From Hygrocybe punicea (taxonomy: Eukaryota > Basidiomycota > Agaricomycetes > Agaricales > Hygrophoraceae): a stretch of DNA of 64,000 nucleotides. Below the pieces are notes generated by a model. That model did no database searches and was not told the DNA's origin. It saw only the letters and a list, made by a program, of their open reading frames with translations. The stretch spans positions 806,001 to 870,000 of the forward strand of contig OY744464.1 in assembly GCA_963556145.1 (NCBI GenBank), in the 5' to 3' direction. This document shows, one piece after another, positions 1 through 64,000 of the stretch (its first letter is position 1; every line of letters begins with the position of its first letter). The position numbers and the translations under genes are program-made.

Positions 1-200
1 AATGCAGTACCCGACAACTTGTTCCCACAGCTTGTCACTCATGCCATGACTCGAAACCTGGACCCACGTTCATTTATCCTTTTCCATCTATAATCTTGAT
101 ACCTCCCACACTCGTTTACAACGATACCCTTTCTTGGACAAATACCGACATCAGGTGGACCGCATTGTTCCACACACGCAGGACAAGACACCGCCCCTTG
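1..200 (+). repeat. dispersed repeat family A, copy 1 (CpG-rich copy)
   Basis: Matches the reverse complement of about 15.87-16.14 kb and the + strand of 61.25-61.34 kb; the shared block includes 'catttatccttttccatct'. Compared with the 16-kb copy many differences are CG here versus TG or CA there, so this copy is less decayed. It is cut by the window edge. The element class is unknown; an LTR-type fragment is possible but I cannot delimit it. Confidence 0.6.
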
Positions 201-469
201 ATACATCATTGACACAGACATTGTCATCCGGTACAGCTTATGCTGTTCACATGTCTGACCTCGACTAGCCCACTGTCCTAGTTGGTTTTTTCCTCTATAC
301 ATTCCTTCATTTTCTTTCATACCAACCTTGCCGCTATATCCATGCTACCTCAAGACACTCTCATCACCAACCCCACACTGGACGATACCCATCTTCGACC
401 CGACCGTGCAATGCACTCGCCAAACTGCACACTTGCCTGTTACAGCAAGTGTAGACCCCGAATTGGCAA

Positions 470-1500
470 TTCTGCATGTCACATGATCCGATGACAAATC
501 ATCCGAGTCATCTGGACCCCTTCTATCCTCAACAACACCCGGGCCTCTAGTTGGATCGCGAGAACATCGACATGAGGACGCCTCATGTATGCCTCATGGT
601 GAACACATGGTAGAGTTGGACAGGTTATGGCTTCATGGTTGTATTTCCATTTACCTCCCCTCAAGACCAGTCACTATATATACTGTTCTTGTTGTTGGTT
701 CGGACTTTTTCTTCTTTTCCTTTCTTTACGTTTAGTCTAGTTCTTGGGGCAGACTCATCTTGTTTTGGGTAACCCCCACGGCTCGCAATGACATTAGACC
801 TTGACCCCCCCTTGTAGCAGTGTTGTCTTAGCTGTAAGCAACAATGAAAACTGCTCTCCTCTCCTCTGGAATCTGATCCCTAGTTAAGTTGATTGTTGCT
901 GGAGCCCGCTGCAGAAGCGATCCGTAACAATGATCCTGCTTCGCCCCCTTTGCCCAGCCAAATACCCACCCCGTGACCTTTCAAGCCTCTGCTCCAACAA
1001 CTGACGACTCTTCGCCACCCTTCAACATCGTATTTGACAATGCCATGCACCCCCTTGACCTCACCGTACATACACAAGACCACCTGGTCCAGCATTCACA
1101 CAATCCCACCCATCTGGCATCGCACCTGGCCAACCCATCTTCACAAAGCCTTTCCGCACAACATACCCAACTGCCCCGAGATCTACCTGTCTTGACTGGG
1201 ACCAGGACCCTCGTCTCTCAGACTTGAGTAGGGCTCTCCAGGCCCTAGGTTGGAAGAGACCAAGGTAGACTTTAGTTGTCTTTGATTCATTTGATTCTCT
1301 TGTGTCACTGCTTTTACCCCATCCCCATCTTTGTTCTTTCCCTTTTCTTTCCCTTTTCCTTTTCTTTCCTTTCTCTTTCTCTTTTCTTCCCACTGGCAGC
1401 GGGGACGCTGCCATTTTGGAGGGAGGTGCATGAACCAGTGGATTGTGGCCACTAGTCCAGTGATCACGTGACCTTCCCATGGTTCGAGTCAGTAGTTAGC
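470..1500 (+). mobile_element. possible LTR-retrotransposon relic
   Basis: The stretch has a promoter-like block with 'actatatatac' near 675, a C-rich tract near 806, a proline/serine/histidine-rich open frame at 973-1227 that could be gag-like, and a long polypyrimidine tract at about 1335-1390. A block near 830-870 resembles 15.83-15.87 kb. I see no protease, reverse transcriptase or integrase motif and no second LTR, so the call rests on composition and repeat similarity only. Confidence 0.3.
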
Positions 1501-1580
1501 CCTGTTTAGTAGTCAGTAGAGATTTCAGATTTAGTCTTAGCCTCCAAGCCAGCGATTAGCTCCAGGACACTCTCTGTGTC

Positions 1581-2775
1581 CACCGGGAAGCATTTGTCGA
1601 GAAGTGGAAAGAGTATGAAAAATGGATGGTCACATATGATAATGATGGCAACATTCAATCCATACCATCAGGATTCCTGATTGAAGGAAATCCCCACTTC
1701 TGGCTGATTCTTGTGACCCACGACAAATCCACATTTTACGCAAATGATCACCACAAGACTAAGTGGATTCATGCCAGTGACAAAGCTACCCCAGAGCGCA
1801 AAGGCGAGGGGCTGTCATTGATGATTTCTGAGTTTATGACGTTGGAGTGGGGTCACTTGAAAGATGATGATGAGTGAGTTCCCACTTGATATTGCAATTT
1901 CACCTAATTGATTGCCTACAGTGAGGCTCGCATTGTTTTTAAAGCTGGGAAGAATTGCGATGGATGGTTTGATGCTGATGATTTACTGAAGCAAATGGAG
2001 TTAGCAATCGATATCTTTCACATGGTTTTGCCACAGGTTTATTCCTTTTCAACAATGCACTAAGTTATCAGAAATGTGCACCTGATGCTCTCTCTGCTTG
2101 ATACATGCCAAAGAACCCAAACAAGGACTGGACAAACAGAGGAGGACCGAAAATGCATAATGCCTGCTTTGGCAATGGAACCATGCAAGAATTGTATTTT
2201 CCCATGGATCACCCCAGCATGCCTGGTTGGTTCAAAGGCATGGAAGTCATTATCTGTGAGCATAACCTCTGGCCTGAAGGAGGATTGAAGGCAGAGTGTC
2301 CAGGGTTCAAATGCAAGGCTGGGCGCACAAACTGTTGCTGCTGCCGACTTCTCTTTTGTCAGCCTGACTTCACCTCTCAGAGATGTCAACTTGAAGAGTA
2401 CATCACTTGAAGGGGCCACATATGTGACTTCTACCCTAAATTTCATTGTGAACTGAATTTTATTGAACAGGACTGGGGGGCAGCAAATTTCATTACCAGT
2501 CATCTGTGTTGACTTCGGACATGGAGGCTATGGAGAAAAATGTTCTCTGATGTCTTGATGATGTTCCCCTGCTGCAAATACAACAGTGAGTTTCTCCTGC
2601 TACATTTCTGAAACTCACGGCTTAGCCACAGATAGCTAGCTATGCAAATAGGTTGGCATGATTTATTTCAGCCTATTCACAAGGTTTACCTGGTGCTGAG
2701 GCTTTGTGGACCAATCAGAAATATCACAGACATCGTACCTTACCAGCCAGTATGATTGTAGAGGTCAAAAAGTCT
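1581..2775 (+). pseudogene. DDE-type transposase, 5'-truncated and decayed
   Basis: Reading in sections gives the C-terminal part of a basidiomycete DDE endonuclease family. The first block has THDKSTFYAND with the first catalytic Asp (about 1710-1745). An intron follows (about 1874-1920). Then come VFKAGKN, DALSA, MPKNPN, a Cys cluster (NCCCC) and FHCELNFIEQ carrying the catalytic Glu (about 2440-2475). A further intron lies near 2587-2630. The second catalytic Asp, expected in FDNA, reads Asn (AAC at 2051-2053); TTCGAC to TTCAAC is a CpG transition. TGA stops at 2099, 2408 and 2548 replace plausible CGA codons, and single-base frameshifts occur near 2036 and 2485. The N-terminal half is missing. 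The copy is clearly inactive. The superfamily assignment (Tc1/mariner-like) is inference. Confidence 0.8.
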
Positions 2776-2824
2776 AGTAGTTGCATTATGTATTTCTCAT
2801 TTTATGGGGAGTGTATGCCAACCA

Positions 2825-3908
2825 CCAGGCTCCTGCCAAGCCGCTTGTGAGAGCATGAGGGATATATCCCAGTGTGGGAAATTTCCATATATTGAATGTC
2901 CGATATCAGTGATTACACTAGGGAGATTCCGAAATATGATTCTCCGAATAAAATTATTTCAAAGTCAGCACTCTTATTCCCTCGACCCTCTCTACAGCAG
3001 ATAACATTTGTAAACAATGTCAGCCACAATTCCATTAAGTCCTAAAATGGAGAACTATAATAACACATTATTCCAGCTTCCTTCAAACATGTCAGGAAGC
3101 TCAGTAATGCACTGTTGGAAATAATCTAAAGGACATTGGGCCAAATTGGTGGGCCTGCTACAATGTTTAATGGTTCCTTTAAACACTACCACTCTTTTGA
3201 ATACTGTAATATAATCAATTCCACTTTCTTTTTTGAAACATGTTCTATTTACTTCAATACATTCTCTGAACCTATCTGGATATTAATTTTCATTCAGACA
3301 CCCCATTGGTCCAAATAGAAGTAGTTAAAAGAATATTCACAGAGCAGAGAAAAATCTGATCACTCCTTATACTCTAAGGTTTTGATCATAAAACACTTTG
3401 TGGGTCAGTGATATTTGGGCCAATGGGGTGTCTGAATGAAAATTAATATCCAGATAGGTTCAGAGAATGTATTGAAGTAAATAGAACATGTTTCAAAAAA
3501 GAAAGTGGAATTGATTATATTACAGTATTCAAAAGAGTGGTAGTGTTTAAAGGAACCATTAAACATTGTAGCAGGCCCACCAATTTGGCCCAATGTCCTT
3601 TAGATTATTTCCAACAGTGCATTACTGAGCTTCCTGACATGTTTGAAGGAAGCTGGAATAATGTGTTATTATAGTTCTCCATTTTAGGACTTAATGGAAT
3701 TGTGGCTGACATTGTTTACAAATGTTATCTGCAAGCTGTAGAGAGGGTCGAGGGAATAAGAGTGCTGACTTTGAAATAATTTTATTCGGAGAATCATATT
3801 TCGGAATCTCCCTAGTGTAATCACTGATATCGGACATTCAATATATAGAAATTTCCCACACTGGGATGTATCCCTCACGCTCTCACAAGCGGCTTGGCAG
3901 GAGCCTGG
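2825..3908. mobile_element. foldback element 1: 0.5-kb near-perfect inverted repeat
   Basis: Left arm 2825-3317 and right arm 3412-3908 are reverse complements at about 98-99% identity, separated by a 94-bp spacer. The only length difference is a 4-nt insertion (CTTG) in the right arm. The outer ends read CCAGGCTCCTG. There is no convincing target-site duplication; only CCA is shared by the flanks. The high arm identity suggests a recent origin or ongoing arm homogenisation. No transposase is encoded; the mirrored ORFs are simply the two arms read on opposite strands. Confidence 0.85.
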
Positions 3909-4655
3909 CCATCCACGCGAGATTTGGGGTCAATATTTGGCCGTGGGATCATCACGTGACTGCCCTACATAAGCTGGTTCCTGATGGATGTAAGCGACGG
4001 ATCAAAGAAATAATTTCTCTGTCAATTTCAGATCTTGACAATCCCTCTAGCAGTTATTCTGCTATTGTTGAAACAAGAACTGGTGTTTTGGCCAAAGGGA
4101 CGAGAAAACTAAGGAGAAATACATGATTAATTCTGGTTGTAAAAAGTAGAGGAGCCGCCCCGTTGCGGTTAGAATAACGGAAAATGAAACTGACCCTGCA
4201 GTCACAATCTGTCTTCTGATCTTCGTCCCGGCGATGTGGGTCCACATATGCGCCCACACGCACATTTTTCCTTCAGCCGTCACTAGCGTGACTCACTGCT
4301 GCACGATGGATGCGCTACGTTGAGCTGAAGGAACAAGTTTGATGCTGCCAACAACAGCAACAGCACCTTTTGTGCATTGTTGCATGTCATAAAATAAAAT
4401 GGCGCAAACCCGGCGGCTCCAACTTGAATGTGGCGCACGCGAGAGAATGTTTTATATGGCCGTGGTCTCCGGCAACGTTTTTTTTTACGCCAGAACCAAA
4501 TTTCACGACTGAATTGGCGGAATCACTCAGTGCGTTATCACGCGTACCTTTTTTTGTCGCTTAGCTGAACCGACATCCAATAAAGGACTAACCTCCAAAG
4601 TCGTGATGCATATAAACCTGAAAGTCCCGCAGCACACCCCCCCCCCAGCGATATC
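3909..4655. other. intergenic, promoter side of the 7TM gene
   Basis: No gene is recognised. CpG content is normal from about 3.9 kb on, unlike the repeats before it. A CACGTG box lies at about 3953 and a C10 tract just upstream of the start at 4656. Confidence 0.5.
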
Positions 4656-5854
4656 ATGGCATTCAACGATGACCAAGCGTACTTCGTAGCCTTCGCCGTG
4701 GAGGCTATGTTGTGGGGTTAGCGCTCTCGCTCTCGCTCCAGGCTGTCCTGCCCGTCAGAACTAAACGTGTACCTTACAGGCGGCTTTTGTTTGCTGTTTT
4801 TCACCACAGTCCGGATCCTATTTAGATATGGAAAGTGCAACAAGATTCTTGTTGCAGCGATGATAGCCCTCTTCGTCCTTTGCACTACGCACTATGCCGT
4901 CGTTTTCACTAACGTTTACCAAGGCTTGGTAGGGTCCCTCGTTTTGGCTTCGATCAATATTATTTTAAGATTTTATCTTGCAGATGGTGAAACACTTCGC
5001 GATTGGCGACGAAGACCACATGCTTGTCGGCGCTGATTTGCTGAATTTCATTATTGACTGGCTTGGCCAATCGATACTGGTAAGATACATCATATCCTTT
5101 TTGGTGTCCGCAGTATTCACCGCCGCTTGTAGATATATCGCTGTTGGTTTGTCTGGAATAACCGCTTTAGCGTCATTTTACTTCCTCTCCTTTTATCAAT
5201 CACTTCGTTGTGTATGTCGCACATCACACATAATTCAGGTCGTCACGTCATTGCTCAATCTTCCCTCAGCGTGTGCTATCTCCGCCCTTGTTCTAATCCT
5301 TAAATTCCCCAATGTCTTACCCACCGATGGCGCTGGCCAAGGCCAAACTATAGGGCTTTTGGTCCGTCTTGCGACTGGAGTGCCCATTGGTACCAATCTT
5401 CTGCTGACGGGTCTGATCACCGGTCGCATCTGGTTCATCTCTCGCCGATCATTCGAATACCGCCTTTCGGGTGGGACTTACGACGCTATTGCGGTGATCT
5501 TTGAATCTGGAGCATTGGTCACCGCCACTCAGCTCATTCTTTCTGTCTTGGTCTTGACTGGTCAATCCGCACAAAATATTTTGTTCTCCACGGCCGCACA
5601 AGTTTACGTTCGTGCACTTTTTCTCTCCTTGCGAATTCATTCATGACCGTTGAGCTTGACAGGGTATCGCGCCAACCATCATCCTTCTCCGTGTTGGATT
5701 GGGAAAAGCTATCGACACCACTATATTTAGCCTGACCACAGTCAAATTCACTGAACAGCAGAAAGTTGCCGGGGAGCCAAACGGTGTTGTCAATATCTCG
5801 CTTGCGCCATCTACTTCTGGTTTCTCAGCGAGCAATTTCAAGACAGAAGTCTAA
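4656..5854 (+). CDS. seven-transmembrane Agaricomycete-type membrane protein
   Basis: Six exons join in frame to 302 residues: 4656-4716, 4780-4928, 4984-5079, 5133-5211, 5270-5601, 5663-5854. All introns are GT-AG and 53-63 nt. The spliced protein has about seven hydrophobic segments, a short acidic N-terminus, the motif LIYRCWFVW at the exon 3/4 join, TGLITGRIWFISRR before helix 6, and LLRVGLGKA at the end of the last helix, followed by a polar cytoplasmic tail. This layout is typical of a large, uncharacterised family of integral membrane proteins of mushroom-forming fungi. Role and ligand are unknown; a receptor-like function is only a guess. The IYRCW motif appears only when intron 5080-5132 is removed, which supports the model. 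CpG content is normal and no damage is seen. Confidence 0.85.
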
Positions 5855-6825
5855 TACAATCGTTAAATACTGTAGTGTAGTATGAACAATTCTTCCACTT
5901 ATTGCGCTCAACCACAGCGCCTATACCGATGAGAACTTCTGCTTGGATTGTAAGCCAAGCTGGAGCAAGGAACATGAATCTTTCATCAGTACAACGTGCC
6001 GCCCACGCAGCAGGTCGTGGACCTGTGCACGCGACAAGATCGTGGAGGTCTTCGGAAAGCGACCACTGGTCACTACACTGGTGTTCGATTGGTCATCCCA
6101 AATCAGCCATGTGACCTGAGAGGCTGAAGCGGGCCAGATCCAGCCATGCTGCCATACAAAAAAGGCAGCGTCTGTCCGATATCCAGGGTTTGCCACACGG
6201 CATCGACGTGAAAGTTCTATGTAGATTTGATATAGAACTTTATAGACCACCAAATCAGGAAACGTGATTATTGCACAATTTCTGGTACTATATACAGGCC
6301 AGTTACACCAAATCTCCTCCTGCTCTGGCGGCACTCAGCCCATCATCCTCTGTGTTAAAAGAAGTCAATCAGTGTAGAAGAGTAAAGGAAAATAGTAAAA
6401 GGGGATGTACTTGCCATTCTTTATCCTGGTAGTGTAGAGGAATGGCGGAGAGAGACGACGTGGTTGAGAATAAGTTGAACATGGCGCTTCGAAGGTTCAA
6501 AATTTGGGCTCGGAGTTGTGACGGAGTTTGAATATATCATCTTGTTTCACCAAGTCCTTCCACAATTTTCGCTAAGTCCTTCCGTGACATCAAATATACA
6601 TGGAATCGATGTTGACCCGACATTGAGCTGTCAGTGATCGGTCCAGCCCAAGATTTGGCGCTGGGCCATACTTAAATTTGATCAAAATTATATAAGTAAA
6701 GAAGTCGATCTGTGATGACCATGAATACAATGTCATTTTCATCACCTTCTATCCACTGCCGAATTTAGATTGGGTTTGCAGCGGGATCAGAAATAAATAT
6801 CATCTATTTCTAGCGCTGCCTTTTT
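5855..6825. other. intergenic; short Cys-containing ORF remnant near 5.9-6.1 kb
   Basis: A + strand frame of about 65 codons (about 5925-6118) encodes YTDENFCLDC and ends in TGA, but has no start codon and no recognisable family. The rest (6.1-6.8 kb) holds no supported gene or RNA. Confidence 0.35.
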
Positions 6826-7943
6826 TAGGTCCCAGGGACGCTGTGAGCCAAATGGCGGTGTAGTGTCCATGTCGCGTTTAGTACCAACTCGGTCACTCCC
6901 TGCTCGGCGGTGAGGTCGAGGGCGGTTTGGCCCCTTTGACGGGTGTCTCTAGGCACCAGCATTCCGTCAATCTTGTCGAAAAACAGGTGGTCCCATGAGG
7001 ATTCAGATGGAGAGAAAATGGAAGCCTTGTTTGTGAGGGACTGCAAGGGTGTCAGTGAATGTTGGCTGAGTATGCGGCCAAGTTGGTTACTTACTTCGAC
7101 GATGGTAGGGGCCTCTTGACTTGTCCCGCATCCTCGCGAGTGGAAAGGCGAGTTGCATCGTGGGTGACATCGACGCACTTGTGGGCCGGGGAGCGAGAGC
7201 ACCACTTCCCCAGCCTCGTTCTCTCCCCCCTCCTCTCTAGTTACACATCGCGTCTAGCTTGGATGCCGGCGTCTCATCCTCGAGGTCCCTGGACGCGATT
7301 CCGTTGTCCGTGGGCATGTGGACGACGTCCCTGTCGTTTTTGGCATGTCGGCATTGTTCATACACCTCAATGCCATCCCCACTCTCTCAGATGCGTCGTT
7401 CCCGAAGGTGGCATTGGATGTGGGACGATCCTCATCCTTAGCAGTGGTAGTGGTAGAGGGCAGGTGAAATCATTGTAGCCTGTAGGCTGGGGTATGGAAG
7501 CGGCCTCTTCCCTTTGCAAATGCCTGGACGCGGGCGTATCGTCCCTGAGCTCGCAAGGTAATTGGGAGGCCATATTAGTGTCGGCAGCGTTGGCTCAGCC
7601 ATGTGGCTGTGGCTATTGACGTCCAAGGGGCAATGTGGATGTTGTTGGCGGTTTCGCCGGTGCTGGGTCCAAGGGGTAGCGGGGACGTTGTTCTTAGTTC
7701 CTCGTTGTCATTGGTCCACGGCGTACCCCTGCATTCTCGTTTCTGGGTCTGAAGGTGGTGTAGGTGTCGCGGAGGATCCGGAGGCGACGTGGCCATCGTC
7801 AGTGAGTCCAAAGGCGGCCTTGGGAGGTGTTAGTTGGCGCGAGAGGGGGGCAGCAGTAAGTAATTTGTGCAGGTAAGTACCTGCCACCTGTTGGAAAAGG
7901 TGGTGACCAGGAAGGCGAACGAGGCCAAAACGGGGTGGTGGTG
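6826..7943 (-). pseudogene. unknown gene, multi-exon or frameshifted, adjoining a foldback insertion
   Basis: The 3' end is well supported: an exon ending in EAPTIVE, a GT-AG intron (about 7037-7090, GTAAGT to TTGCAG), then a last exon with SWDHLFFDKIDG and GQTALDLTAEQGVTELV, which looks like an ankyrin-type helix pair, and a stop at 6826. Upstream, low-complexity Ser/Thr/Pro-rich segments continue in shifting frames to 7943, for example PPKAAFGLTDDGHV near 7790-7830 and IEVYEQCRHAKN near 7330-7370. I cannot join them into one clean frame. Either small introns were missed or the gene is broken. The coding-like frame runs right up to the left edge of the foldback element at 7944, so the insertion probably separated the gene from its 5' end or promoter. 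Function is unknown. Confidence 0.4.
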
Positions 7944-9014
7944 TATGCTGTATAAACTGTACATTTATTTGCCGCGGCCGCGGCCGCATTTTGGAGTGAC
8001 CGCGACTTAAAAGATTTTGAGTAGATGAAGCTATATACATGAACTATATCCATGTCATTACTGGCGCATAATATTACATTTTTGTTTGCGAGGCAAGGCG
8101 TTTGCACACAGGGCTCCAACTGTAAGAATGATTCGGCCTGCACAATGTTGCTGACGCTCTCCCACTGCCCATTCAATGACCTCGCAAAGCCAGGAACATG
8201 TCAATAGACATGGCTACTGCATTTTCGAGGTGGATTGCGGGGTGTGGGAGGTGTCGGTAGGGCGGCCATCCTCATTGTTGGCACTGTCGCACTGTCCTTT
8301 TTTCCTTGTCGATATTGTCTTCAACCGTGTGACCCGCATCTTCGTGAGTCGTCTACATCTTCGTCCGTCCGCATCTTTGTGAGCCATCCACGTCTCCCTG
8401 TTATCCAGGTTGTCGTTAATGGTGTCATTGCTGTTTGAAAATCGTGTGAGTTTCACGTAAAACTCCGACTTTCCTAAATTGGTACGGTAGAAGCCGGCTG
8501 CAAATTGCAAAGTACAACCAACGAAGCGAGGACAACCAATGAAGCGAGGACAACAAGTACGACAAACGAGGACATGAGAACGAAGGCGAGGACGGTCTGA
8601 ACAACAGCATTAACGATAAGGTGGAGAATGGCAAGGACCATGACATAGGCAGAGGCAGCAGCAGTGCGACAGTGCCAACAACGAGGATGGCCACCCTCCC
8701 GACACCTCCGACACCCCGCAATCCACCTCGAAAATGCAGTAGCCATGTCTATTGACATGTGCCTGGCTTTGCGAGGTCATTGAATGGGCAGTGGGAGAGC
8801 GTCGGCAACATTGCGCAGGCCGATTCTTACAGTTGGAGCCCTGTGTGCAAAACACCTCGCCTCGCAAACAAAAAATGTAATACGAAGATGCGCCAGTAAT
8901 GACATGGATATATAGTTCATGTATATAGGTTCATCTACTCAAAATCTTCAAGTCGCGGTCACTCCAAAATGCGGCCGCGGCCGCGGCAAATAAATGTACA
9001 GTTTATACAGCATA
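7944..9014. mobile_element. foldback element 2, Mutator-like, with 9-bp target duplication
   Basis: Long TIRs of about 340-350 bp (left 7944 to about 8297, right about 8673 to 9014) begin TATGCTGTATAAACTG and include a tandem NotI-type GCGGCCGCGG block. The two ends are flanked by the direct repeat GTGGTGGTG (7935-7943 and 9015-9023). A 9-bp duplication with long TIRs fits a non-autonomous Mutator-like element; the target is itself a GTG repeat, so the length carries some doubt. The central loop (about 8300-8670) has degenerate GAAGCGAGGACAA-type short repeats and no transposase. Confidence 0.75.
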
Positions 9015-9224
9015 GTGGTGGTGGTGAGCAACCTTTGAGGAGACATTTTGACCACGGTGCAAAAATGTGCCCAGCATTGCCCATCGGGGTAGTCCCAGCC
9101 TTAGAGAGTTGAGTTCGAGGATAAGGTTCAACCTATCCTCGAACTCAAATGCAAAGAGAGCAGGTTTTGTCCAGTAATGCCCACGATACTTATTTGCTTT
9201 ATCATTAGATCTCGACTCTGAAGA

Positions 9225-11499
9225 TTAGGAGTAGATCAGCTCAACGCTAGAGATTATCATTGCGGCCATACGCCATCGTTGAACCAAATACTTGTGTGCA
9301 GATGAGAATAAAATGCTATTTTGCCGGGATTCACTTCTCAGTGACTCCCGTTTTACATCGCCTGACCATTTAAAGAAGTTACATCTGTACTGTGGGTCAA
9401 CTTCTTCTCGTAGGCGCACTGACTTGCCCTTGTCGTACCCGGGACCGACTGGACTGTAATATTTATCAACAGGACTTACATTCAGAAAGGAACTTCTGGC
9501 AAAGAGTCGCCAGACGCACCGAGAACACACAAAGAAGTTCTTTCCTTTGTTCGGTCCCGGCTTATTCACCGTGAACTCCTTCGCAGGCTCACCGTGAACT
9601 GTACACCTGGGTGGCTGGATCGGTGCCAAGAGCTGTGACCAAGCCGCTGTGTTCTGCGATGTCGATTGAACTGTTGGATAAAGTAAGGGATCGGTTTCCT
9701 GCGATGCGGATGGTTGGAGGGCTAAATAGTGGTCGTAGTCGAGTTGACTTGGAGCGCCCACATCAGAAGTGTCAGGCTGTGACGACTCTGTAATATCGAG
9801 GATGCCTCGTATGACGGTATTCTCGACAGTGGTCGGTTTCCGTGTCTTCTGAGCTACAGGTGGTTTCGTAAAGAAAGCCGAAAGTTTAGTCTGACCATTC
9901 TTTTGCTTTTTGTTCTTGCCGTGAGGAGGCACAACCAAGTCCGACTTTCGTTTGGCGACAGGTGGTGGAGATACGTCGGATCTGTTCGTTGAGAACGAAG
10001 CACCATCTTCCTGGGTGGACGAATCTAAAGTGGGTAGAGACGATTAGAAGGAACACTCGTTTAGGAGATAAATACAAGTTTCACAAGACTGTGAGCGGTC
10101 AAATGAATCGGCAGAAAGAGACGAGACGCCAGCTTCGTCCAACGACTGCAATGATGAGGAATCGGGTATTGGGGATATATTTGCCTGCTTCCCAAAGAAT
10201 GTCAACAGCAATGTCTGCTTTCCAGAAAACTCCTCCCAGTATTTTGCTGCGAGACGTGGAGGCTCTCTTCTGGTATCGCTAACCTTCATCGCTTCGCGTA
10301 ATGTCAGCTTGGCGCCTGAGGGAAGTATAGTTTCATCATGTAAATCAATATATATCGGACAGTGGTCAGAGCCTTTCAATGACGGCTGGATGTCACCGTG
10401 CTTGGGCCATGTTAGTACCCCACGGGTACCCAAGATGTAATCCACTCTTGAACCGTAGTTGGTTTCACGGGCAGAGATTTTAGTGTTCCAGCCTTTGTCA
10501 CAAATCAAGGTCGAACACCTTGGGCACTAAAGACAAGGCGAAACCACGCACAAGTGTACATCCCTTTCCTCGTTGGCCAGAAATAACGCACTAGGTCGAC
10601 CATGCACCCCTCAGGTGCAAGCCATTGACGGAACCAAGTGCGGGGGGGATGATCATAGAAATTGTGGGAACGACTCGGTAAATGTCCTTCGCCATGATCA
10701 AGTGGTGTGGCACATATATTGACGTCGCCTAGCACAATCACCTCACGTCCGTCCTCAATCAGCTTCCGTACCCGTTCCTGAAGCATCAAGTGGAAGTTCA
10801 TTTTGAACGGGAGGCGCTCATCTGAGCTCTCATTCGGGCAGTAGACATTGATAAGGACGAACAAGCCGAAATCCAAGACCAACGCACGTCCTTCACAGTC
10901 TAGGATCGTCAGGTTTGTAGGCGTATTTCCTTGCGCGTCCGCCATCAAGTTGATTTCATGAGCGGATGGATACGATGCGGATATTCTTTCTTCCATGGTT
11001 AACGGTGGTTTAGGTTGAAGTTGTCCTGACAGACCTTCCTCCGCTTTCAATGGAACAACATTGCGCGAATCGGTGAAAACAGCAACGCCGCTGTATCCTC
11101 CTTTGTTGACTGGGAAAGAAAAAAAGGAATCGTAGTGTCCCGGAAGGCCGACGGTATTGTCTAAAGCGGAGCGCGATGTCTTCATTTCTAAGATGTTTAT
11201 CATAGTCAATGCGTAGTCGTCAACGAACAGGTGTTTTTGTACCTTGAAAGCATGTAATGTCGGCTTCTAGGAGGTCCAGTATTCCTTCGCATGACTTCAG
11301 CGTGTTCCATCTGTATAGTAAGTAATAATAACACGAATGTTGGGATGGTTCAGGCCGAGCAGGTTACGAATATCTCTCACGGATGATACTGAGGGAGGGT
11401 GCGTATGCCATTCTGATTATAAATTTTTCTGATGAGTACTGAACAGTCCAGTTTAACCGGTTACTGGAAACGCACAATATTCCAGGAGAGTATCCGCAT
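9225..11499 (-). CDS. APN2: class II AP endonuclease APN2 (exonuclease III family)
   Basis: Seven exons join in frame to 636 residues: 11499-11476, 11412-11381, 11310-11243, 11187-10552, 10492-10076, 10024-9520, 9453-9225. The start MRILSWNI, split by an intron from NGIRTLPQYHP, is the family's N-terminus. Metal and catalytic motifs of the EEP nuclease fold are intact: CFQEMK, VYCPNE, LGDVNIC, RVDYILGT and GSDHCPI. A PCNA-interacting box, QTKLSAFF, lies near residues 420-430, and a C-terminal GRF zinc finger (CTVHGEP to VCSRPVGPG and RCNFFKW) follows. Such enzymes cut DNA at abasic sites and trim 3' blocks in base excision repair in the nucleus. The gene is divergent from BUD20, with 92 bp between the start codons. 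The last ~35 residues after the GRF finger look unstructured. Confidence 0.95.
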
Positions 11500-11591
11500 C
11501 GCGTCAACACCGATCCGACTCGAAGAGTGGTGAAAGACAACCCAAAAGATGACCCAAAACAGTCAATTTCAGGCACATCGTGACTCGCAGT
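11500..11591. promoter_or_regulatory. shared divergent promoter APN2/BUD20
   Basis: Only 92 bp separate the APN2 start codon (minus) from the BUD20 start codon (plus), so both core promoters and 5' leaders must lie here or overlap the neighbouring gene. No canonical TATA box is seen. Confidence 0.6.
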
Positions 11592-12117
11592 ATGGGTCGT
11601 CTCCGACGTAAACGAGCGCACCATGCTCGACGAGACGTACACAGAGCATCTCGAACTCGTGTCCGTCTTACTTAGGGTCTTAGCGCTACCGTCTCCCGCT
11701 GAATTTTGATTGCAGGTTCGTACAAAAGACTTGGACCAGATCCAGTTAATCGACCTTGATCCAAAAGTATGTTACATTGCTAGAAGCTCAAGAGCGCTTT
11801 AATCCTTCTCCCACCCAGAACCGTGTAGCACTAGAAGCGCAGCCCCTCGACTTTGAAAAGCCCGGTTTGGCGCAACATTACTGTGTAGAGTGTGCAAAGT
11901 ACGATTTTTTCCATGGATACTCTTCCCGTTGGTAGTATCAACTAATTCACACAGGTACTATGAGTCTGATGTAGCTCTGCAGTCGCATTGGAAGAGCAAG
12001 GTTCACAAACGGCGATGTAAAGCGCTGAAGGAGCCCGCCTACACGATAGAGGAAGCGGAGCGCGCTGCTGGATTGGGGAGGGAAGATAAAAGGCCCCAGT
12101 TCGATATGCCATTGTAA
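11592..12117 (+). CDS. BUD20: BUD20/ZNF593-type C2H2 zinc-finger protein, 60S export factor
   Basis: Four exons, 11592-11660, 11716-11766, 11819-11898 and 11955-12117, give 120 residues. The basic N-terminus (MGRLRRKRAHHARR) is followed by TKDLDQIQLIDLDP, the KPGLAQHYCVECAKYY finger start and LQSHWKSKVHKRRCK. This is the conserved C2H2 layout of Bud20/ZNF593, a shuttling factor needed for nuclear export of pre-60S ribosomal subunits. The zinc-finger Cys pair sits in exon 3 and the His pair in exon 4. The first intron has an unusual 5' site (GTCCGT). Length matches the family. Confidence 0.92.
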
Positions 12118-12776
12118 AGATGTCTATGCCGTGTTATCCCCTGAATTTATTTCGTTCGGTAAGCCAAAGATTCAACTCTTTCACTCTCAACACCTTCCCG
12201 GAAACCACGTCTATCTATGTAAGGAATTTGGAAAACTCGCATTCCGAGTCGCCGGTGTGCAAATCATCGGAGTTTGCTGAAATTGCGGAAGTCCGCCATA
12301 CCCGCCAAGCTTTGGGGGATAAAAGCTCTATGACATCTAGAGCCCCTCAATGCATTTCTCTTGCTCTAGATCTTTTAATTTTTAAACTAATTAGGAAATG
12401 TAGACCTGGATATGATTTGATTGTATTAGGTCTCACTGGCATAGCATACTAAGGTTTCCTTCCTGAGTATTCTGAGGGTTATGGGTCCTTCAGTTGGGTT
12501 GTGAACACTGGCATTGACATGAGGCAACCTCAATGATGTTCATCTCATGGCAACCTGATGGTGGACACATGACTCAATTGGAAATGTGCAGCCAACTTGA
12601 AGTTATTGTATCTTTCCCCATTTAATTATACTGACCCAATAGTCTGTATTTCATGGCAATTCCCTAACCTCTGAGTATTTAAACTGTCCTTGCTGTACTG
12701 AAAATCTTTTTCCCCTTTGTCATGTTTCATGAAGTAGTGGCAATAATAATTGCAAAAAGTGTGCCTGGGTGGTTAT
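12118..12776. other. BUD20 3' flank and edge of the CpG-poor repeat block
   Basis: CpG is frequent up to about 12.3 kb and then nearly vanishes. No gene is recognised. Confidence 0.5.
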
Positions 12777-12889
12777 TAGTGTTGCCTCAACTTGGCTGCT
12801 CATGAAAAGCTGATCCTAGTTCTGATTGTTTGGTGCACCATCAGAACTGGGATCAGCTGTGCCTGACCAGCCAAGTTGAGGCAACACTA
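12777..12889. mobile_element. hAT-type MITE (113 bp) with 8-bp target duplication
   Basis: The ends are inverted repeats starting TAGTGTTGCCTCAACTTGG, and the interior is also largely palindromic. The flanks carry a perfect 8-bp direct repeat, GTGGTTAT (12769-12776 and 12890-12897). TAG-starting TIRs plus an 8-bp duplication are hallmarks of hAT elements. No coding capacity. Confidence 0.85.
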
Positions 12890-13684
12890 GTGGTTATATA
12901 GGCCAAGGATGTTTTGGCGATGCCAGGGATGTGAGTGTTTCTGGACCTTGTAGCTTTCAGCTCATCCTGACCAAGTGACACCAACAGAGCTTGGCCTTGT
13001 TACAAAAGCATTGAATAGTCTGGAGAGCAGGGTGAACAGCAACCAGGGCTGCTCATCAGTCATTCCAAGGATCTTTGGGATCATTGCAAGTCCAAAAGAG
13101 GTCACTGGTCACTGTGTACATGCATTTCACCACTCCAGAGTTTCTCATTGATAGTGAGGAGGTGGCTTGAGTTTCTAAGTTTTCAAGACATTGGTTCTGC
13201 TTAGACATTTTGGGAGATCAACTCAAGGTGAGTTCAACCAAAGTGCTCAGGCCACTCTGACCACAGCAACAGACCGAGATCCATGAAGCCATTCAGATTC
13301 TCTCACCACTATTAACCAAAGCTATGGCAAACATCCAGGCCAAATTATCATGGCAACAACAACAGGGCCACACTGCCAAAATGGCCTGGAGGACCTCAGC
13401 ATTTCACCCACCTCTCGTTGATGCTGAATTCCAAACAGGTGGTGGATATTTCCCTGGAGTGGTTTGCTTAAGCAGACTCGGTAAAGTCACCACTAAGGTT
13501 ACGAGCTTAGGGCTAAAATGAAGAAATTTTCATGCAGACACTCCAACACCAGAGCAACCCATCCCTAACCATCATCGACCCTATCATTTTACCATTCTTG
13601 CAAAAGATGAATTCTCTTAACCAACTGCTAGAAGCCATATTGTTCATCACAACACCTTAATTGTGACATGCAGGCAAGCAGGCA
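12890..13684. other. CpG-poor decayed DNA
   Basis: No intact gene or clear family match. It may hold the lost N-terminal half of the dioxygenase relic that follows, but no motif supports that. Confidence 0.4.
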
Positions 13685-14005
13685 ATGAACCAAATCAAGG
13701 ATCAGGCTAAACACCCTCATATTTCACACTGGACATCTGCATACTCCACAATGGCCATCATTGTCAATCAGGAAACCAAACGACACCAAGATCCTGGTGG
13801 AGGCCCCACATGTTTTGATGCCTTGGTATCCACCAGAACACATAGCGGTGCCTTCTTGGATGTCCCAGATGTTGGGCTTAAGCTTAAATATGATCCAGCA
13901 ACAATGATTCTGATTGCTGGAAGACTTCTGTCTCACAGGGTCCAAAGGTGGATGAGGGAGGAGAGAATTTGCCTGGCATACTTCATGAGGGATGATGTCC
14001 ACTGA
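13685..14005 (+). pseudogene. relic of a 2OG-Fe(II) dioxygenase, possibly TET/JBP-type
   Basis: An open frame of 106 codons has the order expected for the metal-binding core of a double-stranded beta-helix dioxygenase: an HxD-like pair in KRHQDPGG, a strand pattern GAFLDVPDVGLKLKY, the distal His in GRLLSHRV, and an Arg in ERICLAYFM that could bind 2-oxoglutarate. Similar C-terminal blocks occur in basidiomycete TET/JBP-like proteins that travel with KDZ transposons. Only this fragment survives. The start at 13685 is just the first ATG, and the surrounding DNA is CpG-poor and decayed. Assignment is by motif order, not by database search. Confidence 0.5.
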
Positions 14006-14484
14006 TATGATACTCACTGGCCCACATACCCACATATCAGCCACTACCAACCCATGCTCAGCCAGGGGTTTGCACACAGGCAAAAGAGAGAGTAGAAGGG
14101 AGTTTTACCATCCACTTGTAGATGTTGACTTGCCAACACTAATCTGTTGTGGGATTTTCTTCTAACAGTGCTCTGACATCTGTGATCTTGGTTCCTGATA
14201 TGGTTACTTCTCAGGATATTGGTGGTGCATGTTGCTCAAATGTATTTCCAGATTTATACAAGTTTATAGTTTATAATATCCTCAGGGTCAGTTGTTTTAG
14301 AGAGACTTTCGAAGCAAGGCTGGCTCCATTTGTAAGGTGAGATGACTTGAGAGCCCCTGAGTAGTTGTCAGAGCTGGTGTTTGCTCCAAAGCGGACAGCA
14401 AAAGTGGAAGGGTGTGTGAGAGGAAATGAGCCCTTTGTGTGGTTATCTCCTCACATATATATTGGTTGTTTATCTAGCTGCTAA
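14006..14484. other. CpG-poor decayed DNA
   Basis: No gene, RNA or named repeat is recognised. Confidence 0.4.
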
Positions 14485-14880
14485 GATTCTGTAGCACCAT
14501 TGCAGGCAATGGGGAGAGAGGTCCCCCAGATGACAAACCTTTGTGAGTTTGCATCCCTCTGCTACAAGACAGAGGTAATTGGTAGGTGGGTCGAAGTACA
14601 CATAGTGATTTACAGATCTTGATCCTCTCTCACAGAACTTTGCAATTCTGCAGCACCATTGCAGGCAATGGAGAGAGGCCCACCCAGACAACAAACCTTT
14701 GTGAGTTTGCTGTCCCTCTGCCATGAGACAGAGGTCATCTGAGGGTGGTCGAGGTATCCATCACAGCTACTTCCTCTCTCACATAACTTTGCGATTCTGC
14801 AGCACCATTACAGGCAATGGGGAGAGAGGTCTCACCATGATGACAAACCTTTGCGAGTTTGTTGTTCCACCGCCATATGG
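14485..14880. repeat. three tandem copies of a ~155-bp unit
   Basis: The block ATTCTGYAGCACCATT starts at about 14486, 14645 and 14794, followed each time by GCAATGG(G)GAGAGAGG and CAAACCTTTG. Spacing is 159 and 149 bp. Copies differ by scattered substitutions and small indels. Function is unknown; it may be a satellite-like array or part of a decayed element. Confidence 0.7.
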
Positions 14881-15074
14881 CCGTGTTCATCATGGGAGGG
14901 AGTAACTGGCCCACCAACCATGTAGGTAGTGGTAGGAGAAGACGCATCTTGGCTAATATTCAACCTTTTCAACAAGAGGTCATGAGACCATTAGTATTAA
15001 GTAATTGTTGACATTAGACTTATCCATTCCTCCTTAATGTAATCTCGCAATTAAGGCCCTACATAGGTATACTA

Positions 15075-15240
15075 CGGGTCTGATTTTTGGACACTGTACC
15101 CATACCCGAACGAGGGCAGGTATGGTGGTAGACCATGGGTACTTCATGTACCCATGGTGAATCAAGGTCCCTACACCTCACAGGGGCCAGATGTACATCA
15201 ATTGACGTGGCTGTCACCCTCGTGAGGTATGGGGATGTGG
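15075..15240 (-). repeat. dispersed repeat family B, copy 1
   Basis: The reverse complement matches 33.2-33.35 kb, including GTACCCATGGTCTACC and CCATACCTGCC. It is rich in telomere-like GGGTAC/GTACCC words. Boundaries are uncertain. Confidence 0.55.
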
Positions 15241-15829
15241 TAATAGGAGCATGCTAGGAATCAGCATCTATTTGCCATGATTCAGAGCCATCTACAATGA
15301 AAATGGTTACATTCTCCAGGAACTTCTCTCAGACCCCACACACTGATAAGCATACTACTAGATACCACAGGCTGATGTCATGGCAGATTCATATTTGGTA
15401 GAAGTCCTATGGATCTGTTTGCCACCAACTATCTGGCAACCAACATTGGCATCAAGTCAAGAAGGCTGAGAAGTATAAAGAGTATACCTGATGATACCTT
15501 TAACATCCTCAAAATAGTTGGTATATTTCAATTCTGCTTTATCAGTTGAAATGATAATAATAAGCTAATATTCTAAAATTGCTGTCTAAGGGAATACAAT
15601 ATATGACTCACTTAATTCCAGTTTGAATCCCAGACAACTGTTCCCTCTCAAGGCAAATGTTCATTGTTGCTAATTATACCTTCAGCACATGATACTGTCA
15701 TAGTGATTGGTCAGTTCCTCCTCCATCTGGCTCAATGTTCAATTTTACACTCAGCCTGCCAAATCTACAGGTGTTCTTTAGCTTTTCATCTCATACTCAG
15801 CACAGCACTCATACTTAAGACAAACAGTT
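15241..15829. other. CpG-poor decayed DNA between repeats B and A
   Basis: No gene is recognised and no open frame of note; AT-rich stretches near 15.5-15.6 kb. Confidence 0.4.
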
Positions 15830-17250
15830 GTTTGCAACAATGAAAGCTGCTGTTCTCTCCTCTGTGCATGGAACAATTGTGTTCACCTGGTTATGGTATT
15901 CATCCAATAAAGGACATCATTGTAAACAAGTGTGGGAGTCCAGACAGTAAGTCATGTCATAGGCATGACAGGTCATGAGAATGCATAATCAGGTACTGCG
16001 TGAGGCATGTATGCAGGTGCAAGATGGTGTCAAGGTTATGGAGATAAAAGGATAAATGAATGTGGGTCCAGGTTTTAAGTCATAGCACAGGTGACAAGCT
16101 GTGGGAACAAGTTGTCAGGTACTGCATTGAAGCAATGACAGGTGAACAATAAACAACAGGGATTGGTTCACTGTATTGGGAAGTCAGGTGTTCTGTGGTC
16201 GAAGTCCAAAGGAGCACACTTTGGAGATGGTCAGATTGGAGAGAACAGCGAAATGTATCATAATCAATGATCATTCAAAGTATGTGTGCAGATAAGGAAT
16301 GTCATCAAATTGTCAGTGAGGATGTTAGAGGCATGCAACTCCAGACAGAATGGAGTTGTCGGAGGACCGGAGGTGCGAACTCTTGAAGTAGTGTGCTACT
16401 TCCTTAAGTCATACTGAGTAAGCACAAGTGGACGGAGCGGAGTTAGTCCGGAGATTCGGACTAAAGACAGAGACTGATAGTGAGCTTAAGGCAAGCCCTA
16501 AGTTTGAGAATGAGGGGAACTCAAGTTGATTTTCAGAACGGAGTTACAGGACTTTGTAGTTCTAACTTATATACTTGGTAAGTTAATTGTTATGTCCTTA
16601 GTAACGTAAAGATAATAAGTACTCCGGAAAGGGAGCCGGAGTTCGGAGAAGGATAAAAGAGATAAAAGGTTGCTACATATGGTGACAAGTAAACAAAGGG
16701 AAGGAGACAGATAGGAGTCTGGAGAAATGGAGATGAAGAAGAATAGAGTGCAAGGCCCACCTAACGGAAGCAGAGGGAAAGGAGGAAATCATGACAATGT
16801 GGAAATCGGCAATGCAGAACAAGGGAAAGGAACAACAACATATGCAAGAGGATAAGATAAGATAAAACAGTGGAAAAGTCCAGAGCGGAGTTCATCGGAA
16901 CTCTTCGGAGTTGCATAGATATGACAGAGGATGATGATTGGCATAGGATACAAATATGGAAACCATATATCCAGGAAAGTCAATTGTTGTTATGGGTGAG
17001 TATATCATACAGCAAAAGACAATGAGAGTGATGTTCATCGGCAAGGGGATTATTCAGGTACAGCAAGGTCACATTGGCGTGTGTCCATGGTCAGTTGGGA
17101 TTGTTCTAGAAGAAAGGGGAAAAGGAGAACAAGGGCAAAGCACATTGTCTGAACAAGAAAAGGGAATGTGGAAGTAAATGAGAGTGTATTGTGGGGATAT
17201 AATTGATGATAAAGGAAAAAGAAAACAAGGAACAAAACAGGAAAAAGGAC
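15830..17250 (-). repeat. dispersed repeat family A, copy 2 (CpG-depleted)
   Basis: The reverse complement aligns with 1-200 at one end and with 60.6-61.34 kb over most of its length. Shared blocks include the AGAACAAnCC...CCATGG region near 17.08-17.11 kb and GACAATGAGAGTGA near 17.02 kb. The section about 16.3-16.9 kb is not matched elsewhere in the window. Small ORFs on both strands are not conserved between copies, so I treat this as non-coding repeat. Confidence 0.65.
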
Positions 17251-17278
17251 TGTGGCTGTGCAGAATTGTTACAGTTTG

Positions 17279-17370
17279 CAAGTCACCTGACCAGTTGGTG
17301 AAATCACCAAGTCAAGTCACCTGACCACTTGGTGAAATCACCAACTCAAGTGATCTGACATAGTTGTGCA
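17279..17370 (+). repeat. tandem 34-bp iterons with an internal 16-bp palindrome
   Basis: Two near-identical 34-bp units (17279-17312 and 17313-17346) begin CAAGTCACCTGACCA and each contain the palindrome TTGGTGAAATCACCAA. A third, degraded unit follows to about 17370. The array lies about 160 bp upstream of the ParB/Srx-like open frame at 17527. Confidence 0.75.
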
Positions 17371-17526
17371 CTATTCTGTTTGCAAAACATGAACTGACTT
17401 AATTGCTTCTTTCAGACCTCTTACCTGACTTTAGTTACTTTTCATATAACTGTTCCAACAAGCTAACCACATTCCATTTAGCATTACTAAAGGCTGGACT
17501 CAGCTACCCATATATACATATATACA

Positions 17527-20362
17527 ATGTCTTCATCTTCAGCTTCCAATGTTGCCTTAGCCATGAATGCTGCCTTCAGCAATAACAGCTCAGTAGTAGA
17601 TAGCACAGTTGCACCAGAAGTAGAGACACCAGCCCATCCTGCCATTAAGACCCCCACCTTTCATGACTACCTCAAGCAGTTGGGATTGGCAGGGATGATT
17701 ACTTTACTTGTGGCCTTGGAAAACATGGTGCCTCACCGGTTCCAACATGAACTCAACCATACTCATGTCAATAAGCTCAAGATGGAAATCATGGAAAATA
17801 ATGAGTCCCCACTCAAGGGCTGTGTGGATGACTGGGCAGATCTGAGAGGGCTCGCATCTTATTCCAGGTGTCCTGAGGGCATCAGCATTAGCATCTATGA
17901 TGGTGGTCATCATCTGGCCACTACTTTGAAGGCCGGCACTGTGGATGTCTAGCCAGTGGAGATCATTCCAACAGGTAAATTCCCACTGTCTTGCAGCTAA
18001 AAAAACATAGCTGACACACACACACCACTTACAGCCGTGTTTGAATTAGACATTTCAGTTTGTTTGGCCTTCATGAATATTCTAAACCTCCACAAAGAAT
18101 GCCTCAATGTCTCGCTGCTCAACAAGTGGATGAGTGTGGTCACAGCCATGGTGGGCTACCACTCTTGGTGCAAGTACACCAAGGAGTCTGTTGCCCCATA
18201 TCATGCCATGATCAAGAGCCTCAAGCTCACAGTTGATCCCAAGAATGCTGAGTCTTGAAAATGATGCCTGAAGATGCTCAAGCATCCTGCCCTCACTTGG
18301 TTTTGGGCCGATCTCCTCTGCACACCAGCTTACAGAAGCAAGATTTCCATCAGCAACTTGGTCAAGCTGCAAGGCCTTGATCCATCTGTAAGTTCTTGGA
18401 CCTATTCATATCTGCTCATGCCAACCAAGTAAGAAAATTTTGCATCAACAGGTCATCAGCTGCCTCCTGCAGGACATGTGTGAATTTGTTCATGTCATCA
18501 GCAATGACCAAGCTGAACTTATAAAATGAGAGCTGGCCTTGCAGGCCCTCTTGAAAAGGGCACCCAATGCGAATTCTACCACCAGTGGCAAACAAAGCCA
18601 AGCCAGGGGTAAGACCAATATCAAATACTGCATGATACAAAAGCTGCGCAAGGACATTCAGCAAGACTCCAACCTGGGGTTGGAGCAGTCCTGGAGGTTG
18701 ACCGACATGCCACCAGTGATTTCCTTTGGGGAATTACTCGATTTGGCCTCAAAACCCTCACCTGGATATGAAACCAATTTGGTGGAAGGAAAATACACTT
18801 TTGATGGGCTTGTAAGTGTACTTCTAAAATCATTTCATCTTTTCTCATGCAACCAATTCAATTCACAACTTCACTTTTCCTCCCTCTTTGCACATGCTGT
18901 GTTTGCTGAGGACATGGGTGTCATGACTGATGTCATGAGACAGGCAAGCCTTCAAACCAGCCATCCAAGGCTGTGACTAACCACATATATTAGCTCATTG
19001 GTTTGTTTTGTGGGCTAGAGGCCTACTTGGCTCCATACAGACCAGGTACTGCCTCAGGTGCACAATCTAGGGCAGCTTCTCCCATGGCTTACATATATGG
19101 CTGAAATGAGTATCCAGAGGGACAAATTTGATATGCCCTGCATGCAACCTGCAGAGACAAGCAATGGGCCAATAAATTGACAGAGCCGCTATCACAGCAA
19201 GTGCTCAATGCAACAGCAGAGGCTTGGACATTGGTGAGTAAACTGCACTGAGCTCAGATTACACCTTACTTGAATATTGATTCTGCAATGACTGGCAGAT
19301 CATGCATTTCCTGCAGGCCCACAAGGTTGACAAATCGACCCACCACTGCCAAGAGTCATGTCACGGAGGATCAAATGAAGTGGGTCATTCACCAGCCAAA
19401 TTCACTCTACATGCAAGTTCTTCATTTGGTTTGGTTTCAGCCAGGAACCATACTCCTGCCTGGAGAGCTGATAGAGGTGCCAGCTGGTAAGTGATGTCAC
19501 ATTTGAGTGTTTCATACAAATGTTAATTGTAGTTCTTGACAGAGATGGTGTGAGTAGCAACCCCGCCTCCCTCTCCAGTGCCAGTCATTGCCCTCATCAA
19601 GAATCCAGAGTATATCTCCATGGTGCAGTGTCAAGCCAGACCCATCCCAGCAATGGGACTTGGCCTGGAACTGCACCAGAGATTGGAACAGGAGGGACCT
19701 ATGGTTATTGAGGTGGATGTCCAGCAGTATCTGCCCAGGCCCATCACTCCACCCATGGAAGACAATGACGTCATCATGCTGGTTGATGACTACTCAGTCA
19801 TCAATTTTATCCTTGTTGAAAACAGCAATACAAATTTGGGTACCCAGGAAACCAATGCACCAATTCTACCTCCAGATGACTTGGGATCCTCTTGGAAGAC
19901 AGCATCCAGGAAACAAATGCACCAGTTCCATGTCCAGCTTCTCCCAAGACAGCCGTGCCCCCTCCTTGTACTTCCTTCAATCTGCCATTGGTTGTCATCA
20001 CCACAGCTCCCAACAACCCCAAGCCAGCAGCAGACATGTGAAATCCCAGCCATAATGGAAAATGACTTCCAATCAAACCTGTCATGCTAGGAAGACACAA
20101 CAGATCTGACAGCACTGCTTATCTTCAGCCCACCAAGCCTGCAAAATGGTCAAAGGGTTCTCAGGAGTCAGATAATGATGAGGATAAGTTAGATGACAAT
20201 CCTCCAGAGTCCAAGGATTCATTGATGTCCACAGCACACTCAGACAAGTTGTTTGATGACGATGAAGATGACATACTGGTCCTCAACAGTGAACCTGGTA
20301 AGCAAGCCTCTCCCCAGCCCAACAACCCCAACAAAACAGGCAGCTTAGGGTTAGATTTATAG
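17527..20362 (+). pseudogene. ParB/Srx-fold-like protein, decayed multi-exon gene
   Basis: The first exon (17527 to about 17975) has VNKLKMEIMEN, WADLRGLASYSRCP and IYDGGHHLATTL. This order resembles the ParB/sulfiredoxin nuclease fold: an 'N..hV..L...I.e' helix, then a strand and a GGH-R-A loop. In the loop the expected Arg is His (CAT at 17911-17913), explicable by CGT to CAT, a CpG transition. A GT-AG intron leads to FELDISVCLAFMNILNLH and SLLNKWMSVV (18037-18258), then LVKLQGLDP, further exons at 18.45-18.82 kb and about 19.1-19.5 kb, and an acidic tail (SDNDEDKLDD, DDDEDDILVL) at 20.16-20.29 kb. In-frame stops occur at 17950 (TAG), about 18256 (TGA) and in LIK-stop-ELAL near 18528 (TGA for CGA). 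Function is unknown; ParB-like proteins bind DNA and CTP, but no activity is shown here. Confidence 0.55.
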
Positions 20363-21103
20363 GGGAGGAAAAGAAGGATTCAATAGTTATCTTTCCCAAA
20401 GGCAGCTCACAGTTGAGGCTGAGGATTTTATCCACAAGACTTGTAATAAGACAGACAAGAATAAGGGAGAGGAGAGTAGAAGCCTTTGAAACACAAAATG
20501 AACCGCAGATAAAGAAGATCAAGTCACTCACCCCAAGAGGGGAAGATTTGGTGGCAATCCAAATGTCTGCAGTGATGCTTCTTCAGTTCCCAGTGTCTGA
20601 GTGGGTGGATAAGTTAAGAGAGTAAAGTCTGTTCCAACAGGGCTCTTCTGAGCTGGTTTATATATGATTCTGGGGCTGGCTTCAAATATAAATGGATAGT
20701 CAAGTTATTTTATTCATTAAAGCTTATCAGTCAATCAGAATATTGGTGTAATCATTAAAACTCCTTTGAAATATTCATAAATTGCTCTAGCCAATGGCAG
20801 AACACACTCACTAGGCAACAGGCACATAAGGGTTTGATGTAACCATGGGAGTACAAGGTATCAGTGTCCTAATTGGGTACAAGATAACAATGACCTATTT
20901 TTGTACAAGGTTGCACTGTCCCAGTTGAGTCCTTAGTAATAGGTACATGATAGTTTGATGGTATCTATTTTTAAATACAAGGTGTTGGCCTAAAGTGGAG
21001 TGAAAGGGTCCTGTACTGAGATTTAATTCTTATCAGTCAAAAGTGTGCTGATCTCTCATCACTAGCAGTCTTCTAAATAGAAGGATAGAATTCTTTGTCA
21101 GTA
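20363..21103. other. 3' flank of the ParB-like relic, CpG-poor
   Basis: No further coding exon is supported beyond about 20.6 kb. Low complexity, AT-rich. Confidence 0.4.
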
Positions 21104-21833
21104 TAGTGATGGTAAGGTTCGGTTCGGTTCGGTTCGGTTCAGGCCAAAAAAATCTGAACCTTGAACTGAACCTTTGGCTCAGGTTCAGATAGATTCAGTT
21201 CAGGTTCAGGCCAGGCTGAACCTGTGAAAATACAAGTATACTAGCTAATCAATTTTCTCAATCCAAATTTTTCCTTTATTTCCTAACTCTACATTGTTGT
21301 TGTGCTAATAGTTTGACTTCAATTACATGTACTGTGTTTTCACTGTGAATGAATCAATAGAATCTCGTGTTAGATGTGTCTGAAGCACAGTAAGCATGAA
21401 ATATCCTGGACAATTGTTCAGATGGTCATTGCAAATGTTTTGCAGTATTTTTAACAGGAAGGAAAGACCTTGCAATCAGTATAACTGAATCAGACAACAT
21501 CCTAGGCTGAATTTCAACTTTACATTTTAAAATATATTTAAGTTTGCAGATATTCCTGTTACAGAAGCACTAATTGCAACAGTATAAACTCTAACTAATC
21601 TAGATTCTGTTATTAATAGTGCTGAAATGTCAAGTCAGTAAATAGTTGGACCAAAACTAAGTCTCTACTCAGCAGACATTAGACTAATATATGAAAGATT
21701 AGGTTCAGGTTTGAACTGGTTTGAATCAGGTTCACAAGATTCCCTCCTTGACTGAACCTTGAACTGAACTTAAGTTTGGTTCATGTAGGTTCAAATTTGA
21801 ACCCAGGTTCAGAACCAAACTGTACCATCACTA
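21104..21833. mobile_element. hAT-type non-autonomous element (730 bp), copy 1
   Basis: TIRs start TAGTGATGGTA. The flanks are TGTCAGTA (21096-21103) and TATCAGTA (21834-21841), an 8-bp duplication with one mismatch. Subterminal regions are packed with GGTTCGGTTC and GGTTCAGG words, including four tandem GGTTC units near 21117. A second, 5'-shortened copy is at 33351-34037. No transposase. Confidence 0.85.
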
Positions 21834-23707
21834 TATCAGTAGACAAGGTTTAGTTTCAAATAAATCCCCAAATGGTTGTTGTTGAATCAGATGATATGAT
21901 TAGAATTACTAAAAGAGGTAGTTCAGAATACATTCATCTGTATATGGTTGAGTGGGATTTGAAAGAAGTGAGACTATTTGACTTGGTAAATGTGCAGGAA
22001 TCAATTCATTTGTGAAAGAGTCTTTCAAGTAAATTGTGCAAGACATCTTTTTCAGCATTCAGTATTGAACCTACTGTTCAACATCCATAAGGACTGTTAT
22101 TCATAAAGATCCTTACTGGAATTGGATCCAGTTAAGGTGAAGAATGAGTGGTTGTACTTTTATAATTTTCTGATAGAAATAAACTATATCAGTAATTGTA
22201 TCCTTTGAAATGAATCAAATTCTGTACTTTGAATTAAATGAGTCTTAGAGATGGTACAACTGTTAGCCTTTTAATCAAGACATAAGATGACATTTAAAAT
22301 CGATCTTATTCAGTGTATTATTCCAAGTAAGGGTTTCACTCATCCAAAGTCAAATTATCAATATTTTTGTAGTAATATCCCAGTCAGTGTTTCAAAAAAG
22401 TTACACAGATTCTATCTTTATTAGTAAGCAGGAGAAATTTAGTTAGGTTAGATTATAAGGGTGAAACCAGGAGGTCTCAGAAGGAGCTTCAAGACAGCTG
22501 GACTAAGGGATATTTCTGAATCAGAGTGAACAGAGAATCTACATAAGTTCACTGGAACAGTCACAATTAGTAGTGGAGGTTCTGTCATAGGACTAAGCTG
22601 ACAAGGCCTTGAGCCAAGTATTTACAGCTTTGAAACATAGGAAAAAAGGTCAAGGGTTTCTGCAAAAAGAGTGGGATTCAAAGGAACAGTTTTAAACACT
22701 CATCCTAAGAGGGGAAAACAAGTGGCTGGTCCTTGTTTCTGCAGAGGTGCAGTTCCCACAGGGAGTAGAGCAGAGTGAGTGGTGATCTGTTCAGACAAGG
22801 CTTTCTGAGCTTTTTTATAGGCTGGGGAGATAGGATTCTCTCCAGAAATGGAAGGGGGACCAAGATTTTGGCCAGCCAATAGCAGTATCTGTTCATTAGC
22901 TACCAGACCCTATCAAAATTGGTTGCATGGATTCATATCAAGTCCAATGATGCCCATATGGATTCTATTGCTTCCAGACTGTGTTTTGGCCACTTCATTT
23001 CGATTTTGGTTGCTGTTTGTTGCACAGACATTGGATAGGAGTGGAAACATTAAGGGGGAGGTGGTAATTGGATATTGTTGCTATTACTACCTCTTGGTTA
23101 CTATCATTGCCCCTTTGTCTGGGCTGTTCTGTGTGCATTATAGCCCCACAATTTCACATTTTTGATGCCCTTTGTTACACAGACATTAGATAGGAGTAGG
23201 AATATTACAAGGGGGGAGGCTTTAATTGGATATTGTTGCTATCACTGCCTCTTTATTGCTATCACTGCCTCTTTGTTGCTATCACTGCCCCTTTGTCTGG
23301 GCTGTTCTGTGTATATTGGATGGTTACTATAGCTTTAGAATTTCGCATTTTTGGTGCTGTTCTTAGGGGTATTCTGTGGCAGTTCCCTGATATCCACTAA
23401 CACAGCCCTTGTTGTGAAGGTGTGTGAATTCCTTGAGAGCTATGCTCATTGATTGTTTCTAAGACATGTAGGGGTCATGGGGCATGTTGCCATAGCTCTT
23501 ATTTTTCGCTTTGGTGATGCTAGCACATGTGCTGCATTGTATGCAAATTGGTGAGCATAGGAGTATTGTTGATAGGAGGAGTGCAATTAAACATTGCCTG
23601 TTGCCATGAGTATTGAGGCTATTGTTCTGATGGTTTCCAGGGTATAGCCAGGAGTTATATTTTTTGACTGCTCAATTTTTCTTTTCTGTTCCTCACCTCT
23701 TGCCAAG
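21834..23707. other. CpG-poor decayed DNA with a local tandem duplication
   Basis: At about 23005-23160 and 23165-23340 the same block occurs twice: ACACAGACATT...GATAGGAGT, then TTGGATATTGTTGCTAT, then CCCTTTGTCTGGGCTGTTC. The second copy also has a triplicated CTATCACTGCC unit. No gene is recognised in the interval. Confidence 0.5.
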
Positions 23708-23841
23708 ATCAAGCCTTTTGTTGACACAGGCTTCGTCACACCTGTGGCAGCTCTCACAGTGACTTCTGGAGAGGTCCTTGCGAGTGTCCAACCTGGTGAC
23801 TCCATTGAGCTGATTGGTGGCAAGCAATCAGGCTGCAAGGC

Positions 23842-24085
23842 TATTGGAATATATAGTTTGCAGTGGTTGTTGACCGCTAAGATATTTTGTGTGGAATGAA
23901 TTAATATTTGCCTCTCTCTGAGAGGGTTTTTATACTACTAGCTAAATCTACTAGAAGTTTCCTGTGGTAAGTAGAATACATGCTGCGCTTCAGCATTATT
24001 CATCGGATGGGTGTGTTTGAGTTCTGGGGTCACGTGATACGGATTACTAATCCTTTCCGCGACTATTCGGCCACTATTCCCAACA
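23842..24085 (-). repeat. copia 3' LTR
   Basis: 244 bp. It differs from the other LTR at four positions, all CpG versus TpG/CpA. Confidence 0.95.
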
Positions 24086-27000
24086 CTCCCCCTTGGTCGA
24101 ATACTCTTCGACTCGTTCCGGGTCGCGGTAAACATCGTCCATGTATTCCGTTATGTGTTCCGCTCTTTCCCGTTCCTCTCCGGTCCATAGACCAAGTTCG
24201 GCTGTGAACTTTGCGTGAAGCGGGCGAGGTAACCCTTTTGTAAATATGTCTGCTAGATTTTCTTCAGAAGGAATATACATGACTTTGAGAATACCAGACG
24301 CGACGTGATCTCGTAGGAAATGTAGATTGATATCCATGTGCTTCATCCGCGCGTGGAATTCCGGGTTGTGCAATATAGCAATCGCGGCCTGATTATCGGA
24401 TCGTAAAATCGATGTTTCGTCCGACTGTAGGTCCAATTCCTTCAATAAGTTTCTATGCCAGATTAGCTGTTTCGTGGCATGAGTAGCGGCGACATATTCC
24501 GCTTCGGCTGTTGACAACGCAATCGTGCTTTGCTTCTTCGAGCTCCAAGCCACGGCTCCCCCTGCGATCATGAACACATATCCGCTAATGGATTTCCGGT
24601 GCGGGTTGGATCCCCAATCGGCATCGACGTAATGAACAGTTTCTGTCGTAATCCGTTGGTCCTTTCTGCTGTACGTTAGTTCGTAATCCATTGTTCCCTT
24701 TAGGTAGCGGAATATCCTTTTAAGTGCTGTCCAGTGTTCCGGACTCGGGTTCCGTGTGAATTGCGCAACAGTTACAGTTGCATACATGATATCGGGTCTT
24801 GTTGCGTGCGCAGCATACAAGAGCTCTCCGACTCATATCGCATACCCGATCAAGGTGCGTTTCCGCTCGCTCTCGTCAGTTTCGGTTTCGTTTATTCGTA
24901 GGACCACGTTCTGGTCCATCGGGGTTGATACCAGCTTGGCATCCTTCATTCCGGCCTTTGCGAGGATCTTCTGGATATAGTGGCTTTGTGATAGGGTGAT
25001 TTTCTGTTGTTGGTGGTCTCGTTTGATATGGATTCTGAGCAGTAATGTTGGCTTTCCGATGACCGTTACCGTGTATTTTTCCGTTAGCTGGTTGATTACC
25101 CGCTGATTTATCGCTCAGTTGTTTGCGTAAGCGGCACGGTAAGCCGTGAGGTCGTCGACCCATATGAGTACAATGGAAAAGTTTTCACCTTCCCGATAGT
25201 AGTACGCGCAGTAGTCGGTCTGTAATCTCGTATAACGAAATTCCTTCATCGTGTTATCGAAATCCATGTTCCATATGTTTCCGGCTTGCCTGAGACCATA
25301 TATAGGGCATATGAGGCGGCAAACCCGTCCAGTTCCGTCCTCAAATTCCGCCGGCTGCTTCATGTACAGCTCCTCCTTCACCCATCCATTAAGGTATGCG
25401 CCTTTGATATCCATCTGCTGGATATCCCAGTCCTTGACTGCGGAATACGCGAGCAACGTCCGTAACGTCTCGAACCGCATCACAGGAGCGAATGTTCTGG
25501 TTTCGCTGAAATCCACTCCGGGCTTCTGTGAGAACCCCTGGGCTACTAACCGGGCCTTGTGCCTAGCGATTGCGCCCATCTCATCGCGTTTCCGGTGGAA
25601 AACCCATTTGCTTCCGATGGCTTCCCACCCCTCCGGCAAGTCTACAAGTTTCCAAACGCCCATTTCCTGTCGCTGATCGAATTCCTCTTTCATCGCTACC
25701 TTCTGGTTCTCCCAATCTACGGCTTCCCTGGCTTCCCTTAAATCCCATGGGTCCTTGTCGGTGAGACTGCTATCTTGTTGCATTGTGCTCAAGAACGCAT
25801 ATGCTATGGTTGTTTCGCTGCGGATGATTCCGTTGGTCTCCGTACATCAAGCAGTTCGCGTATCTCGCGTTGTGTTGGTTGTGCACGCAGGTTGTTTAAC
25901 TGTCGGTAGTCGCGGTCAACTCCTCGTGTTGCTCTTGGTGGGTATGTTATTTCGGTTTCTGGTCTGCGAATGGCCCTTTCCGGTGCCATTACAGTGGGTT
26001 CTGGTGATTCCATTGCGGGTTCCGGTGGTTCCGGAGTTTGCGAGTCGTCGGGTTCACTCTGCTCCCCCTCGAATTGCAAACCCAGTAAGTCGGATACAAT
26101 CCAGACTTCCTGCAATGCCCCATCCTCGTGAAATGCAACATTCCATGACGTTTTAACAGTCTATGTTGCGGCATCGTAGTATCGGATAGCCTTCTGCGAC
26201 TCCACAAATCCTACGAACTTCATCTTAGCTGATCGCGGTGCCAGCTTCGATCTTTTTCCGCCTTGATATAAGACCCAAACATTGCATCCGAACTCCCGGA
26301 AATGCGATACGTCTGGCTTCTTGCCAGTCCAGGCTTCATGTGGAGTCATTCCGTCTAGAGCCTTGGTGGGGGATCGGTTTCGAATGTATGCCGCATGTGC
26401 AATGGCTTCCGGCCAAAGGAATGCGGGCAGGTTTTTAGCGATCAACATCGCGCGGGCTAACTCCAGTAACGTGCGAAATGGTGCGATTAAATCTTTCCGC
26501 CGTTCCATGTTGCGAGGGTGAGTAAGGGGCCATTGTCTTGATGACAATTCCCTTCTCCGCTGCCCATCTCTCGACTTCCTTGTTGACGAGTTCCTTTCCG
26601 TTATCAAACCGCAAATATTTAGGGTTTCGATCGAACTTCTTTTCGATTGTGTTAACGTAGGCCTTGATGCGTTCCGTCGCCTGGCTTTTCTGTTTCATGA
26701 ATAAAGTGGTTACGGTGCGTGTCACGTCATCCGTGAATGAGATATAGTATTTCGATCCTCCGATAGACTCTACATGTGCTGGGCCCCAGATGTCGCTCAA
26801 AGTCCGCTCTCCGGTGACTTTGGATCATCCATCAGCCTCTTTCGGAAATGGCTGGACAGCTTGCTTTGCCTGAATGCAAGCCTCACAGGTTCGGGAAGGG
26901 ACACTCCCTTCGTCAATTTCTAGACCCGTGACTAACCCTTTCTCTGCAGGGTCTTGAGTCTGCTCATTCTGATGTGTCCATATAGGTGGTGCCATTCGTC

Positions 27001-28342
27001 CCAAGACATTTTCTTTGGTTTGGCTACGTTTGCCTTTTCCGGCATGCGGGATTGCGCTCAGGCATTCAAACGGTATAGTCGTCCGTCTTTCTGGCCTGTT
27101 CCGACAAGTTTATTCTCCTTCATATGGAGCCTGCATATTCCATTGCAGAAGTTAACCCATCCGCCACTTTCATTGAATGGCTAAGCAATAGTAGCGAGTT
27201 CCGTGACTCTGGTACATGTAGTACGTCTCGTAGCTGGTGCTGTATGTCCCTTCCATCCACTGTGAAGTGTAAGGTGATGGTTCCACGACCAAGAGCTCGA
27301 GCGGCTACCTTTCCTAGTCCTTGAACGGTAGCTTTGTCCAGAGTTTTGTACGTGATAAATGTGTTTTGGGAATTGCTGATGTGACTTGTCGTTCCGGAAT
27401 CCAGTAACCAATCGCAGCCTGAAATATTGTCTGTATTCACTGCATATGCTATGTCCTGTAACATATTATTGACATTGTCCACAGCTTGATTCGATCGGTT
27501 CCGTTGGTTTCCACCCTTTCCGGTGCCCTTTCCTTTCCCTTTCGGCCCTTGCCCTTCCTTTCCGCCACCTTTAGACCAGCAGTCCTTCGCCATATGTCCC
27601 TTCTTGTGGCAGTTGAAGCATTCTGTTTTGGAATCGGCCGCTTTCTGCTTTCCGTTACCCTTTCCATCACGCTTTCCGGTGAACCTCCCATGCATAGTGA
27701 CATTGTTAGGATCTCCGCTGCACTCACGGCGCCTGCGGTCTTCCTCCAATAGGATCGCGACTAGTTCGTGTGATGTCAGTGACGTTCCGTCCTTCTTCGA
27801 GCCTAAATACACTGATGTATACAGGTCCCAGCTTTCCGGTAAAGAAGATACAAGTATCATCGCGAAATCTTCATCGGAAACGAGGCTTCCCATCAAGTGG
27901 AGTTCCTCCTGTAGTTTCCGGAGCTTCGATATGTGCTCGATTAGGTCGAATCCTTCTTCGGCAATCGACTGGTACAATGCGCGTCGCATCGCTAGTATTC
28001 CGAGCTTCCCCTGGATTCCTTTACCAAGGTTAGCTGCTTCCACATCTCACTCGCCATGTGTGCGCCAATGATATGTATCATTTCCGCGTCACCAATTGCG
28101 AGCTCGATCTGCGTCCTCATCTTGGCATCTCCACCGCGCCATTTCTTCATCGCCTTGGATTCCTCTGATGTTGGACAGGATGCGTCCACCGGGACAGGGG
28201 CCTTTGATTCCACATTGATGTACGTCTCTAACCCAAGATCCCGAAGTATGGCTAACATCCGTCTCTTCCACGGCATCCAATTGTTTCCCTTCAATAACTC
28301 GATCCAGTATGATCCCGATGTGTGCGTGACTTCGTCTGTCAT
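24074..28342 (-). pseudogene. copia gag-pol, broken by frameshifts and stops
   Basis: Gag starts at 28342 (MTDEVTHTSG) and shifts frame near 28020. A CCHC zinc knuckle, CFNCHKKGHMAKDC, lies near 27590-27630. The protease motif DWLLDSGTTSHIS is near 27375-27415. Integrase pieces include TDDVTR, FDNGKE and QHGTAERFNRT (26800-26430). Reverse transcriptase (25792-25115) has DIKGAYLNG, YGLRQAG and IWVDDLT. RNase H (24820-24074) has DADWGSNPHRKS and STAEAEYVA. At least six breaks separate the segments, so the copy cannot make a full polyprotein, although every domain is present. The low LTR divergence means the breaks are recent, or the element was mobilised in trans. Confidence 0.9.
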
Positions 28343-28411
28343 AGTTGGCTAGTATACGAGGTAGTAATGCGATGTTCGGAGGTGCGTGATCGTGTTTCCG
28401 TCAAAGCCATT

Positions 28412-28425
28412 CAGGGCTCATAACC
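28412..28425 (-). promoter_or_regulatory. copia primer-binding site matching initiator tRNA-Met anticodon arm
   Basis: The + strand reads CAGGGCTCATAACC, the 5' anticodon stem and loop (anticodon CAT) of eukaryotic initiator tRNA-Met, directly abutting the LTR. This fits priming by a half-tRNA, as in Drosophila copia, rather than by the tRNA 3' end. Confidence 0.75.
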
Positions 28426-28669
28426 TATTGGAATATATAGTTTGCAGTGGTTGTTGACCGCTAAGATATTTTGTGTGGAATGAATTAATATTTGCCTCTC
28501 TCTGAGAGGGTTTTTATACTACTAGCTAAATCTACTAGAAGTTTCCTGTGGTAAGTAGAATACATGCTGTGCTTCAGCATTATTCATCGGATGGGTGTGT
28601 TTGAGTTCCGGGGTCACGTGATATGGATTACTAATCCTTTCCACGACTATTCGGCCACTATTCCCAACA
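28426..28669 (-). repeat. copia 5' LTR
   Basis: 244 bp, first LTR of the element in its own (minus) orientation. It contains CACGTG near 28615. Confidence 0.95.
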
Positions 28670-30025
28670 AAGGCTATGGTCATTACTTGCCATGACCACC
28701 TTGCTTTGGTCAATGTCAAACCCTTGGTATCCGATCAACCCTCATTGTTTTTAGAGGTTCCACTCAAGCATATATGATGTATCTTTCATGTTGGAGACAG
28801 TGTTCTCATTAGAGAGGGCACAGGTGAGCATGCTGGTCCATCAGGCTGTGTTGTTGCCATCCTTGATGGTGGGCAACACCTGAGCTTTGTTGAGGACAAG
28901 ACCAGGAATATTGTGGGTCACCACTCCATCTTAAGTTGAGCAAGCAAATCAATTAGCAATGGGTTGATGCTCTCTCTACATCTGTTGAGTCATTTCAGCC
29001 CATATCTGTTGAGTCCCTCCACATTCATGCCGATCAAGTCAAGGAGAAGACCATCATCAATCCACTGGTTCGGAGACATGTCCTGGTGGCTGGTAAAACC
29101 TATTACAAAGAATACATGTGATCTATGTCTACCAATGTCACCCTTGTCACTTTTGATGCAAATCAGCACATGCAGAGCATACCAATCCATGATGTCATTG
29201 ACTTGTAATGTGCACTCATTGATATGGTGGCCTCTCTACTAATGTACATGAAATCTCAGCTCCAACAGCAGGACATTAGGAGGGACTGAGATTCAGCCCA
29301 AATGGCTTTGAGATTTTGTGAAAGCTCTTTGCAATCATGCCACAGGTCATAAAACTTGCCCCACTACACTTCCACCTGATATGGCTTATCACTATCTGCC
29401 TTTGCCCATCCACTTGTATTCATGATTGCCCTCTGCAATGGACACCGAAACATTGGCATGGTCAATCACCACAGAGAATATTGTTAACATTCACAAACCT
29501 TATGGTATGTAATCTCAGTGTACCTTGGTTGCACAGGTGGCCAGGCCACTTACAAGAATCAGATGGACCTGGAAAATGGTTGCTGGACCCCCTTGTATGT
29601 GCAAAGTTTGATACAGATCCCATTGTAGTCTTATTCAAGATGGAATATAATGCTGGTTGGTGGAGTGGCTGCACTGCCAAGATGCTGAAGTCATGGTTTA
29701 TCATGGAACCTCTGTGCCCTGAAGAGGTTGCATTGACATGGACTGACAATAGAGCCATGGTTCACTCTGCCAATGTGCATGTTCAATTTCTGAAGCCAGC
29801 ACGGCCCATCCTCAACCAGAGGATATTGATCATTGATGGCCCCAACATGGGAGACACTAGTATACTCAAGAAAAGGAAGAGGGGAGGAAAATCATCAACA
29901 AAATTAGTTGTGGTAAAGCTTGATCATTCTGATATTCACATAGAAATACCAGAGACAGCCCTTTGTTGTATTGCTGACCAAGAATAATTAATATCTGCAT
30001 ATTCACCCTATCTACTAAGTCTGAC

Positions 30026-31152
30026 TCAAGAGGTATGTCTGCATATCCAAGCAAAAATGGAAGAGGGTTCAGGGAAGTTAAAACATTTCTCATGTACATC
30101 AATTTCTTCTACATGATCAAATCTGATATACCTGTTTGAATCCAGAAACAAATTCCCTCGAGCACATTGATGGTTACAAACAAGTAGCTATGCTCTTTGT
30201 ATAACATGAAGAAACCCTTTGTCCATGAGCGTGTCAATATCATCAGCTTCCAGAATGCCAGGATAGTATTGGTGGAAAGGATGGTTGTTCTCAGGATTGA
30301 CAATCTGATACTGGATAAGTCATTTCCTGAGTTCATAGAGGCCCAAACTTACTGAGCATGCAGTGACGTTTAACAATTCAGCAGGTCTTACCAAGTCAAG
30401 GTCTTCATTTGGGTGGCAGTTATAATTGATTTCTTGCATATGATGCCAGTCTTTGGTATTTTTGTAGAGACAAAGGACTACTGTTCTGATTGGGGTTCTA
30501 ACAGCTTGTCAACATAATAGTCATTGTTGGCAAGATGATCTGATGCCAACCCTTTCTTATGCTTCTTCTTTCTCTTGTTGACTAACTGGCCATCAACCTT
30601 TCAACTATTGGTTTGTGAAGATTTGTTCTGCTCGTTGGTAAGTCTTGCTAGAAAATATCCTCAACTGGAAAACCAACCTCATGTGTTTGCAGGGATTCTG
30701 GACTTCATCTTGGCACATCAACATACACAATCACTCCACTCTCACATGATGGAGATGATAATGCAGCTCTTGGAGACAGACCTTCACTGCCCACTAATAA
30801 CACTTGTCTTGGCAGCTCACTCGAAGCAGGTGTGGGTTGGCCACTTGGTTGTGGGGTGGCAATGGTTCTTTTCCTCTGAAATGGTATGAGTTGTTTTCAT
30901 TGCTTCAATTGGTCAGTCCATCCTCACAAAGTCATGCAGAGCAGTGATATAGTCCTTTTTGATAGGTTTGCCCCATTGTCTGCTGAAATGCACTGGCAGC
31001 TCAAATTTCTTGCAGAGCAATTGCAGGATGTTGACTTGATATTTGTTGAATGATGCTTGTCCAATGATGTGAGTCTTGAGTAAATGAGTTTCAGCGGCCT
31101 TCAACAACATTGGTGAGTGGTGTGAAGAAACCATCACACTTTCACATCTCAT
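30026..31152 (-). pseudogene. SAP-like DNA-binding protein relic, convergent with the KOW gene
   Basis: The 5' part (31152-30913) reads KYQVNILQLLCKKFELPV then KPIKKDYITALHDFV, the helix-turn-helix spacing of a SAP-type motif ('L..lc...gLpv.g.K..li..l'). Middle exons are frameshifted (PSGQPTPASSELPRQVL and VNKRKKKHKKGLASDHL). The C-terminal part reads ENNHPFHQYYPGILEADD, HQCARGNLFLDSNRYIRF and FPEPSSIFAWICRH and ends at TGA 30028-30026. SAP motifs bind AT-rich DNA and occur in nuclear and chromatin proteins. I do not recognise the full family. CpG is scarce and an in-frame stop lies near 30195, so it is dead. It may belong to the same old element as the KOW gene. Confidence 0.45.
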
Positions 31153-31385
31153 ATATTGACTTGTCTTTTGTACTTGCTAGGCACACTAACAAACAATCAA
31201 AGCATAGTAACAACACCGTAGCTTGTTTATTGTGTTTATTATGCATGAGAAACAAAAGCAGCAGCAATAGCAATAGATAAAAACCCAATACTAGCTAGAA
31301 TGCAACAACTTACTCGAGCTCATTTATCATGCCTCACATTTACAGGACATGATTCATCCACCATCATTACCATTTTCCAACCAGT

Positions 31386-31918
31386 AGAACTTGCTTTAGT
31401 CCTGAGCGTCAACTACTCGACATTGCGCTGTGGACATCTAGGGTCATTTTCAAGCCAGAAGGTGAACTCTTAAGAATTGGAAATGAAAGAACAAATGATG
31501 ATGTTTTCCTTGATGATACACCATCTGCTGCATCCAACTCCCTGATCTCTAAACCCAGTGGCCAGGTGACATGCCTGAATCGGGATGGCTACAATCTAAG
31601 GGATAAATTGAGGTGGAAACATGACTTCTATAGCGAAGTCCAGGTTTGACTTTTTCTTTAGTTTACATATTAGTTCCAGGACTTCCTAATCTAATGATTT
31701 TCATTCCCATTTGAGCTTGGCTAGCTAGTTTATTGAAACTATTAGTTTCAGTCCAGTTTTCAGTACAGCTGAAATTGTTTATTTTCCAGTGTGGTTTTCA
31801 TGGTGGCTGTGTCTTTCTGAATAAGGAAGCTGCCAAGAACCCAACCAATACACCCCTGAAGAACTCCAATGCTGTGACAGGGATGACAGCTGGGAACTTT
31901 TATTTAGATACTTTGTAA
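31386..31918 (+). pseudogene. unknown gene fragment with one intron
   Basis: Exon 1 (about 31386-31643) encodes CFSPERQLLDIALWTSRV...NRDGYNLRDKLRW. A 156-nt GT-AG intron (31644-31799) is long for this genome. Exon 2 (31800-31918) encodes CGFHGGCVFLNKEAAKN...MTAGNFYLDTL and ends with TAA. The upstream part is not found. I do not recognise the family; it sits divergently beside the SAP-like relic. CpG content is slightly higher than in the flanking DNA. Confidence 0.4.
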
Positions 31919-32509
31919 TACTAGCACATCCTTTTTTGACCAGGTTCAAACTAATGATTTAATCCAAACCTTGGACCAAGGTTCAGCCAAAGGCTGTCAC
32001 AGCCTTTAGGTCTAGTCCAGACACTTGTAAAAAGAAGGGCTCAAACCTGCAACCTCCTGAGCAGATTGAAAACTTCTCAAACCAATACATAATCCACTAA
32101 GCCATTGCACCTTGACATATTTGGGCAACTGCATCAATTTATCCAACTACAGGCTTCTAATTTGAAAGACACCTTATAATGTAATATAAGTCATGGCTTC
32201 AAATCTGACAGGGCTTACTAGAAGAAGCTGATGGACTTAGTGAAATTTTTACTAGGGCAAAACCCTGTGACAGCATTGAGCTCCCAAGGTTGGCTCAAAG
32301 GTTTGGCTGACCAACATCATTTCAATGATTTCAGAAATCCCTGTCCCATCACTGACACATTGTTGAATCAACCCTGACTCTCATGTTCTCACACCCTCTT
32401 TTGACCAATGCTGTCACAGTACTCACTAATTTTGATGGTGTAGCCAACTTATTATATAAGATAGACATCCATACAAACTGAGGCACTTGAACTATAGTTG
32501 TAGCACCCA
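31919..32509. other. CpG-poor DNA holding a tRNA-like relic
   Basis: Apart from the tRNA-like stretch listed separately, no gene or named repeat is seen. Confidence 0.4.
32030..32111 (-). other. tRNA-like (SINE-type) relic
   Basis: The minus strand has an A-box TGGCTTAGTGG (32104-32094) and, 46 nt on, a B-box-like GGTTTGAGCCC (32047-32037), followed by a T-run. GGTTTGA looks like GGTTCGA after CpG decay. No good acceptor-stem pairing is seen, so this is a decayed tRNA or a tRNA-derived SINE head. Confidence 0.5.
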
Positions 32510-32825
32510 TAGTGAATGGCATGGGTATGGCGACCCGCACAGGTCACGGGTAAGGGTAGCCGCGGGTACGGGTACGGGTACAATTCTCCTACCCGTGAGC
32601 TTGATTTTAAGCCCTGGATCGTCCAAAACGGTCAAGTATTGGGTGAGTTATGATCAAAACAATCATTCTTCATTGTTTTGATCTTAACTCACTCAATACT
32701 TGACCATTTTAGACGATCCAGGGCTCAAAATGACAGGTAAACCCGCCGGATCACGGGTAGGGGTAGCTGCGGGTATGGGTACGGGTACAGTGCAAATACC
32801 CACAGGTTACCCGTGCCATTCACTA
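32510..32825. mobile_element. hAT-type MITE (316 bp) with GGGTAC-rich arms
   Basis: TIRs start TAGTGAATGGCAYGGGTA. The flanks AGCACCCA (32502-32509) and AGCGCCAA (32826-32833) form an imperfect 8-bp duplication; one of the two mismatches is CG/CA. An inner palindrome (TGGATCGTCC...GACGATCCA) spans most of the centre. No coding capacity. Confidence 0.75.
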
Positions 32826-32833
32826 AGCGCCAA

Positions 32834-33194
32834 CTCAATCTATCTGAGTTTGAAATGATATAACTACGAACAAATAAGACACACATCAGTACAAACAGCA
32901 CTGCCAGCAAGATGATGGTTACGAAGGAAAATGGCCCGGAGGGTGGTGCACCCACCGAATGGCCCAGGTATGTGCCACAAACCCTGTCCTGTCATCGTTG
33001 GCTAACACCATCCGACCATGACCACGCTGGTGCTGAACCCAACCAACCACACCCTGCAAATGTGTGCAGTCATGTCAACTGATGTGTAGACATTGTTCGT
33101 GCGGTGTCCGGCTGCCACCCCCCTTGCCAACACACCTCGTGAACACATGCAGCCATGTCAACTATGTCATTCACAAAGTGTGATGGCGACGGGA
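32834..33194. other. repeat-flanked DNA without a recognised gene
   Basis: Short CpG-containing stretch with CACACC and TGTGTGC words. Nothing supported. Confidence 0.35.
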
Positions 33195-33350
33195 GTGCAG
33201 GTTCTGCTCCTGTTCCCACCTACAATGGCGTCAATTGATGTGCGTCTGGCCTGCGTGAAGTATGTGGCACTGTCAGTATCCCCAGTACCCATGGTCTACC
33301 GCCATACCTGCCATTGTTGGGTACAATGTGTACCCATCTGCAGGTACTGG
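33195..33350 (+). repeat. dispersed repeat family B, copy 2, split by a hAT insertion
   Basis: Matches the reverse complement of 15.08-15.24 kb (GTCAATTGATGT, GTACCCATGGTCTACC). It appears to resume at 34038 (GGTACTGCAGGTATGGG) after the inserted element, so the insertion is nested. Confidence 0.55.
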
Positions 33351-34037
33351 CAGGCTGAACCTGAACTGAACCTGTGAAAATACAAGTATACTAGCTAATC
33401 AATTTTCTCAATCCAAATTTTTCCTTTATTTCCTACCACTCTACATCATTGTTGTGCTAATGGTTTGACTCTTCAATTACATGTCCTGTGTCCATGTTCA
33501 CTGTGAATGAATCAATAGAATCTTGTGTTAGATGTGTCTGAAGCACAGTAAGCATGAAATATCCTGGACAACTGTTCAGATGGTCATTGCAAATGTTTTG
33601 CAGTATTTTAACAGGAAGGAAAGACCTTGCAATCAGTATAACTGAATCACACAACATGGCATCCTAGGCTGAATTTCAACTTTACATTTTAAAATATATT
33701 TAAGTTTGCAAATATTCATGTTACAGAAGCACTAATTGCAACCATATAAACTCTAACTAATCTAGATTCTGTTATTAATGGTGCTGAAATTTCAAGTCAG
33801 TAAATAGTTGGACCAAAACTAAGTCTCTACTCAGCAGAAATTAGACTAATATGTGAAAGATTAGGTTCAGGTTCGAACCAGTTCGAACCAGGTTCACAAG
33901 ATTCCGTCCTTGACTGAACCTTGAACTGAACCTAAGGTTCGGTTCAGGCATTACCCTGAACCTTGAACTGAACTTAGGTTCGGTTCATGTAGGTTCAGGT
34001 TCGAACCCAGGTTCAGAACTGAACTGTACCATCACTA
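33351..34037. mobile_element. hAT-type non-autonomous element, copy 2, 5'-shortened
   Basis: Nearly colinear with 21210-21833. The right end ACCATCACTA is intact, but the left TIR and about 110 bp are missing. The flanks GGTACTGG (33343-33350) and GGTACTGC (34038-34045) match at 7 of 8 bases. Confidence 0.8.
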
Positions 34038-34086
34038 GGTACTGCAGGTATGGGTGCGGTGGCCAAAAATTGGACCTGCCATGGAG

Positions 34087-34275
34087 GCTACACTCCCTCC
34101 CCACTCCCTCCCTCTGCACTCTCTCCCTCCCTCCCTCCCTCCCTCCCTCCCTCTGCACTCTCTCCCTCCCTCCCTCCCTCCCTCCCTCCCTCTGCACTCT
34201 CTCCCTCCCTCCCTCCCTCCCTCCCTCTGCACTCCCCCCCTCCCTCCCTCCCTCTGCACTCCCTCCCTCCCTGCT
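34087..34275. repeat. (CCCT)n minisatellite with TGCACT spacers
   Basis: CTCCCTCC repeats are interrupted by five CTGCACTC spacers, forming units of about 30-40 bp. ORFs on both strands here are low-complexity artefacts. Confidence 0.9.
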
Positions 34276-34721
34276 CCTTACCCTCATTTCTCCCCCTGTA
34301 TTATATATTTATTCTAGTTTATAAGTAAAAAAAGGAAAAATGACACAATTGCTTGAAAAATAGCCTGCACAACAGAAAAATCAATCAGACCTCAAGTATG
34401 AATTAGTATGGTGATAAGAAGGGGAGAAGAATGGCTATGTGCATAATAAAATAAAGAATCCTCCCTCCTCCTCTTAATTAATTAATTGGTGGCACTACAA
34501 CTACAGTTCAAGAGCCCAAACTGACAGTAAAATGACAATAGATAATGGTTAAATACAAAAAAAAAAATTGCCAGGAAACATTTAGAGGGCATTTTCAAAT
34601 GGGTTGGTGTGTTTAGATTTTCTACCTGGTGAAGGTATTTGTTTTAACATTAAGTGTCTTACCGTGGGAAAGAAAGCTTACTTATAATAATGAAATGAAT
34701 GGTTTGCCATCGATCGTCACA
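34276..34721. other. AT-rich 5' flank of RVB1
   Basis: Transition from repeat to gene space. An A9 run lies near 34560, and no gene is seen before the RVB1 start. Confidence 0.4.
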
Positions 34722-36523
<1,802 letters not shown>

Positions 36524-38090
36524 TAACTGTGAGTTTATTCATTTACCTGTCAATTTGGGGTCATTATTGATACATGCGGTAGAGGGGGACGGCGAGGAAA
36601 TTTTTTACTCAGCACGTATTGTCAAAATGAACCGTCGGCTATCACCTCAACGGTTTTCCCGCTGAGAAGGAAGGTCTATTTTGAAGTTGTCGTTCGGATC
36701 TTGTTATAGCTTGCTCTTGAAAGGCTCTCCCGGTCATTCACAAATGATTCTGCTCCTCGTTGGTCGGCATTTACATATGCTTGAATTTAACCTTTCAGGG
36801 TTAGGATCGCCGCTCGTGTTTGGACTGCTCCACTCGGGACGTGAGTTTGTTGGCGAAACGTTTCGCAAGTTTTACAGAGCCACAATGCGCAGGAATCGCG
36901 TATTCGACATGAAGGCGGCTTTGGTGTTGCCGGTCGTGATCGAATGGATTCCAGTCATGTGGTGATGTTAAAGCGACTAACATTGAACGTGATGGATACG
37001 GCTTCCAGTTATGCACCGGTCCCATGCATATGAAAGAGAGACCATTTATTCGGTTAGTATCTACATACGGGCATCTCCCCCTTCTATTTCGCACACTCTG
37101 GTCAGATGGACAGGACAGACGGGAATAGACTCGGAGGAGTAAGACAGCTTGGCGTCTGCAGTGATCCTCAAGACCTGATTATGATCATATCAAAGCCTTT
37201 AAAGGTATGTTGTGATGGGTGTCTCTGAGTCATGGGTTTCATGCCATCATATGCCATGGAGGTTTCAGGACTTTCTAGTGCCTGTCTGATGCAGTATGTT
37301 TAACTGCTTATCCGCAGAAGCATACATGAAATAACAGGAACTCTACGTTGAGCCCAAGTAGACAAGAATCTCCACTTTCCATTTCAAGCTTCAAACTTCA
37401 TGATCAGGAACTTCAAAACACCACCGCTGAGCGCTGAGCGCTGAGCTGTCAATGCATATGCATATTTTCGGTTCTTGTAAATCTGCTTCTCGAATTCCGT
37501 TGGATCGTTCGGGACATGTTTTCATGCAGGTCTTCAGGCACACCCTGTCAATGGCCATCCACGGTGCCTTGTCAATGCGCTTGCCTGTCGAGGTGTGTTA
37601 AATGGGATAGCTTTGGAACACTAGCGAACCCAAATATGGTGGGCTTGTCGCAGCGTCGCTAACTGCCTCGTCAACCATCCTGGGCTAAATTTGCAAAAAT
37701 CTGGTTCAAAACCCAAAATGGGACATTTTCCATCCGGACCAAAAAGCCGAGTTCGTGATCTTGCCCTTACAGTGACCATGTAACCCACATAGTCGGGGGT
37801 CCACGCTTTCTCCACCTCGTCATTCACAGGGTTGAGTATTGATCCCAGCCATCATCCGATCCATCGTCAGTGACCGATTCCATATTGTCAGCAAAACACT
37901 CAGCCACCAAGCCATGCCATAACTTAACACCCTGCCAGAAACATCCTAGCGCCACGAACTGCCTCATTGCATATCTGTATATTCAGAATCTGATTTAGGG
38001 GATACTTCCTGACTTTCCTTGCGTACTGGGCCGCCCTTTGACGATAGACGAATAAAAAGGCCTCACTCGTCCAAGCTTTTTTGGACTTAG
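36524..38090. other. intergenic, no gene recognised
   Basis: CpG content is normal and short ORFs occur on both strands, but none shows splice-consistent coding or a known family. A small repeat GAGCGCTGAGCGCTGAG lies near 37429. It may hold 3' UTRs and the promoter of the DUF6593 gene. Confidence 0.45.
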
Positions 38091-38835
38091 ATGCCACCCC
38101 TTCCCTTAATCCTCGAGGACCGCACAGGTCTTGTAGATGGGTCAGACTTCGACGATATCTACGACCGAATATTTCTGCGTGTAGCCCCAGCGACACAGCA
38201 GCAAGATACCTCCGCCCTTATGATTTATAAAATGTCTCAACGCGGCTCTCGTCGCAGAGACTCTCTCCCCTTTCATAATACGCCTTCCATCATGTTGGAA
38301 TTTGGTCCAAGAGGAGCGCTTGGACACATTTCCTTCCTGGAACATCTCGGCCAAATACCGAAACTTATGAGTCGATACCTGCGAAGGACCTCGATTTTTG
38401 GAGGGTGAGGAAAATTGTCTGGAGACCCCTTCGGTTTCAAATGTTCGATAATAACGAATTGCCCAGATCTCTGTCAAGAAAATTCGTAGCCTCTGATGGG
38501 TATGAGTACAGATGGAGTTACAGGCGTATACCTGGACAAGAGTGGTCTGTGAGTCCACATATGTTCCGTTTCTACCCTTGCCGGACCTTTCATGAAATCT
38601 ACGCAGTGTGTCACCGTTGAAAACTTCTTGGTCGCACATTACGATCTCAAACCACCGGAAACTCCCGCGTACGGTGTTTCGGGAAATGTCTTGACTATCC
38701 ATGAAGCGTTTACTCACTTGACGATCGGTGGGCATAGGCACATGGCTATTCTGCTTCGTCTCCTCATTCTTGTGTTCATCAGAGCTTCTGGCATCCCTCA
38801 CGATCATGCGCCACATCGGACAGTACAACCTTTGA
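38091..38835 (+). CDS. DUF6593 domain protein
   Basis: Four exons, 38091-38404, 38467-38548, 38607-38727 and 38783-38835, give 189 residues. Conserved blocks in order are DDIYDRIFLRVAPA, SALMIYKMSQRGSRRRDS, LEFGPRGALGHISF, RYLRRTSIFG, RKFVASDGYEYRWSYR, LVAHYDLKPPETPAYGVSG, LTIHE and the end LLASLTIMRHIGQYNL. This is the layout of a protein family widely expanded in mushroom-forming fungi (DUF6593), with no known function. No signal peptide or membrane segment is seen, so a cytosolic or nuclear protein is likely. All splice junctions restore family motifs. The gene is about 140 bp upstream of HAP5 on the same strand. Confidence 0.8.
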
Positions 38836-38972
38836 AATAAAAACATCCCAATAAAATATGACTCGGATGTATAATCCTGCCGACTGTTTGTTTTGGGCGT
38901 TCTGTTGGGTTAGGGTTCAATGCTCTCCAAAACGTTACCTATCCGTAAAATAGTCAACTTTCGCATTGTAAC

Positions 38973-39859
38973 ATGACCAAGCCTTACATTCAAACTGGGG
39001 AGCCATTGAATGAATTTCTACGTTCCTTTTGGCAGCGGCAAGTGGATTCGGCGGAACAAGAGACTCCTGACTATCGCCATCCACCACTTCCACTTGCTAG
39101 GATTAAAAAGGTCATGAAGAGTGATCCAGATGTTAAAGTGAGCAGAACGTCTGCATAGTATTAGTATTCGTTTCAGCTCAACTTGGACTCTGTTCGTGAG
39201 ATGATAGCAGCGGACGGTAAGGGACGTGTCAAGTGCGAGCCAGCAACCATTTGACAGCTTCCCACAGCCCCGATTCTGTTCTGTAAAGCCTGCGAAAGTG
39301 CGTCAAGTGCTCTTGTGCTTCCTAAAGCTCGGGTGTGAATTAACGTGTTTTGCCCTCTACAGTATTTATCGCGGAGATCACTGCACGGGCGTTTATTATT
39401 GCAGATTCCAACAAACGTCGCACACTCTCCCGTTCCGACATCGCAAAAGCTCTGAGCAAATCAGACCAGTTCGATTTCCTTATCGACATCGTACCGCGAG
39501 ATGAACCACCCTTTAATGGGGCCTCTGGACAAGGAGCGCCGAGAAAGGGTGTCGGATCGTCCAACCCTAGGAGAGATCAGGTGCGAAATAATTCTGACTT
39601 GGTTGTTGTGCTGAACATGCTTTACACACACATATATATAGAAGTCGACAGCTCTGAATGGATGCGAGTCGCAGCCAGGATCGTTGAGTGTGGTGGCAAA
39701 CGCCGAAGGAACATCGGAGGTCATCGACCATGTAAATTTATCTTTTTTTTTCCCCCCTGCGCGACCTTTCCCTTTTTCTTATGCTTTTATTCTAATTGAA
39801 AATCTCTTTCCCAGTTTCATTCACTGTTGCACCCTCCGGGACCATCTGAAGGCGGTTAG
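38973..39859 (+). CDS. HAP5: CCAAT-binding factor subunit NF-YC (Hap5)
   Basis: Six exons give 187 residues: 38973-39137, 39201-39216, 39268-39297, 39363-39580, 39642-39731, 39815-39859. The histone-fold core reads [72 protein letters not shown] and [12 protein letters not shown]. It pairs with NF-YB (Hap3) and binds CCAAT boxes with Hap2. Exon 2 is only 16 nt in this model. A stronger-looking acceptor (TTTCAG at 39176) would add eight residues between DVK and MIAAD, where the family has none, so I prefer the acceptor GTGAG at 39200, preceded by a CTCAAC branch-like site. The C-terminal tail is short and not conserved. Confidence 0.92.
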
Positions 39860-41574
39860 AGTTTCGATCCATCGGCGATGGCTAGTGTCCGGGTAACCTT
39901 CTGAATATTAAGGTAGACAGACGGTCACTACCTCTGAGGATCCTCCAAATCCAACGCGTATATCAAATGACGATTTCACACCGTCAATTGAATACCACCG
40001 TGGCGGTTACTATTTTCAACATTGCAAAAATGACACGTCCCGAAGTGAGTTATTACCAATAAATGAATGAGCAAAACCTTCCCCATCTCAGTTCTCTCAA
40101 AAACTTCAACTGAGATGTCCTCACCAACTTGATGAAGGGCGAAATAATGATGCAAAACCGTGGACAAAAGGATATCAAATCACCAGCGAGTTTTCATCGG
40201 TTTAGGGTTTGTAGGAGCACCTTTGTGTGCGCACTGCCTATTGCCACGACATTTGAAGGTTTGCGACGATGATATGAACCGACTCTGGTTATGATACCAT
40301 GAAATCTCAAGACTCAGGTCTGACAGCCTGTGGTTCCAGCAAAGGACAAATATCGCGACAAAATGAGCAAGGGATACCCACAGCCACGGTACTTTGGAGT
40401 AGTTGACACGAGTTGCTATTCGGCCCACGTTTAACGGATCCCGTGGTCCAGCTTGTTGCTCGTGTGGGAGACTCTGTCGAAGGGCCGACGCCGAACTTTT
40501 TCCGGTTTTCGTTCCGATCGCGCCAGCCTGATCATGAGAGGATATCAAATCACACATGTATTCGTTGGAAAGTTAAACGGGGAAATGTTGGGTCGATGGG
40601 CGAAAGGAGCTCGCTTCAGGTATTGTTGCTAGTAGTGGGTGTCAATTGTACAAAAAAAAAAGTCTTCTCCGACTCTAGTATTGTTAGCGAGCATTCCGGA
40701 CAGGTCAAATCAACAATACCCTTGGAAGGACTAGGCGTACTGGCACGGCCAAGAGCAAACAATGGTTATCGGCGCCACATTTCACTGCAGCATACGACGG
40801 CCAGTGTAACACACTTGCAGTGGCCGTTTTTTGGGCGGTACCGGAATTTACTTTTGGCACCATCGTGGTCGGTTTTTCGAGCGAATGGATGGAAACAGCA
40901 AGGGGAAGATAGAGAAACTATTCAGGGATGTAAACTTTCGCCATTTTGAGGGGTCAGGGAATGTCGGACATCGGATATGCGATGTGGACGAGGTCTAGCA
41001 TCAGTGCAGGGCCATTTTATCGATATCTAGAGATAACAGCAATTGAACTATGCTGAAGTTGGATGCAACCAGGTGCATGCCTGTGCTGAAGTGAGAAAGC
41101 AATCTCCGACTCGGCGATGAGGTGCCAGAGATTTTGAACAGGGATGTGTGCAGTTGGTTTTCGTGCCTGGGGCGCAACTTGAGAATAGATAACGACCACC
41201 GTCTAGCCGCAGATGGACAGGGACATGACATTTGCGCCGATACAATGGCAAGTGTCGGACTGATGTTGTTCCAGAATCAGCAAGCGCGAGCAAATGATAG
41301 TGACCCTAACCCAAATTATGGTGTTGTCCCGTAAAGGTCTTCCGTCGCTCAAAAACTTAATATCGTTTGGAAGAGGCTCTTGAATTACTGTTGGTATATC
41401 GGTGGTATGTAAATATTTAGCCTAGAGAGATGGGTAATAATGAAGGAGTGGACCGATTGGCCAGTGAAAAATCATGGCGGGGCACTGGCACAATGATGAT
41501 CACATTCAGTCAATACATATACCACCTACTAACAACCTCTACGGAGAGGCAGCGTAGGTGAGTAGTTATGTTTG
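39860..41574. other. intergenic, no gene recognised
   Basis: 1.7 kb of DNA with normal CpG. A 178-codon open frame at 40413-40949 lacks family features and is probably chance. No tRNA, repeat or clear exon chain is seen. Confidence 0.4.
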
Positions 41575-42309
41575 TTAGTTGGTCTGAATGCCGAGCAGTG
41601 TGATGACCTCTTGAAGGTTAAGTTTGACGATTACATCAACAAGGTTGTTGACAAAGGGGACAAGCGCTGCAATGACACCGCCTACCAGGGAGACGATGAC
41701 GGCGAGGAGTTGACCGAGGGTGACTCTGCAGTGTAAGAATTAGTGGTGGTAGTATTGAGAACAAGACAGGAAAAGCTTACCCGACGCCGACCAGGAATGG
41801 AACGATGACTTTCGCCTCCGCTGTTGTGACAACGTCGAGCACAGCACCCAGAGCATTTATGACAAGCTGACAGTATAGAGATATAAGCATGTGGCGAATA
41901 TATACAAGGGAAACACTGACGGAAAGGACCCCAATTACAAGGTTTGCGATGTCTGAGACGGAGAGAACGTTGTTGACGTCTTTAAGAATCACATTGGTGG
42001 GAAGGCCAACAAGATACTTGGCCTCTACAACCGCATCCGCAAGGAGAGAATTGATCTCGTCGGTGACAGGCTGGATGGCCTCGGCAGTTACATTGCCCAT
42101 CGAAGCCATTTGCCCTGCTCGAAGGTAAACAAAAGAGGTAACCCAGGGAAGAGGGGATACTTACCGAGTTGTGTGGTCAAGGGCTGTAGATTGCTGAGCA
42201 GTTGTGAGAGGATTGCGGGGAGAGGGACGGTCTGTGGGGCTGGAGCTGCCAATGCGAAGGATGCGAAGGCGACTGCAGTGATGATAGCCAGAGAAATAAA
42301 TGAACGCAT
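41575..42309 (-). CDS. small secreted hydrophobic protein
   Basis: Four exons, 42309-42165, 42114-41930, 41866-41781 and 41725-41575, give 188 residues. The N-terminus MRSFISLAIITAVAFASFALA is a clear signal peptide, followed by APAPQ, a typical fungal cleavage or propeptide site. The mature part is rich in Val, Leu and Ala, with predicted amphipathic helices (EAIQPVTDEINSLLADAV, VIGLVINALGAVLDVV, LGQLLAVIVSLVGGV) and no cysteine. Intron lengths are 50, 63 and 54 nt. I do not recognise a named family; such cysteine-free secreted proteins are common in mushrooms. It is divergent from the GH92 gene, 341 bp away. Confidence 0.8.
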
Positions 42310-42650
42310 TGTACAAAGGATTGTGTGGGCGGGGTCGGAATGAGCCTGAGAGTGAGGAAAGAGAAAGAGGAGACGGGTAGATGGTTTGGGAACATCACGA
42401 TTTATATATTATTTCCGTAAAGCAAGTGGATGCCAGTTATCGATCACATGACGACATTGTACAAATCTATTTCTATTTTGGGATTAACCGAACAAATTGA
42501 AACACGTTTGGGCTGAAACACCTTCTCTGGCTTCTCAAATTCTTTCGCAAAGGTATCTCCCTTTATCGATTTGTCCTTTATTCCAAATCCAACTGATCCA
42601 TTCTCAGGGAACTACCACGCACGCACAGGTTTTCGGCTTGCTGGAATTCA
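42310..42650. promoter_or_regulatory. divergent promoter region, secreted protein / GH92
   Basis: 341 bp between two start codons. An AT-rich TTTATATATTATT element lies near 42400, about 90 bp upstream of the minus-strand start. Confidence 0.5.
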
Positions 42651-45600
42651 ATGTTGCGACTTGTTCATTTACTCGTTCTTGTCAGTCTGTTTCCGACACA
42701 ATTCGCTAAAGATGCAGTCGACTATGTCAACCCGTATGTTCTCTGCATGTTATTCTCCTCCTCAAAATTCCTTGAATTCATGCTGAAAGGCTCATCGGAA
42801 ATGGTGGGGACTCTCCGAACAACTCTGGTGGGATGATCCCATCAACCGCTCCACCCTTCGCCATGACTCGTTGGGTCGCTCAAACCCGTCAAAACCACGT
42901 TTCCATGACACCCTACAACTACACTGATGCCTCAATTCACGGATTCCAGGCAACTCACCAGCCAGCCATTTGGATGGGCGAGAGTGCGACAGTGGTTGTG
43001 GTTCCTGGAGCAGGCAAGCCGAGAGATATATTTGAACAGCGAGGAATGACTTTCAGTCATGACAAGGAGGTCATCTCTGCAAGTTATTACAGAGCAGAGT
43101 TGGAGGCTGTAGAAGGAAGTAGTATTCTCGCTGAGCAAACGGCTTGTACGACTTTGTCATCCTCTACCTCAGTAATTGTTCTTCTGACGCACCGTAGCGT
43201 CTCGTGTCGGGCATTTACGCTTTACGTTCACGGATACACGTTCGCCTTACGTTCTCGTTCAAGCAACTAGACCGTCGATCATCGGATCGTCTGACACCTC
43301 AAACGTTACGCTCCCATTCGGTTCCTTGTCCATCAATCCTGCCACCCGCGAAATTACAGGAAGCAATCCCGAGCGCCAAGATTTCATCATACAGCCAATC
43401 TCAACTCCTGCATCCAGTTTCAGCGGTTACTTCTGCGCACGATTTGACACTCCCTTCATGTCATGGGGCACTGCAAATAATGGAACCTTACACCCTGGAC
43501 AGCAGGAAGGCAACGGAGCGATACTTTCGGGATATGTTGCATTCGAACCGAACCAAAACTTAACCGTCAATGTGAGAATTGGAGTATCATTCATCTCGAT
43601 AGAGCAGGCGAGGAAAAATTTGGACGCTGAGATATCTGACGGGACAACTCTGGAGGAGACCGCAAGTAAGACCAGGGCGATGTGGGCAGAAAAGTTGAAT
43701 AGCATTCAGATCGAAGGTGCAACCGACGAAGTATTGGAAACATTTTATACTGCATTCTTCCATACCTTACAGGTGAGATCTGTCGTATTTCACCCTACGT
43801 ATTCGCAAGTGGCTTAGCCGTGCTGGTTCAGTATCCGAGTGAGCAGGATGAAGATGGGCATTACTATTCCGGATATGACCAAGCTATTCACCAGGGGACA
43901 TCCTATACGGGGTACTCCATTTGGGTAAGGTATGATCTTTGTGTTCAAGCTCACTTATTAATTCTTCCATCTTCCATTTCCAGGATACCTACCGGGCAGA
44001 ATGGGCATGGCTCATCCTTTTCGCGCCGGAAAGGGTGCCTGGGATGATTCGTAGCATGTTACAGGATTATGACGAGGTAGTCATCACAGAATATGTGATT
44101 TTTATCCTGTACTCAGCTACCATTGTATGTTGCAGGGAGGATGGCTTCCTATGTGGAAAAATATCATCGGTGAGCCTGTGGTGAAAATCAATCCTGCACT
44201 GTTTTCTTAATCTCGTAACTGTATGGTTTCAGAAACAAACATCATGGTGCGCCAAAATATCTTCTGTTCTTTCGCTATATTCTAACGGCAAAAGTATAGG
44301 TAGGAACTCACGCAGACTCCCTAATTGCAGAAGCTGTTGTGAAGGGTGTAAACGGGTTCGATCTCGAAAAGGCATATGAAGCGGTGCTCAAAGATGCCAC
44401 TGTGTCTCCAATGAATGACCAAACAACATCGTGCGTACCCTTGATTGATGCCCAGTGTTTTACTGACGTCAGAACAAGGTACTTTGATCGGGAGGAGGTT
44501 GTTCCGTTCAAGAATCGTTTCTCACCAAATACAAGCTTACTGTAACCACACAGAACGTGGACTATGAAGTACGTGCGGGCCTATCCTCAGAGTACGCAAC
44601 CAAGGGCTGGGTCGCGTCCGACGTTCACTCTGAAGCTGCATCTCGAACTTTGGATTATGCTTGTACGTTTGGCCCTCTTCCCTTTTTAGACTGTTGAAAC
44701 CACACTCCACATAGATGGTGACTATGTTGTTTCGGTTTTTGCTGCTGCCTTGAACAAAACAGCGGACGCCGAGTTTTTCGGATCTCGGGCCAAAACCAGT
44801 GCATTCACCATCTTCAACTCTGACACTGGCTTTATGGAGGCTAGGAATGCGGACGGGTCGTGGGCTGGACAGGACGCTGGATGGACAGAGGGAGATATGT
44901 GGTGTTATTCGTTCGATGTTAAACAAGACGTTCCTGGCTTGATAGAAAAGCGGGGTGGGACCTTGAATTTCGTTCAATCGCTTGAATCGCATTTTGAACA
45001 AGGGCACAACGATCATACGAACGAGGTCAGAGAAATGACCTTCTGGAACCGCGTTTGTGCTAACCCGAGTGTGTACGCAGCCTTCCCATCACATTTCGTA
45101 TCTATATTCTATGGCGAGGGCAGCATCAAAAACCCAAGAACGCGTCCGAGCGATTGCCAAGTCAAACTACAACAACAGCGTCAACGGCCTGTCCGGTGTT
45201 TGTACCCCCCCCTCATGCTATACTAAAACGCACTGTGATTCACGCGTACTTTATTTATTTCCCTTGGCAGAACGAGGACTGTGGCCAAATGAGCGCATGG
45301 TATCTTTTCACGGCTCTTGGTTTTTACCCCGTGAATCCTGTTTCAGGAGAATATGTCGTTGGCTCGTGAGTCCTGCCCATATTATATATTATATCATATA
45401 TCGTGTGCCGTGCCCTTCCGATTGACGGTGTACTCCGTGACAGCCCATTCTACGACAAAGTCACGATCAACCTCCCCGGGGTTGCCAAACCCCTAGTAAT
45501 TTCGTCTCCTGGAGCACCCACCAAGATCTACGTCAAGTCACTGACTGTTAACGGGCAAGCGATGGCTGACCCCATCATCACCCACGATCAGATAGCTAGA

Positions 45601-45779
45601 GGTGGTGAGATTGTATTTGAGATGAGCGAGACGCCTCAGACTTGGGCAAGCCATACCTTTGTGGTGAGCGTCATTCATTTTTGTCTATTTTTTTTTGTGG
45701 TCTTTGGCCGACCTATTTCCGTCATTAGGGAGGTGAACCCGTGCATCAAAAACAGGCAGTTCTACACGAAGAGCTGTAG
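42651..45779 (+). CDS. glycoside hydrolase family 92 alpha-1,2-mannosidase, secreted
   Basis: Fifteen exons join in frame to 766 residues; introns 49-80 nt. Exons: 42651-42733, 42790-43145, 43198-43772, 43832-43924, 43984-44076, 44136-44169, 44233-44246, 44300-44430, 44479-44497, 44554-44662, 44715-45025, 45081-45197, 45271-45365, 45444-45663, 45729-45779. A signal peptide (MLRLVHLLVLVSLFPTQFA) precedes DYVNPLIGNGGDSPNN, the GH92 N-terminus. Family blocks include GFQATHQPAIWMG, SGYDQAIHQGTSYTGYSIWDTYR, WLPMWKNI, MVGTHADSL, GNEDCGQMSAWY and FYPVNPVSGEYVVGSPFYDK. The ENEDCGQMSAWY-type motif holds the conserved acid region of this Ca-dependent family. It probably trims mannose from secreted glycans. 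The smallest exons are 14 and 19 nt but keep the frame and motifs. Confidence 0.93.
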
Positions 45780-46018
45780 ATGAATTTAGTTGTGAATGTT
45801 CCCGGTGGTGCTTGAGCAGATGATGTAAGCCCTTGGATCCCAAAGGTTTACCGATGACATAAGCATGTTCTCACGCTTGCACAAATGGGCCGGTTACCGA
45901 CTTCAACCCTGTATATTGAGGGTTTCACTGTAAATGCAAATGCTAGACTGGTAACCTGCCCCTTTGTGAGAGGATATCAAGTTGGTGCAAGGCCAAATCC
46001 TCGACTCTGGGACTGGCT
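45780..46018. other. GH92 3' flank
   Basis: No gene. It ends at the left TIR of the DUF6589/helicase element. Confidence 0.5.
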
Positions 46019-46050
46019 GATCTGAGTTTAAATTTGGTGGACGCGCGAAA
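46019..46050 (+). repeat. left TIR of the DUF6589/helicase element
   Basis: Begins GATCTGAGTTTAAATTTGG. Inverted partner at 51320-51351. Confidence 0.75.
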
Positions 46051-46151
46051 TCTCTCCCAAAAGAGTGTTGTTTGGTTCTGCCGTACCATGCCGATTATCT
46101 TTTTGAGTGGTGATTGAAAATAATTAATGATCGAGGACTCAGAGCTGCGAT

Positions 46152-48973
46152 ATGTCGAAGTGCAAGAAACATCCTCAAAAGCTGCCACTATCCTCTGACT
46201 GTGGTGCAAGTACTGTCCAAAGCCTCAGTGATCCTTTTCAATACGTTTTCCCTGTCAATTCCGCTTCAGAAACTAACTTGTCGAGCAATATATCACCTCT
46301 TAGTTCAACACCTTTCGAGTCCCCTCTATTCTCAACTCCCGTCGAATTCAGCTTCATTCACACTTCTGGATCGAGCGATGCGATTAAGACTGGTCGGCCG
46401 GGAAAATCGCCAGATGAGCGTATTCAGGAGGCTCTCAAGTTACTTCGAAAATACCGGATGGCACCAATTGATTTGCTGATGCATGTCCTTGGCGAAACAT
46501 TCCAAGATGGTTTCCAATACAAAACTAACCTATTTGGCAAAGGCGGTAAACTTGGAGTGCTACTCGATCTAGTTAATTGTGATCACGACGGTCGGGAACG
46601 CTTGAAAGAGTGGATAAGAGGCACCGGTTTGGATCTGATTGAGGACATTGTTGGCGAAGAAATGGAGATGGTCAAGGCTGCATTTACAATCAATCTCGGA
46701 GAGATTACCCCGCAATATATTGATGCCTGGACTCTCGATGGTGCAGTTGGATCTGTCGTGAAAACCAAGGCACCGTTCCTCACCGAAATCCTCACTCAGG
46801 CAAGCCAGTGCCCAATAGCGATGGCAAAGAATAAAGTCAAGACAGCCAATAATGTACGTACATCTCATTCAAGCATTGCACATTTTATCTGATTTTTCTG
46901 TAGCTCCCTCACGTTATCATTGCTCAACTCGCCAATTTTTGTTCAAATCATAGTCTTGCATTCCAAGCCATCTTTTCGTTGTTCCAGTGGACGACCGGTT
47001 GCCAGCGCCAAACCATTGATGCCCTTGCGTGATGCTGCTTATCAATCTCATTCGACTCCCTTCTTAAATGTGTCAGGAATCTTGGGATGAATTGCATGGA
47101 GCTTGCGAAGGAGGTAGCGAAAAAACCCCACGCCCTTTGTTGGGATAATATCAACATGAAAACATCAATCTTTGTCGAACAACGAATGGATGTTCCAGCC
47201 AAGGTTCAATCAGGAACATTCGCGGTTATCTATCCAATCAAGACTACTGAGCCAAATACGATGCGACTTACACCAATCATTGAACGTGCAAAGATTGCTC
47301 CGGGCCTCGACTTCAATGCTCACATTCGCCCCACATGCGACCAAATGCAATCTTCACTTCTTCAACTACAGATCATTGTGATCTGTGTCCTCACCACATA
47401 TCTGAAACCATTTGAGACTTACGCCGACCACTCCATGTTGCAGCACAAACCCTGTCGTTTGTTACCGCTTGCCAAGACGAAGACGTACCCTTTGCGGGTT
47501 ATGACATGTAATGAAGCAATGGTACTTGGTACAATACAAGTCTGGGAGAATGCGTACAATGAACAGCTCAAGCGAACACATGAAGAGATGGACAACATCG
47601 CTATACCAAGCTTTAATGACCAGCTAACAAATTCCCGAATTCGTGGTGCCAAAGTGATGCGGAAATGTGACATCAACCCTTTCCTTCGACTCGATAATCT
47701 ACAACTCGGGTATGGTGTATTTCACAAATGCCTTAATCTCGTATGGGTGATTCTCAAGATACATCACGGCAACATCGACCAAATTGGTTCCCTCAACTAT
47801 TTTTTTGCCCTCCTTGAGAAGACACGTCTCAGTGGCAATAAACCTGACTACCACGCGCTGCTATCTGCTCTCATGCAAATATTACATGGCCTTATTTTGC
47901 AAGCTTGGCGACAGGAATGTGGTGTGGCCTCCTTGGAGGTCTTCGCCAACTCAAAACCAACTCCGGAACGACTTTTAAAAATTGCTCTGCAAATTATACG
48001 CAAATATGGTTCTGCGAAAGAAGAATCATCTGGAAAGGTAGTTGAGGACCTGAGTGAGGATGAAGACCAAGGTTGCGATGCTGGGGAAACAACAATGCGG
48101 TCGAGTCTAACAACTGCCACTACTCCAGATGATCGTGCGCATCGCAACATTCAACTATTATTTCGGGACCTCCTTTACGTTGCTGAACTTATTCGAGCCG
48201 TGTCAGACGGAGACTGGGGTCGAATTGAAGATATTTTAGGACAACTCACGATGATGTTTTGTGGTGCCAGGTCCAACAACTACAGCACAGAATTGCTTCA
48301 TTTTCTGCACAACCTCAAGCACGTTTGGGGCGAAGATTTTGCGTAAGTTTATCATAGCTCACACATGCAAGAAACTGATATAACTCAATAGAAATGTTAT
48401 GCGGGATAACATGCTTGTCAATCCATCAGGACATCAAGGCCACTGGATGGGGACTGATATGAACATTGAGCATCATATCAGATATCTCAAAGTATGCTTT
48501 TTTTATGTCGTTCATTCATGTTGAAATATTCATCATTTCAATAGTTTTTATTTGCTTCCAAAGGCCTTTATGCGAGCTGGGATCGATTAGCTGATATATC
48601 CGCTGGAATCGACTACCTGCAAAAGATCAAGAAACAGATTGGCATTGGTTTGCGAGGATATTGAAGTGAGACGCACAAGAATCCCGACACAACTCCTCTC
48701 GTATGGAAGGTGGCCAACGACCTTTGGGATACTGAACTCCTGTTCTTCAAGACTGATCGCCACGACAACTCAGATGAAGTCCCTGCCGTGCTAGATATAT
48801 TGAAAGAAGGCGAGAAAAAACTCAAATCGTCTTCCCTTCAGACCTTCAACAGCAAGATTCAAGTTCTTATTCAAGGATCAAATGGAGACGGCGGCATTTC
48901 TATCTTGGAGGAACATGACGACTTGGCACAACCGGATTTTGAAGAGGTGGAACATGACAGTGAGGTTGATTGA
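46152..48973 (+). pseudogene. DUF6589 protein, nearly intact, two in-frame TGA codons
   Basis: Exons 46152-46853, 46904-48342, 48392-48491 and 48545-48973 join in frame to 889 codons. Blocks typical of DUF6589 proteins are RIQEALKLLRKYRMAPIDLL, CWDNINMKTSIFVEQ, FAVIYPIKTTEPN, INPFLRLDNLQLGYGVFHKC, LNYFFALLEKTRLSG, DYHALLSALMQILHGLIL, LHFLHNLKHVW, NVMRDNMLVNPSGHQGHWM and DMNIEHHIRYLK. Function is unknown. Conserved acidic residues make a nuclease role conceivable but unproven. TGA at 47030-47032 (after IDALA) and 48662-48664 (in LRGY-stop-SETH) interrupt it; both could be CGA before deamination, though the second could also be a changed TGG. Otherwise no frameshift is seen, so loss of function is recent, or the stops are read through or edited. 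Confidence 0.8.
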
Positions 48974-49177
48974 TACAATGTGTAATAATAATACAAATGA
49001 TTGGAATCAAATGAATACGAACTATTTCTTTCTCTTCCTCAGGACATGGCCTCCTGAAGTGTAGACATTGGTTTGTTCTGTTAGTGGGGGATGACCAGGA
49101 AGGCGAATTGTGAGCTGTGGAAGTGTTATGGGTTCTGGAACAGGTATGTGTGGGCTGGGCGAACGAGAGAGCGTCTT

Positions 49178-51211
49178 TCATTTTCTAGAGGGCTTGAGAT
49201 TATCGTAGGTATTGATGACGTTGTAAACTGAAGTGGAATATGTCAGTGACCATTCAGACGTCTCACCAAGTAATTGAGTGATGTCTGAGGGAGTAGAAAT
49301 CGACGATGGCAGGGCAGCAGCAAGCAATTTGAGTTTTGTGTCGTCCATGATCCAAGTTGCTGGTGTGATTGCACCAAGAGAATCTTGCTTGTGTGTATCC
49401 TGTCGCCAAACAGTCAACAGTGCCTGTAAAGGAGCATGGTCTTTGACAGGGCGTCTCTTGACTCGAGGTTTCCTTGGTTTTTTGGCTGGAGGTTCTGTGC
49501 CGGTGAAGAACTTGCCAGGAAAAAAGACTTGGAGGTTGAAATCCGGGTCATGACAGTCACAGCAGGAAGTTGTTGTGAATTGCAGCGCTAGAGTAAATAA
49601 AATCAATTTGATCTGATAGCTGAATATCAAATAAAGACCTTTGGATGTCGTGTCATTGAGATATCGTGCCCAGATTGCACGAATACATTCAGAAGCTTGA
49701 ATTGTCTTGATTGACTGTATGCTTGTGCGTTCAAGTTTTGTTTTGAATTTCTTGGGAGTAACACAAAATGGCAGATCGGGGTCGTCTTCGAGCTCTTGGG
49801 AAGGAACTTCACTGACATCAACTTCTTTTACCCAAGCTTCATACATGATCAAGAAAATCGATTTGTTGCTTGGGTTTCGTCCAGCTCAACCACCTCGTTG
49901 TATAGTTTTTGTCTCGTCCGACGCAACTCCATATTGAATGACGATGTCAGCCCGATTAAAGTCTATCCCAGATTCCATTCCTGCGCAAGTGTGTAAGACA
50001 CGGCAAGAACCATTTTGAAAAGCCTCGTAAGTCCGTTCAAGGTATTGTGGTGACATGTAACTGTGATAGTGCATCACGATGCCTGTTCCACGCATCGATT
50101 GGGGAAGCAGATTGTCGTGACGTTTGGCGGCATCGGCGCATTGCTTGACGCTGTCGTGAAAGATGATCGTCAATGGGATAGCTTCTGGTAATGTATAAGA
50201 TGAGGCTGGTGGTAAGACGAAGTCAAGGTTGCAAAAGTCCGAAAGTGAGCTGATAACTGCTTTTGTCGCATACATGATATTCGGGCGATTGCTTGTTCGG
50301 CAGATATGAAAGTGATTTGGGTTGAGAGACATTTTCTTTTTGACAATTTTCAGCATATGAGGTGGTATTGTTGCTGAAAAACCCATAACTGTCATTGATT
50401 TCGGGAAGAGAAGGTGAAAAGCGTCGAATTTTCCGTAAGATGGACGAAACGCCGGTTCACCATGTTTCGGTATCCCTGCAGTGTAGATATGCTGAATTTC
50501 GTCCATGTGAATTCTCTTGATGCAGTTGACAAATTTTCGATCTGGTCTACGGAGGAGGCAGGCAAATCTTGTCATGTGTCCATCATATATTCCAAGTTGT
50601 TCCATCGTAGTAATGATGTTCGTATACTCGTGATTTGCAATTTTCTGATAGACAGTAGTCAAGTTTGTATATGAGAAAATATGTTAGTGACATACCGTCC
50701 ACAATTCTGTATCATCCGGGGTATCTTCATTAATAACAACCGACGGAATCCCAAAGGAAGCAAAGGCCCGAAGTTGTGAGTGTTGTAGCCATTTCAAAGG
50801 AACAATTAAGACCGAGATGTCATCTGGACGTAGAAGAGAAAGCATAATCATGATCAAAGTTTTTCCAGAACCAGTTGCTGCAGTGACAAGGCCATCTCGA
50901 CCAGACAGAGACTCAATAACTGCCAGTAGCTGAAATTCCCGGGGGATAATGTTGCCAAGCGAAAGAAAATAAACAAGAAGCAAGGCACGAAGCACCTCAG
51001 TTTGTTGGGTTTCTTGAAGGGATCCAACAAATTGTTCAGAAGGTAATCGATCTTGAGGAATGACTTTGCGAGCGACTTCAGACAATGCAGTAAAATCCAT
51101 GGCAGAAATTGAAGACCGAGCGGATTGTGCCAGAACTTGAAGAATAAGAGGTTGACCAGCATTGTCCGCGCCAGAAAAGTCCACTAATGTTGCCAGGAAG
51201 TCGACAGACAT
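49178..51211 (-). pseudogene. RecQ-like DEAD/DEAH-type helicase, one TGA in motif VI
   Basis: Exons 51211-50696, 50644-49639 and 49587-49178 join in frame to 643 codons. Helicase motifs in order: I AATGSGKTL, Ia VLIVPLKWL, II MDEIQHIYT (Walker B DEIQ), III GFSATIPP, then the second RecA-like domain with IIFHDSVKQC, HYHSYMSPQYLERTYEAF, VLHTCAGMESGIDF and motif VI QYGVASDETKTIQRGG-stop-AGR. The stop, TGA at 49888-49886, replaces the expected Arg of the GGRAGR turn, consistent with CGA to TGA. The C-terminal part has SCCDCHD and a basic stretch (KKPRKPRVKRR). It resembles RecQ-like helicase genes that mushrooms carry in many copies. Convergent with the DUF6589 gene. Confidence 0.82.
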
Positions 51212-51319
51212 TCCATCGACGGAAGCTACGGAGCAGATAAGATATGCTGAGTTTAAATGTGTTACGGCAGGCTACGGCAAAGCTACAAACAACTTTGAAA
51301 GCTTCCTTTTCTGGATAGT

Positions 51320-51351
51320 TTTCGCGTGTCCACCCAATTTAAACTCAGATC
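51320..51351 (-). repeat. right TIR of the DUF6589/helicase element
   Basis: Inverted copy of 46019-46050 with two mismatches, one a CpG transition. Confidence 0.75.
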
Positions 51352-52326
51352 GACAGGTCCTGCTGTTGCAGAGCTTGCTCATCAGCAAAGGCAGGATCAG
51401 TTACAGGTCTATGCAAATGCAACCACCTGGGAGTGGGACACAAACAAGAATTGCTTTGGATGGGCAAAGCTTTCTGTGGCTTAAAAATGGAAGGAATGGC
51501 TTCCCCTAAGGAACAATTACAATAAATTCTTCAACACTCATCCTTCAGAAGCTTTGACTCTCAAATGCCACATGTATCCATTATACAATACTTAAGAGGA
51601 AGAAATTTGCTAGCTAGGCATGTTTTTCTTAAGTGTATGCTCCAGCGGCAGCCATTACATCCTGCCACCCTGTCCCATTTTTCTTTTGTAAGTATTCACA
51701 GAACTTCTGAACAGAAAAGTTGGGCTCATACTTCTCATGCAGGAAGTGGAGGGCAAGCTTGGTGTCCCAGTGGTGTTGGCTTGACAGCTCCTGGACCAGC
51801 TGTATCACCTTGCAGCGGGCATGAGGTGTCTTGAGGTTGGGAATAGTGTTGCTGCAGCTACCATCAGGAAGTCAAGGGTGATCTGATATGAGCTTATAAA
51901 GCCTGCTCCGAATAATTACTATCATTAATTTTCATTATGACATGTCTCAGGGAAACCCAGATATTGTAAGTCTCTGTTGATGAAATTACATCATATCATA
52001 CAACTTGATGCATGTGGGTCTTTGATGAGTGAAGTGTCCCAGAATTATCCTTTCATCCCTACAAGATAATCTATTATGAGTCCCTATAAGGGAATCATTT
52101 CTATATGGTGGATTTTGCAACTCAGGGTCACACTCTAATTTGCCAAGCCATGGGAACAATTGTTGCAAACTGTGGGAACAATTTTGAAGCCCTGAGAATA
52201 AATTTGAAACCGTGTGACTACTGACTTTGTAAATGTGAGAATTTGTCGTCCCAATCAGCAAGAACAATAAGGTCACCAGATCACAGGTGCCAAGTTGGGA
52301 ATGGGTAGTCCAATGCTAAGCTGAAT
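51352..52326. other. CpG-poor decayed DNA between two elements
   Basis: It holds the small exon relic listed next; the rest has no recognised content. Confidence 0.4.
51630..51835 (-). pseudogene. unknown exon relic
   Basis: The minus strand reads KVIQLVQELSSQHHWDTKLAL, then FLHEKYEPNFSVQKFCEYL and GTGWQDVMAAAGAYT before a stop. The ~65-codon uninterrupted frame with amphipathic helices looks coding. Family unknown; probably a piece of an old element protein. Confidence 0.35.
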
Positions 52327-53024
52327 CACCACATTTCGGGCCTGGGTAGAGGGTAGCTTGTTAGCTAACACGAGGTTATATAAATGAATGTAAATACGGA
52401 TACTACAAGTTAATGTTAATGTGGGTTGACCTAGCAGTGTTGAGACGGCCTCGATATATCTCAAATCATCAAAAGCAACATGAGCTCCCTCCAGCATCAT
52501 CTACCATATTCTACCTGCTGAGATGTCATCTGTGTCAACCTGTCTTGCACTATGCTATGCTGGCTAGCTTTACATAACTCTATCTTACGCTGCTATGTCT
52601 CAACCTATGATACAAGATTATGCAATTTAATCTATCTGTACCTCGATGCATCTTGCCTCAGTCATAACACCAATGCCGCTTGCCAGTACTAGTAGTGTAT
52701 ATATATTTCTCTTCCTCCTGATGTTGAAAGCACCGGGCAAGAGAACCAAGGTATGTCATGGTGGCATTGCAACTGCGGCACCCTGACTTATATCAACAGT
52801 ATGATTATCTGAAAGAAAAAGACTGGTGCAAGTGCAATGACTGCATGCATGTCCATGGACCCCAAGGAAAACAACTGCCATCATACACACGGAAATGACA
52901 TTGTCAAAAGCAGGAGAATGAAGCACTGTTAAATACATTAAATCAATGAAAGTGAGGGTATCCATCAACAGTACCATATGAAGCAACTGAGAACTTCAAG
53001 CGATTGTGACAAGATGGTCAAGGG

Positions 53025-56000
53025 TTGCAATCAGGTACCAACCTCAGCTCCTCGATGCAAGCTAACCATGACCGTCAACCGTCTCCTGCCATATCTCACG
53101 ATATCCCTGAATCTCGGGATGCCATTCCTGATATTCCATCACCCACAAGTGTAGTGTCCAGACCCACTTATTCCGTACCACCTCTGCTGTCTGTTTATGG
53201 TGCGAAAAAACAGATTTCTCTCAATTCAGATGTTGCTGACCCCAAGACAGTATTTCTGCCTCTGGAATCTAATACTCAAGAGATGTACACCAAAGTGATG
53301 AATGCCATCAAATCCGTCCAGATTCAATATGACACCTGTCGGAACAACTTCATATTTCCTATGAAGATTGATTTCGTCAACTATGATGGAACTGAACTTG
53401 CCATTGATGTTCCGGACAGCATAGATCCTGAGATGCTTCTGGATTTTGAGCCAAACCTGCAAGATCACCGGCTAGCATACACCAACACAAATGCACCACT
53501 GCATACATATTCAGAGTCCCTCAGCCAACTCTTGGTAACACTCAACACAGTGGAGACTGAGTGGAGAAGATCTGAGATCTGAGGCATCACCTCATTGAAA
53601 AAAAGATGAGGAGGCAAGATATCTTGACTGGTGTGTGGTCGCTGTTTGGCAGAACCGGATTGATTTCCAAGCAAAAACTGCAGACAGTTTGGAAGGGGTA
53701 TGTATCAAGAACTTCATTACCATTGTTCCATTGCTGAAACAATTGTAGGTGCCCATTCAGAATCATATGCAGCCTGAATTAGATGATGACAACGACATAT
53801 ATTTCCCTGCCAACGATTACTTTGATGCAGCTGATTTTTTTGCAGAACCAGATCAGCTGCAAGATGGCAACAATGGCAATCTGACTCCCCAAGACATCCC
53901 TCTGACCGAATTTGCGGCTCAGGAACAATCTCAACACCCTTCGCAACTTCCCATTCAGCCTCCCCCCAAAATACTGCTTGCTCCACCGCTACCTGCTGAA
54001 GTCTTACAAGAATCAGCAACACACTGGTTCTGGCGGATTATCCTCATTCTCACAGCATGGCTCAACCTGCACTATCATTTACCTCATCGCACTTGTATAC
54101 TTTTGCTAAAAGTACTTTGAGTAATATTTTTAGGCCTGGGTCAACTTGACATCAAAGATGATGCTCCAGTGACGTTAACAACAACCTTTCGACACCTGAA
54201 TCTCAACAACGAGTTTCAGATTTACCCAACATGCACAAAATGCCATTGGATTTATGTGACAGACTCCCTGGTATCGCTGAAGTGCTCAGAATGCAACATT
54301 CCATTATTCAAATTTTGGGATGTTTGCGTCAGCAGTTCTACTCGGGGAAAATCAACCCCAATCCTCAAGTGCCCTCAACAACCAATTTCTGACCAACTTC
54401 CATGGAATCTCAATCGAGTGAGAATTGAGGAAGCCTATGATGCGTGGCATTTGCAAAAACCGAACCTGGGATCAAAACCACAATTATGGATGGGAAAATC
54501 TGGCAGACTCTCCATGGCACTGATGGGAAACTATTCTTTGACAACAGCCCTGACTGAGAGGGCCCTGATGAGCTTCGAATTGGCGTCACACTTGGCTTCG
54601 ATGGGTATCTTTATTTGTACCTATCTTGGACATTGATATTGATTCACGTTAAATGTTTAGCTTTGGATACAAGAATAAGCAAGCAGGTTCCAGTGGTTCA
54701 CATAGCACTGGAGTCTTATCCAATTGTATTGCGAACCTTCCAAACCATCTTAGGTGCGTCCATGTAATCTTAAGAACCATTCAAATGACATGTGGTCTTG
54801 GATAGATATCGATCATGTAATCTGCTATTGTGTGGGATGACACCTGGTCCAAACAAGTTTACTGCCGATGAACTGCAATATTTGGTAAAGAATTATGTAG
54901 ATGATTTACTTCAGCTATATGACCATGGCATAACTGTTCAAACACCAAAGTTCCCACAAGGACGGCTTGTACATGTCATCCTCATTGCTGTGTGCTGTGA
55001 CCATCCAGCATTGTGTCAAGTCTGTGGCTTTGGCAACCATCGGAAGGAAGAAGGCTTTTGCTCTCGCTGCAAGATCTCCCACAAAGATCTCAAAACTGAG
55101 GCTGCCATGCGTAATGGTATCAAGTTCAGACTGTAACTCTACTATTTGTTCTTGACACCTGATTGTTTTTTACAGGATTTGAACCTCAGATTGGAGATGA
55201 GCATAAACGCAATGTGTTGTTGTATGCAACAATCGATGATGAAAAAACTCATCAGGCATTTTTTACAAAACACTCAGCACGATACTTTGAACTCGCAAGG
55301 CTATCATATTTTGATCCAGTTCATATGACAGTAATCGACCGAATGCATAACATTCTACTTGGTGAGGAAAAACATCATACCATTATATCAACAACTGCTC
55401 CAAGCCCAGGCATCATGAAAACTCAATGGTATGATGCTTGGATCCAAACAAATGCACTTCATCAATGAACATTGACACTGAAAGTCCCACAGGAATTAGA
55501 TGAGATACATAAGTACCTTGACCTTGTGAGTTCGATTCCACATTAATTTCCAAGTCAAAGATATCACAAGCTGCGTGTGTTCAGTAGTTTGAGATGCCAG
55601 CATGGGTGGCTCACCTTCCAACTCAAGTCAGATATCCAGCTGGGGGATCACTGACGGCAGATGAATGGAAAGGATTAGTGCTTGTTTATTGTCCAATCAT
55701 TGTATGTTTCATCACTCATTTCAAGCTGTGATACGCAGATTAGATTGGGATAGCCAGATTCCTTTGATATGGGATACGTGGCTACCAAAAGCTGAAGCCG
55801 ATTTAAAGAAGCAGAGTGACAAATGGGAACTAGAAGATGCCAAATGCCTCCGACGAATTGCCTCTGGAAAACCAAAGAAGGTGGATGGGACACACAGTGA
55901 CAAACCGAAGCCATGTATGTTGCCTGGTGATGAAGACAACTTCCTCAAACTTGTGACTGCACTGAAGATTGTCATGGCATGATCAGTAAAAGATTCTGAC

Positions 56001-57150
56001 ATTCCTCATGGCAGGGAACTCCTCTATGATTACCTTGTTGGCTTTCTTACAGTTAGTCCGTTTTTGTCTCTGAGGCCATTCTCATATTCATCTTCAGTTA
56101 CACCCCAATGATGTGAAGCCAAACCACCATTGGCTTGTACATATATTCGACCAACTCAACGACTATGGTCCTGTGTATAATTTCTGGACCTACCTGTTTG
56201 AATGGCTCAATAAAGTTCTCAAGAGCTATGCTACCAATGGCCACACTGGAGAAATTGAAACAACTTTCTTTCGGGCATTTTCAAGGGATGTAGCACTGAG
56301 AGATCTTGTGAGCATTCATCCTGTTGTGCATTGCTGTAACTGACTTTCTTAAAAGCTCATGCATCTCCACTCATGTTGGGACCTTGGGGATGAGGCCCAA
56401 TGTCTTTGTGACTCTGTTCAGCTGATGCTAGATACTGATGGCAACATCTGTGGCACTGTTGCCTCTCTTGCTCGTGAAATTGAAGATTTTGCTGTTGATG
56501 GTGTGCTTATCAGTTTGTTCCTATCTCATATAATCAACACTGAACCTTACAAGTTACGAAGCAGTTCTCTCTATGTTCATATTCAACTGAGACACTCACA
56601 AGAGAGCAACAACAAGATCTACTTGAATTCTACCACCACGTTTGTCCTGACATTGAGATTCTTGGCCATGCCACAGATACAAGCAACATCAATGCAAACT
56701 TCCTATTTAGCCGTGCAAAGTTTAATAAGTCTTTCATTCTTGATGGCTGATGCATTACTCCCTCAACAGCACTTACACGAACATCAAGTTCTGTTATACA
56801 GATTGATGTCAACAAAATCCATTATGTTGGCCAAATTTTCCATCTATTCACACACAAGCAACCTAAAGTTGATGACAAAATGACCATTCTGGATGTTTGT
56901 TGATTCCGACGTCTACAAGATCATAACACAGAACATTGGGATTTGTAGTACGTCACCCTCAAAGACAGTTTTCCTATTCTATCATCTTCATCTTGTGCTA
57001 GCCCCAAGCTCGAAGTCTTTTTCTGGCATCATGAGAAGTTCCTTAGCTCATGAGAGGAAGGTCCACCTCGCCTTGTTCTGATCTTCTCAATCTTGTCCCA
57101 AGCATGCCGTGTCACTATTCCAAAATGAGACAGAGGCACAGAGTTGTTAT
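53025..57150 (+). pseudogene. tnp2-type (CACTA) transposase, decayed
   Basis: Discontinuous frames spell the order of basidiomycete CACTA transposases. An acidic N-terminal region (53025-53582) comes first. Then a zinc-ribbon block CTKCHWIYV...LKCSECNIPLFKFWD, with IEEAYDAWHL (54205-54500). Next are GMTPGPNKFTADELQYLVK, DLLQLYDHGI and VILIAVCCDHPALCQVCGFG (54835-55040), a CSRCKISHKD zinc site, and FDPVHMTVIDRMHNILLGE (55310-55365), which contains the catalytic-region MHN motif. Then come PAGGSLTADEWKGL (55630-55672) and KPNHHWLVHIFDQLNDYG, FEWLNKVLKSYATNGHTGEIE (56113-56260). Several introns are recognisable, and stops such as TGA at 55980 break the frame. The protein would cut and join at the CACC ends; this copy cannot. 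Confidence 0.8.
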
Positions 57151-57571
57151 GGGCAACAATTGGACTTACTCGAGTATGTCTAATGTTCTGCAGAAACGTA
57201 ACTTATTCACATCAAAGCACCTTGCAGGATGTCATTACTATTTGAATTGAACCTGTATCACTCCATCCAACAAATATGATTCAAATTTATACAGCCTGAG
57301 TTACGTTTCTATTCTGCTGTGGCTAATATTACAGGTAATGATTTATCGCAAGGACAAAACATGCCAATGTTTGGCAGCTGGGCAAAGAGAGAAAGACAAC
57401 CAAGCGAACATGCGATGGTGGCAACAAAGAAGACTGACCAGAAAGGGGAGAACAACGAAAGCAGTTCATCATGAGAGAGCAGCACCAACAAACTCAAAGG
57501 AATAAGAGAGACAAAGAGAGATGAAGCGTGAGCAAGTGACTGCAGGAGTGAGCACGAGTACATATGGTAAA

Positions 57572-59269
57572 CTAGTCCTGATTGCCGTTGGGATCCTGAT
57601 CGGCAACCCATCCTTTGGGGTCTTCTTGCAGAGTGAATATCCCTTCATCAACATGACCATCCAGGTAATCTTGGTACCACCTAGTATTAAGCATGGCAGG
57701 GTAAATCGAAGGGAAAGGTGTCCCATTGCTCATATGTCTGAGATTGACATGCCTTGTGAGTGCTTGTCTCTTGCCTTTTTGACTTTTCTTGCGATGATTC
57801 TCAAGTGGAATCTTGTCTAGTTGCTCGTAGATAGTTGTGATCTGTGAACCATCAGATTCTGACAGTTCATTCAATATCAATCTGGTGAACAAACTTACTG
57901 ATTGTGCTCACCAGGCAGGCCTGATAATTTCCCATACAACTTCATCTTCCAAATGCTCAACTGTGACCCCAGCCTCTTCAACAATTTGAGCTCAGTGCGC
58001 CAGTTTTTTCCCTTCATCATCAGTATCCAAGTCACTTATCTCCGAGGACATCCATTCTGAATCGTCCAAAAAGGCACTTGGGTCTGTCCTAAAACACTCT
58101 CAGTATTGCTTGATAGCCTTGAAGTGGTCTTCTTTGTGCTGTGCAGGAGTGAGTAGTACGGTTCTGTCATACCACTTTTAACACTCACATGTTTTTTCCA
58201 CTGACCTCTTTTGTTTCTGGTGTTTGAGATCTCTTTTTTCCGCACTTTTGCCTCATCCTCTGAGCGTTGTACTGTGGTCTTCCACAGGCGAAACTTGACC
58301 TTAGTGAACTGCAAAACGTCCTCATATGTAAACTTAACAGTCTTGAAACTCAGCTCGCACGTTGCATCGTGCTACAAAAGGTTGTGTGAGTAATATGCAC
58401 ATTGGTGATCATATGCTTACAGTTTGCTCCTTGTGGACAAGCCGTGCACAACATTCCAGTATCTTGAGGTTATTAGAGGAATCAACATGCTCGTTGAACA
58501 TAAAGCAGTGCTGAGGCTCAGCCTGCAACTCTCTATCATCACCACCATGGCTTTGAACTGGATTCTCTTTATCGGACTGGTCATCATCCAGTTCTGGAGT
58601 CTGCAAAGGTAAGTATGTCTTGACATCTCCAGCTAGTTGAATGATCTCCTTGGCAACGAGATGCTGATGTCTTTCATTTTAGTATTGTGTCTGATGCAAC
58701 AACATAAACAATATTAATTACTTGAAGTTCAGCACGAACAGCCCTCTGTGGGCCATTCAGATGATCGATCTCGAGGCTGATAATTCATTTAGGTGTTTGG
58801 GCCTTCTGCTTCTTCTTTTGTTGCCTGTGGCTGGCCTCATGGTCACTCTCGTCATCTGCATCACCTCCTTCATCGCTCGGTCTGTCTGCCGCTTGCTTAT
58901 GGGTGGAATTCTCGATGGTATTCAAGCGGGCACTTATCTGCTCAAGCATAGCAGCAAACTCTAGGTTTGGTTGGATAGTTGGTTCCAGGGTGGCAATGGC
59001 AGCAATGGGAGTGGTATCCACTACCAGTGAATGAGGAATGGAACCCCAATGTGCAAGGACAGCGGCAATGATGTCCGGAGAAAGGTTAGGAGGCCCAGGG
59101 AGAGCCTGGGGGGGTAATTGACAGTCTGCCGATTGTGTTGGACAATGGGGATGGCACTGGGGGTGCTAAGGCGGCCACCAGGGGGAGGGGAGGGGAGGTT
59201 CCATTGCATATGTGCAGCAGGAAGGGTGGGGGGAAGTGAGTGCGGATAGGTGGGCTTTTTTAAGTTCAT
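57572..59269 (-). pseudogene. CACTA passenger gene of unknown function, decayed
   Basis: Read 59269 downward: a Pro-rich N-terminus, a helical segment LEFAAMLEQISARLNTIEN, then an acidic/basic linker (DEGGDADDESDHEA, KKKQK). Next is NLKILECCARLVHKEQT (about 58420-58470), then KSGMTEPYYSLLHSTKKT (about 58135-58185) and a C-terminal block (57892-57572) with SDGSQITTIYEQLDKIPLEN, LNTRWYQDYLDGHVDEGIF and EDPKGWVADQD. No known domain is recognised. It lies convergent to the transposase inside the same TIRs, as second genes of CACTA elements often do. Frames change several times. Confidence 0.5.
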
Positions 59270-59683
59270 TTAATCTGACTATATGCAGTCATGTGCACCT
59301 ATCGTAGCATGGTACACGACGAAATGACCTCACAATATTTATTGAGCTTAATTACACTGGATAATGTCTACTGACTAGCTGGAATCACCTCGAATAGCTA
59401 GACATGAGTGAGAAGTATCTAGACCTAATGACAGAATCTATCTCCATCCATAGCTATACAGGATATCTTGTACTTGTTTAGATTTATATCCACCACCTCG
59501 CTGCAACTCACTCAACTGTTACCCAGGTGGCCTATCAGGTTGTAGCAAGGTCAGGTGCACCATACTATTGCATACATAGCTGTATCATGTAGACATGGTC
59601 TAGATTTCTATGCAACTACATAATGACAAACAAGTGTATTTTGATCTCATCAGAGTCCCTCTACCCAGGCCCGGAATGCGGTG

Positions 59684-60590
59684 AATGCTTCATTACCATA
59701 ATCGAATTCTTTGTTAGTGTAATGTGCACATTATGACATAGATGACTTGAAAATCTGTCTGAACAGTACTGAGAGTTCTGCATTGTCCAGCTAATATCCC
59801 TGCTGTATTCTGAGGAATTGCCAGTGCAATATAGACTGGATGAACCAGATATGATATCTTTGTCTACAGATACATATAATAGCTATGTCCATTGGAATCA
59901 CAAAGGACAGGTTGAACACTGGTTCAACTGGCCGGTTCAACACTTTTGGCACAAAGTTTTGCAGTTGTGCCTACCTGAATCCGGGGCATTGCCATTGCAA
60001 AAATAATAGCAGAAACAAAAGTATGGACAACATGTTGGATATATGCTACATTTGTAATGACCTCCCATCTTGCAGCAGAGAAAGTGCAGGCAGAACCATT
60101 AATATTGAGAAACTATGGAGCTCATGCATTGGTATCTCAGATGCTGTTTCAATGTATTGATTGAATGGGTTTATAAGTGTGAGGTGTATAATTTATTGAT
60201 GTGTCATCAAAGGACACGAAAATAGTACAATAAATGCAGTCAACTGCATAATGATTGAAGATCAAGACAAAAGGCCAAGGAACATCATTAGTCCAAGAGA
60301 AGCTCCAATCATGCCAGAACAAAATAATATGATGGGAGAGCAATATTAAATAGCAAAGCATCATATCTATGCCAGGATGGGGAGAAGTGAAGGCTGGGCC
60401 AAGATACAATCCAATGGCATCAATGCAGGAAAATACAATACAATGGCATCAATGCAGGAATGTAGCAACATAGGTAAACGCAAAGCAATGCTTCCCTGTA
60501 CAGCAGTGAAATTCATCTTCAATATAGACATAAAAGAGTAAATATGCTTGTTTGTTACATTTTTCAACTCCACAACTCCGATTCCAACTC
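59684..60590. other. CpG-poor decayed DNA
   Basis: No gene. A 19-bp word CAATGGCATCAATGCAGGA is duplicated at about 60412 and 60441. Confidence 0.4.
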
Positions 60591-61345
60591 TGGTACCCAC
60601 CATGACGATTCCACTTTACCCACACCTTCCTTTTTCATTCCCCTTTGCCTTTTGTCTCCTTTTGGACATCATTGTTTATTCTTGTTCTTGTTCTCTTTTT
60701 ATCCTTTCTCTAGAACAATCCAGACCGACCATGGACACATTCCCACATTACCTTGCTGTATCCAAATAGTTGCCTTGCCAACGAACGTCACTCTCATTGT
60801 CCTTGCTGTACGACATACTGTCTTCCCAAACCAATGCACAATGGCTATCCTCACCAAACAGTTTATAACCGTGATGATCATTGGTGCCATAGCGATCACC
60901 TTCCTGATCAGTTTCTACATCATCATGATTTGCCTCTGGAAAAGGCAACCTTCCTTCATTGATGAAACCAACATCCGCCTCAACAGTATACTGACACATA
61001 GTTGACAATTGCCATTCCCAGATATATGGTTTCCACTTTTGTATTCTGTGCCTACCATTATCCTCCCTGATTATCTGACAACATTTCTCACCTGCATGCA
61101 TGCCCTGAACAATCCTCGATCACAAGACATTTCACTGGTCCTTCCAATCTGATCATCACCGAAGCACATTCTTTCAGACTTCGACCACAGACCATACGAC
61201 TTCCCAAACAGTAAACCAACCCCTTTCATATATTGTTCACATGACATCACTTCATTGCAGTACCTGACATCTTATTCCCACAGCGTCACTCGTGCCATGA
61301 CTTGAAACCTGGACCCACATTCATTTATCCTTTTCCATCTACCTA
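60590..61345 (+). repeat. dispersed repeat family A, copy 3
   Basis: Aligns with the reverse complement of about 16.0-17.2 kb and ends with the block shared with 1-90 (CATTTATCCTTTTCCATCT at 61320-61340). Sequence beyond 61345 differs from the other copies, marking a boundary or truncation. Confidence 0.65.
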
Positions 61346-61369
61346 ACAAATACACTTTCTTCCTCAGGT

Positions 61370-61440
61370 TATGCTACTGGTCCCAGGGCATGGTCGCATT
61401 ATCCTACCACTCATTGTGCAAGCTCACCAAGACAGGTTTA
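61370..61440 (+). pseudogene. fragment related to the ParB/Srx-like gene
   Basis: One frame reads SQGMVALSYHSLCKLTKTGL, similar to VTAMVGYHSWCKYTKESVA of the gene at 17527-20362 (about 18140-18190), and the DNA is alike over the block CTACCACTC...GTGCAAG. Only about 20 codons are recognisable. Confidence 0.35.
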
Positions 61441-61728
61441 GTGATTAATTCCACTGGTAGGTGTATATATCAGTAGTAAATGCTGAGTGTGAGCAAAGAA
61501 GAAAAGATTTTTTGAATTCCTATAATTTTATGTATGTCTGGAATGTATTATGTTTACTGCTGAGACCTGACCATGCTTGATGTTACAGGTAAATATCAGA
61601 TAGACTCCCACCTGTACAATGGAGAATAGTCTGGTTGCCTGCTGAAGACAGGATTCACAGTTTGAAGTCTTGACACTGTTTTGGTTCAGCCATTGTTAAG
61701 TAGCTATTAATTATTTAATTATTTAATA

Positions 61729-61756
61729 AGTTAAATTAAATTAAATTAAATTAAAT
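61729..61756. repeat. (TTAAA)n microsatellite
   Basis: About five tandem TTAAA units following ATTTAATTATTTAAT. Confidence 0.85.
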
Positions 61757-61799
61757 ATCAATATCATACAAAATGAGCTACTACAGAGGGTACAGGCAC

Positions 61800-62035
61800 A
61801 GTGTGGTGAGAGTGATGACAGGAGAGTGATGGGGGGGTGGATGGGGGCTAAAAGAAGAAGCTGGAGGGGGGAAAAAGGAGGGAGGTGGAGGGGGTGGCCA
61901 GAACAGGCCAGGAAGGGGAGGGAAGCAGGGGGGAGGGTGGGGAATGGGTGGAGGGAGTGCAGGAGGGAGGGAGGGGGCAGAGATGAGCTGGATGGGGTGA
62001 GGGGAGGGCAGAGAGTGGGGGGTGAAGCCTAGGTG
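61800..62035 (+). other. G-rich, purine-biased tract with G-quadruplex potential
   Basis: Many runs of 3-7 G on the + strand over about 230 bp, with few C. The open frame here is a composition artefact. Confidence 0.7.
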
Positions 62036-63079
62036 ATGACTCCCATGTCAGTCCACCTCTAATACAGTCAATTGAACTGGAAACTCACCTGGAACCACAG
62101 GGGGTGGGTGCACCACATCCCCTGCTGCCCTCAGAACTCCTCCATGGCACTCAAAAGCAGCTGGAATGCACCCCTCTCGCTGGGGGCACTGGTGGTGCTG
62201 TTGCTGGACCTTGGTTACACTGGGGGGGCCAAAAATTTGCCTGGAGGGGGGTAGGAGACAATAGAGGGGGATGGGAAAGTTGTGGGCCAGCAGGGGCAAC
62301 AGGGAGCTGGGAGGAGAGTTGGCAGTTGAAGGGGAAGGCAGGTTGATGAGCGGAAGGTTTTGGGTTTGTCTGAGTGCGAACATAGATTTCAAGCTGAGTC
62401 CAAATTTCAGCCACAACTCTGGACCTCCCCCAATTTATCTGCCTTCTGTAGCCTCAGAAACTTCATTTGACCACTCCTTTTGGTGGGACAAAATATTGCA
62501 TAACATAGTGTAGAATATGTCCATAATTTATCGAAAATTCACATGCCTAATCTCAACCGCGGCACCCAAAACAGTGCTCACTCTGCCACAAATCCCACCC
62601 CTGCCAACTCAAATCCATCCAGACCCCCCCAAAAATTTTACAAGGCCCCCTCACTGTCCATGCCAATCCCAACACCCAACCCTGTGACCATCCGACCAAT
62701 GTGTTACCCCCCCAAACCCCCCCACTCTCCCTGGGAACCTGCTCAACTCTGCAAAATTTACATTAGCCTTCCAAATCCATCAACATGTGACCACTCTCAA
62801 CCTAACTATAGAACTAGGGTTAGGACCCGTCCAAGGAGGCAATAATCCCATCAAGGATGGGATCTAAAGTCCTAGAAAAAAAGGACCGCTGAGATGTTTT
62901 TGGAAATTTTATGTGGAATATATTGTGATTTATGGAGTGGGCTGAGACCTCGCTATGCTTGGCCCTGCCCTCTTGGATATTTGGTATTAAATGTTTTAGG
63001 TGCACATATAATCATAGCAATAGGAGCAGAGAATATTTTTACTGTTTTTATGTGGAATTTTCTTCACTTTTCACTCCTC
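62036..63079. other. CpG-poor decayed DNA
   Basis: C-rich and G-rich low-complexity stretches; no gene is recognised. Confidence 0.4.
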
Positions 63080-63335
63080 CACAGGTCCTACTGGACTCCT
63101 GGTGGAATCCTGGTTGTCCTAGTGGATTCCTAGGATTCCTCCAGGAATCAACCAGGAATGTCATTCCTGGTGGAATCGGGTTCTTATTCCTGGTAAATTC
63201 CTGCTAGACTCCTGGTGGAATTTACCAGGAATGCAGACTTAGAATGATTTATTCCATGAGGATACATTCCTGGTGGATTCCTGATAAAGTCCGGCACTCA
63301 TTCCTGATAATTCCAGGTGGATTCCTGGTGAATTC
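63080..63335. repeat. degenerate array of TTCCTGGTGGAAT-type words
   Basis: Words such as CTCCTGGTGGAAT and TTCCTGGTGGATTCC recur about every 15-30 bp in both orientations (for example TTTACCAGGAATG). Further units occur at 63612-63660, across the tRNA-like relic. The origin is unknown. Confidence 0.7.
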
Positions 63336-63360
63336 CAGCAATTAAATTGCAAAAGTGTTT

Positions 63361-63428
63361 CTTCCAGGGATTGAACCCATGACCTCCAGAACTCTAAACC
63401 AGCCACTCAAGCCACTAGGCCATTAGTC
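63361..63428 (-). other. tRNA-like (SINE-type) relic
   Basis: The minus strand has an A-box TGGCCTAGTGG (63422-63412) and a B-box GGTTCAATCCC (63377-63367); GGTTCAA looks like GGTTCGA after CpG decay. No convincing acceptor stem. It sits between the two parts of the TCCTGGTGGA array. Confidence 0.5.
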
Positions 63429-63660
63429 TTATCTTTAAGTATAGCTTTGAGCCTCTAATAGAGACATCTCCCTGACTTACACACTGACTTTTTGAAACCT
63501 TTTTACCTTTTTCTCAATCAATATTGACAATAGGGGATTTCTGACAACACAGATCAATAAATCCATATAGTATGCATAATTTCCTTTTTAAGTAATATTT
63601 TCTCACTAGATCCATTCCTGGTAGATTCCTGATAGATTCCTGGTAAAGTCCTGGTAAATT

Positions 63661-64000
63661 TCAAAGACAAGCTTCAAAATTTACTATATGTTGCACTCTC
63701 CCATACATTTCTTTAATGATAAGAAAGCCATGATCAAATATATCTAGTTAGTATCATAATGTTACAACTATCAGTAATTATTGTCAATATAAAGTCTCAG
63801 TTTCATTTTCAAATACTTCTATCTTCCTCATTCCTCTTCTCCTATATTTCTATCTCTGTGTTGTTTCTTGTTGCTTTTTAAGAATATCTCCCATATAAAA
63901 AAATAGCATAACATGAAGAAACCAGTTGAAATTACTTCAAGTCTTTTACTTCAAGATTGATTTAATTCCAACCAACTGTGCATCCAGCTGTTCGCAAGCC
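63661..64000. other. AT-rich DNA, nothing recognised
   Basis: No gene, RNA or repeat can be supported. Confidence 0.4.

Follow-up and report, generated by a model that had tools for sequence, protein, structure and literature searches.

A broken DNA transposon of Hygrocybe punicea with a DUF6589 gene and a RecQ-like helicase gene, probably of the AcademH type

The locus described here lies within a stretch of 64,000 nucleotides from Hygrocybe punicea (positions 806,001 to 870,000 of contig OY744464.1), hereafter referred to as the window. Two genes converge at this locus and are enclosed by inner and terminal inverted repeats. The features, with coordinates numbered from the first letter of the window, are as follows.

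45846..45943, plus strand: older host repeat, left part; flank positions 403-500 recur, wholly or partly, at 13 other places
45935..45943, plus strand: left target-site duplication (TSD) TGCAAATGC, single copy at empty sites
45944..51411, plus strand (the DUF6589 gene taken as plus): whole element, 5468 bp, delineated by terminal boxes, a 9-bp TSD and paralogous empty sites
45944..45956, plus strand: left terminal box TAGACTGGTAACC, the true start of the terminal inverted repeat (TIR); similar boxes at the ends of other copies
45955..46016, plus strand: left subterminal palindrome, weak in the window copy (DNA fold z -0.33; self-pairing rank 30 of 55)
46019..46050, plus strand: inner (subterminal) inverted repeat, left; TCTGAGTTTGAATT-like box inside the ends of other copies
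46152..48973, plus strand: probable transposase gene with DUF6589 domain, from open reading frames (ORFs), PF20231, homologues and structure models
47030..47032, plus strand: in-frame stop 1 of the transposase gene
47144..47146, plus strand: candidate catalytic Asp 1 (D157 of P0045), Asp in 46/46 non-gap rows, first strand of the P0045 model
47618..47620, plus strand: candidate catalytic Asp 2 (D317 of P0045), NDQLTN motif, Asp in 47/47 non-gap rows
48468..48470, plus strand: candidate catalytic Glu (E592 of P0045), NIEH motif, less certain than either Asp candidate
48662..48664, plus strand: in-frame stop 2 of the transposase gene
49178..51211, minus strand: RecQ-like superfamily 2 helicase gene (DEAD and Helicase_C), putative exon limits
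49886..49888, minus strand: in-frame stop of the helicase gene
51320..51351, minus strand: inner (subterminal) inverted repeat, right; related box inside the ends of other copies
51358..51396, minus strand: right subterminal palindrome, 6-bp outer stem and short inner stem (z -1.18; self-pairing rank 1 of 55)
51399..51411, minus strand: right terminal box, reverse complement TAGACCTGTAACT; similar boxes at the ends of other copies
51412..51420, plus strand: right TSD TGCAAATGC, single copy at empty sites
51421..51843, plus strand: older host repeat, right part; flank positions 1-423 recur, joined site seen

The plus-strand gene, with about four exons whose start and splice sites were placed by eye, encodes a DUF6589 domain (Pfam PF20231, E 2.1e-70). 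The gene on the opposite strand encodes DEAD and Helicase_C domains, both above the Pfam cut-offs. For four of five helicase pieces (both window pieces, P0139 and P0141) the best NCBIfam match is recQ_fam, always below its curated cut-off, and the fifth, P0121, is nearer to the Hef nuclease model, its best match; hence the careful name "RecQ-like". Pfam scans of the six ORF pieces of the element yielded only DUF6589, DEAD and Helicase_C at E ≤ 0.001, with no XPG nuclease. Both genes are interrupted by in-frame stops, and that of the helicase gene falls in what we take to be helicase motif VI. As read from the sequence, the window copy is a real but broken element, and neither protein should be made whole. 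Several other genomic loci display no stop within the part matched in protein searches, to which that observation applies. Elsewhere in the window are an ORF with a GRF zinc finger (9225-10043), a Copia-type gag/pol fragment on the minus strand (27120-28046; Retrotran_gag_2 and Pol_BBD), and an ORF with a TIP49 P-loop domain (35262-36101).

A preliminary description of this DNA had reported a 32-bp inverted repeat that brackets convergent DUF6589 and helicase genes, and had tentatively proposed it as the element boundary, with no clear target duplication. The repeat is indeed present, 46019-46050 and 51320-51351 being identical at 30/32 positions within a longer and less perfect pair of 53-nt arms (46010-46062 and 51308-51360, 81% complementary), and it encloses the two genes as described. 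The boundary, however, was misplaced. A comparison of the copies in the genome reveals that they are alike outward beyond the inner repeat, the outermost common boxes being TAGACTGGTAACC and, inverted, TAGACCTGTAACT. The true ends, 45944 and 51411, carry these terminal boxes and lie 75 and 60 bp outside the inner repeats. The latter are ruled out as element ends because both the outer 75 bp and the outer 60 bp are missing from the empty sites. Terminal boxes at the ends of other copies conform to the pattern TAG[AGC]C..GT[AG]A, and those of the window element start with TAG at both ends (TAGAC..GTAAC). A second copy of the left end, elsewhere in the genome, is 96% identical over 82 bp. Contrary to the earlier impression, a perfect 9-bp duplication, TGCAAATGC, adjoins both true ends; the window element was inserted precisely.

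The end of the left flank, including the 9-mer TGCAAATGC, and the right flank following it are parts of another, older repeat of ∼0.5 kb or more, which occurs at ten or more genomic places. The flanks are exactly contiguous by coordinates at eight of the 13 places that match the left-flank end, namely C39:1952012/1952013, C33:5270583/5270582, C6:6017151/6017150, C2:804047/804048, C2:6853416/6853415, C2:5598038/5598037, C2:190051/190052 and C7:6851537/6851538. At the remaining five, the match ends before the junction is reached or is interrupted by an indel. A base-by-base reading of five loci, which represent three of the eight places (those on C39, C33 and C6), shows one TGCAAATGC and no element in each. 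For another copy, on C7, the joined flanks match across the junction at 40/40 scored places (235 first-look candidates). The flanks of the copy at C35:4882919 match only themselves, and no empty site for it was found in its own genome. Pieces of a glycosyl hydrolase family 92 gene (44690-45783) end shortly before the host repeat of the window element, and flank part 45444-45690 has an 83% match at C33:6512656.

The convergent arrangement of a DUF6589 gene and a RecQ-like helicase gene is repeated in the genome. Protein searches of the same genome gave at least 78 DUF6589 and at least 61 helicase matches, which cluster to at least 55 DUF6589 loci and at least 55 helicase loci. Among the 55 DUF6589 loci found, 31 lie no more than 6 kb from a helicase locus and 24 are unpaired; all 31 neighbouring pairs converge. 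Fifteen pairs of the close lineage were examined. Both ends and a perfect 9-bp duplication were located in seven (lengths 5293 to 6019 bp), one end in four, and neither in four. An internally deleted derivative of 1636 bp at C2:6598601-6600236 (L056) is flanked by a perfect 9-bp TSD, CCTGCATGC, and is likely a non-autonomous form. The copy at C3:1117831-1131435 (L042, L013) is split by ∼9 kb of extra DNA between the helicase and transposase genes, probably a nested insertion. Its end boxes were located without recourse to the TSD and are flanked by an intact 9-bp CCTCATTGC. A one-ended relative of the window copy (C41:4211657, L063) is 95-96% identical to it over the left end, and no right end was found within the 16 kb searched.

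Three further pairs are distant, their main matches being 24-28% identical. One of these, at C6:2721457-2728125, has the ends TAGTCTCGAACCC and TAGTCTCGTACCC and a 9-bp duplication, CTGATTTTG. An apparent 8-bp duplication in it, TCACATGA, was dropped since the inverted repeat ran further out, to the true ends with CTGATTTTG. Ends were sought and none found for the other two (L065 and L067). The TSD is exactly 9 bp in all ten copies with both ends located; because it aided the pairing of ends in eight of them (seven of the close lineage and L056) and in the distant copy, though not in the C3 copy, any copy lacking a TSD would be hidden among those whose ends were not both located. The proposal, made in the preliminary description, of a TIR element built from a DUF6589 gene and a RecQ-like helicase gene is thus supported by the recurrence of such units, by precise empty sites and by the 9-bp TSDs.

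DUF6589 is listed in Pfam as a domain of unknown function, and it is the only family above cut-off in Pfam scans of the DUF6589 proteins and gene pieces. Searches of the PDB with the protein sequence gave no match to solved structures, and a Foldseek search with the P0045 model returned nothing significant. The best structural alignments of modelled DUF6589 proteins are those with P element and Hermes. In the P0045 model, D317 is positioned just past the strand 312-316, and E592 lies in the helix 591-604, after the strand 584-586. The order of strands and helix for D157, D317 and E592 is that known for DDE enzymes. An alignment of homologues, suggested earlier as a check for invariant acidic residues, upheld both aspartates and gave weaker backing to the glutamate: the E592 column contains Glu in 10, Gln in 3 and Ser in 1 of 14 non-gap rows, with 36 rows having no residue there, and model residues 591-628, which cover this candidate, have pLDDT values below 50. 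The motif N[ILV]EH[LI] occurs in 10 of 120 homologues listed, mostly short pieces. NIEH is also found in 14 copies in the genome, a recurrence and no measure of invariance, since NIEH was the search pattern. Six further acidic residues are invariant in 50/50 rows (E282, D393, D507, D522, E527 and E548), which makes E548 a competing candidate for the third catalytic position. On the basis of the modelled DDE-type fold and the candidate residues, the DUF6589 protein is very likely a DDE transposase. The earlier assignment of DUF6589 as the recombinase is therefore supported, short of proof.

The window element is most probably a broken TIR DNA transposon of the AcademH type, to which we assign a probability of about 0.84, short of proof, from a comparison with AcademH as published descriptions characterise it. 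AcademH is a lineage of Academ DNA transposons whose founding paper is reportedly that of Kojima in 2020. An XPG nuclease marks AcademX, and none was observed in the six ORF pieces. The likeness to AcademH resides in the TIRs (with TAG-starting boxes), a putative DDE-type transposase, a RecQ-like helicase with DEAD and Helicase_C domains as the second gene, TSDs that are 9 bp in 10/10 copies and single at empty sites, and relatives in mushrooms. Excerpts of the literature describe AcademH as a DNA transposon with a helicase and TSDs of 9 or 10 bp (PMC10045372) that occurs in Basidiomycota (PMC10799480), report a RecQ helicase in Academ (PMC3627910), and mention non-autonomous Academ elements noticed in the Marasmius oreades genome (PMC8290104). 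The earlier view that the element belongs to no described class finds no support in the excerpts on the Academ helicase and the AcademH TSDs. It is conceivable, though unlikely, that the family constitutes a separate, unnamed DDE superfamily that gained its RecQ-like helicase and 9-bp TSDs independently, DUF6589 being no Academ transposase. Such an origin would agree with the best alignment of the models to P element and Hermes, Academ being known here by description and not by sequence, and with the name DUF6589 occurring in no paper of the literature collection searched, which comprises 5.39 million papers. It would, however, require the coincidence of three AcademH traits, as the excerpts give them: a RecQ-type helicase, a 9-bp TSD and basidiomycete hosts.

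P element and hAT transposons (Hermes) have TSDs of 8 bp, and we know of no helicase in either, whereas the window element has 9 bp and a helicase. MuDR shares the 9-bp TSD, but no MULE transposase domain was detected in Pfam scans of the DUF6589 proteins and gene pieces, and the window element carries a helicase. The helicase might also suggest a Helitron-like rolling-circle element, or two genes paired by chance between unrelated repeats. Helitrons are not known to have a TIR or a target duplication, and given the TIRs and the convergence of 31/31 neighbouring pairs these two readings merit practically no credence; the TSDs and empty sites already refute them. It is highly improbable that the element belongs to KolobokH, a TIR lineage of fungi for which a RecQ helicase has been reported. 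The target duplication of Kolobok is TTAA, which was not seen, all ten TSDs being 9 bp, and KolobokH is excluded by TSD length and sequence unless the TTAA rule does not hold for that lineage. Furthermore, a text on KolobokH places the helicase downstream of the transposase domain (PMC9587614), whereas in the window element it is on the opposite strand and convergent.

For an element of the AcademH type, a mechanism can be envisaged in which the DUF6589 protein, as an RNase H-fold DDE transposase, would bind both boxes, terminal and inner, at each end, cut at the outer TAG/CTA border, and join the ends to the target strands with a 9-bp stagger, such that gap repair would yield the 9-bp duplication. 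The helicase may open or resolve the palindromic subterminal stretch, or help repair, during excision and integration. The window copy would be mobile only with proteins supplied in trans.

With respect to these palindromes, the 75-nt ends of eight TSD-flanked copies fold more stably as DNA than shuffled sequences do, with a mean z of -1.95 (16 ends, 8 below -1.5), versus +0.42 for 48 internal control windows, one of which is below -1.5. Across 28 ends the two arms of an end pair with each other at a mean of -12.2 kcal/mol, better than the -7.6 kcal/mol for 646 cross pairs with arms of dissimilar ends. Self-pairing ranks first in 14 of the 28 ends, among the first five in 21, and 17th or lower in five, including the DUF-side end of the window copy, C41:4211657 and C7:2435823; these counts are not independent since many of the ends are closely related. 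When each of eight clusters is represented by a single member, the observed value is attained in 3 of 20,000 permutations. In the window copy, self-pairing of the left palindrome is not above chance. The ends of the distant element, which differ in sequence, give z values of -3.85 and -2.13 at 95 nt, and +0.23 and -1.6 at 75 nt. Covarying subterminal palindromes or hairpins in Academ were not encountered in the titles, abstract beginnings and passages searched, a body of text to which the founding AcademH paper does not belong. Within one element the palindromes of the two ends differ, and palindromes recur in a lineage with a transposase 28% identical. Tentatively, recognition of the ends may depend on their shape in addition to their sequence, with a layout of a fixed terminal box of ∼13 bp, a palindrome kept in pairing and not in sequence, and a fixed inner box, and the RecQ-like helicase may act on extruded hairpins or single-stranded ends.

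Were DUF6589 proteins DDE transposases, many "hypothetical proteins" of mushrooms would become transposon genes. With its precisely defined ends, its TSDs and empty sites and its numerous copies, the family provides a clean system in which to ask why a DNA transposon should carry a RecQ-like helicase. The palindromic ends offer a testable answer; if it is true, one step in the movement of this DDE transposon would depend on structure and be assisted by the helicase.
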